IMG/VR virus record: IMGVR_UViG_3300028196_000025
Location: 1 to 44,215 of that record
Length of the DNA: 44,215 nucleotides
Source of the DNA: a virus
Reading direction: 5' to 3' (one strand)
Of this stretch, positions 1 through 44,215 are shown piece after piece (the first letter of the stretch is position 1; each line of letters begins with the position of its first letter). The notes under the pieces were generated by a model, which saw only the letters and a list, made by a program, of their open reading frames with translations, made no database searches and was not told where the DNA came from. A program made the position numbers and the translations under genes.

Positions 1-45
1 AACTCACCGAGAACTTTCGGTATGACAGTTGTATACAACTTCTAG
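1..45 (+). CDS. C-terminal end of a probable TonB-dependent outer-membrane receptor (partial)
   Basis: Frame 1 is open from the window edge to a TAG at 43-45 and encodes NSPRTFGMTVVYNF. Many TonB-dependent receptors end in a last beta-strand of the form PRTFG/PRTYG followed by alternating hydrophobic residues and a terminal Phe, which is the signal for outer-membrane barrel insertion. The stop is followed at once by a strong terminator, as expected at the end of a gene. Only 14 codons are visible, so the family call rests on this signature alone. If right, the phage carries a receptor gene beside its packaging genes, or the window starts at a host/prophage boundary. Confidence 0.5.
   Translation, partial: NSPRTFGMTVVYNF
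27..40. repeat. perfect 14-bp palindrome
   Basis: AGTTGTATACAACT is perfectly self-complementary. It lies inside the last codons of the upstream partial reading frame, 10 bp before the terminator stem, so it could be a protein-binding site or a chance result of the Val-Val-Tyr-Asn codons. No other copy was noticed in the window. Confidence 0.35.
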
Positions 46-50
46 AAACA

Positions 51-71
51 AGGGGCTACGGCCCCTTTTTT
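51..71 (+). terminator. rho-independent terminator
   Basis: The arms AGGGGC and GCCCCT surround a TACG loop and are followed by a run of Ts. The hairpin closes the transcription unit that ends at 45, just before the promoter at 96-124. Confidence 0.9.
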
Positions 72-95
72 ATTACCCCTAACTAAAAAAACATC

Positions 96-124
96 TTGAC
101 TTGTAAGATAAATAGCCCTATAAT
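96..124 (+). promoter_or_regulatory. sigma-70-type promoter upstream of the methyltransferase-like gene
   Basis: TTGACT (96-101) and a consensus TATAAT (119-124) are separated by 17 bp. An A-run lies just upstream of the -35 (85-91), like an UP element. Transcription would start near 131, giving a short leader before the ATG at 150. Confidence 0.88.
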
Positions 125-149
125 ATTATAAAATTCTCAGGAATCAAAA

Positions 150-749
150 ATGAAAGTACTAGTAGCATGTGAATTTAGTGGGACTGTCCGGGACTGCTTT
201 ATTGCAATGGGGCATGATACAATTTCGTGTGACTTATTACCTACGGAAGCACGCGGACCGCACATACAAGGAGACGTTTTAGATGTACTCTATAATAGTC
301 CATGGAGCTTTGATCTTGTTATTGCTCACCCTCCCTGTACTTACCTTAGCTCTTCTGGCCTGCACTGGAATAATAAAATTGAAGGAAGAGCTAAGAAAAC
401 AGAAGACGCCCTTGAATTCATTACAAAAATCTGGAATGCGCCAGTAGAAAAAATGTGTATTGAAAATCCGGTGGGCTGTATTAACACCCGCCTCAAGTTT
501 ATGCCAAAACCCCAATATGTCCAGCCATATAATTACGCAGAAGATGCTTCAAAGAAAACTGGTTTGTGGCTGAGGGGTTTGGCACCCTTACAACCTACGG
601 GGTCAGTAGAGCCTCGGTACGTAGATGGAAAGCCTCGATGGGGTAATCAAGGCGATACGGGGTATGATAAATTTGGGGGTGGTCAAGGAAAGGAACGAAG
701 TGTGACATTTTTTGGAATCGCCGCAGCCATGGCTATGCAATGGGGCTGA
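150..749 (+). CDS. DNA cytosine methyltransferase-like protein, short form
   Basis: This 199-residue protein has the skeleton of a C5-cytosine methyltransferase: an N-terminal SAM-binding-like segment (VLVACEFSG, 3-11, then an acidic strand end near SCDLLP), a PPC motif at 61-63 holding the candidate nucleophilic Cys, and an IENP segment at 104-107 matching motif VI. It is much shorter than ordinary cytosine methyltransferases, and I see no clear target-recognition domain or QxRxR motif VIII. Such short proteins are common in phages and often lack a demonstrated activity. It has its own promoter. Modification of phage DNA against restriction is the obvious role, but a diverged or inactive enzyme is possible. 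Confidence 0.65.
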   Translation: MKVLVACEFSGTVRDCFIAMGHDTISCDLLPTEARGPHIQGDVLDVLYNSPWSFDLVIAHPPCTYLSSSGLHWNNKIEGRAKKTEDALEFITKIWNAPVEKMCIENPVGCINTRLKFMPKPQYVQPYNYAEDASKKTGLWLRGLAPLQPTGSVEPRYVDGKPRWGNQGDTGYDKFGGGQGKERSVTFFGIAAAMAMQWG

Positions 750-761
750 GAAAAAAAATTC

Positions 762-790
762 TTGACTTCGCAGATGCGAAAGTCTATAAT
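762..790 (+). promoter_or_regulatory. sigma-70-type promoter upstream of the terminase gene, with palindrome in the spacer
   Basis: TTGACT (762-767) and TATAAT (785-790) are spaced by 17 bp, with an A-run at 752-758 upstream. A 14-bp inverted repeat, TTCGCA-GA-TGCGAA (767-780), fills most of the space between the two hexamers, the classical place for a repressor operator. The promoter would drive the packaging and head genes from 810 onward. Confidence 0.88.
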
Positions 791-809
791 TTAAGCTAAA
801 GGAATAGAA

Positions 810-1271
810 ATGGGAAAGGAAATAACCACTATTTCGCCCGAAGGGTTGGAAATCGCAAACTGTTATTTGCAGTTCGGAAATATTCGAGCTGTTTGTGAGT
901 ATTTGCAGGTGCCTGAAAATAAGGTTGTTGATCTTTTAAATAAGCGAGAAGTAAAAAAATATATTGATACTGTATATTTAGATATGGGGTATCGAAATAA
1001 AAACAATATTGCTACTCTCCTCGATGAGATGATTCAGTCAAAGCTAGAAGAAGCACAAGAAACCGGAGTATACTCGGGCAAGGATTTAGCAGACTTACTT
1101 CAGATGGCGCATCGTATGCGAATGGATGAGATTAAAGCTCAGACCGAATTAAGTAAAGCGGAAGCTACAAATATTAAAACTCAAAACAATGTTCAGATAA
1201 ATAATGAGAGTTTACCCTTTGGCCAAGGAAACTATGGAAAGCTAATGGAGAAACTTCTCAAGGAGGGATAA
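810..1271 (+). CDS. terS: probable terminase small subunit
   Basis: 153 residues. The N-terminal half (about 6-60) looks like a helix-turn-helix region in which a peptide meets steadily shorter helices (EGLEIANCYLQFGN..AVCEYLQVPENKVVDLL). The central part is helical, with a LADLLQMAHRMRMDEIKAQ segment, and the C-terminus is polar. This size and organisation fit phage small terminases, which bind the packaging start site and recruit the large subunit. It is the first gene after the 762-790 promoter. The large subunit is unusually far away (5654), separated by a block of small genes. The call rests on overall pattern and position, not on a catalytic motif. Confidence 0.62.
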   Translation: MGKEITTISPEGLEIANCYLQFGNIRAVCEYLQVPENKVVDLLNKREVKKYIDTVYLDMGYRNKNNIATLLDEMIQSKLEEAQETGVYSGKDLADLLQMAHRMRMDEIKAQTELSKAEATNIKTQNNVQINNESLPFGQGNYGKLMEKLLKEG

Positions 1272-1286
1272 CCTAGAGAAAACTCC

Positions 1287-1712
1287 ATGCTAGCAGAAAT
1301 TGCGATTGCAAATGCTGCTTTTGGCGTAATTAAAGAAGCAATTGGTAACGGCAAAGACCTGTATGAGATGGGCGGCGTAGTTGCACAATTTTTCGACCAA
1401 AAAACCGCGCTTCAAAAGAAATCAAATAAGAACGGTTATAAAAGCGATATGCAGGCTTTCATGGAACTTGAAAAGATCAAGGAAATGGAAGAGCATTTAA
1501 AAGACCAAATGATCTGGGCAGGTCGCCCAGGAATGTGGGATGACTGGCTAGCCTTTCAAAAGCAAGCCAAAGAAGAAAGAGCACGAGCAGAAAAAGAAGC
1601 TAGAGAAGCCCACGAAGACCTTATGCAAACTTTGCTATATTGTTTTTACTTTGTAGTTGGTTTAGTTATTTTTGTGCCCACGCTGTTTCTCATACTGACT
1701 ATACTTAAATGA
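1287..1712 (+). CDS. conserved phage protein with C-terminal membrane anchor
   Basis: 141 residues of unknown function. The N-terminal part is helical and amphipathic (AFGVIKEAIGNGKDLYEMGG, then VAQFFDQKTALQKK). A conserved-looking segment WAGRPGMWDDWLAFQ sits at 77-91, followed by a charged helix rich in Lys, Glu, Arg and Ala (92-112) and one hydrophobic transmembrane segment at about 113-139. The start is preceded by AGAGAA. The 3' end overlaps the next gene by ATGA. Similar short proteins are, as far as I recall, common in marine tailed phages near the packaging genes. A membrane-associated lysis or assembly role is only a guess. Confidence 0.6.
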   Translation: MLAEIAIANAAFGVIKEAIGNGKDLYEMGGVVAQFFDQKTALQKKSNKNGYKSDMQAFMELEKIKEMEEHLKDQMIWAGRPGMWDDWLAFQKQAKEERARAEKEAREAHEDLMQTLLYCFYFVVGLVIFVPTLFLILTILK

Positions 1713-1912
1713 CGGACATAGACGAAAGAGTACGAGTTATGGAAGTAGAAATGGCTGCCCATGAAGCTCAGTGTGAAGAGCGATGGAAAACTACTTTTAA
1801 TCGTTTAGATGATATTGACGAAGGCATAGCACGAATTGAAAGCCGACTTATAGCAGGAGGAGGTGCAGCCCTCTTGTTTTTACTGGGACTGCTCGCTTCT
1901 CACATGATGTAA
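1709..1912 (+). CDS. small coiled-coil/transmembrane protein, XhlA- or holin-like
   Basis: 67 residues: an acidic helical N-terminal region with heptad character (MTDIDERVRVMEVEMAAHEA to IARIESRL, 1-47) and a single C-terminal membrane segment AAALLFLLGLL-type at about 50-66. That layout matches the haemolysin XhlA / phage holin-accessory type of protein. It starts in an ATGA overlap with the previous gene, so translation is probably coupled. Together with the neighbouring membrane proteins and the spanins it may belong to a dispersed lysis set. A single membrane segment and no experiments mean the holin label is tentative. Confidence 0.5.
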   Translation: MTDIDERVRVMEVEMAAHEAQCEERWKTTFNRLDDIDEGIARIESRLIAGGGAALLFLLGLLASHMM

Positions 1913-1968
1913 AATGTTAAATAAATTTATAACTTTTTATAAACTCAAAGTTTAGAATTGAGAGTAAA

Positions 1969-2088
1969 ATGGTCGATACAGAAACAGAGCTTAGTTTAGT
2001 AGTTATAAATTTATTTAATAATGAAGTTGTGTATGAGCACAAGCAAGATTTATTACCATTACTTGAAAGTTTTAAGAGACGACTATGA
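1969..2088 (+). CDS. 39-residue protein of unknown function
   Basis: ATG at 1969 is preceded by GAGAG, and the ORF ends at 2088 inside an ATGA overlap with the next gene (ATG at 2085). The peptide starts MVDTETELSLVVINLFNNEV and ends in a basic FKRRL. It is supported by its ribosome-binding site and by coupling to the next gene, not by any recognised family. Confidence 0.55.
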   Translation: MVDTETELSLVVINLFNNEVVYEHKQDLLPLLESFKRRL

Positions 2089-2294
2089 GACGTGGAAGAG
2101 AAAAAGACTTAGAAAAGTACATTAACGTGAGAATTGCTCAACTCAAACAAGATATGTCCAAAGCTCACGATGAATATGATAAGCAATGGTACAATCGTAT
2201 CATTCAAGAGTTGTGCTGGGTAAAAAGCCAGCAACACAATTGCTACCTTGATGAAGTACAACACTGGAAGGATAACTATTCGTACCTTCCCTAG
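2085..2294 (+). CDS. 69-residue protein of unknown function, basic N-terminus
   Basis: The protein begins with a basic stretch (MRRGREKDLEKYINVR) and continues as predicted helix with several Trp, Tyr and Gln residues (WYNRIIQELCWVKSQQHN). The start is fixed by the ATGA overlap with the 39-residue gene upstream. I recognise no domain. Its place at the head of a series of very basic mini-proteins suggests co-expression with them. Confidence 0.55.
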   Translation: MRRGREKDLEKYINVRIAQLKQDMSKAHDEYDKQWYNRIIQELCWVKSQQHNCYLDEVQHWKDNYSYLP

Positions 2295-2317
2295 CCGCGA
2301 AAGCGCAAGAGAAAGTA

Positions 2318-2455
2318 ATGCCATATCATACAGGTAAGAAGAAGAAAAAGAACGGTAAGAAGAAAAAGTCAATGGGTGGACTGACCGCCAAGCAAAAAAA
2401 GCTGCCCGCTGGTCTTAGAGCAGCAATTTTGAAAAGGAAGCGAGGCAAAAAATGA
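2318..2455 (+). CDS. 45-residue lysine-rich mini-protein
   Basis: Too short for a usual ORF cutoff, but bounded by a GAGAAAG ribosome-binding site and an ATGA overlap with the next gene. It starts MPYHTG, continues with two Lys-rich runs, then GGLTAKQKKLPAGLRAAILK and a basic tail. About 40% of residues are Lys or Arg. Short proteins with the MPY...K-rich...LTAKQKKLP pattern recur in marine phages to my recollection, with no known role. Nucleic-acid binding, for example DNA condensation or an internal head protein, is an inference from charge only. Confidence 0.6.
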   Translation: MPYHTGKKKKKNGKKKKSMGGLTAKQKKLPAGLRAAILKRKRGKK

Positions 2456-2547
2456 TTGACTTACTAATTGGTTGTGTTATAGGCTGGTTTGCTCATGTTG
2501 CATGGACTAAGTGGGGGCCCCTCTTAGTAGACTCAAAGGACAAATGA
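2452..2547 (+). CDS. 31-residue single-pass membrane peptide
   Basis: Linked on both sides by ATGA overlaps (start at 2452 within the stop of the previous gene; stop at 2545-2547 overlapping the ATG at 2544). The peptide MIDLLIGCVIGWFAHVAW is hydrophobic for about 18 residues and ends in a short polar tail. It is probably a membrane-inserted mini-protein. It was accepted because of the double overlap; otherwise it would be too short to call. Confidence 0.5.
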   Translation: MIDLLIGCVIGWFAHVAWTKWGPLLVDSKDK

Positions 2548-2720
2548 GGAGAAACCGATATACTACAAAAATGGCCGCGCGTAGGCGCGCAAGAACACTA
2601 GGGCTTAGTGGTACTCACTCACATGGCGTAGGCAAAAACAAAATATATATGCCGGGACGAACTCATGCATCCTATGAGCGAGCACTGAGGAGAAAGAAGC
2701 GTGGCGGTAAGAAAACGTAA
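2544..2720 (+). CDS. 58-residue arginine/lysine-rich protein
   Basis: A longer in-frame GTG start exists at 2511, but the ATG at 2544 is chosen because it forms an ATGA overlap with the previous stop. The protein begins MRRNRYTTKMAARRRARTLG and ends ALRRKKRGGKKT, with a histidine/glycine patch between (GTHSHGVGKN). It is extremely basic. No family is recognised; the composition suggests nucleic-acid contact. Confidence 0.58.
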   Translation: MRRNRYTTKMAARRRARTLGLSGTHSHGVGKNKIYMPGRTHASYERALRRKKRGGKKT

Positions 2721-3006
2721 AGCTACAAAGCGTAAGGCTAGTCCAAAAAGAAAAGCAAAACCATTAAGCGCTACAACCCGAGCAACATTGTCCAGAAAAG
2801 CAAAAAAGACTAGATTCACTCTAGGACAACTAACAAGAGTATACCGCAGGGGTCAGGGAGCTTTTCTTTCTTCCGGCTCCAGAGCTGGTGTAGGAATGGC
2901 AGGCTGGGCAATGGGCCGTGTAAACTCATTTATTCGAGGAGGGCATTCGCAAGACAATGATATTAAGCGTAGAGCCAAGAAACGTACAACGTCCAAAAAG
3001 AAGTGA
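2701..3006 (+). CDS. basic phage protein with conserved VYRRG/GRVNSF core
   Basis: 101 residues from a GTG at 2701, which lies inside the previous gene and is preceded by a GGAGAAAG ribosome-binding site. The N-terminal 40 residues are a Lys/Arg-rich arm. The middle is more like a folded domain (LGQLTRVYRRGQGAF, then SGSRAGVGMAGWAMGRVNSF, about 42-78), and the tail is again basic. The central VYRRGxGAF...WAxGRVNSF pattern occurs, as I recall, in several phage proteins of unknown function. It may bind DNA or a virion component. Confidence 0.6.
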   Translation: MAVRKRKATKRKASPKRKAKPLSATTRATLSRKAKKTRFTLGQLTRVYRRGQGAFLSSGSRAGVGMAGWAMGRVNSFIRGGHSQDNDIKRRAKKRTTSKKK

Positions 3007-3007
3007 T

Positions 3008-3193
3008 ATGGAAGTTAATTCTATTAGTCCTATAGCTAGTACTTGGGAGAAAGATTATACGGTTCAGTCAGTTGCAAAAGCTCCGGACAGCCGTTATAAA
3101 GTGACCAATACTATTTACACTGTTATTACCTATGACCAGAACGGAAAGCTTGATACAAGCACAAATATTCGTTATCTAGATTATATTGTATGA
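3008..3193 (+). CDS. 61-residue protein of unknown function
   Basis: The ATG at 3008 follows the previous stop by one base, and the stop at 3191-3193 overlaps the next ATG at 3190, so this start is preferred to an upstream one at 2957 that lies within the previous gene. The peptide (MEVNSISPIASTWEKDYTVQ and onward) is beta-rich in look, with repeated Tyr/Thr/Val strands, and is not basic, unlike its neighbours. No family is recognised. Confidence 0.55.
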   Translation: MEVNSISPIASTWEKDYTVQSVAKAPDSRYKVTNTIYTVITYDQNGKLDTSTNIRYLDYIV

Positions 3194-3402
3194 AGAAGCG
3201 AAGAGGCCCGCCCAAGGATAAGAAAACAAAAATACCTAAAAAGTACCTTAGCGGTACAAAAGGTAAAAAACGTGCACAACTTGCTAGTGCAATCAAACGA
3301 ATTGCAAAACTCTACAAAGAAGGGAAAACAGTTCCCAAGGCCCTAATCAAAAAGCGAGTAGCTCTAGGGAAGAGAAAGAAAAGTGGCACGAAAAAAAGGT
3401 AA
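3190..3402 (+). CDS. 70-residue lysine-rich protein
   Basis: Starts in an overlap with the preceding stop. It opens MKKRRGPPKDKKTKIPKKYL, has a helical middle (AQLASAIKRIAKLYKEGK), and ends in a basic tail. More than a third of residues are Lys or Arg. Proteins with a KKYLxGTKGxKR pattern are, to my recollection, frequent in marine viruses and have no assigned function. Nucleic-acid binding is inferred from composition. Confidence 0.58.
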   Translation: MKKRRGPPKDKKTKIPKKYLSGTKGKKRAQLASAIKRIAKLYKEGKTVPKALIKKRVALGKRKKSGTKKR

Positions 3403-3685
3403 AAAAAGAGACTCTCGCTTAAAGAGAGCAGGAGTCTCGGGGTTTAATAAACCAAAGCGTACTCCTGGGCACGCAAAGAAGTCCCATATCGTTGTAGCTA
3501 AAGTAGGCAGTAAAATTAAGACTATTCGATTTGGCCAGAAAGGTGCTAAAACCGCAGGGAAACCTAAAGCGGGCGAAAGCGCCGCAATGAAAGCTAAGCG
3601 CAAAAGTTTTAAAGCTCGTCACGCAAAAAATATTGCTAGGGGCAAGATGTCAGCTGCATACTGGGCCGACAAGGTGAAGTGGTAA
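3383..3685 (+). CDS. conserved small basic phage protein (RLKRAGVSGFNKPKRTP type)
   Basis: 100 residues from a GTG at 3383, within the end of the previous gene and preceded by AGAGAAAG. It contains a strikingly regular core: RLKRAGVSGFNKPKRTPGH, then KSHIVVAKVGSKIKTIRFGQ, and a C-terminal KARHAKNIARGKMSAAYWAD (about 74-93). I recognise this pattern as a widespread phage protein of unknown function. The balance of folded-looking strands and basic residues suggests a small nucleic-acid-binding protein, but nothing catalytic is visible. Its stop overlaps the next start by TAATG. Confidence 0.7.
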   Translation: MARKKGKKRDSRLKRAGVSGFNKPKRTPGHAKKSHIVVAKVGSKIKTIRFGQKGAKTAGKPKAGESAAMKAKRKSFKARHAKNIARGKMSAAYWADKVKW

Positions 3686-4011
3686 TGGGAGAAGATTTAG
3701 AAAAAGCAGGTTATCACCCTGCAGATGTAAATGGTGATAATGTAGTAGATGCTGATGAAAAAGCAATGTATCTAGAGTTTAAGCGTAAAGAGTTAGAAGA
3801 CCAAGATGCAATGCGAGATGCTCAACGTAGTATGACATGGTTCGCACTTGCAGGTATGCTTCTTTATCCTGCTACTGTAATGGCAACAGAGATATTTGAG
3901 CTACATCAAGCCGCCACAATCTTAGGGGATATGGCAGCAGTATACTTTGTATCTGTCGCAGGCATCGTAGCCGCGTTCTTTGGGGCACAAGCATGGAGTG
4001 GAAAGAGGTAA
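3685..4011 (+). CDS. EF-hand protein with two membrane segments (holin candidate)
   Basis: Start chosen at 3685 (TAATG overlap) rather than an in-frame GTG two codons upstream. Residues 14-25 form a complete EF-hand calcium loop, DVNGDNVVDADE, with Asp14, Asn16, Asp18, Val20, Asp22 and Glu25 in positions 1, 3, 5, 7, 9 and 12. A charged helix (26-48) follows, then two hydrophobic segments at about 51-68 and 82-103. Two membrane passes, small size and closeness to the spanins make a holin or membrane regulator plausible. Calcium sensing by a membrane phage protein is an inference from the loop alone. Confidence 0.62.
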   Translation: MGEDLEKAGYHPADVNGDNVVDADEKAMYLEFKRKELEDQDAMRDAQRSMTWFALAGMLLYPATVMATEIFELHQAATILGDMAAVYFVSVAGIVAAFFGAQAWSGKR

Positions 4012-4587
4012 ATGGAATTTATACTAGACATGGCAGTCACTTTCTGGCAGTGGACTATTGTTATATCACTTATACTTGTAGGATTTATAGCAAGTGTATT
4101 TGATGGACAGGGAGAAGACAGAGTAGGTTTCTATTATACTGAGATGCCTCATATGAGCCCTATTAAAATTGAAACAGCCGATAAGGGATTTTGGAAAGCA
4201 ATCTGGATGTGGTTGCTCGGCGTCAGGCATTGGGAGATAACAAAGGACTTTTATTTCTCTTTGAAAGGAGAAGAGTATGTTATACCCCAAGGTTTCGAAT
4301 TTGATGGTGCATCAGTACCTAAGTTTCTTGCAATGTGGCTTTCACCCACTGGCGTCCTTCTTATGGGCGGCCTTATTCACGATTATGGCTATAAGTACGG
4401 GACACTCCTAAGGAGTGATCGAACCAGCATAGGTGCAAAGTCTCAAAAATGGATGGACACATTGTTTCGAGACATCTGTATTGAGCAAAATGGATTTAAA
4501 CTTTTAAACTACTTAGCATACTGGGCACTTCGTGTAGGAGGCTTTGTAGCATGGAACGGACATCGTAAGCATGAACCAAAAGATTGA
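4012..4587 (+). CDS. DUF1353-like protein with N-terminal membrane segment
   Basis: 191 residues. A membrane segment spans about 10-28 (WQWTIVISLILVGFIASVF). The central domain has the DUF1353 signature: FDGASVPKF near the middle followed by GLIHDYGYKYG, a conserved His-Asp-Tyr motif. DUF1353 proteins are common in phages, often near lysis or structural genes; their biochemical function is not established to my knowledge. The gene starts directly after the EF-hand gene stop and overlaps the next gene by 17 bp. The N-terminal anchor suggests it acts at the inner membrane. Confidence 0.75.
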   Translation: MEFILDMAVTFWQWTIVISLILVGFIASVFDGQGEDRVGFYYTEMPHMSPIKIETADKGFWKAIWMWLLGVRHWEITKDFYFSLKGEEYVIPQGFEFDGASVPKFLAMWLSPTGVLLMGGLIHDYGYKYGTLLRSDRTSIGAKSQKWMDTLFRDICIEQNGFKLLNYLAYWALRVGGFVAWNGHRKHEPKD

Positions 4588-4873
4588 GCAAAAACAAGAA
4601 GAAGAACTTGTAACTGTAGGCCTCTGGGCAAAGATAAAACACTGGTGGCGTACTCTTATTCGAGAAGAGTGGGAGCTTACAGTTTTCTTTCCCGGTGACA
4701 CACATTTTTTAGAGGATGGTTCAAGAATAGAAAGTGGCTCCCCTAAAACTTATCGAGCAAAGCAATTAATAAAAATTAGTACAACTCATATTATTTTTGT
4801 AGACCTACTCGGTGTAAAACATGAAATTAAAGTTGTATCCCCCGTAGGATATGACTTGAGGAAGATATACTAA
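4571..4873 (+). CDS. 100-residue protein of unknown function
   Basis: The N-terminal 30 residues are charged and helical (MNQKIEQKQEEELVTVGLWA), followed by Trp-rich residues (KHWWRTLIREEWEL) and then a region of probable beta-strands with a PGDTHFLEDGSRIESGSPKT segment and IIFVDLLGVKHEIKVVSP near the end. No family is recognised. It overlaps the upstream gene by 17 bp and shares TAATG with the spanin gene downstream, so it is part of the same translationally coupled set. Confidence 0.55.
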   Translation: MNQKIEQKQEEELVTVGLWAKIKHWWRTLIREEWELTVFFPGDTHFLEDGSRIESGSPKTYRAKQLIKISTTHIIFVDLLGVKHEIKVVSPVGYDLRKIY

Positions 4874-5295
4874 TGCTAGGACTAATAAAGGCTGCGCCTC
4901 TAATACTTGTAGTAGCCGGAGGAGCTTATGCTTACCATACTACTACAGTAAGCAAGGCAGAAGCAAAAATTGCAAGACTAGAAAGCAATGCTGTAATTCT
5001 TAAAGAAAATGCAGCAAAACTTGATGCGGCATTCGAAAGTGAAAAAGCAGCAAGAGAGCGCTCAGAGCAAAACTTACAGATACAGCTAGAAGCAGTCAGT
5101 GCTTTAACAGAAAAGAATACTGAAATGCAAGCAGAGATGGATGATTATTTATCTATTTTTAAAAGACATAATTTAACTAAGCTAGCACGAGTAAAGCCCG
5201 GGCTTATAGAGCCAAGAATCAATAAGGGCACAAAAGATGTTTTTGATGCGATAGAACAAGATAGTGTAGAGGTGGAAAATGCGGATACTAACTAG
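4873..5295 (+). CDS. inner-membrane spanin (Rz-like)
   Basis: 140 residues with the type II layout of an i-spanin: a short N-terminus, a membrane segment at about 4-21 (LIKAAPLILVVAGGAYAY), then a long Ala/Glu/Lys-rich coiled coil (26-95) and a polar C-terminal periplasmic part. I-spanins span the periplasm with an outer-membrane lipoprotein partner and fuse the two membranes at the last step of lysis. The gene starts in a TAATG overlap, and its 3' end overlaps the lipoprotein gene at 5279 by 17 bp, the typical Rz/Rz1 arrangement. The call rests on topology and pairing, since spanins share little sequence. Confidence 0.72.
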   Translation: MLGLIKAAPLILVVAGGAYAYHTTTVSKAEAKIARLESNAVILKENAAKLDAAFESEKAARERSEQNLQIQLEAVSALTEKNTEMQAEMDDYLSIFKRHNLTKLARVKPGLIEPRINKGTKDVFDAIEQDSVEVENADTN

Positions 5296-5650
5296 TTGTT
5301 TAATAATAGTATTTTTATCTGGGTGTTCTTTTATGAAAAGTGACCCTCTGCCTACCCCCGAACCCATCATAAAAACAGTTACGGAATATAAAACACTGGA
5401 AATCTATCAGCCACAATTACCAAAAAGAATAGATTTACAGGATGTAGAATTTTTTGTAGTGACAGAAAAAAATCTCGAAGAGCAGATAGCAAGAATTTCA
5501 AAAATGCAAGATGGTACTTTTGTTATTTTTGGACTAACTCCTCAAGATTATGAAAATATGGCCTATAATCTTCAAGAACTACGCAGGTATATTCGTCAGC
5601 AAAAAGAGATTATTATCTATTACCGAGATGCGACAAAAGTAGAGCAATAA
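5279..5650 (+). CDS. outer-membrane spanin lipoprotein (Rz1-like)
   Basis: 123 residues with a lipoprotein signal peptide: MRIL, hydrophobic core, then lipobox LSGC with the acylated Cys at 16 and Ser at +2, which favours outer-membrane sorting. A proline-containing stretch follows (PLPTPEPIIK), then a predicted helical region ending in YNLQELRRYIRQQKEIIIYY. The start has an AGAGGTGG ribosome-binding site inside the i-spanin gene. It is longer than lambda Rz1 but fits a separate or overlapping o-spanin. It should contact the i-spanin in the periplasm. Confidence 0.75.
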   Translation: MRILTSCLIIVFLSGCSFMKSDPLPTPEPIIKTVTEYKTLEIYQPQLPKRIDLQDVEFFVVTEKNLEEQIARISKMQDGTFVIFGLTPQDYENMAYNLQELRRYIRQQKEIIIYYRDATKVEQ

Positions 5651-5653
5651 ATT

Positions 5654-6958
5654 ATGGCGGTACAGGTAAGCAGGGCTGATATAATATCAAAAGAATTGTT
5701 AGATTTACAATCTGAGACACGCTTCCTCAAATTACCAGTAACTCAGTACCTTGAATTACTAGGTGTCTCCCCGCTACCGTCCCAGGTAGCTATCATCAAT
5801 GCGATTAATAACTCTAAGTATAGATTTGTATGTGCTGCAGTTAGTCGAAGACAGGGCAAAACATACATCGCGAACATAATCGGGCAACTTGTCTCTCTTG
5901 TTCCTGGTTCTAATATTCTTATAATGTCTCCTAATTACTCGCTGTCTCAGATTTCTTTTGATTTACAAAGACAATTAATTAAACACTTTGACCTTGAAGT
6001 AACAAAAGACAATGCTAAAGATAAAGTTATAGAACTTAGTAATGGGTCTACAGTTCGTATGGGTTCTGTAAATCAAGTAGACTCGTGTGTGGGAAGAAGT
6101 TACGATTTAATTATATTTGATGAGGCTGCACTTGCGGATGGGCGGGATGCTTTTAATGTAGCATTGCGTCCTACCTTAGATAAAGACAACTCTAAGGCAA
6201 TCTTTATTTCCACTCCTCGAGGTAGAAATAATTGGTTCGCAGAGTTCTTTGACAGAGGCTTTAATGATGAGTTCCCAGAATGGTGCTCCATCAGAGCTGG
6301 ATATCGAGACAACCCTCGAATGAGCGAGTTAGATATTGCTGAGGCCCGTAAAAGCATGTCAGAAGCTGAGTTTCGTCAAGAATACGAAGCAGATTTTAAT
6401 ACTTATGAGGGGCAAATTTGGGCTTTTGATCACGAACAGTGTATCTCCAATAACGAGGGGTTGGATACTACTGGTATGGATGTATTTGCGGGCCTTGATG
6501 TAGGTTATCGTGATCCTACTGCTTTTTGTGTAATTGCTTATGATTGGGATGAAGGAAAATATTACGTATTAGACGAGTACTTGGATGCCGAAAAAACAAC
6601 GGAGCAGCATGCCGTTGAAATTCAAAGACGCATGCAGAAATGGGAAATAGATTATATTTACATAGATTCCGCAGCTCAGCAAACACGATTTGATTTCGCA
6701 CAAAATTACGATATTCCTACAAATAACGCAAAGAAATCTCTCTTGGATGGCATCGCACACGTAGCAGGAATAGTAGACAATAACAAATTATTTGTCGACC
6801 AACGATGCGCTGAAACCCTAGCATGCTTAGATCAATATCAGTGGGACGCAAATCCAAACTTAGCAAGAGAAAAGCCAAAACACAATAGAGCTTCTCATAT
6901 GGCGGATGCCTTAAGGTATGCACTATATTCATTCGAAACTGCAATGACATCGTTCTAG
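5654..6958 (+). CDS. terL: terminase large subunit (ATPase and nuclease)
   Basis: 434 residues with all expected parts. Walker A is SRRQGKT (64-70), Walker B with catalytic Glu is LIIFDE (152-157), and the coupling motif is STPRG (186-190). The C-terminal RNase H-like nuclease starts at AGLDVGYRDPTA (279-290, Asp282), with later acidic residues in YIYIDSAA and HMADALRY. It translocates DNA into the prohead through the portal and cuts concatemers. It follows the spanins by 3 bp and has only a weak ribosome-binding site. Length and motif order fit a complete phage TerL. Confidence 0.97.
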   Translation: MAVQVSRADIISKELLDLQSETRFLKLPVTQYLELLGVSPLPSQVAIINAINNSKYRFVCAAVSRRQGKTYIANIIGQLVSLVPGSNILIMSPNYSLSQISFDLQRQLIKHFDLEVTKDNAKDKVIELSNGSTVRMGSVNQVDSCVGRSYDLIIFDEAALADGRDAFNVALRPTLDKDNSKAIFISTPRGRNNWFAEFFDRGFNDEFPEWCSIRAGYRDNPRMSELDIAEARKSMSEAEFRQEYEADFNTYEGQIWAFDHEQCISNNEGLDTTGMDVFAGLDVGYRDPTAFCVIAYDWDEGKYYVLDEYLDAEKTTEQHAVEIQRRMQKWEIDYIYIDSAAQQTRFDFAQNYDIPTNNAKKSLLDGIAHVAGIVDNNKLFVDQRCAETLACLDQYQWDANPNLAREKPKHNRASHMADALRYALYSFETAMTSF

Positions 6959-7007
6959 CGATACCTTATAAAAATAATGTTTGACAATTCATCTCCCAGA
7001 GGTTAAA

Positions 7008-7400
7008 ATGGCAAGAATGAAAAAGCTCAAAAGAGACCCTGTGAAATACATAAGGGATCGAGCAAAATCAAAGTATGAAAAAGATGATAAATGCTACATT
7101 TGTGGATCAACCAGCTCCCTTGACTTTCATCATTTTTATTCTTTAAGTCCCTTATTGGCAAAGTGGTTGAAGGAAAAAGTAAAAGAAAGACCTTCTCACT
7201 ATACAAACGAGTACATAACCATTTGGAGGGATGAATTTATAGAAAACAACTGGGCAGAGCTGTACAAATATACTGTTACTATCTGCCACGCGCATCATTT
7301 AGAACTGCATAAAATTTATGGACGTAACCCTGGACTTGGCACGGCAGAAAAACAAATGCGCTGGGTAGATATTCAAAGAGAAAAGTATGGCATGGTATGA
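7008..7400 (+). CDS. HNH endonuclease-like protein next to the terminase
   Basis: 130 residues from the ATG at 7008, preceded by AGAGG; an in-frame TTG at 6981 has no ribosome-binding site. A zinc-knuckle pair (CYIC, 29-32, with CHAH, 93-96) and the nuclease motif residues LDFHH (38-42) and HHLELH (96-101) identify an HNH fold. HNH proteins encoded beside terL and portal take part in DNA packaging or cleavage in HK97-like phages (established for that family). The position between terL and portal fits that role better than a homing endonuclease. The 3' end overlaps the portal gene by 14 bp. Confidence 0.82.
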   Translation: MARMKKLKRDPVKYIRDRAKSKYEKDDKCYICGSTSSLDFHHFYSLSPLLAKWLKEKVKERPSHYTNEYITIWRDEFIENNWAELYKYTVTICHAHHLELHKIYGRNPGLGTAEKQMRWVDIQREKYGMV

Positions 7401-8589
7401 TAAATTAATTGGCAAGACGCCTGACGCGGATTATGAAAAATTAAACCCTGCTCAGCGTTACTTTGACCAAAAAGTTGAAAGCAGCAGAGAGCCGCATTTT
7501 GACTTTGAAAAAGCCTACGAAGATTTAGAGATTGTAAATCGCGGTGTCAATATGTTAGTTGATGACTGCGCAGAAGTTAACGTTAGTGTTGGTACTCAGC
7601 TTCCTATTCAAAGTGTCGTTAAAGGAATTAAAAGGTCTCGTGTAGACCTTCTTTTGAATAAGGAGCCAAATCTTTTTCAAGATATTAGTGCATTTAGACG
7701 TAATCTTCTAATTGACTTTATTATTGATGGCAACATTTTTATTTATTATGATGGAGTACATCTCTATCACTTGCCTGCAAGTAAAATGACAATTCATGCA
7801 AGTGAAACTACTTATGTAGATAAGTATACTTTTAATGAACAAATTCATTACAAGCCAAGTGAAATAATTCACATTAAAGAAAATTCTTTTCACTCTATTT
7901 ATAGAGGAGTTTCAAGACTAAAGCCTGCACTTCGTACTATGGTACTTATGCAGCGTATGAGAAGTTTTCAAGATAACTTTTTTAAGAATGGGGCAGTTCC
8001 GGGATTAGTATTAAAGTCTCCTAATACCCTATCAGAAAAGATTAAAGAAAGAATGATACAATCTTGGTCTGCTCGATATAGACCTGATGCAGGAGGCCGT
8101 AGACCTTTAATTCTTGATGGTGGTATCGAGATAGATGAGATTTCAAATGTAAACTTTAAAGAATTAGACTTTCAACAAGCTATTGCAGAAAATGAAAAAA
8201 TTATTTTAAAAGCATTAGGAGTTCCTCCAATTCTTTTAGACTCTGGTAACAATGCAAATCTTCGCCCAAATATGCGACTTTACTACTTGGAAACTATACT
8301 TCCAATTATTCGCAAAATAAACTTTGGATTAGAAAGATATTTTGGGTTTGAGATAACAGAAGAGGCAAGTAACATCCCGGCCCTCCAACCAGAGCTACGT
8401 GATCAAGCATCATATTATCAGGCCCTTGTAAATACTGGGATTATTAGTCCTAATGAAGCTAGAGAAGCTTTAAATATGGAACCAGTAGAGGGATATGATG
8501 AATTACGAGTACCTGCAAATATTGCAGGAAGTGCTGCAGACCCTAGTCAAGGGGGCAGACCCACAGAACAAGAAGAAGGAGAAGATTAA
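7387..8589 (+). CDS. portal protein, HK97-type
   Basis: 400 residues. The sequence follows the HK97 portal family: an N-terminal region with multiple strands, NRGVNMLVDDCAE early, FIIDGNIFIYYDG, PSEIIHIKENSFHSIYRGVS, and a central segment with NFKELDFQQA then KALGVPPILLDS, ending in a C-terminal GIISPNEAREALNMEP helix and an acidic tail. The portal forms the dodecameric ring at one head vertex through which TerL pumps DNA. Its position after terL/HNH and before protease/capsid is the canonical order. It shares a TAATG junction with the next gene. Confidence 0.94.
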   Translation: MAWYDKLIGKTPDADYEKLNPAQRYFDQKVESSREPHFDFEKAYEDLEIVNRGVNMLVDDCAEVNVSVGTQLPIQSVVKGIKRSRVDLLLNKEPNLFQDISAFRRNLLIDFIIDGNIFIYYDGVHLYHLPASKMTIHASETTYVDKYTFNEQIHYKPSEIIHIKENSFHSIYRGVSRLKPALRTMVLMQRMRSFQDNFFKNGAVPGLVLKSPNTLSEKIKERMIQSWSARYRPDAGGRRPLILDGGIEIDEISNVNFKELDFQQAIAENEKIILKALGVPPILLDSGNNANLRPNMRLYYLETILPIIRKINFGLERYFGFEITEEASNIPALQPELRDQASYYQALVNTGIISPNEAREALNMEPVEGYDELRVPANIAGSAADPSQGGRPTEQEEGED

Positions 8590-8915
8590 TGGCCCGTCTT
8601 AGAGCGCGAAAGCAAATATTAGAAGCAGTATCGATGCATATGCTTGAAGCTGGTAAGCTAATGACTGCAGGAGAGTGGAAGGTAGATTCTACAGCTCCAA
8701 TATCCTATGGACAACTACAAAATCATTTTTCAAGTTGGGGACGTTTAACTGGCTGTATTAAAAGAGATCATCCCGATGCTTGGGAAGAGCTTCATCGCCA
8801 GCCCGAACCTGAACCTGAACTAACACCCCCTCCGGCTCCCCTACCAAAAGAAGACCCTTTGGAAGCGTTGAGCCAGGCTGCTGAAAAAGCAGAATCTGAG
8901 AAAGAAGATGAATAA
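8589..8915 (+). CDS. 108-residue protein with acidic proline-rich tail
   Basis: Unrecognised. The N-terminal part is basic and helical (MARLRARKQILEAVSMHMLE), with a middle segment (GEWKVDSTAPISYGQLQNHF) that could be a small winged-helix-like fold. The C-terminal third is Pro/Glu-rich and acidic (QPEPEPELTPPPAPLP, then a Glu-rich end). It sits between the portal and the protease-capsid gene and overlaps the latter by 8 bp, so an accessory role in head assembly is possible but unproved. Confidence 0.55.
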   Translation: MARLRARKQILEAVSMHMLEAGKLMTAGEWKVDSTAPISYGQLQNHFSSWGRLTGCIKRDHPDAWEELHRQPEPEPELTPPPAPLPKEDPLEALSQAAEKAESEKEDE

Positions 8916-10908
8916 AATTTTTAATCTTACATCCACTTTTAAAGCTTTAGATGAGGATGAAGGAGGAGTTCATATCTGCGGCATGGCAAGTACTCATGAT
9001 GAGGATCGTGCGAATGATATTATCATGGCAGATGCTTGGACAAAAGGTGGTCTTAGAAATTTTGAAAAGAATCCTATTATTCTTTTTAATCATGATTATA
9101 ACAAGCCTATTGGACGCGCTACAGGACTTAAAGTCACTGAAAACGGTCTTGAATTAAAGGCTAAAATTTCAAAATCTGCGCCAGATAATGTAGCGCAGCT
9201 TGTAAAAGAAGGCATTCTTGGAGCTTTTTCTGTTGGTTTCCGAGTCAAGGATGCTGAACATATAACGGAAACTGACGGATTAAAGATTAAGGATGCTGAG
9301 TTGTTTGAGGTTTCAGTTGTATCTGTGCCTTGTAATCAAGCAGCTACTTTCTCTCTGGCGAAGTCATTTGACTCTATGGATGAGTATAATGAATTCAAGA
9401 AAACTTTCACCAATCGTGTAGATCTAGCCGGTCAGTCTCTGGCTAAGGATGAAAATTCATTTATAGCTAGTGAAACACCGGATGTAACGGAACAACCCGT
9501 GAACAAGGAGATCATTATGTCGGAGGTACAAACTCCCGAAGTCGACTTGGAAGCTTTTGCAAAGAAAGTAGCAGAAGAGACTGCTGCTAAGATTGCAATG
9601 AAGCAAGCCGAGCAAAAAGCTGCCGAAGAGAAGGCAGCGCAAGAAGCTGCTGAGAAAATTCAAGCAGAAGCTGAGCAACAAGCTCAACAAGAAAAACAGG
9701 TTTCATCAGCTATTCGTACTGGCATTGAGTCAGGAACTGAAAAGCTTGTTGCAGACCTGCAAGAAGACCTTACAAAGCGCAATGCAGACTTTGAAAAGAC
9801 TCTTGCTAAGTATAAGACGGAACTCGAAGAGAAGAGCGAAGAACTCACTAAAATGCGTGAGTCAAAGCGTGTATTCTCTGATCGCGCTACTCCTTCAGAT
9901 CTCGAGAAGCACACTGATGAGTTGGTAACAGCTCACATGCTGGGTGTCATGACTCGCAAGGGTTGGGATACTGACTATGCTCGTGATGTGCAAGAGAAGC
10001 TTGGTATTAACTATGCTACTAATGCTGGAAGCATTGATACCTCTGTCTCTACTGCTATTGAGAAAGAAATTATGCGTGAGCTGAAAGTAGCTCGCCTTTT
10101 CCGTGAGATTCCTGTAACCAGTGGCGCTACTGTACTGCCTCTGCAAACAGATACCGGTAAGGCAGCTTTTGCTATTAACGCAACTTCAGGTAACTTGGAG
10201 AACCGTCCCCAAGTCACCGCAAATCAGTACAATGCAAAAGAAGTTACTCTGAATGCATACCGTCTGGTTTCAAGCACATTCATGGATAATGACGTCGACG
10301 AGCAAGTTCTTGTTAACCTCATGCCGATGCTTGTAGAAGGTGTTGCACGTGCACACGGTCGAGCTGTTGAAGATGCAGTTCTCAACGGTGCTGGTTCAGT
10401 AACTGGCCTTGATGGTGTAGCTGCTGCTGGCGCATCTCTCGATATCTCTGATATCGCAGCTGGTGTTGCTCTTTCAGAGCTTTCCGCAGACAAGCTGCTT
10501 GCAGCTCGTGGTCTGATGGGTAAGTATGGTATCAATCCTTCTGAAATGGCATACATTGTTAGTCAAGAGTGCTACTACTCTCTCCTCGAAGATCCTAAGT
10601 TCCAGACTTTGGATGAGGTTGGTAACGATCTTGCTACTCGTATTGTCGGTGTTCTCGGTGCGGTATTCGGTACTCCCGTTATTGTATCTGAAGAAATGCC
10701 TGCTAAGGCAGCTGGTGCTCCTGCAGCATTCGCAGTTAACACTCGTAACTACGTAATTCCTCGACTCCGCGGTGTATCCGTTGAGCAGGACTATGAAGTT
10801 ATGAATCAGCGTCGTGTGATTGTTGCATCTCAGTCTCTTGGGTTCCAAGAGCTCTTTGCTGGTGCAACAGGTGCAGAGCCCGCAATCAAGCTCGATTATA
10901 TAGCGTAA
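8908..10908 (+). CDS. prohead protease - scaffold - major capsid protein fusion
   Basis: A 666-residue ORF with three parts. Residues 1-160 form an HK97-type (S78) prohead protease: NHDYNKPIGRA holds His62, GAFSVGF holds Ser108, and ELFEVSVVSVP follows. Residues 204-320 are an Ala/Glu/Gln/Lys coiled coil typical of the HK97 delta/scaffold domain. From about 325 the sequence is an HK97-fold capsid protein (SIDTSVSTAIEKEIMRELKV, later TRIVGVLGAVFGTPVIVSEE). Protease and capsid are usually separate genes. A strong internal start at 9517 probably makes a shorter scaffold-capsid product. Cleavage near 320-325 would release the mature capsid protein. Confidence 0.93.
   Translation: MNKIFNLTSTFKALDEDEGGVHICGMASTHDEDRANDIIMADAWTKGGLRNFEKNPIILFNHDYNKPIGRATGLKVTENGLELKAKISKSAPDNVAQLVKEGILGAFSVGFRVKDAEHITETDGLKIKDAELFEVSVVSVPCNQAATFSLAKSFDSMDEYNEFKKTFTNRVDLAGQSLAKDENSFIASETPDVTEQPVNKEIIMSEVQTPEVDLEAFAKKVAEETAAKIAMKQAEQKAAEEKAAQEAAEKIQAEAEQQAQQEKQVSSAIRTGIESGTEKLVADLQEDLTKRNADFEKTLAKYKTELEEKSEELTKMRESKRVFSDRATPSDLEKHTDELVTAHMLGVMTRKGWDTDYARDVQEKLGINYATNAGSIDTSVSTAIEKEIMRELKVARLFREIPVTSGATVLPLQTDTGKAAFAINATSGNLENRPQVTANQYNAKEVTLNAYRLVSSTFMDNDVDEQVLVNLMPMLVEGVARAHGRAVEDAVLNGAGSVTGLDGVAAAGASLDISDIAAGVALSELSADKLLAARGLMGKYGINPSEMAYIVSQECYYSLLEDPKFQTLDEVGNDLATRIVGVLGAVFGTPVIVSEEMPAKAAGAPAAFAVNTRNYVIPRLRGVSVEQDYEVMNQRRVIVASQSLGFQELFAGATGAEPAIKLDYIA
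9505..9510 (+). promoter_or_regulatory. internal Shine-Dalgarno site within the protease-capsid ORF
   Basis: AAGGAG lies 6 bases before an in-frame ATG (9517), codon 204, exactly where the protease domain and linker end and the scaffold coiled coil begins. This is one of the best ribosome-binding sites in the region and stronger than the one at 8908. Confidence 0.75.
9517..10908 (+). CDS. scaffold-major capsid protein from an internal in-frame start
   Basis: 463 residues starting MSEVQTPEVDLEAFAKKVAE. The product would have the scaffold (delta) domain plus the capsid domain, which is the normal composition of an HK97-type capsid precursor. Making it from the nested start would supply hundreds of capsid subunits per particle while the full-length ORF supplies few protease-bearing subunits. 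Its codons look more like those of a highly expressed gene (CGT, CTC, GCT) than its neighbours', which use many AGA and ATA codons. The start is an inference from the ribosome-binding site and domain boundary. Confidence 0.72.
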   Translation: MSEVQTPEVDLEAFAKKVAEETAAKIAMKQAEQKAAEEKAAQEAAEKIQAEAEQQAQQEKQVSSAIRTGIESGTEKLVADLQEDLTKRNADFEKTLAKYKTELEEKSEELTKMRESKRVFSDRATPSDLEKHTDELVTAHMLGVMTRKGWDTDYARDVQEKLGINYATNAGSIDTSVSTAIEKEIMRELKVARLFREIPVTSGATVLPLQTDTGKAAFAINATSGNLENRPQVTANQYNAKEVTLNAYRLVSSTFMDNDVDEQVLVNLMPMLVEGVARAHGRAVEDAVLNGAGSVTGLDGVAAAGASLDISDIAAGVALSELSADKLLAARGLMGKYGINPSEMAYIVSQECYYSLLEDPKFQTLDEVGNDLATRIVGVLGAVFGTPVIVSEEMPAKAAGAPAAFAVNTRNYVIPRLRGVSVEQDYEVMNQRRVIVASQSLGFQELFAGATGAEPAIKLDYIA

Positions 10909-10925
10909 CAGCTCGTTCTATAGAC

Positions 10926-10953
10926 TGGGGAGGTTCGCCTCCCCAAGTTTTTT
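10926..10953 (+). terminator. rho-independent terminator after the capsid gene
   Basis: The stem TGGGGAGG / CCTCCCCA with a TTCG tetraloop is followed by AAG and six Ts. No promoter is visible in the 12 bases before the next gene, so downstream head-tail genes must rely on read-through. The hairpin would then set a high capsid-to-connector ratio. Confidence 0.93.
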
Positions 10954-10965
10954 ACTAATACACTT

Positions 10966-11538
10966 ATGGCTAATTTAATTACTTTACAGCAATTTAAAGA
11001 CGCGGAGCAAATTCAAAATCCGCGGGATGACTTTAAGCTTCAGCGTATTATTGATTCTGTGAGTGAATTAGTAAAAAACTACTGTGGAAATTCTTTGGTT
11101 GACCACTACTCCACTAACAAAGTAGAGGAGTTTAATATTAACTGGAATACTCATATTGTACAGCTAACAGAAAGTCCTGTAAATACGATTATTTCTGTAG
11201 AGAAAAGAGACTCTGTTGCAGAAAGCTACACTGCCGTGACAACTACAGATTATTATCTGGATACATCCACGGATAGTGTGCTATATGTAGCGGGGTCTGG
11301 TTATAAAAACTGGCCAAAAGGGGCCGGAGCAGTAAAGATTACATATACTGCGGGGTATGCATCAACTCCTGCGGATCTTCAGATAGCAGTAATTGATTTA
11401 ATTAACTACTACTTTAAAGACGAGCACAAAGGTAGAAAAACTCTCTCTGGAGCAACTATGGAAAATGCCCCTTCTGGAGAAGGTAAAGGATTCCCCGATC
11501 ATATTAAAAGAGTCCTGGATATGTATAAAAACTTCTAA
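10966..11538 (+). CDS. head-tail connector (gp6/gp15-like adaptor)
   Basis: 190 residues. It starts with ITLQQFKDAEQIQNPRDDFK and a helical IIDSVSELVKNYCGNSL, has a beta-rich middle (PVNTIISVEKRD), and a helical segment LQIAVIDLINYYFKDEHKGR. That order matches the phage gp6-like connector family, which forms the ring under the portal. It follows the capsid terminator and precedes the neck genes. The start lacks an obvious ribosome-binding site. Its stop overlaps the next start by TAATG. Confidence 0.72.
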   Translation: MANLITLQQFKDAEQIQNPRDDFKLQRIIDSVSELVKNYCGNSLVDHYSTNKVEEFNINWNTHIVQLTESPVNTIISVEKRDSVAESYTAVTTTDYYLDTSTDSVLYVAGSGYKNWPKGAGAVKITYTAGYASTPADLQIAVIDLINYYFKDEHKGRKTLSGATMENAPSGEGKGFPDHIKRVLDMYKNF

Positions 11539-12809
11539 TGCCTACATTATCATTTGATAAAATCTTAGAAAAGATGATCGCTGAAAAAACATATGTCAGC
11601 GCAAAAACATGGCGAAGAGCAATAGATAAAAATAAAGAAATAAGACAGAAGTTACTACTACAAAAAGAATACATAGAGAGATTTGGAGAATTTTCACGAG
11701 CAGCAAAAGACGCGGCTCGTAAAGGGGAGTATAAATTTGAATTTGAAGATAAAAGTTTTACTGCTCGCTCTGCACTCAGAACTGTAGCTGCAGTAGAGGG
11801 TAGACGAAATGAAAGTGTTGGGGGAATGGCAAATTTTCGTCAACAAAATTACATGATGAAAAGGCTTTTTCCAGAGCTTACTGAAGGACAAGAATTAGGG
11901 CATAAAAATATTTCAGTTCTTCGGGCGTCTCTTGCAATGGTCATAGATAACATGGAAACTGATGACCCTAGACGAAGCGCTTTAGTAAAGTTATTCGCAG
12001 TAGTTAAAACTATAGATGGCTTAACTGAAGACGATGAACTAAGCCTAGATGAAGTATTGGATCGATTAGAGTCAATGGCCGAGGAAGGCTTTACTGTAAA
12101 AGGAGCAATACGATCAGATATTAATATTCTTACCGGAGGAAAACAAGGCGGTAGATTAGCAAATATAACTTTCGAGTATGAAAATAGAGAATTTAATCAA
12201 GCCACTGGGTCACTAGCCGCATTAGCGGGAGAAATTTTTAAGCAGATAATCGAAGATATAGAAGTATCAAATGCTCAGTTCTGGAATGCCGTAGATATTT
12301 TAGATATAAGCGGATCACCAACAGTAGGAGATCGAATAGGTGACCAGTATTTTAATTTGATAGATCCTAAAAGAAAAGTAAAGAAAAGCTCTATGTCTAA
12401 AAGGTCTACGAAGAAAGACAAAGGAGCAGAGTTAAAGATAAAGAGAAGACGAAAAATACGACCAAAAGCACCGGTACAAAGCAACCAACAATCTGCAGCT
12501 TCTCTACCTTTACACTTGATTGGGTTAATAAATAAACAACTTCCAAGAACTTTGGAAAAGAATATGGGGCCTCCAAGACTTACAAATCAAACAGGACGAT
12601 TCGCAGATTCAGTAAGACTTACAGATATGGTAGCTACACCACAGGGATTTCCAAGTATAGGATATACTTATCAAAAAGATCCGTATCAAGTATTTGAAAA
12701 AGGAGATCCGTTTGACCCTCAGTACGACCCACGAATTCTTATAGATCAATCTATACGAGAGATAGCAGCTCAATTTGCAATAGGCAGATTCTACACTAGG
12801 AGAGAGTAA
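11538..12809 (+). CDS. probable neck/head-completion protein, large with basic linker
   Basis: 423 residues, no clear family over the full length. The N-terminal 270 residues are mostly helical and charged. A very basic linker lies at about 276-314 (it includes KSSMSKRSTKKDKG and KRRRKIRP). The C-terminal domain has NQTGRFADSVRLTDMVATPQ and YQVFEKGDPFDPQ, resembling the HK97 gp10-type proteins that complete the head-tail joint. Position between connector and tail terminator supports this. The N-terminal extension is unusual, as gp10-type proteins are normally much shorter. TAATG overlaps occur on both sides. Confidence 0.5.
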   Translation: MPTLSFDKILEKMIAEKTYVSAKTWRRAIDKNKEIRQKLLLQKEYIERFGEFSRAAKDAARKGEYKFEFEDKSFTARSALRTVAAVEGRRNESVGGMANFRQQNYMMKRLFPELTEGQELGHKNISVLRASLAMVIDNMETDDPRRSALVKLFAVVKTIDGLTEDDELSLDEVLDRLESMAEEGFTVKGAIRSDINILTGGKQGGRLANITFEYENREFNQATGSLAALAGEIFKQIIEDIEVSNAQFWNAVDILDISGSPTVGDRIGDQYFNLIDPKRKVKKSSMSKRSTKKDKGAELKIKRRRKIRPKAPVQSNQQSAASLPLHLIGLINKQLPRTLEKNMGPPRLTNQTGRFADSVRLTDMVATPQGFPSIGYTYQKDPYQVFEKGDPFDPQYDPRILIDQSIREIAAQFAIGRFYTRRE

Positions 12810-13267
12810 TGTCCATTGATCATAGATTCTACACTGGTAGAAGATCAGCAATTGTAGCCGCTTTGGTAGAAAAGTTAAAAGAAATAAATGAAACTGGAGA
12901 CTTTTTAACAGATGTGTACAACAATGTTCATCCTCGTTTAAAGTTTTGGGACGAAGTAGATCAATTTCCAGCGATCCATCTGAACTCAGGATCAGAGACT
13001 CGGCAATACCAAGGCGGTGGGTACAAGGATCGCTTCTTAAATATTACGCTCAGATGCTATGTAAAGGAAACCGACGCATCTTTGGCCCTCGACGAGTTAT
13101 TAGAAGACGTCGAGACTGTCATCGAAAAGAACGGAAAACTAACATATGTTGATAGGCAAGGCAGAACACAGTCAACTCATGATATAATTATTATCAGTAT
13201 TAATACTGATGAAGGAGTTCTTGAACCGTTCGGAGTCGCCGAAGTACTCGTTCAGGTTCATTACTAG
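12809..13267 (+). CDS. tail terminator protein
   Basis: 152 residues. The layout of an N-terminal helix (IVAALVEKLKEINETG), a FPAIHLNSGSETRQYQGGG strand-turn, and NITLRCYVKETDASLALDEL followed by a long helix and a C-terminal FGVAEVLVQVHY strand fits tail-completion/terminator proteins (lambda gpU or HK97 gp10/SPP1 gp17 class). Such a ring stops tail-tube growth and joins the tail to the head. It directly precedes the major tail protein, as is usual. The family call is by fold pattern and order. Confidence 0.65.
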   Translation: MSIDHRFYTGRRSAIVAALVEKLKEINETGDFLTDVYNNVHPRLKFWDEVDQFPAIHLNSGSETRQYQGGGYKDRFLNITLRCYVKETDASLALDELLEDVETVIEKNGKLTYVDRQGRTQSTHDIIIISINTDEGVLEPFGVAEVLVQVHY

Positions 13268-13327
13268 AAACGACAGGCACGAACAAAAGTTCACGTCCTT
13301 GTCCTTTCAATCTTTAGGAGAAATGCT

Positions 13328-14578
13328 ATGGCAGCAACTATTCAACTAAGCCGTGATACCCATGTGTATATTGCACCTGCGGGGTCAACTGCGGTCTATT
13401 GGAAGATTCCGGTACTGGACGGGTATTCTTTCTCGCAGTCTACGGCCACAACCGAAGTAACTTTAAATGAAATGCAAGATGCTTCTGGAAATTCAAATCG
13501 TGGACGTGCAATGTTCACAAATGCTCTAGAGCCGGCAGAGTGGTCCTTTTCTACTTATGCTCGCCCAGTATTTGACACCGCTGCTCAAACTGCTGTGGAA
13601 GAGGTTCTTTGGGCTTTCTTCCTTGGGGCAAAAACTTGGGATGCTACAAATAAAGAGTGGGATCAAGACTCTAACACAAACGTAGTTGTAAACGCTCGAG
13701 GCACAACTGCAGGAAGTACTCTTGTACTTGATGCAAATGACTCAGACCGTACTGAGCTTGGCACTTTTGACCTGTATTTTGTACTAGGAGGATGTGCTCC
13801 CGGGGCTGACGAGTCAGCCTACAGTGAGGCCGCTGGGCAAACAATTTACAAAGTTGCAGGTTGTGTTGTGAATACTGCGGGCGTTGACTTTGACATTGAT
13901 GGTATTACTACCATTAACTGGTCAGGTTTTGGAGCAACAGTAAGTCAAGTCGATGCTAGTTCAGCAATTGACTTCAATACCAACTCAACCGGCACCCTTG
14001 GCCGTGTGGGTGTAAATGCTACAAATAATTTCTTGCGTAATCGTATTGCATCTTTGACTATACAGCCTGATGCTGACGTTGACCAAGTTTTTGGGGAAGC
14101 AGGGGACTTGGACCAAGACGGGGACTCTTCAGCAGACTTCTTAGCATCCTATAACCTCATTCTTACTGGAGGCAGTATTAATCTTGAGAATAATATTACA
14201 TTCTTGACTCCGGAAGAGCTTTGCCGAGTAAATACACCAATTGGTCACGTAACTGGCACTCGAAATATTACGGGGTCATTTACCTGTTACTTGAATGATG
14301 ATAATACCGGCACAGATAATCGTAGTGCACGATTCTTTAAGGATCTTTCAACTGCTACAGGCACAACGCGTAACAAGTTTAATCTTAAGTTTACCGTTGG
14401 GGGTATTACCGCCGCTTCAGATGTAGGCCTAGCTTTTGAATTTCCAAGTGCTCATATTGATATTCCTACCCACCAAATTGAAGACGTTATTTCTTTGGAG
14501 ACTAGCTTTCATGCTCTGCCTTCTACTATCACGAATGCAGACGAACTTAAAATTACCTACAAAGGTGTTGCTCCCTAA
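13328..14578 (+). CDS. major tail tube protein
   Basis: 416 residues, behind a strong TAGGAG ribosome-binding site (13315-13320) and followed by a terminator, as fits a highly expressed virion protein. The sequence opens with RDTHVYIAPAGSTAVYWKIP, then TTEVTLNEM and a repeated beta-rich pattern with many Thr, Ala and Asp residues. The N-terminal VYIAP plus the position between tail terminator and chaperones support the tail-tube role. It is longer than a typical tube protein, so an additional surface domain in the C-terminal half is possible. Confidence 0.75.
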   Translation: MAATIQLSRDTHVYIAPAGSTAVYWKIPVLDGYSFSQSTATTEVTLNEMQDASGNSNRGRAMFTNALEPAEWSFSTYARPVFDTAAQTAVEEVLWAFFLGAKTWDATNKEWDQDSNTNVVVNARGTTAGSTLVLDANDSDRTELGTFDLYFVLGGCAPGADESAYSEAAGQTIYKVAGCVVNTAGVDFDIDGITTINWSGFGATVSQVDASSAIDFNTNSTGTLGRVGVNATNNFLRNRIASLTIQPDADVDQVFGEAGDLDQDGDSSADFLASYNLILTGGSINLENNITFLTPEELCRVNTPIGHVTGTRNITGSFTCYLNDDNTGTDNRSARFFKDLSTATGTTRNKFNLKFTVGGITAASDVGLAFEFPSAHIDIPTHQIEDVISLETSFHALPSTITNADELKITYKGVAP

Positions 14579-14600
14579 AACTAACTTCTTTTCGTTAAAA

Positions 14601-14625
14601 ACCCACTTCGGTGGGTTTTTCTTTA
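14601..14625 (+). terminator. rho-independent terminator after the major tail gene
   Basis: ACCCAC and GTGGGT pair around a TTCG loop, followed by TTTTC-TTT. It ends the head/tail-tube unit just before the next promoter. Confidence 0.93.
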
Positions 14626-14643
14626 TGGTGTGAAAAAAAGTTC

Positions 14644-14672
14644 TTGACTTTTCAGCTCCCTTCGCCTATAAT
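14644..14672 (+). promoter_or_regulatory. sigma-70-type promoter for the tail assembly cassette
   Basis: TTGACT (14644-14649) and TATAAT (14667-14672), 17-bp spacer, with an A-run (about 14633-14639) upstream of TCTTGAC. This would start transcription of the chaperone, tape-measure and tip genes, independently of the strongly terminated unit upstream. Confidence 0.9.
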
Positions 14673-14711
14673 TACAAAATATAAATTTTACTTTTTAAAA
14701 AAGGATACAAA

Positions 14712-15134
14712 ATGAGCGATACCCCTATTTCTTTGTCAAGTCTTTTGACGCCAAGCAAGACCGTTAGTGTAGATTTTCCAGGATATGCCGGAATGGCCAT
14801 CGAGCTATGTTATCTAGGAAGAGAGGAACTAGTTAAACTACGTAAACGCTGTCTTAGTACTAAATTCAATCGTAAAACACGTCAGCCCGAAGAAGAGCTG
14901 GACGAAGATAAATTTATCGTAGAGTATTGTAGAGCAGTAATTAGAGGGTGGTCAGGGATTAAATTTCGTTACCTAGAAGAGCTTCTTTTGGTAGATGTTT
15001 CAAACCTGGATCCTAATGATGAACTTCCATATACTCAAGAGAATGCCGAGCTTCTAATGAAAAACTCCAATGTATTTGATAGTTGGGTTACGGAGGCTGT
15101 GGGCGACCTTGAAAATTTTACTGGGAGCAAGTAG
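14712..15134 (+). CDS. tail assembly chaperone G-like (0-frame product)
   Basis: 140 residues behind an AAGGA ribosome-binding site and the 14644-14672 promoter. It is a mixed alpha/beta acidic protein (AGMAIELCYLGREELVKLRK, later LLLVDVSNLDPNDELPYTQE). The position between major tail protein and tape measure, and the frameshift signal near its 3' end, identify it as the gpG-type chaperone that binds the tape measure during tail assembly. Most ribosomes would stop at the TAG (15132-15134); a minority shift into the -1 frame to give the GT-like fusion. Confidence 0.8.
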   Translation: MSDTPISLSSLLTPSKTVSVDFPGYAGMAIELCYLGREELVKLRKRCLSTKFNRKTRQPEEELDEDKFIVEYCRAVIRGWSGIKFRYLEELLLVDVSNLDPNDELPYTQENAELLMKNSNVFDSWVTEAVGDLENFTGSK

Positions 15135-15544
15135 AGGAAATAGACTCTCTACTTAAACGCTTTGTACAAGAGAGTGATACAAATTTTAATGTAGAAAAGT
15201 ATCTGCTTGTATGTGAACAATTGGGCCAAGAACCCGATCCTACCAAAATGCCGCTCGAGCCCTCGGAGTTTCCTCCAGAGGTTCAAGTGGCATTTTTTAT
15301 GCTCAGCTTATTACCAGATAGATGGGAAGGAATGAGCGGAACATATATGGGCAAAGTATGGGAGGGTATAGATTTTTATTTTGATACCTACCAAATTGAA
15401 GATAAACCTACAGTTCTTTACTTTATGAAGTCTTACGAAAGACATATAATAGAGCATCGAGCAAATAAAGCAGACGCAGAACGTAAACGATCAGAGCGTA
15501 AAAAAAGCGGTGGTAAAAACTACACCTATAATGTAAAGGGCTGA
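14712..15544 (+). CDS. tail assembly chaperone GT-like fusion made by -1 frameshift
   Basis: Predicted join of 14712-15119 (136 codons) to the -1 frame from 15119 to 15544 (141 residues), 277 residues in all. The -1 frame is open only from 15113, right after a TGA at 15110-15112, so it begins exactly at the slippery site. Across the join the protein reads DLENF then YWEQVEEIDSLLKRF. The T part contains PPEVQVAFFMLSLLPDRWEG and a charged tail, and its stop overlaps the tape-measure ATG (TGATG). In lambda the GT fusion recruits the tail tube protein to the tape-measure complex. The TTG at 15221 has no ribosome-binding site. Confidence 0.85.
15113..15119 (+). other. slippery heptamer A AAT TTT for -1 frameshifting
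   Basis: In the G frame the bases read as the last A of GAA plus AAT and TTT, a perfect X XXY YYZ heptamer (AAATTTT). After a one-base slip both tRNAs can re-pair. It lies 12 bases before the 0-frame stop and at the first open codon of the -1 frame. Confidence 0.85.
15129..15154 (+). promoter_or_regulatory. frameshift-stimulating hairpin
   Basis: AAGTAGAG (15129-15136) pairs perfectly with CTCTACTT (15147-15154) around a 10-base loop. It begins 9 bases after the heptamer, near the optimal spacing, and holds the 0-frame stop codon in its 5' arm. Confidence 0.75.
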
Positions 15545-18500
15545 TGGCTAAAAAAATACAGATTGATATTGAAGTCAATGGTAAGATGCAAAAAGCAACA
15601 GTGTCTGCCAAAAAGCTGCGACAGCAGCTTGGGGGCATTGATGAGGGCATGGGTAATGTGTCTAAATCTTCTCGTGAAGCAGACCGTAACATAAAGGGCA
15701 CTGCTAATGCTTCTTCAAATGCTTCGAAGAATTTTTCAAAAATGTCTCAAGGCATGGGAGGACTTGTTGGTGCCTATGCTTCTCTCGCCGCTTCTTTGTT
15801 TGCGGTATCTGCTGCATTTAATTTCTTAAAGTCTGCTGGTGAGTTAAAATCACTACAAGCAGGTCAAGTTGCGTATGCTTCTGCTACGGGTGTGGCTCTT
15901 AAAACTCTTACAAATGATATAATCGAAGCTACAAATAGTCAAATTGCTTTTAAAGACGCGGCACAAGCTGCAGCTATTGGTACTGCCGCAGGATTAACTA
16001 CAAATCAAATGGAGCGTTTAGGTAAAGCAGCTGCAGACGCATCTCAAGTTCTCGGAAGAGATGTTACAGATTCTTTTAATCGTTTAGTTCGCGGTGTTAC
16101 AAAAGCAGAGCCCGAACTACTAGATGAATTAGGCATTATTCTCAGACTAGAAGATGCAACCACTGACTATGGGCTCGCACTAGGAAAAGCCGGTAAAGAC
16201 TTAAACACTTTTGAACGACAACAAGCAGTTGCAAACTTTGTTTTAACCGAATCAGAGAAAAAGTACAGCGATATACTTGATATTGTAGGTAGAAGTCCCA
16301 ATCAATACGCACAGTTAGGAAAAGCTTTTGATGATATAATCATGAGTGTTAAAGGTGTTGTTGATATGGTGGCAGGGCCTTTAGCTAAGGTTCTTCAAGA
16401 TACTCCTGCTCTTGCTATTGCGTCTTTGGGAGTTCTTCTTTCTGGCCCTTTAAGAGCCCTTGGGTTTAGTTTTAAAGGAATTGCAGATGCCGCCAAAGAT
16501 GCTGCAGTAAAACAACGAGCATTCTATGAGGGCGTTCGTGATGATGCAAATCTAGCTCGTAAGACAACTAAAGAATTTAAAAAAGATTTGCAAGGTCTAG
16601 GCAGCGCAGGTTTAGCCTCTGGAGCAAAATCAGGCATTTTAAAGTCCTTTGCCGCAGGAAGAGACTTATCAGGGGCAGAGGCTGCTAGATTTCAAGCCCA
16701 AGTAGCCCTCGCTGAAAAGAATGTTAATAGACTTGGAATTGTTACAAAGGGCGAATTTACAGGAATGAAAGTTCATATGGTTCGTGAAATGGACGAAGCG
16801 TTCATGAATATGAACTTGGAAATGGATAAGTCCCTAGGTAAAACTCAAGTTTTTGCTTTAAGAACTAAAGCTCTTTTTGCAGGCATTGGAGCCGCTGTAA
16901 AAACTATAGCTGCAGGATTAGCCGCTTCTTTTTCAAGATTGCTGAGTCTAGTATCTTATGGAGCCCTAGCATTTACAGGTTATGAAATGTATCAAGAGTT
17001 TAATAAAGCTCCTTTGACTGACGAAGAAAAACTTTTTGAAAAGCAAGCACAAGATGCAGAAAAGTTTAGAGACCGACTAGCAGATCTAAATGATGAATTT
17101 GAAAAATTCGCAGATGTTCAAAAAAGGCTTGCACAAGACGATGGTGCAAAAGTTTTTGGAAATCTTGCAAACTTTTTAGGTGCTCTTGGGGACGGCGGAA
17201 CCCGAAAAATGCTAGAAGGAATAGGTGCAGGCAAAGACATCAGTATGGACGCAAGTGCTGTTGAACAGGACTTCGAGGGCACGGCTAAACTAGTAGCCGC
17301 CGGGATAGGAGGGTATGTCTTTTCTAAGGCCGGTACAGCCATCGCAAAAACCGGAAAAAACGTACTTCAACCTGTAGGTAAAGCCATCGTAGAAAATGGA
17401 AAGAAAATATTAGCTAAACCCATTGCGGCGGCAGTAGCAAAAGCAGGAGTTTCCCGTGTAGTTTCATCAGCTGCGACCTCTTTAGGAGGTTTAATAGGAA
17501 CAGCTATATTACCTGGGATCGGTACTGTTTTAGGTGCCGGACTTGGTTTTGCAATAAGTACGGCCCTATCTTATATTGCCGTTGAGGAGTATCTACCTGA
17601 TATACTTGATAATGCAAGAAGATCCGGTATGATTCCTGATGAAGTTTCAGGAGGGGACTCCCAAGAAAGATTAGGTAAAATACAGATATCAGAGGACGGA
17701 ATAACAAGACTACAGCAAATATCAGCCACTATTACAGCTATGAAGGAGGCAACTGGTCTTACAACTGACACTTTCGATACTTTATTAGAACAAGTAAATG
17801 AATTACTGAATAGTGAGGGGCCGATCACCAGAGAACAAATAAATAACATGGTGAAAACAGAAAATGATGCGATTAAGTTAAGCAACTCTTTTGCCGCTAT
17901 AGACAAAAATCAGTTAGATGCAGCAAAATCGCTAAAAGCTTATATAGCTGAAGCAGCAAAATTATCAAAAGAAGAAACAATGCTAGATCAATTGGTTCTT
18001 GCTAGAGATGGTTTAAATACTAAAATTGAACAATTCCGCTCAACCGGCGGCGAAAAAGGTGATGGTGCATATGCTGGTATGGTAGCGGACAGGGATGCAT
18101 TAAATGCACAAATTGGTTTTCTGGAAACACTCGCAGATATAGAGCGCGACAAGAGAAATTTTTCTCTAGATACACAGGAAAATATTATACGCCTAGTAGG
18201 AGATGAATCTGCGGAGAAAAAAGCTCAAATACAATATCATAATGATATGCTGGCACTTGTTGAGGAACGACGAAATATAGAAGCAGATATTACGGCATTA
18301 AAAGCAAAAGAAGCACTTGCTGCAGACAATCCCAATTTCGAAGGAAGTCGGGAACAAAAAGGCATACTACAGGCATCTGAAACGCTAGAAAGAGAGAAGG
18401 AGATTAATCGGCGTCAAATGGAAGATAGAGCCAAGCAATTCATGGTACAAAATTCTCAAAATGTCGACGCTATGAAGCAAAAAGAAAAAGAACTAGGGTA

Positions 18501-19623
18501 TCAAAAGCAGATAGTAGATGAAGCAAAAAAGCAAGTTGACCTTAGACAAAAATTATTAGACCTTGAAAAAGCTTCAGACGACCGCATGATGGATAGGGTT
18601 GAGACCGAAGAGCGCCTTAGGAATCCTTTTTACTATATTGATCAAGATAATCGTCGTGCTAAAATGGAGCTAGCCTCATTTAATAAGCGCTATGATAGCG
18701 AAAAGCAGTTAATTTTAGATCGAGGCAGAGTTGCTAAACAAGCAATTCAAGCCGAGTATGCATTACTTCGACATAGACTTAGCGTAGCACAAGCCGAAGG
18801 TTCGGCAAACAATTCGATATCTGAGGGAGAAAGTGCAGCAATAGGAAATCTAAAAACCGAATTAACTAACACAGAAAACTTAGCACAACAAGCAGCGGCA
18901 GCTTCACAAGAAGACGAACTAGAGCAGTTAGAGCATAAGAAGTTTATGCTCGAATCACAAATACAATTAACAAGCCGATTACAAGAGGCTGTAGAAGACT
19001 CTGCAATGTCAATGGAAGAAAACTTTACTAATGCTTTTGCAGCAATTATAGACGGCTCGATGAGCGGAAAAGAAGCGTTTAAGCAGTTAGCCGAGTCAAT
19101 GCTGCAAGATATCTCTAGAATTATTGCTCGGTTACTAGTTCAGCAAATGATTATGTCTACTATGAATATGATTGGAGGGTTTTTAGGAGTTCCAGCACTT
19201 GGACCTCTCCCCGGCGCTGCTGGCGGATCGATTGGGGCCGCTGCTGGCGGTGCCGTCGCTCCTGTCAGATACGGCGGAATTATAGATTCTAAGGGCCTGC
19301 GATACGGTGGTATTGCAGATAAAGGCTACGAGATAGGAGGAATCGCTAGGGGCTCAGATGCAGGCTATATGGCAATGCTTCATGGTACCGAAGCTGTAGT
19401 ACCTCTTCCAAATGGTCGTTCAATACCTGTTGAGCTCGCAGGCGGGGGTGCTCAAACAAATAACGTAAGCGTAAATGTCAATGTTAATAATGATGGAAGC
19501 GCAGAAACAACAAGCGAAGGAGAATCTAGAGAAATGGGAAGAGCAATTGCCGCCGCCGTGCAGCGAGAGATACAATCACAGAAGCGCCCGGGCGGACTAC
19601 TTAGTCCGTATGGAGCACGATAA
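15544..19623 (+). CDS. tape measure protein
   Basis: 1359 residues, the second longest gene, right after the chaperones. It has long helical, coiled-coil regions (900-1200), hydrophobic segments at about 71-97, 455-480 and 640-680 that could insert in a host membrane during DNA ejection, and a C-terminal section with GDGSMSGKEAFKQLAESML-like helix, QMIMSTMNMIGGFLG, Gly-rich repeats (RYGGI twice) and AMLHGTEAVVPLPNGRSIPV, a pattern common to tape-measure C-termini. It sets tail length; by the usual 1.5 angstrom per residue the tail would be about 200 nm. The ATG overlaps the previous stop. Confidence 0.92.
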   Translation: MAKKIQIDIEVNGKMQKATVSAKKLRQQLGGIDEGMGNVSKSSREADRNIKGTANASSNASKNFSKMSQGMGGLVGAYASLAASLFAVSAAFNFLKSAGELKSLQAGQVAYASATGVALKTLTNDIIEATNSQIAFKDAAQAAAIGTAAGLTTNQMERLGKAAADASQVLGRDVTDSFNRLVRGVTKAEPELLDELGIILRLEDATTDYGLALGKAGKDLNTFERQQAVANFVLTESEKKYSDILDIVGRSPNQYAQLGKAFDDIIMSVKGVVDMVAGPLAKVLQDTPALAIASLGVLLSGPLRALGFSFKGIADAAKDAAVKQRAFYEGVRDDANLARKTTKEFKKDLQGLGSAGLASGAKSGILKSFAAGRDLSGAEAARFQAQVALAEKNVNRLGIVTKGEFTGMKVHMVREMDEAFMNMNLEMDKSLGKTQVFALRTKALFAGIGAAVKTIAAGLAASFSRLLSLVSYGALAFTGYEMYQEFNKAPLTDEEKLFEKQAQDAEKFRDRLADLNDEFEKFADVQKRLAQDDGAKVFGNLANFLGALGDGGTRKMLEGIGAGKDISMDASAVEQDFEGTAKLVAAGIGGYVFSKAGTAIAKTGKNVLQPVGKAIVENGKKILAKPIAAAVAKAGVSRVVSSAATSLGGLIGTAILPGIGTVLGAGLGFAISTALSYIAVEEYLPDILDNARRSGMIPDEVSGGDSQERLGKIQISEDGITRLQQISATITAMKEATGLTTDTFDTLLEQVNELLNSEGPITREQINNMVKTENDAIKLSNSFAAIDKNQLDAAKSLKAYIAEAAKLSKEETMLDQLVLARDGLNTKIEQFRSTGGEKGDGAYAGMVADRDALNAQIGFLETLADIERDKRNFSLDTQENIIRLVGDESAEKKAQIQYHNDMLALVEERRNIEADITALKAKEALAADNPNFEGSREQKGILQASETLEREKEINRRQMEDRAKQFMVQNSQNVDAMKQKEKELGYQKQIVDEAKKQVDLRQKLLDLEKASDDRMMDRVETEERLRNPFYYIDQDNRRAKMELASFNKRYDSEKQLILDRGRVAKQAIQAEYALLRHRLSVAQAEGSANNSISEGESAAIGNLKTELTNTENLAQQAAAASQEDELEQLEHKKFMLESQIQLTSRLQEAVEDSAMSMEENFTNAFAAIIDGSMSGKEAFKQLAESMLQDISRIIARLLVQQMIMSTMNMIGGFLGVPALGPLPGAAGGSIGAAAGGAVAPVRYGGIIDSKGLRYGGIADKGYEIGGIARGSDAGYMAMLHGTEAVVPLPNGRSIPVELAGGGAQTNNVSVNVNVNNDGSAETTSEGESREMGRAIAAAVQREIQSQKRPGGLLSPYGAR

Positions 19624-20009
19624 TGTCAGCTCAATTTCAATTCACAATTCCGGCAGCAATTACAGGGGGCTCTGACCAAGTAGTTACAGCGGATAGGGGA
19701 CTCTCAAGAAATACTGTACCTAGAGTCCTTGTAGCTAGATTTGGCGATGGGTACGAACAAAGAGTTGCAGACGGAGTAAATGCAAAAGACCAGACTTTTA
19801 TGATTACTTTTAATAATAGGGCAGCAGCAGATATTTATAATATTGAAAAGTTTTTTAATGAAAACACTGGAAAAGCATTTACCTTTACTGTGGCAGATAA
19901 AGCGGGAAATACAGCTCAAAAAGTAGTTTGTGAGGACTATAATATTACTTATATTTCTGAAAATTTTCATTCTATAACAGCAAACCTACGAAGAGTATAT
20001 GAGCCATGA
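19623..20009 (+). CDS. minor tail protein, lambda gpM-like
   Basis: 128 residues. The sequence VARFGDGYEQRVADGVNAKD is the hallmark of the gpM/minor-tail family, followed by MITFNNRAAADIYNIEKFFN and a C-terminal barrel-like part ending AVCEDYNITY-type strands and LRRVYEP. In lambda, gpM forms part of the distal tail ring. It lies directly after the tape measure and before a gpL-like gene, as in lambda. The start overlaps the tape-measure stop (TAATG). Confidence 0.85.
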   Translation: MSAQFQFTIPAAITGGSDQVVTADRGLSRNTVPRVLVARFGDGYEQRVADGVNAKDQTFMITFNNRAAADIYNIEKFFNENTGKAFTFTVADKAGNTAQKVVCEDYNITYISENFHSITANLRRVYEP

Positions 20010-21904
20010 GCACAAAAAGAATAACCTTAGCGGGGGATAACTCTCCAAGTAATAACGTAACTGTAGATGACACCCTAGAAGCAACTTTTTCTAGGGGTGG
20101 GCATCCTATTACACTAGACGGAACACCTACAAATTGCACAGTTTCTCCCTCTAGCGTTGCCTCTGGAACCGCAGTATTTACAGCGGATTTTAGCTCTAGC
20201 ACTTTAAATTCTGCGTTCTCGTTTAAATTAAAAAACGATGGGCCAAATATTGATCAATCAGACTTTAGCGTTGGTACTGCGGATAGTACTGTTCAATATA
20301 CCACTGCTACAGCGGGATTTACTGACTGGACTAGAAACTCTTCAACTTACTATAATACATACAGTACTCTTTTTGGAGCAACTTTACCTTTCGCTAGTAC
20401 TACCACTCAGATAACTGCAAGCCAGTCTTCCTCTACTATACAGACTGACCCCGTTACGGGCGAGCCTGCATTAAGGCTTTACGCGGGTGTAACAATTACT
20501 CCCTACTACACTCAATTTGGCGCTCGACGAGTAATAAATCAAATAAATTATAGTGAGAGCTTTAATCTAGCGGTAGGGGAAAAAGTAGAAATTGATAGTT
20601 TCTCTCCTGATGGCACAGGGGGATTTAGAGCATATTTACTTGATGTAACCAATGGGGTTTGGTATGGTCTTAACGGCGTTGGAGTCGGCACGACAATCTC
20701 TGTAGCAAGCACTTATAGAATTGTGTTGCTCAATGGAACGTACCATATTACTGGTGACTCTGTTGAAAATGAAATAACGTGGATTAGAGGATTTTCTTTT
20801 TATGATGCTAATGGCATCGAGAGTACAAGTATAACAGTATCTGGGGTTGTTTCGGAGTCTCCAAGCGAAATTATTAAAACTAGTCAAGTACAAGAAACGG
20901 GAGATGCACTAGTTTATCTTTTTGAGTTAAAATTGCCAGAGCCTCGTTCTACAACTTTATTTTTCCATGATGGTTTAAACTTTGATTCGGGCACAGGTAA
21001 AAATATATACTTTTCATCTAAAGACGGTACTTCCCTAAATGAGTACATAGCGTTTCCCATTACTATAGATGGAATAGAAACAAAAGCTGGAGGGGGCTCA
21101 AACAGGCCCACTTTAGCAATGGCAAATATTCCCGTATTAAGTAGAACGCTCGCAAATAATACGGATGGTACAGATGATGAAACAAATCTTGAGCAAATTT
21201 TTACAGATGAAGGTATGGGCAGCGCAGAGGACTTTTTAGGGGGTACTTTGACCTATAGAAGTACTTTGTTAAAACATACACTTGATAGCTCAGGAGCTCC
21301 TTCTTTTCCCATTGAATATCCTTCTTATACTTACACCTTGGACAGAATTTCCAGAGAAGAAAGTACCTCTATTCAATTCGAGTTAGCAACTCCAGCAGAT
21401 TTAGATAACGTAATGCTGCCCAATAGAAGAGCTGTAGGTAAGTATTGTTCCTGGGAATACCAAGGAGCCTTATACAAGAGAGGGGGCTGTACTGTTCCTG
21501 CAAATTCGCTTGAAATATTTTTTGATGAAGACGATAGACTTATTACAGCAAATATAAATGCTACTACTGGCTCTTTCTATATTCCAACTTGGGGCACACA
21601 ATACTCAGGGTATTCAGCTGGAGATAAAGTAAAAAAAATATTTTCAGGAGCTGCAGGAGGTTGGAGAATTTATGAAGCAATTATAGCAGTTCCCCAAGGG
21701 AAAGATCCTGAAACAAATTCGTATTATTGGAAAAGACTCGACGTATGCGGTAAAAGAATTAGATCTTGTAAAATGAGATTTCACAGCATAGTTAACACTT
21801 TTACTTCCGGTCAGGCGGGCACAATTGTCTCAGATGCAACTCAGTTTGACAGTAGTAGGTCTTTGCCTTTTGGCGGATTTCCTGGATCAAAGAAATTTAA
21901 ATGA
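20006..21904 (+). CDS. minor tail protein, lambda gpL-like with Fe-S cysteines and long N-terminal addition
   Basis: 632 residues against about 230 for lambda gpL. The gpL-like part begins near 290 (ALVYLFELKLPEPRSTTLFF, then AFPITIDGIETKAGGGSNRPTLAMANI). Four cysteines near the C-terminus, Cys481, Cys495, Cys581 and Cys588, include a CGKRIRSC pair with six residues between, the same spacing as the last pair of the iron-sulfur ligands in lambda gpL. The N-terminal 290 residues form extra beta-rich domains: an Ig-like or cadherin-like segment (1-90) and a jelly-roll-like part. The gene overlaps both neighbours by four bases. Confidence 0.85.
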   Translation: MSTKRITLAGDNSPSNNVTVDDTLEATFSRGGHPITLDGTPTNCTVSPSSVASGTAVFTADFSSSTLNSAFSFKLKNDGPNIDQSDFSVGTADSTVQYTTATAGFTDWTRNSSTYYNTYSTLFGATLPFASTTTQITASQSSSTIQTDPVTGEPALRLYAGVTITPYYTQFGARRVINQINYSESFNLAVGEKVEIDSFSPDGTGGFRAYLLDVTNGVWYGLNGVGVGTTISVASTYRIVLLNGTYHITGDSVENEITWIRGFSFYDANGIESTSITVSGVVSESPSEIIKTSQVQETGDALVYLFELKLPEPRSTTLFFHDGLNFDSGTGKNIYFSSKDGTSLNEYIAFPITIDGIETKAGGGSNRPTLAMANIPVLSRTLANNTDGTDDETNLEQIFTDEGMGSAEDFLGGTLTYRSTLLKHTLDSSGAPSFPIEYPSYTYTLDRISREESTSIQFELATPADLDNVMLPNRRAVGKYCSWEYQGALYKRGGCTVPANSLEIFFDEDDRLITANINATTGSFYIPTWGTQYSGYSAGDKVKKIFSGAAGGWRIYEAIIAVPQGKDPETNSYYWKRLDVCGKRIRSCKMRFHSIVNTFTSGQAGTIVSDATQFDSSRSLPFGGFPGSKKFK

Positions 21905-22212
21905 TAGATGAAATATATAAGCACTTCGAAGAAGAGTACCCACGAGAAGGCTGTGGTGTAATTATCGAAGGAGATAAATTCATTCCCTGTAAAAATATTG
22001 CAGAGGATAATTACAGTTTTAAATTTTGTCCAGAAGAATATATAAGTTTAGTAATGAAGTATAAAATTAAAGCAATCGTACACGATCATGTAGATGCACC
22101 AAATACACCTTCAGAAACAGATTTAAATAATTGCAAAGTACTAAATTTACCGTATTATATTTTTACATACCCAGATATGTCGTTAAACATAGTAGACCCT
22201 AAGGAGGTTTAA
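21901..22212 (+). CDS. JAMM metalloprotease-like tail protein, gpK N-domain only
   Basis: 103 residues. The JAMM/MPN+ motif is complete: Glu16 in PREGCGVI, then VHDHVDAPNTPSETD with His61, His63, Ser71 and Asp74 as zinc-site residues. Lambda gpK has this domain followed by an NlpC/P60 peptidase; here the second domain is absent. It is in the normal place between gpL and gpI and starts in an ATGA overlap. It may cut a tail-tip or cell-wall peptide during assembly or entry; the exact substrate of the gpK JAMM domain is not known to me. Confidence 0.85.
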   Translation: MIDEIYKHFEEEYPREGCGVIIEGDKFIPCKNIAEDNYSFKFCPEEYISLVMKYKIKAIVHDHVDAPNTPSETDLNNCKVLNLPYYIFTYPDMSLNIVDPKEV

Positions 22213-22213
22213 A

Positions 22214-22870
22214 ATGCTACGAACAGTACACTTAGAGGGAGAGCTCGGAGAAAAATTTGGATTTCAAAGACAAATTGAAGCTGACTCTTTTAAAGATGTT
22301 CTTCTCTGTTTGCAAGCAAACTTTGAAGATTTCAGACAATACTTAGCAGACTGCTATGAAAAAGAAATTTATTTTATTTGGAAAATAAATAAGGAAGAGT
22401 TAAGTAATCCAGAAGAATTGCTTTTACAGTACCCTGTAGGGGACATGGTGATTAGTCCTGTTCCTGCTGGAGCTTTCCTTAAGTCCGCTCTTAAAGCTCT
22501 AGCAGGGCTGGCTCTTACTCTTATAGGAGGAGGGTTGCTTCTAGCAGGGGGAAAGGTACTATTAGGGAGTCTCGCATTTTTGGCAGGTCAATATCTATTT
22601 TCAATGGGTATGTACGAACTTTTATCAGAAGACCCATCGACAGATGCAAATGATGATGTTTCTCATCTATTTTCGGGAGCAGAGCAGAATATTAGCGCTG
22701 ACGATCCTATTCCTGTATGTTACGGAAGACTACGCATTCCAGGTCGCCCAATAAGTTTTGAAATTCGTAATGAAGATGGTTTTATTGCAAGCTCGACAGG
22801 AAATAATACCAATAGAGCATCAGTACTCAGTGCGAGGAAAGCGGCCGCCGCTTCCAACGGGACCGGCTGA
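22214..22870 (+). CDS. tail assembly protein, lambda gpI-like
   Basis: 218 residues preceded by an AGGAGG ribosome-binding site. A ubiquitin-like N-terminal part (MLRTVHLEGELGEKFGFQRQ to PVGDMVISPVPAGAF) is followed by a long Gly/Leu/Ala hydrophobic stretch (about 90-130) and a conserved DDVSHLFSGAEQN then DPIPVCYGRLRIPGRPIS. This matches gpI-type tail assembly proteins that act with the J tip. The stop overlaps the J start (TGATG). The 3' end is noticeably more GC-rich than surrounding DNA. Confidence 0.85.
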   Translation: MLRTVHLEGELGEKFGFQRQIEADSFKDVLLCLQANFEDFRQYLADCYEKEIYFIWKINKEELSNPEELLLQYPVGDMVISPVPAGAFLKSALKALAGLALTLIGGGLLLAGGKVLLGSLAFLAGQYLFSMGMYELLSEDPSTDANDDVSHLFSGAEQNISADDPIPVCYGRLRIPGRPISFEIRNEDGFIASSTGNNTNRASVLSARKAAAASNGTG

Positions 22871-25800
22871 TGGGCCTGATCAAAGATGTAATGCAGGCCA
22901 TGCGTGACCAGAGCAAGGAACCCTCGTCTGATGCATATTCAGGCTCAATTGGTCAAAATATATCTGCTACAGATCTTTTATGTGAAGGGCCTATACATGG
23001 ACTGGTAGACGGGGCGGCTTCTCTCTACTTAGATAATAATCCCGCGTTACAAGCAAGGCTAAAATCTTTTGCTCCGAGCAGAAACGAAGAAGGTAGCGAT
23101 GAGTCCGGAACTATTACTTTTTCTAATGGAGTAGTAGGAACTGTAGATAATAATACTTTTATACCCGACAACTTAACTAATAGTGCAAGCTCTCCTCGTA
23201 AGCTTCGATTAATTGATCCTACACCGCTTTATGTTACTTTAGGCACTTTAAGTACGAGTACCTCTTATTATAGTATCCTTGTATCAGGCACAGGGTTTTC
23301 TGCAGCTGACCATGCGACCGTAATCGGAATGCGAGAAACCGTTCTGGTACTAGAGAGCACAGTAATTCTCGGATCGTTTTTCGTAGTTAGTCCGACTACT
23401 GGTGTTTTTATATGGGGCATGGGGGGTCCTATCCTTGACGTTGATAATGAGGCCGCCCCGGGCAAGCCCGGCTCCATAAAAGTTGTGCATGTTGCGACTG
23501 TTACAGATATAAACCCTTCTGCGAACACGATTACTGTTTCTAGTACTGATATATCAGGGAGCCCTCAGTCTTTTAATGGCACTTATGGCTTTTATTTAGG
23601 TGAGTCAGGGTATTTTAATGCTAGTGAAGGTAGCACAGGCTCAAGCACCTTTAATCCTGATGCAGTAACAGGGAAAATTGATAATCTATATGTTCAAGAA
23701 AATACAGGATGGCTAGATCAAGAACCTATACGAGATGTTGGTGGAGTAGGAGGAGCTGTCGTAGTACAAGGCTCTACTAGCGGAGTTAACTTACCGACAT
23801 TAAAGATACTTAATCCTGCCAATGCCGCAGCAAATGGTGTAACTTTATTTGATACTAATGGCATGCCTAATATTTCTGATAATGGAGATTACCCAGGTAC
23901 TCCTGATTTTAGTGATACAAATTCGTCCCCTACTATACTTAACAGTTCTGACTTTGGACTAGATACTGCTGCTAAGATTGGAGAAGCAGACAAAGTTAAA
24001 TTTGACATTACCTACCCTCAAGGAATATTTAGTCAAGACCAAGAAAAAGGGGATCGGCACACAAACTACGCTTTTTATGACATAAAAATAGAATTTCAAA
24101 TTAATGGTGGAACAACTTGGCAAAATCCTGTTGAGCCTTTTGGAGGCCTTGTAAAACATAAGGGTAAAAAACAATCTGCTCTAAATTTTCAACATCAAGT
24201 TGACTTAGAGGTGTATAGAAGCTTAAACTTTACAAATTTCAGAATAAAAATAATAAGAGTTACTCGACACATTGGCCTACCTGTAGTTTCAATGGGAGGT
24301 ATAGATACTAATAGATTTAATACAAATAAACAAAGATATACTGTTTTACTTAAATCGCAAGTAGACAATTTACAAGCAATTAACGAGGATAAATTTAGTT
24401 ATCCTTATTCTGCTATTGTTAACTCTACTTTTTCCTCTCGTAGCTTTAAAGATCCGCCCAAAAGAAGTTATGATATTAAGGGAAAGCTTGTTAAAATACC
24501 CAGTGCATATACCCCTAGAGACTCTGCTCCTCTAGGAAGGGCTGTCTATGGTAATTTTTGGGATGGAACTTTTAAGAGTGACCTTTGTTATACAGACAAC
24601 CCTGCATGGATTTTTTATGATATTGTTACAAACAATAGATACGGGGCGGGAAAGTGGATTAAAGAATCCGATATAGACAAGTATGCTCTTTATCGTATCT
24701 CTAAATTTTGTGACGAATTGGTAGATAGTAATGATACTATACCTGCTACTTTTGGAAAGAGAGGAGAGTTCTATAAAATTGTCTCTCTTGGAAGCACGGA
24801 CTGGAATGAGGTTGCAGGAACCTCAGGAGTAACTTATGGAGTAACTGGAGTATTTCGTTTAAAAGCTGTGCCTTCAACAGGAACAGGAGAAATGAGCCGG
24901 TTGGAACCTAGATTTAGTATGAATATTCTTTTAACTAAATCTTTGCCTGTTTATAAAGTTTTAAAAGACATGTGTAGTGCTTTTACTTCTATGCTATATT
25001 GGATGGATGGTCAGCTTACTGTTGTTCAAGACACTCCTCAAGAGCCTGTAGCGGTTTTTGCAAAGGCAAATGTTATAGACGGTAGCTTTACTTATGAAAG
25101 CTCTTCTGTAAAAAATAGGCCAAATCAAATAGTTGTAAACTGGAATGACCCTACAATTGACTACGAGCTTAGTCCTCTTATTGTAGAGGATAGCGCAGAT
25201 ATAGTAAAACAGAACAAAGTTATTACAGAGGAGTGCGTAGCATACGGCTGTACGTCTGAGTCTCAAGCAATTCGTTATGGAAAATGGAAACTTTGGACGG
25301 CACAAAATCAAAAAGAAATAGTATATTTTAATACTTCATTAGAAGGGAGCTACGTACGCCCAGGAGATATAATAAGTGTACAAGACTCAGATAGAAGGGG
25401 GGTACAGTTTGGGGGTAGAATTCAAAGCTCCACAAACAGCTCTGTTACTCTTGACAGATCTATAACACTAACAGGGGGCACTTATAAGATTTTTGTCGTA
25501 TCTACAGCTCCTGGGGCAATTTATACTGGATCTGTTGATATAGCTATAAATGGAGTCACTTATAGTAGAGGGGATTTACTGCCTGAGGCGTATATTTACA
25601 TGGATACAAACGCTAACGGAGTTCGAGATACTCTAACCTTATTGAGTCTAGACGAAGAATCCTTAGCATCTAATGCTTTTGCTGCTAACGGCGAACCCCT
25701 TTCTGTAGAGTGGAAGCCTTATATTACTGCAGAAGGTCATCAAATTACTCAAACTTCAGGTTCTGTCACAACAGTTAGTTTAGTTGGCTCTAATACTTTT

Positions 25801-27309
25801 ACTACTATTCCCACTGCGGGAGCCGTTTGGACTATAAAAGAGATAGGAGGTGCTGGTAGCGCTAAAGACTATAAAGTGCTAAATATAGACAAGGCAGAAA
25901 AGAATATATACTCTATTACTGCGGCAGAGCACTATAACGAGAAATTTACAGCCGTTGAAGGGCAGTATGATTTAGGTAATGTGCCTACAAATTCTGACGC
26001 GCCTGAACAAGAGCCTGACGAAATACCTCCACCTACAAACTTACTTGTAGCTCCTTCGGGCCCCACAGCTTTTCCAGATACCAGCTTACTTCTTACATTT
26101 ACTCCTCCAGAGACTAATTTTGTCGCGGCATTTCAAATTCTAACAAATATTGATGATATTGGAATGTTTACACAAACCGAAACACATAAAGAGTTTACAG
26201 GAATAATTGCTAATAAATATTCTTTTAAAGTACGAACAATGTCCCCAAAGGGAGCCGTTTCAGAGTGGGCAGAGACCGAGTACTCCGCAACAAGTCCTAG
26301 TGTCGGAACAGAAAATCCTGATAATGTCCATGGGATCAAAAAGTGGATTACAGCCTCCAAAGAAGCGGAGATAGTGCGAGATATATCAGATACTACAAAT
26401 GAAAAGTATAGTATAAGCTCTCCTTATTTTGTCGTAGAAGTTTATCAGAAAAATAATACATCTCCGGAGTATGCATACTATCATTGGAATACTACAGGCA
26501 ATCTTCTGCAGACATCTACTAATGCTACTACAGGGCTTCCTAATGGGGGCGAGAATGCTATTGCAGCCCAAAATGTACCTGCAGCAGCTCTCTCAACTAC
26601 TGTGGTCAGGGCAGAGGATCCTGCCACAAATAAAGTATATGAGTATAAAGCGAGTACTTTTGTAGCTAATGGCCCTAGACACGGAGCGACTGCAGGAGAA
26701 GTTCATAAATTTTATAAAATTACATCTAATAGGTCTGAGGGCGCGTATGGGGAAGAAGTTTTTAGATTTAAAAATTATCCTGTTCAAATTGCGCAAAGAG
26801 AGGCTCCTGATAGCTTTAAAGTCATTACAACTGAAGCCCCAAACGGCAAAGTAGACCTATCAAGTGTTGTAGATGATGATTCACGAGAGTTGTATGTTAT
26901 ATTTGACTATAGTGTGCCTAAATTATTCTTAGGAGAATGGGATACTAAGGCAAATGGAGATGGCCCCGCTTTTTGGAGAGATGCTAATGATACCATGCCT
27001 AACGCATGGACAGCCCTTACAGTAACTTCAGCATATGTGACACGTGATACAAATAAGTTAATCGGAACAGGAACAGCTTTTAGTTCAGAAGTTCAAGTAG
27101 GAGATGTTATTAGTTTAGCAAACTTAACTACTTTGCCCGAAAATACACTAGGAGACGCTGCAATAGTCACAAATGTAATGTCAGATACACAACTTACTAT
27201 AGACAGGACGTTTACAGCGACCAAAACTTTAACTAATTTATATGTTCCTGTTTTTAGACCCGATATAAATAATGATGCTATTGCAGCTGATATTTCGAGA
27301 CCTACATAA
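22870..27309 (+). CDS. tail tip / host-specificity protein, lambda gpJ-like
   Basis: 1479 residues, the largest gene. The N-terminal part has the J-type opening (ISATDLLCEGPIHGLVDGAA with SLYLDN). The central tail-hub domains contain DPPKRSYDIKGKLVKIPSAY, FWDGTFKSDLCYTDNPAWIF, LTKSLPVYKVLKDMCSAF and YVRPGDIISVQDSDRRG, all typical of gpJ relatives. A fibronectin type III-like domain starts near 1053 (PPTNLLVAPSGP to WAETEYSA). The C-terminal 350 residues are unique-looking. It closes the tail tube and contacts the host receptor or carries fibres. It ends in a TAATG overlap with a fibre gene. Confidence 0.93.
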   Translation: MGLIKDVMQAMRDQSKEPSSDAYSGSIGQNISATDLLCEGPIHGLVDGAASLYLDNNPALQARLKSFAPSRNEEGSDESGTITFSNGVVGTVDNNTFIPDNLTNSASSPRKLRLIDPTPLYVTLGTLSTSTSYYSILVSGTGFSAADHATVIGMRETVLVLESTVILGSFFVVSPTTGVFIWGMGGPILDVDNEAAPGKPGSIKVVHVATVTDINPSANTITVSSTDISGSPQSFNGTYGFYLGESGYFNASEGSTGSSTFNPDAVTGKIDNLYVQENTGWLDQEPIRDVGGVGGAVVVQGSTSGVNLPTLKILNPANAAANGVTLFDTNGMPNISDNGDYPGTPDFSDTNSSPTILNSSDFGLDTAAKIGEADKVKFDITYPQGIFSQDQEKGDRHTNYAFYDIKIEFQINGGTTWQNPVEPFGGLVKHKGKKQSALNFQHQVDLEVYRSLNFTNFRIKIIRVTRHIGLPVVSMGGIDTNRFNTNKQRYTVLLKSQVDNLQAINEDKFSYPYSAIVNSTFSSRSFKDPPKRSYDIKGKLVKIPSAYTPRDSAPLGRAVYGNFWDGTFKSDLCYTDNPAWIFYDIVTNNRYGAGKWIKESDIDKYALYRISKFCDELVDSNDTIPATFGKRGEFYKIVSLGSTDWNEVAGTSGVTYGVTGVFRLKAVPSTGTGEMSRLEPRFSMNILLTKSLPVYKVLKDMCSAFTSMLYWMDGQLTVVQDTPQEPVAVFAKANVIDGSFTYESSSVKNRPNQIVVNWNDPTIDYELSPLIVEDSADIVKQNKVITEECVAYGCTSESQAIRYGKWKLWTAQNQKEIVYFNTSLEGSYVRPGDIISVQDSDRRGVQFGGRIQSSTNSSVTLDRSITLTGGTYKIFVVSTAPGAIYTGSVDIAINGVTYSRGDLLPEAYIYMDTNANGVRDTLTLLSLDEESLASNAFAANGEPLSVEWKPYITAEGHQITQTSGSVTTVSLVGSNTFTTIPTAGAVWTIKEIGGAGSAKDYKVLNIDKAEKNIYSITAAEHYNEKFTAVEGQYDLGNVPTNSDAPEQEPDEIPPPTNLLVAPSGPTAFPDTSLLLTFTPPETNFVAAFQILTNIDDIGMFTQTETHKEFTGIIANKYSFKVRTMSPKGAVSEWAETEYSATSPSVGTENPDNVHGIKKWITASKEAEIVRDISDTTNEKYSISSPYFVVEVYQKNNTSPEYAYYHWNTTGNLLQTSTNATTGLPNGGENAIAAQNVPAAALSTTVVRAEDPATNKVYEYKASTFVANGPRHGATAGEVHKFYKITSNRSEGAYGEEVFRFKNYPVQIAQREAPDSFKVITTEAPNGKVDLSSVVDDDSRELYVIFDYSVPKLFLGEWDTKANGDGPAFWRDANDTMPNAWTALTVTSAYVTRDTNKLIGTGTAFSSEVQVGDVISLANLTTLPENTLGDAAIVTNVMSDTQLTIDRTFTATKTLTNLYVPVFRPDINNDAIAADISRPT

Positions 27310-30300
27310 TGACAACTACAACTGATATAAAATTTGAGTTCTATATAGAAGGTACCTCTGATCAAGATACTTCTACTTCTTTGAGCCCCGCTGATGCCAC
27401 AGACTTAGGGCTAAATGCCGGAGTCGTTGTAGATCAATTAGGCGGCGGTATAACCTTCAATAACGCTGGTAGCATAAAAGGCGGAAAGACTGACTGGGAC
27501 GTAGGTATAGGTTTCTGGTTAGGTTATCAGCCTGATGCTTACAAAGTTGCAATAGGCGACCCGGCGGAAGAGAAGATAACTTGGGACGGAAGTGACCTAG
27601 TACTAGATATAGACGCCTCCCATTTAACAATTAACGGGGGGACCGCAGGACAACTACTGTCAGTAGATAGTAATGGCGTAGCAACTTTTGTAAGTTTAGC
27701 TTTAGGGGACTTAACAGACGTATCTAATGCTACTCCTGCAACTAATCAAGTTCTTGGGTGGAGCGGTACAGAATGGCAGCCCCAAAATGCTTCATCAACT
27801 TTTAGTTTAGCCTTAGAGGATTTAACAAACGTATCTAATGCTGCTCCTTCAACTAATCAAGTTCTTGGGTGGAGCGGTACAGAATGGCAGCCCCAAAATG
27901 CTTCATCAACTTTTAGTTTAGCATTTGAAGACTTAAGTAATGCAATTGGCTCAACGCCGCAAATAAATGATATCTGGATGAAGACAGGCGCATCTGGGTA
28001 TGAGCCCACTCAGTTTGTACTACAAAACATGGCTAATGTAAATTTCAGCTCAGGCCCCGCAAACGATGATTTATTACAATATAATAGCACTACTCAAAAA
28101 TGGGAAAATGTTGCCCCCTCAAGTTTGAGCAGCAGCCTGCAGCAAACTATAGCTGAGCATACCGATGTAACTTTCTCTAGCTTATCCAGTGGAGAGGTAC
28201 TGTGGTATGATGCTAGTAGTACACTTTGGAGGGATGGGTATTATAAGCTAAGCCTCCAAAGTATTACTGGTAGTAATAATAAAGGACTTCAGCTTGTTGA
28301 CCCCGGGGGAAATTCGTCTATATTCCAAAAGATTGAGTTTGAACCTGGAGACGGTATAGGCCTTGGTCATACTGGTAGTACGCTTGAAATTTCAAGTAGT
28401 GTTCTTGCATTTAAAACAATAGCAGTAGCTGGTCAAAGTGATATAGTGGCGGATACATTTGACGATACTCTCACTTTTGTAGCTGGGTCAAATATAGTTT
28501 TAACCACCACTCCGAACAACGATAGTCTGACTATAACATCCACTGGAGGAGTTGGCGCATTAAATGATTTAACAAATGTCTCGACAACTCCTTCAAATGG
28601 CGATGTATTGTACTATCAATCATCCAATACCGCTTGGAATTCAGGACAATATCGACTCACGGCATCGGATGCTCCAACTGGAAACAATAAACAGATTTTA
28701 CTTGTAAACCCAGCTGGCAGCTACAGCGGGAGTACCGGGCAAATAAATTTAGAGCCAGGAGCAGGCATAAATATAGGAAGAAATGGCCAGACTTTATCTA
28801 TAAGCAGCACTGCTGCTACTGAAGCTTTTAAAACAATAGCAGTATCTGGTCAAAGTAACGTAGTTGCAGATTCTGCTGCAGATACTCTTACTCTTGTAGC
28901 GGGAACTGGGATTACTCTAACAACCTCTCCAACCAACGATAGTGTTACTATAACATCAACCGGTACTAGTGGAGGCGCTACTGAAGCATTTAAAACAATA
29001 GCAATAGCTGGCCAAAGTGATGTAGTTGCAGATTCTGCTGCAGATACTCTTACTCTTATAGCGGGAACTGGGGTCGCTTTAACCACCTCTCCGAACAACG
29101 ATAGTGTGACCATATCCGCAGGCGAGGGCGCTGCCGAAGCATTTAAAACAATAGCAGTATCTGGTCAAAGTAACGTAGTTGCAGATTCTGCTGCAGATAC
29201 TCTTAATCTTGTAGCAGGGTCAAATATGACTATAACAACAAATGCTACTGGAGATTCGATTACTTTTGCAGCTAGTGGTGGGAGCGGCGGCGGCGACGCA
29301 TTTAGAACAATAGCAGTATCCGGTCAAAGTGATGTAGTTGCAGATTCTGCTGCAGATACTCTTACTCTTGTAGCAGGGTCAAATATGACTATAACAACAA
29401 ATGCTACTGGAGATTCGATTACTTTTACAGCCCTGAACACACAGAACGATGACTCTCTTATTACAGATGCAGATGGGGATACTAAAATCACTGTAGAAGC
29501 TTCACCTGATGAAGATAAAATTAGATTGCGTACAAGCGGCTATCAAAGAATGCTTATTGACGAGGAGGGTAACGTTATTATTTCTGACACCTCTGAAAAC
29601 TACGCGGGCGCAAGGCTCACTGTCAACGCATTCCCCTCTCAAGTTTGGGGCTACCCTATGTTTCAACTTGGTCAAGAGTCATTCTCGGCTGGCGGGCTAT
29701 ACTCTATCGGGATGGGGTACACGTCTTCAACATACGACAAGCCGCCCGTGCAGATTGGTGCTAAGACCTTGTCCTCGTCTGGCGGTACTACAGCCGATAT
29801 TGTTTTTGGTACAAGAAGCGTAACAACAAACACGGCTGCCACAGAACGGATAAGAATTCTAAACACTGGTGGAATTACTTTTGATGGGGAGACAACCTCG
29901 CCCCATGCTTTAGATGACTATCAGGAAGGTACTTGGACCCCTCGCTTTGCTGATGCAATATCAGGAGGAAACTACGTAACAGCAGGCACTCAGGCTCTCG
30001 GTACTTATACAAAAATAGGGGACATTGTTCATTTATCGTGTCCTGCACAAAATATAAATCCATCGGGCCTAACTACAAGCAATGTTTTATACGTTACAAA
30101 CTTTCCATTTACAGTATCGAGCTCTCATCTTCAAGTTCCATGTACCTCTATTAACTTTAGTAGTTATGCTGTTTCAAACATGAGTGGGGCGTACTTTATG
30201 GCACAACCCGGACAGACTTACGGGCGCGTTATTCTTCCAGAGGCAGCTGGGAATGGGATGGGTCTTGATTCAGAACTAACTGTAGGGGATATTCTTAGAA

Positions 30301-30353
30301 CTAGTGCTCCTTATACAGCAGTAAGATGGAGCCTCACTTATAAAGCAGCATAA
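27309..30353 (+). CDS. tail fibre 1, repeat-rich
   Basis: 1014 residues. After an N-terminal attachment part (MTTTTDIKFEFYIEGTSDQD to FLGYQPDAY-like sequence) there are two near-identical 37-residue repeats (LEDLTNVSNAAPSTNQVLGW...), then five copies of a block beginning AFKTIAVSGQS and containing VVADSAADTLTLVAG. The C-terminal 250 residues (GTWTPRFADAISGGNYVTAG, LGTYTKIGDIVHLSC) resemble receptor-binding tips found at the ends of many marine phage fibres. DNA of the tip region (about 29570-29930) is more GC-rich than the repeats. It follows the J gene without a gap. Confidence 0.82.
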   Translation: MTTTTDIKFEFYIEGTSDQDTSTSLSPADATDLGLNAGVVVDQLGGGITFNNAGSIKGGKTDWDVGIGFWLGYQPDAYKVAIGDPAEEKITWDGSDLVLDIDASHLTINGGTAGQLLSVDSNGVATFVSLALGDLTDVSNATPATNQVLGWSGTEWQPQNASSTFSLALEDLTNVSNAAPSTNQVLGWSGTEWQPQNASSTFSLAFEDLSNAIGSTPQINDIWMKTGASGYEPTQFVLQNMANVNFSSGPANDDLLQYNSTTQKWENVAPSSLSSSLQQTIAEHTDVTFSSLSSGEVLWYDASSTLWRDGYYKLSLQSITGSNNKGLQLVDPGGNSSIFQKIEFEPGDGIGLGHTGSTLEISSSVLAFKTIAVAGQSDIVADTFDDTLTFVAGSNIVLTTTPNNDSLTITSTGGVGALNDLTNVSTTPSNGDVLYYQSSNTAWNSGQYRLTASDAPTGNNKQILLVNPAGSYSGSTGQINLEPGAGINIGRNGQTLSISSTAATEAFKTIAVSGQSNVVADSAADTLTLVAGTGITLTTSPTNDSVTITSTGTSGGATEAFKTIAIAGQSDVVADSAADTLTLIAGTGVALTTSPNNDSVTISAGEGAAEAFKTIAVSGQSNVVADSAADTLNLVAGSNMTITTNATGDSITFAASGGSGGGDAFRTIAVSGQSDVVADSAADTLTLVAGSNMTITTNATGDSITFTALNTQNDDSLITDADGDTKITVEASPDEDKIRLRTSGYQRMLIDEEGNVIISDTSENYAGARLTVNAFPSQVWGYPMFQLGQESFSAGGLYSIGMGYTSSTYDKPPVQIGAKTLSSSGGTTADIVFGTRSVTTNTAATERIRILNTGGITFDGETTSPHALDDYQEGTWTPRFADAISGGNYVTAGTQALGTYTKIGDIVHLSCPAQNINPSGLTTSNVLYVTNFPFTVSSSHLQVPCTSINFSSYAVSNMSGAYFMAQPGQTYGRVILPEAAGNGMGLDSELTVGDILRTSAPYTAVRWSLTYKAA
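27702..27923 (+). repeat. two tandem 111-bp repeats in fibre 1
   Basis: Copies at 27702-27812 and 27813-27923, identical for long stretches (for example TTCTTGGGTGGAGCGGTACA in each). They encode a 37-residue unit with DLTNVSNAAPSTNQ and TEWQPQNASSTFSL. Confidence 0.9.
28407..29432 (+). repeat. five-copy degenerate repeat block in fibre 1
   Basis: Copies begin at 28407, 28824, 28986, 29139 and 29298 (AFKTIAV or AFRTIAV). The last four share identical stretches such as GCAGATTCTGCTGCAGATAC. The protein unit of about 50 residues looks like a triple-stranded beta repeat of a trimeric fibre. Confidence 0.85.
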
Positions 30354-30364
30354 AGGAGAATAAA

Positions 30365-30592
30365 ATGTCGCTTACAAAAACAATAACCAAAGATAAAATA
30401 GAAATTGTACACGCTCGAGATGTTGAGGACAACGCAGTTGTGAATGTGCATGTACGAGAAAAAACAGAAATATCAGAAAACGGAACAATAATTAGCACCA
30501 CATTTCACCGATACACAATAACACAAGGAGATGATTACACCGGCGAACCAACACAAGTTAGAGCAGTCTGTGATGCAGCGTGGCCATCTTAA
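30365..30592 (+). CDS. 75-residue protein of unknown function
   Basis: It has an AAAGGAG ribosome-binding site and starts MSLTKTITKDKIEIVHARDV. The sequence is beta-rich with alternating charged and hydrophobic residues and ends with VRAVCDAAWPS. Similar short proteins often follow fibre genes in marine phages (recollection, not a search). It may be a small fibre accessory or capping protein. It is the last gene before the promoter at 30619. Confidence 0.55.
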   Translation: MSLTKTITKDKIEIVHARDVEDNAVVNVHVREKTEISENGTIISTTFHRYTITQGDDYTGEPTQVRAVCDAAWPS

Positions 30593-30618
30593 AATACCAC
30601 CCCTAAGAAAAATAGATC

Positions 30619-30647
30619 TTGACATTTTATGTCGGTATTGGTATAAT
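30619..30647 (+). promoter_or_regulatory. sigma-70-type promoter for the adhesion gene block
   Basis: TTGACA (30619-30624) and TATAAT (30642-30647), 17-bp spacer; an A-rich run lies upstream of TCTTGAC. This -35 is a full consensus match. It would drive the genes from 30697 through the fibre array. Confidence 0.9.
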
Positions 30648-30696
30648 CATTCTAATTAAATATTAAAAGCCTCTTCAAGGAGTACGTTGAAATCTA

Positions 30697-31029
30697 ATGG
30701 ATATAATTCAAGTAGTAAAAGGCGACACAGGCCCTCAGCTTAGAGCAACTGTAACTCGTTCAGATACAGGAGCTGCCTTTGTAGGTTCATCAACTACAAA
30801 TTTACGTATTCGTAAAAAAGGAACTTCTACTATAATTTCAACTATTCCTTTAGATACTATAGAATCATCTCTTTCTGTAGGAAGTTTGGTATTTCCATTG
30901 AGTAGTTTTTTAACAGATTCTGCAACAACTGATGGATTTTATGAAGCAGAAATAGAGTTTACTTTATCCGATGGTCAAATAATGAGCGTATTTGAACTAA
31001 TTGATATTAAGGTTAGAGATGACTTTTAA
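30697..31029 (+). CDS. BppU-N-like baseplate/fibre adaptor protein
   Basis: 110 residues. The sequence IIQVVKGDTGPQLRATVTRS, then TTNLRIRKKGTST and a C-terminal YEAEIEFTLSDGQIMSV resemble the N-terminal beta-sandwich of BppU-type baseplate proteins, which attach receptor-binding proteins to the tail tip. Only the adaptor-like domain is present. It is the first gene after the 30619 promoter. Fold similarity is judged by eye. Confidence 0.6.
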   Translation: MDIIQVVKGDTGPQLRATVTRSDTGAAFVGSSTTNLRIRKKGTSTIISTIPLDTIESSLSVGSLVFPLSSFLTDSATTDGFYEAEIEFTLSDGQIMSVFELIDIKVRDDF

Positions 31030-31031
31030 TT

Positions 31032-31217
31032 ATGAAAAAAAGTTTTATTTATACAATGAAGCCCAACTTAGGGAATTTTCCTGAGTTAAAATCGGTTAAA
31101 GCGAATACCCCTATTGCAAAATCTATGGTATTGGATACTCCACGGTCTGTAAATATGCTTGGGAATGTTCCTTTATTAAAAAGCTCGGAGGTAGTACACC
31201 CAAGTATGAGGATTTAA
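31032..31217 (+). CDS. 61-residue protein of unknown function
   Basis: Short protein opening MKKSFIYTMKPNLGNFPELK, polar and proline-containing, with no recognised domain and no clear ribosome-binding site. It lies between the BppU-N-like gene and the lysine-rich structural gene with 2-bp and 1-bp gaps, so translation may be coupled. Its SVNMLGNVPLLKSS and the GNMPTLLGAASL near the start of the next protein are similar in tone, which may point to a shared small motif. Confidence 0.5.
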   Translation: MKKSFIYTMKPNLGNFPELKSVKANTPIAKSMVLDTPRSVNMLGNVPLLKSSEVVHPSMRI

Positions 31218-31218
31218 A

Positions 31219-33273
31219 ATGTCACTAGATAGCAAGATTTCAATTTTACTATCTCAGCTGAAGAATAATCCTGAATTACTTAATAGAAATACAAATTCTG
31301 CAAGGCTAGAAGACGTTACAGTTCCTAATGAGCCTTTATTTGCAGGAATAACAGGAAATATGCCCACACTTCTAGGGGCGGCTTCCTTGATAAATGATCC
31401 CAACTTGTTTAATGTAAAGCTGGATCTATTTATTTTATTGAAAGAACAGCTTACAAGTAGTTTAAAACTAATTGATATTCTTTCAATCTCTCAAGATAAA
31501 GCATTCAAAGAGGTATTAGTAGGTAGGGAAGAAGCTAGAAAAAGTGTAGTAAGGCCCTTAGAAAGTATAGTAGAAATAGATCAATTCATAAAGTTTCTAA
31601 GAACCTTTAATTTAACAGATTCTTTAACTATAAATGAATCAAAAACTTTAAAAAGTACTAAAAGCTTAGTAACATCATTAAAAACTTTAGATGGTTTAAG
31701 TAAGAAAGCCTCGATTAAAAGATCGGAACTTTTAGATTTATTAGATGAAATAATTATAAAGAGAACTGCAAGAGTTAAACCTATAGAGACTATTAGGCTT
31801 GCAGATGTAATCAAAGTACCAAAAGCAAAGTTTGAAGCAGATAAACTAACTATAAGAGATTTTACCCCCGCATTTAAAACTAACATAGAAAATCATAAAG
31901 ATTTAGTAGCTTTAAATGCAGTATTTAAAGATATAAAGCAAATAAAGGTTTTACAAGAAGATGTACGAACAAAAAGTTTTACACTAAACCCCAAAGCTTT
32001 TGTTCTTACTAATAGACTTAGTGCAAAGTCTAGAGTTAAATTAAATTTTTCTTTTGATGTACCAAATGAGCAAATTAAACTTTTTGATATAACAACAAAA
32101 GATACTGGTGTTAAAAAACAATCTGCTTTTTCTGCGCGCACAAATGCATTAGTATCAAAATTTTTACTAAGCAAAGATACAGCAGCTACAAAATCAAAAC
32201 ATCAGCTAAAAACTATTACAGAAAAAAATGATTTAGTAGTGGCATCTATTGATAAATTTTTCAAAGTAAATAGACTTTTATTTGAAACGTATAATATTAG
32301 AGATGGAATAATTAAACCTGCAAAATTCAAACAAGCTGTAGATAATTTGGCATCGTTTAGTAACACTTCAAAAAAGTTTGATAAGCCGATAAATGATATA
32401 GTCGATTTAATTATAAAAACATCTTTAAATCCAAATCTAGCAGAAAAAGATCAGATAAACATTTTAAATTCTATACTAACTCCCAGGGCAAAAATTAATA
32501 CAGAAAGACTAGAAATTAGTGAATTTATTAAACTAGGGTCTCCATTTAGACTTCTTGAAGTATTTGATATAATAGACATAAATATAGCTAGGTTTTTAAA
32601 GAAATACATAATACGCCCAGAAGCAGTAAAAGCCCTTGATAATTTAATAGAAGCTAAAAGTTTAATTTCTACTACTCAAGTAGGGGTACGATCAAGAGAT
32701 AGAGATGCTGGTGGAATAGGAGATGTATTTTTTAGTCTTGGACGAAAGATAGTAGATTTAGTATATATTATTGACAAAGTAAAAAAAGAGGCTAAACTAC
32801 CTAGAAAAGAGAGACTAAAAATACAAGACTCAAGTCTAGAAGGTCGATCTAAATTAATTTTATCAAGAATTTTTGCAGATGACGACAAGCGCGGAACTTT
32901 AGTAGGAAAGGCTCTTATATCATTCACAGTCGGGATAGAAGATAATAGACATGCACATTTCTTAAGAACTACTAAATCTGAAAAACTAAAGACGCGAAGC
33001 TTTACAGTAACACCTGCATTTGCAGAACAAATAACAGAAAGATTTTTAGTGAATGATAGTTTTAACCCTTATCTATTTCATACAGTAAAAGAAGTTAGAG
33101 TTGAGTTAAAAGATATATTGCTGAAAAAATTTCAAGAAAAAGGTATTAGAGACACACTCTCTTCTTCAGAAAAAGGTTATGTTTGGATGAGGGATGAAGA
33201 GTACATGAGAGGAGCATATTTTTTACAGCCATATGTTGCTACAATACCCCCCGGCAGATCACGCCAATTTTAA
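31219..33273 (+). CDS. 684-residue lysine-rich degenerate-repeat protein, probably structural
   Basis: No recognised family. The whole protein is a series of loosely repeated units in which a Lys-rich stretch alternates with an Ile/Leu/Asp motif, for example SLTINESKTLKSTKSL, DGLSKKASIKRSELLDLLDE, RLADVIKVPKAKF, TKDTGVKKQSAFSARTNA and NDLVVASIDKFFKVN. Marine phages often have proteins of repeated DSV/TDSxxxxD units of this sort (recollection). Only the last 60 residues look different (YVWMRDEEYMRGAYFLQPYV). A fibrous virion component is the best guess, given its place among adhesion genes. The DNA is very AT-rich here. Confidence 0.6.
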   Translation: MSLDSKISILLSQLKNNPELLNRNTNSARLEDVTVPNEPLFAGITGNMPTLLGAASLINDPNLFNVKLDLFILLKEQLTSSLKLIDILSISQDKAFKEVLVGREEARKSVVRPLESIVEIDQFIKFLRTFNLTDSLTINESKTLKSTKSLVTSLKTLDGLSKKASIKRSELLDLLDEIIIKRTARVKPIETIRLADVIKVPKAKFEADKLTIRDFTPAFKTNIENHKDLVALNAVFKDIKQIKVLQEDVRTKSFTLNPKAFVLTNRLSAKSRVKLNFSFDVPNEQIKLFDITTKDTGVKKQSAFSARTNALVSKFLLSKDTAATKSKHQLKTITEKNDLVVASIDKFFKVNRLLFETYNIRDGIIKPAKFKQAVDNLASFSNTSKKFDKPINDIVDLIIKTSLNPNLAEKDQINILNSILTPRAKINTERLEISEFIKLGSPFRLLEVFDIIDINIARFLKKYIIRPEAVKALDNLIEAKSLISTTQVGVRSRDRDAGGIGDVFFSLGRKIVDLVYIIDKVKKEAKLPRKERLKIQDSSLEGRSKLILSRIFADDDKRGTLVGKALISFTVGIEDNRHAHFLRTTKSEKLKTRSFTVTPAFAEQITERFLVNDSFNPYLFHTVKEVRVELKDILLKKFQEKGIRDTLSSSEKGYVWMRDEEYMRGAYFLQPYVATIPPGRSRQF

Positions 33274-33285
33274 AGGAGAACCTAA

Positions 33286-35250
33286 ATGTATATAGACGAT
33301 TGTCGCTTAAAAGGTGTTGTAAACCTAGTCCTTCGTGATAAAGATGGAAAGGTAAAGCAACACAAAACAATTCGTAATAAAGTTACGAAAGATGGTATTG
33401 CTCACATTATCGGTCGTATGATTGATGATGGACAAGACCGCGCAGGCAAGCATAAAATGCCCCGAATGATGAGCCATATGGCAATCGGAATCGGAGCTGC
33501 TGCTCGTTCTAACAAAGATCGATATGACCATGAGTCGTTTGATGCCCTGCCACAAGTCTTAGGAATTAGTGATAGTGGAGGTACTCAAGCGAACCTAAAA
33601 ACCGCAAGAAAGCAGGCAGCTATTCCAAAATCATATGATCGCAGACTTCAAGATGAGAGAGGCTTTCGTGTTCAGCTTATGAAAGACACTACTCTTGCAG
33701 GTGATTATACACCACTTATAAATGTGCATCTTGAGCGCGATGGTACAACTGCAATGCACGCTACCGATGGGTCAGGAAATAGCCAACTTATTTTTACAAC
33801 AGGTAGTGCAGGGGGAGACACATTAAAGCGTCTAAGAAAGGGTCTTCAAATAACCGGCCTTACCGGAGGGACTTCAAATACTGGCCCTACGGGCGGCAGT
33901 TCGGATAATGTTAAAAATGTTCAAACTATAAAAATTGCCAAGATTGAGTCTGGAGTTCCTAACTCTACTGCTTCACGCCTAACTTTAGATGGAACTTTAG
34001 CTTCCCCTCCGGGGGGTACCGTAACTGATATTCATCTTGATGTAGAATATGTTGATGCTGTTACTTTAACAAATTATACTATCAGCCCCGCACATCCAAC
34101 GCACGACGCCGTACGTTCAGTATACGAAGCTCCAACTGCATATAGTATTAAAACAGGGCCTTTTGCTGCTGCATCACTTAGAAGCAGTAATATAGGTGCA
34201 CCAAATGCTGCGTATTTAGAAGACGGGAAAGCAATGCTAGGAATTACTCGAGGACAAATTGGTGCTTTTTATGAGAGAGAACTAGAGTACAATATTCGAC
34301 TTACTCATACTGATGATGATGGTCTTCCTATTGATTTAGCTCAATTTCCTAACGGAAATAGTAATAAACCTACTACTGTTGATGAAGCTGGTTTCGCAAT
34401 TCTTGACTCGGGAGTAGCTAGATTTCCTTTTGTAGGCGCTGAGGAGGACAAGCCTTCTGGTACCACAACTGTGGGAGCTGCTACTAGCATTGGCTCAAAT
34501 ACTGCGACGACTCGTGGCACAGAGTTCGTTCAATTCGGTACAGCAGTGGATGGTATTTTTCAAGGAGCATTAGTAGGCTCAAGTATTGTTGCAAATAGCG
34601 CAGACGGTACTGCAGAAGGCTATCCACCTGAAGAAAATAACTATGGACTTGCTGGAGGTTTGAACATTATTGGAACTGGTGTAGATGCTGTAGCATCTAC
34701 ATTTAGTGCGGCATTGGCCTATAATTTTGCAGGAGGGACATATGCTCCAAACGCTGTGGCGGGTGCAAAGAAAAACGGCGATCGAATTGTATATATTGCT
34801 ACATTTAAAGAAAATAATCCTCGTCCCGAGCAAGATTATGATCATTTTACGTCTCCTCCCAGCATTAAAGCTCCCTTGAACCGTATCTATCCTATTACAG
34901 AGGCAGGTATTTTTAATAAGCATGTGCCTGATATTGGAGTTTTTGACGTTGGAGATCGTTCGTATACAAGCTCTGATGGATCTACTTCGGAGTTGGCTCA
35001 TATTGATGCGAGATCAAATACAGCAACAGGAACTACTATTGATTATACTCTAACAAGTGGTACGGACCATAATCCTGTTGAAGGTGTTTTAACTCAGGAT
35101 GGTAAATCAATTACTGCTGCAGCTTTTGGCTTTACTAAGGGGCCCCTGACTCAAACAATGCTGTGTCGTACAACTTTCGATCCAGTTAATAAAGCAACCG
35201 CAGATACTCTGCAAATTACTTGGTCAGTTCAACTTCAAGATTTGACATAA
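33286..35250 (+). CDS. 654-residue virion protein of the fibre region
   Basis: It has a strong AAAGGAG ribosome-binding site. The N-terminal part is basic and distinctive (LVLRDKDGKVKQHKTIRNKV, KDGIAHIIGRMIDD, MMSHMAIGIG), while the rest is beta-rich with Gly/Thr repeats such as LTGGTSNTGPTGGSSDN and ends in DTLQITWSVQLQDL. Proteins with this N-terminal pattern occur near fibre genes of marine phages, to my recollection. It may be a large fibre-base or decoration protein. No enzymatic motif is seen. Confidence 0.6.
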   Translation: MYIDDCRLKGVVNLVLRDKDGKVKQHKTIRNKVTKDGIAHIIGRMIDDGQDRAGKHKMPRMMSHMAIGIGAAARSNKDRYDHESFDALPQVLGISDSGGTQANLKTARKQAAIPKSYDRRLQDERGFRVQLMKDTTLAGDYTPLINVHLERDGTTAMHATDGSGNSQLIFTTGSAGGDTLKRLRKGLQITGLTGGTSNTGPTGGSSDNVKNVQTIKIAKIESGVPNSTASRLTLDGTLASPPGGTVTDIHLDVEYVDAVTLTNYTISPAHPTHDAVRSVYEAPTAYSIKTGPFAAASLRSSNIGAPNAAYLEDGKAMLGITRGQIGAFYERELEYNIRLTHTDDDGLPIDLAQFPNGNSNKPTTVDEAGFAILDSGVARFPFVGAEEDKPSGTTTVGAATSIGSNTATTRGTEFVQFGTAVDGIFQGALVGSSIVANSADGTAEGYPPEENNYGLAGGLNIIGTGVDAVASTFSAALAYNFAGGTYAPNAVAGAKKNGDRIVYIATFKENNPRPEQDYDHFTSPPSIKAPLNRIYPITEAGIFNKHVPDIGVFDVGDRSYTSSDGSTSELAHIDARSNTATGTTIDYTLTSGTDHNPVEGVLTQDGKSITAAAFGFTKGPLTQTMLCRTTFDPVNKATADTLQITWSVQLQDLT

Positions 35251-35266
35251 GTAAAGAAGACGTTTA

Positions 35267-37144
35267 ATGTCGCATCCTAGAACTTCCTCAAGCCTGCCCG
35301 CTAATGGAGCGGGCAGTCCTGTAACAGTCGATGGCATTACATATGTCTGGAATACTGTTACAGGTCGTTGGGAAACACAAATTAGTAAGAATATTAATAT
35401 TGTTACTAAAGACACAGATGCCAATTATGTAATACCCCCTTCTTCTTTTAGTGGCTCTCTTACATCTAAAGAGGCCCAGCCTGTTACGCATAAGCCAAAT
35501 GAAGAATTACTAACAGTAATTGAGGTAGATACTAACTTTATACAGCTAAAGCAAGGTATCGCAAGTCTAGAAAGAGAACTTACTTACTGGACTCATGAAG
35601 TAGAAGAAGAAGCGGGCAGAATCAATACTATAAATAGTACTTTATTTGATTCAAACAATCAAGTAAATTTTGTCCCTAGAACAACCGGGGGTACTTTTGG
35701 GGGTATTGTTGCGGCTGCGACCCCTACATCTGCAAATCAGAATAATTCAGACGTAGTTACTACTCAGTACCTCCAGAGAGAGTTTGGGACTTTAAATAGA
35801 AGTTTAATACCTAATCAAGTAGCTACTAATCTTGATCTGGGAAGCTCTTCTAATGGTTGGAGAGATATTTATGTTCAGCAAAGTATTTTGCCTGATTCAT
35901 CTGCTAATATACATGCAACTGAACTAAGAACAGATCCTAATAATCCAGCTCAACAATTAACCGTACGCTATAGAGATGTAGATATTGGTTCTTTTACAAA
36001 TCGTTTTAGAGATTTATATGCCCATAGCGGTAGCTTCTTTGGCGGTACAGTAACTATTGGAGACGCATCACTTTCTGAAACAACTTCGGGAGGGTTGTTA
36101 ATACCCAATAATAGTTCTATTGGCACAGAAGCTAATGAGATTCCTTCTTCTTTTGCAAATACTTTAATTGATGAAAGATTTGCAGTAACTGGCCAAATAT
36201 CTGAAAGACTAGTTGGAACATTTACAACATCAGGAAATATTTCTACTAATAATCCTGTAAAAATACTATCAACAGGAAAAGTAACCGCAGTAACTAGTAC
36301 TACAACAAGTGACGCTTTTGTAGGTATAGCACTAGAAACAAAAAATAATAATCAAGAAATAAAAGTAGTTGTACATGGTGTTGTCGGAGGTTTCACAGGT
36401 CTAACCTCTGGAACCCCCGTCCATATAGAACAAAATGGTACAATTACTCAAACTAAAACAACTACTACCCAAAAGATAGGGGTAGCAGTATCTACAACAG
36501 AAGTATTTTTATTCTCTATTTCTAATTTAGATACTTATGTACTTGGTAAGCTAAAGATAGGTTTAGAAGACTTATCTGCCTCAGTTGCAACTCCTGGTAG
36601 TGGAAGTGGTAGTCTTTCTTACAATAATGGTACGGGTACTTTCACTTTCACTCCCCCAGACTTAAGTCCTTATGCTACTTTACAATATGTAAATCAAGAA
36701 GTAACAAGTTTAATTGATGCGGCTCCAGGGGCCCTCGATACTTTAAATGAGTTAGCAGCAGCAATAGGCGATGATGCAAATTTTTCAACAACTGTAACAA
36801 ACAATTTAGCTACAAAAGCGCCTTTAGTAAGTCCTACTTTTACAGGTGCTCCTACAGCCCCTACAGCTAGTTCTACAACTAATAACACACAGCTCGCGAC
36901 TACAGCTTTTGTACAAAACTTGGCAGGAGCTCAAGAAATCGGAGACTTATCTGATGTAGATATTAATAGTGTGCAGGACGGACAGGTTTTAGCATATAGT
37001 ATTTCTTCTCAAAAGTTTATAAATCAAAATCAATCAGGTGTAGGCTCAGGCACAGGAGGCACAGTTAATTTTATTGTAGACGGAGGATCAGCTACAACAG
37101 TATCCAACGACATAATAATTTTTCTGGACGGAGGTAGCGCATAA
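35267..37144 (+). CDS. tail fibre 2, modular
   Basis: 625 residues. The N-terminal module (PANGAGSPVTVDGITYVWNT) is of the type that opens several fibre genes here. A helical part (LLTVIEVDTNFIQLKQGIAS) and repeated beta modules follow (LGSSSNGWRDIYVQQSILPD and FTNRFRDLYAHSGSFFGGTV), like T4-type long fibre segments. Near the C-terminus comes GALDTLNELAAAIGDDANFS with APLVSPTFTGAPTAPTAS and QLATTAFVQN, modules also found in the two fibres downstream. It lacks a large C-terminal tip, so it may connect to the next gene's product. Confidence 0.78.
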   Translation: MSHPRTSSSLPANGAGSPVTVDGITYVWNTVTGRWETQISKNINIVTKDTDANYVIPPSSFSGSLTSKEAQPVTHKPNEELLTVIEVDTNFIQLKQGIASLERELTYWTHEVEEEAGRINTINSTLFDSNNQVNFVPRTTGGTFGGIVAAATPTSANQNNSDVVTTQYLQREFGTLNRSLIPNQVATNLDLGSSSNGWRDIYVQQSILPDSSANIHATELRTDPNNPAQQLTVRYRDVDIGSFTNRFRDLYAHSGSFFGGTVTIGDASLSETTSGGLLIPNNSSIGTEANEIPSSFANTLIDERFAVTGQISERLVGTFTTSGNISTNNPVKILSTGKVTAVTSTTTSDAFVGIALETKNNNQEIKVVVHGVVGGFTGLTSGTPVHIEQNGTITQTKTTTTQKIGVAVSTTEVFLFSISNLDTYVLGKLKIGLEDLSASVATPGSGSGSLSYNNGTGTFTFTPPDLSPYATLQYVNQEVTSLIDAAPGALDTLNELAAAIGDDANFSTTVTNNLATKAPLVSPTFTGAPTAPTASSTTNNTQLATTAFVQNLAGAQEIGDLSDVDINSVQDGQVLAYSISSQKFINQNQSGVGSGTGGTVNFIVDGGSATTVSNDIIIFLDGGSA

Positions 37145-39907
37145 ATGGCGGCACGAATACAGATAAGAAGAGATACTTCCAGTAACTGGACCTCTGCTAA
37201 TCCTACTTTGAATTCAGGAGAGTTGGGCCTAGAAACTAATACAAATAAAATAAAAGTTGGAAACGGTTCTACAGCTTGGAATTCTTTGGCGTACACTATT
37301 TATCCCCTCTCATTCTCTGACTTGCTTAATAAGCCTACTACTATAGCAGGTTATGGTATCACAGATGCATTTGATGGGGCTTTCAGTTCTTTAACGGGTA
37401 GACCTACTACCTTAGCGGGATATGGCATCACAGATGCGATGTCAGGAACCGCAGTACTGGAAGACCTTTCAAATGTTTCTATATCTAGCTTACTTAATAA
37501 TCAGATTATAAAGTATAATGGCACAAATTTTGTAAATCATACTTTAACTTTTTCTGATATTACTTCTACCCCTACAACAGTTGCAGGGTATGGTATTACA
37601 GATGCACTAACAACTGTATCTTTTGCACAACTTACCGGCAAACCCACGACTATAGCAGGGTATGGTATCACAGATGCATTTGATGGAGTTTTTAGCTCTT
37701 TAACAGGTAGGCCTACCACTATAGCAGGGTATGGTATTACCGATGCTTTTGACGGGGCTTTTGGCTCTCTTACAGGTAAGCCTACCACTATAGCAGGATA
37801 TGGTATTACCGATGCTTTTAATGGGTCATTTAGTGCTCTTACAGGTAAGCCCACCACTATAGCAGGATATGGTATTACCGATGCTTTTGATGGCACCTAT
37901 AGCTCTTTAACAGGTAAGCCTACCACTATAGCAGGGTATGGTATTACCGATGCTTTTGACGGGGCTTTTGGCTCTCTTACAGGCAGGCCCACAACTTTAG
38001 CGGGATATAGCATAACAGATGCTGCGCCTTTAGCAAGCCCCGGGCTTACTGGGACTCCAACAGCTCCAACCGCTGCATTAGGTACAAATACTACTCAAAT
38101 AGCCACTACTGCATTTGTGAATACAACTGTAGAAGATTCTATTGATACAAATAATACTGTATATTTTCAAGATAGTTCCCCCACTTTCTCAGCTTTTGAC
38201 GAAATCTGGGTAGATACTAATGCAGGAGGCTTGTATAAATCTGTAGCCTCTGCATTAACAGCTCCCCTTGACAGCAGCATGGTAGCTAGTAATTCAGCCA
38301 CTATTACTATTCCTGCTCCGGCAGCTACTGATACTAGATTAGTTTTAGGAACTGGACTACCAAGTGGTACGGTATCTTTTAATACTCCTATTTTTATAGA
38401 GTCTTTTTCTAGCACAGGATCTAATACTCCTACTCTCGGTGTAGTAACTTACGCGGACAATACTCAAGCAACAGTAAATTCAAATTCTATTAGTAGATCG
38501 GCAGGAAATGCTTTAGATACTAAAATTAAAAGTTTTACTTTTACATCTCCAGGTACGTCAAATTCTAGTAATTCTCATATTACCTTAACAGTTTCGGCAC
38601 ACCCGGTATGGGCACTGCAAGACTCTGATATTCAAGCAAAAGTAGATGCAGTTATTGATTCAGCTCCAAATGCTCTTAATACTTTAAATGAGCTAGCGGC
38701 GGCTCTTGGTGATGATGCAAACTTTTCTACAACTGTAACAAATAGTTTAGCAACTAAAGCACCTTTGGCTAGCCCGGCTCTTTCCGGCACTCCAACAGCG
38801 CCGACAGCAGCAGCTAGTACAAATACTACTCAGATAGCTACAACTGCATTTGTACAGACTAATCTTGCAGATAAGATAACACTAACAGATCTTAGTGTTA
38901 CATCAAATAGTGCTTCCGGAAGCGGCGCACTTACTTATAATAATTCTAGCGGCGCATTTAGCTTTACGCCCCCTGATCTTAGTAGCTTTGTAAGTTCAGT
39001 ATCATTTAACTCTTTAACAGGCAAACCGACAACCGTATCGGGGTATGGTATTACAGATGCTTTAACAACCGGGGCAGATGCAGACATTGGTAGTAATGAT
39101 TTTATAACTACAGGTAAAGCTTACTTTGCAAATATGTTTGCTCAAACTTCAAACCTGCCTAGTGCTACTACATATCACGGTATGTTTGCCCATGTTCATG
39201 GAACAGGTGCTGCATATTTTGCTCATGCGGGTAACTGGGTAAGGCTTGCAAATCAATCCGAAGTATTTAGTGGAGTGTTTGCGGACCTTACAAGTAGGCC
39301 TACTACACTTACAGGGTATGGTATTACGGATGCTGCACCTTTAGCAAGCCCTACTTTTACAGGAGTCCCTTCAGGGCCAACAGCCGCTAGTAGCACAAAT
39401 ACAACTCAGTTTGCAACAACAGCTTTTGTTCAATCTGCAATAGCAGGATTTAGCGTAGGAGCAAATGTATCTGTTTCAGGGAGCGCCCCTAGTAGCCCCT
39501 CTGCGGGAGACTTATGGTTTGATGATGATGCTCTTGTACTCTATGTATATTATGCTGACGGGGATTCTAATCAATGGGTACAAACTAATCCTTCTTCGGG
39601 AGGCGGTGTATCCACTGTAGAAAGATATAAAGAAAAAACTAGTAACTATGTTGCTGTAGTAGGAGAGAAGCTAATAGTAGACACTTCTAGTGCCGTAACA
39701 ATAACATTACCCGCTGCTGCATCAATTGGAGACGAGATAAGAATTATTGATGGAACAGGAAATGCTGCAACTAATAATATAACTGTGGCAAGAAATGGGC
39801 ATAAAATTGAAGGTGCTACATCAAACTTAACAATCGATTTAAATAGAGCGGCCTTTGGATTAGTATACTATAATACTGCCCAAGGCTGGTTACTCACGGA
39901 GCGATAA
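37145..39907 (+). CDS. tail fibre 3 with 69-bp tandem repeats
   Basis: 920 residues. The first 45 residues (IQIRRDTSSNWTSANPTLNS, then GELGLETNTNKIKVGNGSTA) are a typical attachment module of phage fibres. Nine units of 23 residues with KPTTIAGYGITDAFDGA follow, then three copies of the APLASPxxTGxPTAPTA...TTQIATTAFVQ module. A LTTGADADIGSNDFITTGKA / HVHGTGAAYFAHAGNW segment is shared with fibre 5. The C-terminal part (TITLPAAASIGDEIRIIDGT) is a beta-helix-like end domain. The start is one base after the previous stop, and the stop overlaps the next ATG (TAATG). Confidence 0.82.
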   Translation: MAARIQIRRDTSSNWTSANPTLNSGELGLETNTNKIKVGNGSTAWNSLAYTIYPLSFSDLLNKPTTIAGYGITDAFDGAFSSLTGRPTTLAGYGITDAMSGTAVLEDLSNVSISSLLNNQIIKYNGTNFVNHTLTFSDITSTPTTVAGYGITDALTTVSFAQLTGKPTTIAGYGITDAFDGVFSSLTGRPTTIAGYGITDAFDGAFGSLTGKPTTIAGYGITDAFNGSFSALTGKPTTIAGYGITDAFDGTYSSLTGKPTTIAGYGITDAFDGAFGSLTGRPTTLAGYSITDAAPLASPGLTGTPTAPTAALGTNTTQIATTAFVNTTVEDSIDTNNTVYFQDSSPTFSAFDEIWVDTNAGGLYKSVASALTAPLDSSMVASNSATITIPAPAATDTRLVLGTGLPSGTVSFNTPIFIESFSSTGSNTPTLGVVTYADNTQATVNSNSISRSAGNALDTKIKSFTFTSPGTSNSSNSHITLTVSAHPVWALQDSDIQAKVDAVIDSAPNALNTLNELAAALGDDANFSTTVTNSLATKAPLASPALSGTPTAPTAAASTNTTQIATTAFVQTNLADKITLTDLSVTSNSASGSGALTYNNSSGAFSFTPPDLSSFVSSVSFNSLTGKPTTVSGYGITDALTTGADADIGSNDFITTGKAYFANMFAQTSNLPSATTYHGMFAHVHGTGAAYFAHAGNWVRLANQSEVFSGVFADLTSRPTTLTGYGITDAAPLASPTFTGVPSGPTAASSTNTTQFATTAFVQSAIAGFSVGANVSVSGSAPSSPSAGDLWFDDDALVLYVYYADGDSNQWVQTNPSSGGGVSTVERYKEKTSNYVAVVGEKLIVDTSSAVTITLPAAASIGDEIRIIDGTGNAATNNITVARNGHKIEGATSNLTIDLNRAAFGLVYYNTAQGWLLTER
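37313..38035 (+). repeat. 69-bp repeat array in fibre 3
   Basis: Units of 69 bp (23 codons) start at 37313, 37382 and 37550, then a head-to-tail run of six spans 37622-38035. Core bases such as CCTACCACTATAGCAGG and ATGGTATTACCGATGC are identical in neighbouring units, showing recent copying. Confidence 0.92.
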
Positions 39908-41232
39908 TGGCAAATTATTCAACTATAAGAGGTAGTGGCAGTGGTAGTGGGGGAGGAGTTACTGCCTACGCTAATTATGCTGCGCTTCCTACATCGGGCA
40001 ACTCAGAAGGGGATCTAGGGTTTACTCAAGATACCGATGCTTTATACGTATGGGACGGCACGGCATGGGATAGAGTAGATAGTGGAGATGAATCTCCTGT
40101 AATTCTTACGGATCCACCTACAACTCATGATCTTGATGCGGGAGGCTCTACAACTTCAATATCTATGGCAGCACAAGATCCTGAAGGTTTTGATATAACT
40201 TATGGAATCGCTTATAAAACAGCTAATAACGCCCGCCCTGTGCAACTCGGAGCAGACACCACCATAAATCAAAGTACTGGTGCTTATACTTTTACCCCCA
40301 GTACAAATACAGCACATTCAGGCACATTTAGAGCACGACTAAGTGCTTCTGATGGAGCAAATGTTACCACTCGATTCGTTGATGTCGAGCTAGACTTTAG
40401 TATGGATCTACAATACCTTGTTGTTGCTGGAGGTGGCGGTGGCGGTGGAGCAGGAGGAGCCGGAGGAGGGGGCGGAGGCCTGCTTGAACAAACCATTGCT
40501 TCCACAGACAGGGGCAGGACGTACAGTATCACGGTAGGGGCCGGTGGTACAGGACAAGACGGCTGGTTTGGTAGCGCCACAGCAGGAGCTGATAGTATAA
40601 TATCTTTGAGTTCAGGTAGCGGCTTTACAACTGTAACTGCAAAAGGAGGAGGTCTAGGAGGCTCAAATGGAGGTGGCGGAGGTAATGGAGGCTCTGGAGG
40701 AGGAGCAGCTCACTCTGATGCTGGCGGCGCTGCCGTAAGGGATCCAGGTAGAGGCGTATACCCAGGTTCGACTTATTTAGACCAAGCTCGACAAGGCTAC
40801 GACGGAGGTCAAGCTAGTGTACACTATGGTGCTGGAGGGGGCGGTGCTGGAGGAGTTGGAGCAAATGCTAATCAAGGTGCGGGGGGTATCGGAGCACAGA
40901 GTTCAATTACAGGCACTGCTACTTACTATGCTGGAGGGGGCGGTGGAGGCGGTGGTACCGCAGGAACTTCAAACGCCGGGGGTACTAGCTCAGGAGGCCT
41001 AGGTGGGGGTGGAGATGGAGGAGTTAGTAGCACTGCAGGAACAGACGGTCTTGGTGGCGGTGGTGGCGGTGCCCCCAAAGATTATGGAAATGTAGGTAAA
41101 GATGGGGGAGATGGTGTAGTTATTATTCGTACAACTGCAACTGCCCTCTCTACTACGGGCTCCCCCACAGTAACTACAGACGGATCCTACAATATTTATA
41201 AATTTACAGCCAATGGAACCATATCGTTTTAA
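39907..41232 (+). CDS. tail fibre 4 / adhesin with glycine-rich tip
   Basis: 441 residues. A short N-terminal Gly/Ser stretch and ANYAALPTSGNSEGDLGFTQ module (trimeric-fibre connector) lead to a cadherin-like domain (PVILTDPPTTHDLDAGG to VELDF, about 60-165). The C-terminal 270 residues form a polyglycine-rich domain opening with LQYLVVAGGGGG and ending GDGVVIIRTTATALSTTGSP plus TVTTDGSYNIYKFTANGTI. Glycine-rich tips of this sort in T2-type gp38 adhesins bind outer-membrane proteins through exposed loops, so a receptor-binding role is inferred. Its tip is paralogous to that of fibre 5. Confidence 0.78.
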   Translation: MANYSTIRGSGSGSGGGVTAYANYAALPTSGNSEGDLGFTQDTDALYVWDGTAWDRVDSGDESPVILTDPPTTHDLDAGGSTTSISMAAQDPEGFDITYGIAYKTANNARPVQLGADTTINQSTGAYTFTPSTNTAHSGTFRARLSASDGANVTTRFVDVELDFSMDLQYLVVAGGGGGGGAGGAGGGGGGLLEQTIASTDRGRTYSITVGAGGTGQDGWFGSATAGADSIISLSSGSGFTTVTAKGGGLGGSNGGGGGNGGSGGGAAHSDAGGAAVRDPGRGVYPGSTYLDQARQGYDGGQASVHYGAGGGGAGGVGANANQGAGGIGAQSSITGTATYYAGGGGGGGGTAGTSNAGGTSSGGLGGGGDGGVSSTAGTDGLGGGGGGAPKDYGNVGKDGGDGVVIIRTTATALSTTGSPTVTTDGSYNIYKFTANGTISF

Positions 41233-41242
41233 GGAGTGAATA

Positions 41243-44170
41243 ATGGCATATAATTTTCCAAACAGTCCAAGTAATGGAGATACCGTTACAGTAAACGGTA
41301 TTATCTATACTTATATTTCAGCAGATAATGCTTGGAAAACAGGTACTGGGCAAACTCCTGCTATTTTAAGCGATGGTAGCACTCCTACTCTAGGAAGCGG
41401 AATTACCGCTGCAGAAATAAGAACTCTTATTGGATCCGTTGATCTTTCTTCTGTATCTAGTGATATAATACCCGATGGAGATGGTACAAGAGACCTTGGC
41501 TCCAGCTCTGCGAAATTTAAAGATCTGCATCTTAGTGGCAATACTTTACACTTAGGGGCCCAAACTTTAGAAGCTGACTCTTCTTCAATTATACTATCTC
41601 AACTAAAGATTGGGACAGGTTCAAGTCAGGTTACTTTAAGCGGAGGAGCGGGAGGAACATTAGAAACTGGAGGCTCTACTATTTTTAGTGGAGTATTTGC
41701 TGATCTTACAAGTAAACCAACTACGCTAGCTGGATACGGGATTACTGATGGAGCCACTACAAGTTATGTTACTACTCAAATAACTAATCTTGTTGATTCA
41801 GCCCCAAGTGCTCTTAATACTTTGAACGAATTAGCAGCGGCTCTTAATGATGATGCTAATTTTTCTACAACTGTAACAAATAGTCTAGCAACTAAAGCAC
41901 CCTTAGCCTCTCCTACCCTCACAGGCACTCCAGCGGCTCCAACAGCAAGTAGTGGAACTAATACTACTCAAATAGCTACAACTGCATTTGTTCAAGCTAA
42001 TAAATTTAGTGGCGCATTTACTGCTCTTACAGGTAAGCCTACCACTATAGCAGGATATGGTATTACCGATGCATTTAGTGGTGCATTTAGTGCTCTTACA
42101 GGTAAACCAACAACTATAGCAGGATATGGTATTACCGATGCATTTAGTGGTGCATTTAGTGCTCTTACAGGCAAACCAACAACTATAGCAGGATATGGCA
42201 TTACGGACGCTCTAACAACCGGAGCAGACGCAGATATTGGTAGTAACGATTTTATAACAACAGGTAAAGTTTATTTTGCGAATATGTTTTCTCAAACTTC
42301 AAATTTACCAAGCGCTACAACATATCACGGTATGTTTGCTCATGTACACGCTACAGGAGCTGCGTACTTTGCACACGGCGGAAACTGGATAGAACTCGCA
42401 AACAAAAGTTATGTAGATACTCAAGTTACCGCGCTTATAGATTCTGCGCCTGGAGCTCTAGACACATTGAATGAGCTTGCAGCAGCATTAAATGATGATG
42501 CTAATTTTGCTACAACTGTAACAACTAGCTTAGGCCTAAAAGCGCCTTTAGCAAGTCCTACTTTCACAGGGGCCCCGGCGGCCCCAACAGCATCTAGTGG
42601 CACAAATACTACGCAGGTAGCAACCACTGCATTTGTACAGGCAGCCGTTTCAGCGGCGGGCGGCTATAATGATGCGTCAGTAGACACTCACTTAAATAGA
42701 AGCACTGCCTCTCCCAACGAAGTATTAAGCTGGAACGGTAGTGACTATGACTGGGTAGCACAGTCAGGTGGAGGCGGTGGTGCTTCTGTAACTACATCGG
42801 ATGCTGCACCAAGTAGTCCAAGTGCCGGAGATCTATGGTATAACACTAGCGCGGGTGGATTATTTGTATACTACACTGATGCAAACTCTAGTCAATGGGT
42901 AGAAGTTGTAGGTAAAACAGGAGCTACTGGTGCTACTGGTGCTACTGGCCCCGCAGGTAGTGCTGCTATTACTCGTTATGCTAATTTAGCTGCTTTTCCG
43001 AGTAGTCCAACTATTTCTGATTTAGCTTATGCAAATGATACAAACCAACTGTATATATACAATGGGTCTACGTGGGAGAGAATGTACCACGGCACTGACG
43101 AAGTTTTATCTTTTGACAATGATCCTGCTTCTGAAATAGTATTAGCATCGGATGGAACTGCTACTAATGTAAGTTTACCTGCTACAGATCCCGAAGGTTT
43201 TCCAATAACGTATAGTTATGATACTAATCCTTCGAATCAACCTCAAGCAACTGTAACAAATAGCGGCTCAACATTTACGCTTACTCCTTCTACAAATGCA
43301 GCAAATGCAGGAAACTTTACACTAAGATTTAAAGCTTCTGATGGATTGCATTCTATTTCTAAAACTTCAAATGTAAGTTTAGCCTTTGCTCCTATTGTTG
43401 ATTATCTTGTTGTTGCTGGAGGTGGCGGGGGCTCTGGCGGGGATAATGGTGGCACCGGAGGCGGTGGCGGTGGTGGCGGTGCTGGAGGTTTATTAACTGG
43501 CACAAGTCTTACGCTATCAAATAGTACAACCTATGATATTATTGTAGGCAATGGTGGTAATGGAGGCGCATTTAATGGGGGCCTTGGTACAAATGGAGGA
43601 ACCAGTTCTCTTTCAGGCACAGGACTAACTACAATTACTGCAATTGGAGGAGGCCGTGCAGGCGCTCTAGGTAATGCAGCTACTGGAGGTTCCGGTGGTG
43701 GTGGTGGTGGCCGAGGAGGCAGTGGAGGAGCTGGAACCGCAGGTCAAGGTAATTCTGGAGGAGCCGGTGGAAACTGGGGCGGCGGAGGCGGCGGAGGTGG
43801 AGCCGGAGCTGCCGGTAGTGCCGCAGGAGGCAACGCTGGCGGAGCTGGAGGAGATGGTATTGAATCTTCAATTACCGGAACTGCTACCTATTATGCCGGT
43901 GGTGGAGGGGGAGGTAAAAACTCTTCTGCTACTAGCGGGGCTGGAGGTCTCGGGGGTGGAGGTGCAGGTAATACAGCAGCTACTGCTAACACGGGAGGCG
44001 GTGGTGGTGGCCAGCCCGCAGGTACTGGTGCCGGTAGGGCTGGAGGAAGCGGAATTGTTATTCTTCGTACACTTGCAACCGCAGCATCGACTACTGGATC
44101 CCCAACTGTGACCACAGACGGTTCATACAACATATACAGTTTTACCGCAAGCGGCAGCATAACATTTTAA
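41243..44170 (+). CDS. tail fibre 5 / adhesin with repeats, collagen-like spacer and glycine-rich tip
   Basis: 975 residues behind an AAGGAG ribosome-binding site. It opens NFPNSPSNGDTVTVNGIIYT (a module repeated at the window end), has a DGDGTRDLGSSSAKFKDLHL segment, two APLASPTxTGxPAAPTAS modules, three perfect 23-residue KPTTIAGYGITDAFSGA repeats, and the TTGADADIGSNDFITTGK segment shared with fibre 3. A short collagen-like GATGATGATGPAG run (near 560) precedes a cadherin-like domain and a 250-residue glycine-rich tip ending in the same TTGSPTVTTDGSYNIY motif as fibre 4. It probably recognises the host surface. Confidence 0.8.
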   Translation: MAYNFPNSPSNGDTVTVNGIIYTYISADNAWKTGTGQTPAILSDGSTPTLGSGITAAEIRTLIGSVDLSSVSSDIIPDGDGTRDLGSSSAKFKDLHLSGNTLHLGAQTLEADSSSIILSQLKIGTGSSQVTLSGGAGGTLETGGSTIFSGVFADLTSKPTTLAGYGITDGATTSYVTTQITNLVDSAPSALNTLNELAAALNDDANFSTTVTNSLATKAPLASPTLTGTPAAPTASSGTNTTQIATTAFVQANKFSGAFTALTGKPTTIAGYGITDAFSGAFSALTGKPTTIAGYGITDAFSGAFSALTGKPTTIAGYGITDALTTGADADIGSNDFITTGKVYFANMFSQTSNLPSATTYHGMFAHVHATGAAYFAHGGNWIELANKSYVDTQVTALIDSAPGALDTLNELAAALNDDANFATTVTTSLGLKAPLASPTFTGAPAAPTASSGTNTTQVATTAFVQAAVSAAGGYNDASVDTHLNRSTASPNEVLSWNGSDYDWVAQSGGGGGASVTTSDAAPSSPSAGDLWYNTSAGGLFVYYTDANSSQWVEVVGKTGATGATGATGPAGSAAITRYANLAAFPSSPTISDLAYANDTNQLYIYNGSTWERMYHGTDEVLSFDNDPASEIVLASDGTATNVSLPATDPEGFPITYSYDTNPSNQPQATVTNSGSTFTLTPSTNAANAGNFTLRFKASDGLHSISKTSNVSLAFAPIVDYLVVAGGGGGSGGDNGGTGGGGGGGGAGGLLTGTSLTLSNSTTYDIIVGNGGNGGAFNGGLGTNGGTSSLSGTGLTTITAIGGGRAGALGNAATGGSGGGGGGRGGSGGAGTAGQGNSGGAGGNWGGGGGGGGAGAAGSAAGGNAGGAGGDGIESSITGTATYYAGGGGGGKNSSATSGAGGLGGGGAGNTAATANTGGGGGGQPAGTGAGRAGGSGIVILRTLATAASTTGSPTVTTDGSYNIYSFTASGSITF
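42005..42211 (+). repeat. three tandem 69-bp repeats in fibre 5
   Basis: Units at 42005-42073, 42074-42142 and 42143-42211, nearly identical in DNA and matching the unit of fibre 3. They encode FSGAFSALTGKPTTIAGYGI plus TDA. Confidence 0.92.
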
Positions 44171-44179
44171 GGAGTAATA

Positions 44180-44215
44180 ATGGCAACAGATTTTCCAAAT
44201 AGCCCCGCAAACGGA
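44180..44215 (+). CDS. start of a further fibre gene (partial)
   Basis: The ATG at 44180 follows TTTTAAGGAGTAATA, almost the same leader as before 41243. The 12 visible codons read MATDFPNSPANG, close to MAYNFPNSPSNG at the start of fibre 5. A further paralogous fibre gene therefore begins here and continues past the window. Confidence 0.8.
   Translation, partial: MATDFPNSPANG

Follow-up and report, generated by a model that had tools for sequence, protein, structure and literature searches.

The prohead gene of a marine phage, located on the plus strand at 8908-10908 of the window (the whole stretch of 44,215 nucleotides that was analyzed), appears to be two genes nested in one frame and sharing their end, from which a minor protease-scaffold-capsid protein and a major scaffold-capsid protein would be made. 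The probability of this reading is put at about 0.85. The full ORF encodes 666 amino acids in the order prohead protease, scaffold, major capsid protein. It has a weak Shine-Dalgarno sequence, and its start overlaps the stop of the upstream ORF (ATGAATAA). The protease part, a member of the S78 family with ordinary codon usage, occupies codons 1-203 (8908-9516, plus strand). The nested ORF (9517-10908, plus strand) encodes the scaffold and the major capsid protein, 463 amino acids in all, and has the codon usage of high expression in its capsid part. An intrinsic terminator-like hairpin followed by a T run (10926-10945, plus strand) lies directly 3' of the capsid gene; it was counted in favor of the nested genes, as were the hairpins ahead of the internal start.

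The original prediction that protease and capsid share one frame was borne out, coordinates included: 666 open codons contain matches to the Pfam families Peptidase_S78 (residues 22-157, 5.9e-16) and Phage_capsid (residues 376-645, 3.5e-12). The protein scores above the cut-offs of two S78 profiles, PF04586 (59.5 bits, cut-off 21) and TIGR01543 (72.6 bits, cut-off 59), and of the profile of the HK97-fold major capsid proteins, PF05065 (46.7 bits, cut-off 24.2). The whole protein reaches 56.3 bits with NF045541, the family of prohead protease/major capsid protein fusions, far below its curated cut-off of 525. His62 and Ser108, which had been named as marks of the protease domain, are invariant in 43 aligned sequences and are the putative active-site residues; both motifs are also found in the protease of BF23. 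The AlphaFold model of the 666-residue protein (mean pLDDT 53) is too poor for fold searches. It places residue 204 in a segment (177-213) for which no structure is predicted, and which is preceded by a helix (157-176) and followed by a long helix (214-289). The latter weakly supports the coiled coil that had been proposed to begin at about residue 204.

The internal start signal consists of the Shine-Dalgarno sequence AAGGAG (9505-9510, plus strand) and, 6 nt further, the in-frame ATG of codon 204 (9517-9519), at the domain border, exactly as had been noticed before. Its conservation was examined in about 150 relatives, all metagenomic and roughly 50-92% identical to the window protein. The close set comprises 80 viral contigs with proteins 64-92% identical (81 sequences with the window); a second, more distant set was fetched with a relative that is 51% identical to the window (L091). 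The matched frame runs without a stop in all 80 close contigs, and all of the about 150 relatives are fused. The homologue of codon 204 is ATG in 81/81 close sequences, always behind AGGAG-N6, which answers the question, raised with the original prediction, of whether AAGGAG-N6-ATG is kept in homologous fusions. In the distant set it is ATG in all 80 members with sequence at the site, and a Shine-Dalgarno-type site is present in 79/79 fused members, three members having a shorter TTGGAG site. Thus, wherever the site is covered, the ATG is found, always behind a GGAG core. Among nine conserved Met columns of the close set, a Shine-Dalgarno sequence precedes codon 204 in 81 of 81 sequences and each of the other eight in 0-3. 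A chance origin of the internal signal is excluded.

Conservation of the Met and of a nearby Glu for the sake of the protein, with the Shine-Dalgarno sequence being incidental, is a very improbable explanation. E201 and M204 are indeed invariant amino acids, and they are the only ones between residues 168 and 212 in the 43-sequence alignment; the linker around the internal start is otherwise variable and turns over by insertions and deletions. Glu201, however, is encoded by GAG in 81/81 sequences, 48/48 when redundancy is removed, and never by GAA in the 48, while GAG makes up only 34% of the Glu codons and GAA otherwise about two thirds. Residue 200 varies (K, E or Q), yet its codon ends in AG without exception. 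In a second family of fusions, described below, the residues before the ATG vary while the ribosome-binding core and the ATG persist. On these sequence comparisons the explanation can be regarded as already excluded for both families. The conserved Shine-Dalgarno sequence and ATG, together with the fixed GAG at codon 201 and the AG-ending codon 200, indicate that the site is under nucleotide-level selection for initiation. A further candidate cause of the constraint, a second coding frame beneath the constrained stretch, was rejected: the other two plus-strand frames run into stops there, as judged by eye from the alignment. At the aligned ORF start (locus position 2001), three relatives (L070, L071 and L073) have ATA in place of ATG; their true upstream start may be elsewhere or non-canonical. 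One Gammaproteobacteria MAG carries the fused gene on two contigs (G002:C77 and G002:C46; loci L088 and L089), which are probably binned phage contigs.

The two starts differ in predicted strength. The mean pairing energy with the 16S tail is -8.6 kcal/mol at the internal site versus -4.4 kcal/mol at the ORF start, and the internal site pairs more strongly in 80/80 sequences. Codon usage was measured with a fixed index (C-ending Asn, Asp, His, Phe, Tyr and Ile; GGY; CGY). In the window the index is 0.275 for the protease part, similar to the other genes there, versus 0.62 for the capsid part, the highest value in the window; across the family it climbs from 0.38 to 0.68, with a rise in 81/81 sequences. 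In T5-like phages the separate protease and capsid genes are set apart by codon usage in the same way. The single change point that fits best is near codon 252 and not at 204; the beginning of the nested gene therefore has mixed codon usage, which limits the codon-usage argument for two levels of expression. Both the Shine-Dalgarno strengths and the codon-usage contrast support, though indirectly, a minor full-length and a major 463-residue product, as originally proposed.

These data also bear on the possibility that only the full-length polyprotein is made, that its protease cleaves itself near residue 200, and that the internal ATG and Shine-Dalgarno sequence, no longer in use, are left over from a formerly separate gene. 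Fused polyproteins with an N-terminal protease do exist, and the annotation of gene l5 of phage c2 puts the start of the mature protein at codon 206. A relic would decay, however, whereas GAG at codon 201 and an AG-ending codon at 200 are found in every sequence, with the linker turning over around them. The codon usage points to different expression of the two parts, and a protease made in the same number as the capsid protein would be more abundant than the 60-90 copies that a prohead of HK97 or D3 contains (PMC12749128). This possibility is considered improbable.

The nested arrangement is found again in a second fused family, around Pseudomonas phage PAJU2 (loci L083 and L169-L248). In about 70 fused genes of this family an ATG is located at, or within one codon of, aligned position 197 of PAJU2 gp03. 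A Shine-Dalgarno-type site, weak in some members, is present in 65/65 fusions with Met in column 197. Ahead of the ATG the encoded residues vary greatly (EEG, LEG, QEG, KEA, KES), yet a core of GGAG or AAGG is retained, as is the ATG itself. Fused relatives without the internal start were sought, and none was present among the about 150 window-family and about 70 PAJU2-family genes. Ten natural relatives are split (L194, L199, L201, L214, L220, L223, L224, L235, L236 and L238); in these the capsid ORF begins with the codon that corresponds to the internal ATG of the fusions, or with a neighboring one. In two of them, L199 (GTT TAG GAGGCCATT TTG) and L224 (TAAGGACACCCGAAAATG), a single in-frame stop in or next to the Shine-Dalgarno sequence divides the protease and capsid genes. 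Since the split relatives start their capsid at the homologous codon, the internal ATG of the PAJU2 family is the position of the genuine capsid start, and the fused and split forms, by their sequences, can differ by one stop codon. The annotation of PAJU2 gives the fused product only.

Among NF045541-type fusions of the phylum searched, a strong Shine-Dalgarno-ATG pair occurs within 100 codons past the protease motif in 13/17, mostly 13-34 codons past it, versus 13/102 control windows. The MD8/Gifsy-2-type fusions carry such a pair as well, with the Shine-Dalgarno sequence overlapping a conserved amino-acid motif, so that it may be kept there for the sake of the protein. Gene l5 of Lactococcus phage c2 (L375:1419-2861) has AAAGGAG nine bases before an in-frame ATG at codon 131, at the protease/scaffold border, where the relatives are too similar to offer more than little diversity. 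With the PAJU2-type and NF045541-type fusions, the nested-start arrangement recurs in at least two phage lineages besides the window family.

The protease coding sequence of the window family contains conserved RNA hairpins; neither these nor the recurrence of the internal start in other fusion families was part of the original prediction. Only two stretches of the ORF, at about residues 108-120 and 162-217, stand out as peaks of synonymous constraint, and both of them fold. HP0 (9229-9279, plus strand) is a near-perfect hairpin of 14-15 bp with excess synonymous conservation. HP1 (9428-9481, plus strand) is long, irregular and nearly invariant, with compensatory changes in the basal stem. HP2 (9487-9500, plus strand) is a small hairpin whose 3' end lies a few bases upstream of the internal Shine-Dalgarno sequence, and its pairing is kept while its sequence and length change. 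When the protein was held fixed and codons were drawn from family usage, the mean z was -2.9 for HP0 and -3.1 for HP1, with values below -1 in every sequence tested. The segment 9415-9490, spanning HP1, gave -4.1, and tiles elsewhere in the ORF reached at most -1.9, except the one over HP1. HP0 and HP1 are thus conserved beyond the requirements of the protein. HP2 is formed by 42/42 distinct sequences and is strong in 39, versus 4.6 in shuffles (maximum 11); it occurs with 25 different arm pairs, and just 52/600 cross-combinations of arms pair. Both HP1 and HP2 are recovered by RNAalifold, and in five base pairs both partners have changed. The hairpins match no Rfam family and constitute a new candidate RNA element within a coding sequence.

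In one group of relatives (L091 and L093-L147) ~70 nt homologous to about 9418-9483 are missing, exactly in frame, and HP1 with them; this group keeps HP2 and the internal start. HP2 was found in 6/57 PAJU2-type fusions versus 8.9 expected from shuffling, and no comparable hairpin was found there. In T5-like phages, hairpins before the capsid ribosome-binding site seemed likely by eye; folding gave no support for them and showed no such hairpin ahead of the start of the capsid gene. A mobile palindromic element was also considered as the origin of the conserved stretch and was rejected: a 15-mer within HP1 is found in this gene family, and the few other matches share no flanks, as expected by chance. 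Likewise set aside was a role of HP2 as an insulator that holds the ribosome-binding site open, the effect being weak (0.61 versus 0.57 unpaired).

We tentatively suggest that HP0, HP1 and HP2 act in cis, as an RNA device, to determine how much full-length product is made relative to the nested capsid product. RNase processing, for example, may yield a stable mRNA for the capsid whose 5' end is close to HP2; alternatively, the hairpins may slow ribosomes arriving from the first start. The best guess is that they bias expression towards the nested product via processing, mRNA stability or ribosome traffic. A related alternative is that most of the capsid form is translated from an mRNA of its own, transcribed separately or produced by processing, with its 5' end near the hairpins, the ratio being set by transcription or RNase cleavage and the internal start being used mostly on that mRNA, not in competition of two starts on one mRNA. 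The conserved hairpins in the protease coding sequence and the terminator directly behind the capsid gene would fit it. It is nevertheless doubtful, as no sigma-70 promoter match was found on the coding (plus) strand upstream of 9517, the L091 group is without HP1, and PAJU2-type fusions have neither HP2 nor a comparable hairpin. This alternative retains the nested start and differs only in the level of control.

In the preferred scheme of two nested genes, ribosomes starting at 8908, behind the weak Shine-Dalgarno sequence, would produce the minor protease-scaffold-capsid chain, and those starting at 9517, behind the strong one, the major scaffold-capsid chain. Since the two chains share scaffold and capsid, they would co-assemble; by way of the scaffold the tethered protease would enter the prohead, where it would cut the scaffold and release itself. 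We infer in this way that both proteins are made, in unequal amounts, and are assembled together and cleaved. The internal start would belong to the capsid gene itself, retained at a junction where two neighboring genes have no stop codon between them. The original wording, that protease is delivered at low copy "without a second gene", needs to be changed: the data fit better with a capsid gene that is still present, nested in frame.

The nested start would be a simple answer to the problem of obtaining a low protease to capsid ratio from a one-to-one genetic fusion. Annotations treat the protease-capsid fusions of phages as single proteins whose capsid chain begins at the protease, and they overlook the nested start. 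Use of the internal start would place the true beginning of the major capsid protein about 200 codons further on, and would mean that phages with fused and with separate genes share essentially the same expression scheme. The occurrence of the nested start in at least three fusion lineages points to a general rule.

Fusion genes of this kind and in-frame nested scaffold starts are known already. In lambda, the protease gene C contains the nested in-frame start of the scaffold Nu3; Mu I/Z and herpesvirus UL26/UL26.5 are analogues. As in C/Nu3, a conserved internal start with its own ribosome-binding site is located at the protease border of the window gene, and by analogy it would part an assembly protein made in abundance from a minor form that carries the protease. 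The nested product of lambda is scaffold alone, with the capsid encoded by another gene, whereas the nested ORF of the window runs through scaffold and capsid to 10908 and includes no lambda-type free scaffold. The inclusion of the capsid in the nested product, the recurrence across lineages and the conserved hairpins of the window family set the present case apart.

Gifsy-2 has a protease-scaffold-capsid fusion gene, and one long frame of this type, as in the window, is shared by Gifsy-2, MD8 gp5, the Paracoccus prophages, PAJU2 gp03 and the NF045541 proteins. The protease of MD8 and Gifsy-2 is ClpP-like, versus S78 in the window. The tripartite genes of Pseudomonas phage MD8 (gp5; PMC8508860) and of the Paracoccus prophages (PMC6536676) are described, in the portions of these papers available, as encoding single proteins, unlike the nested reading, and the same portions do not mention an internal capsid start. 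A full-text search of the literature, covering few subscription papers, did not find an internal capsid start in such fusions, and priority is not claimed.

By sequence, the nearest isolates are T5-like phages (Demerecviridae: BF23, Vibrio phage Bennett and Proteus phage VTCCBPA139). They have the same order of portal, protease and scaffold/capsid as the window, and their protease and capsid genes are separate, with a gap of 7-17 nt, whereas the window and its relatives have one frame in place of the two genes of the T5-like head module. HK97 (gp4/gp5) and D3 resemble the window in having an S78-type protease and a scaffold fused N-terminally to the capsid protein. Their protease is a minor component of the prohead, with about 60 (HK97) to 90 (D3) copies (PMC12749128). 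Unlike that of the window fusion, it is the product of a separate gene and needs to be recruited.
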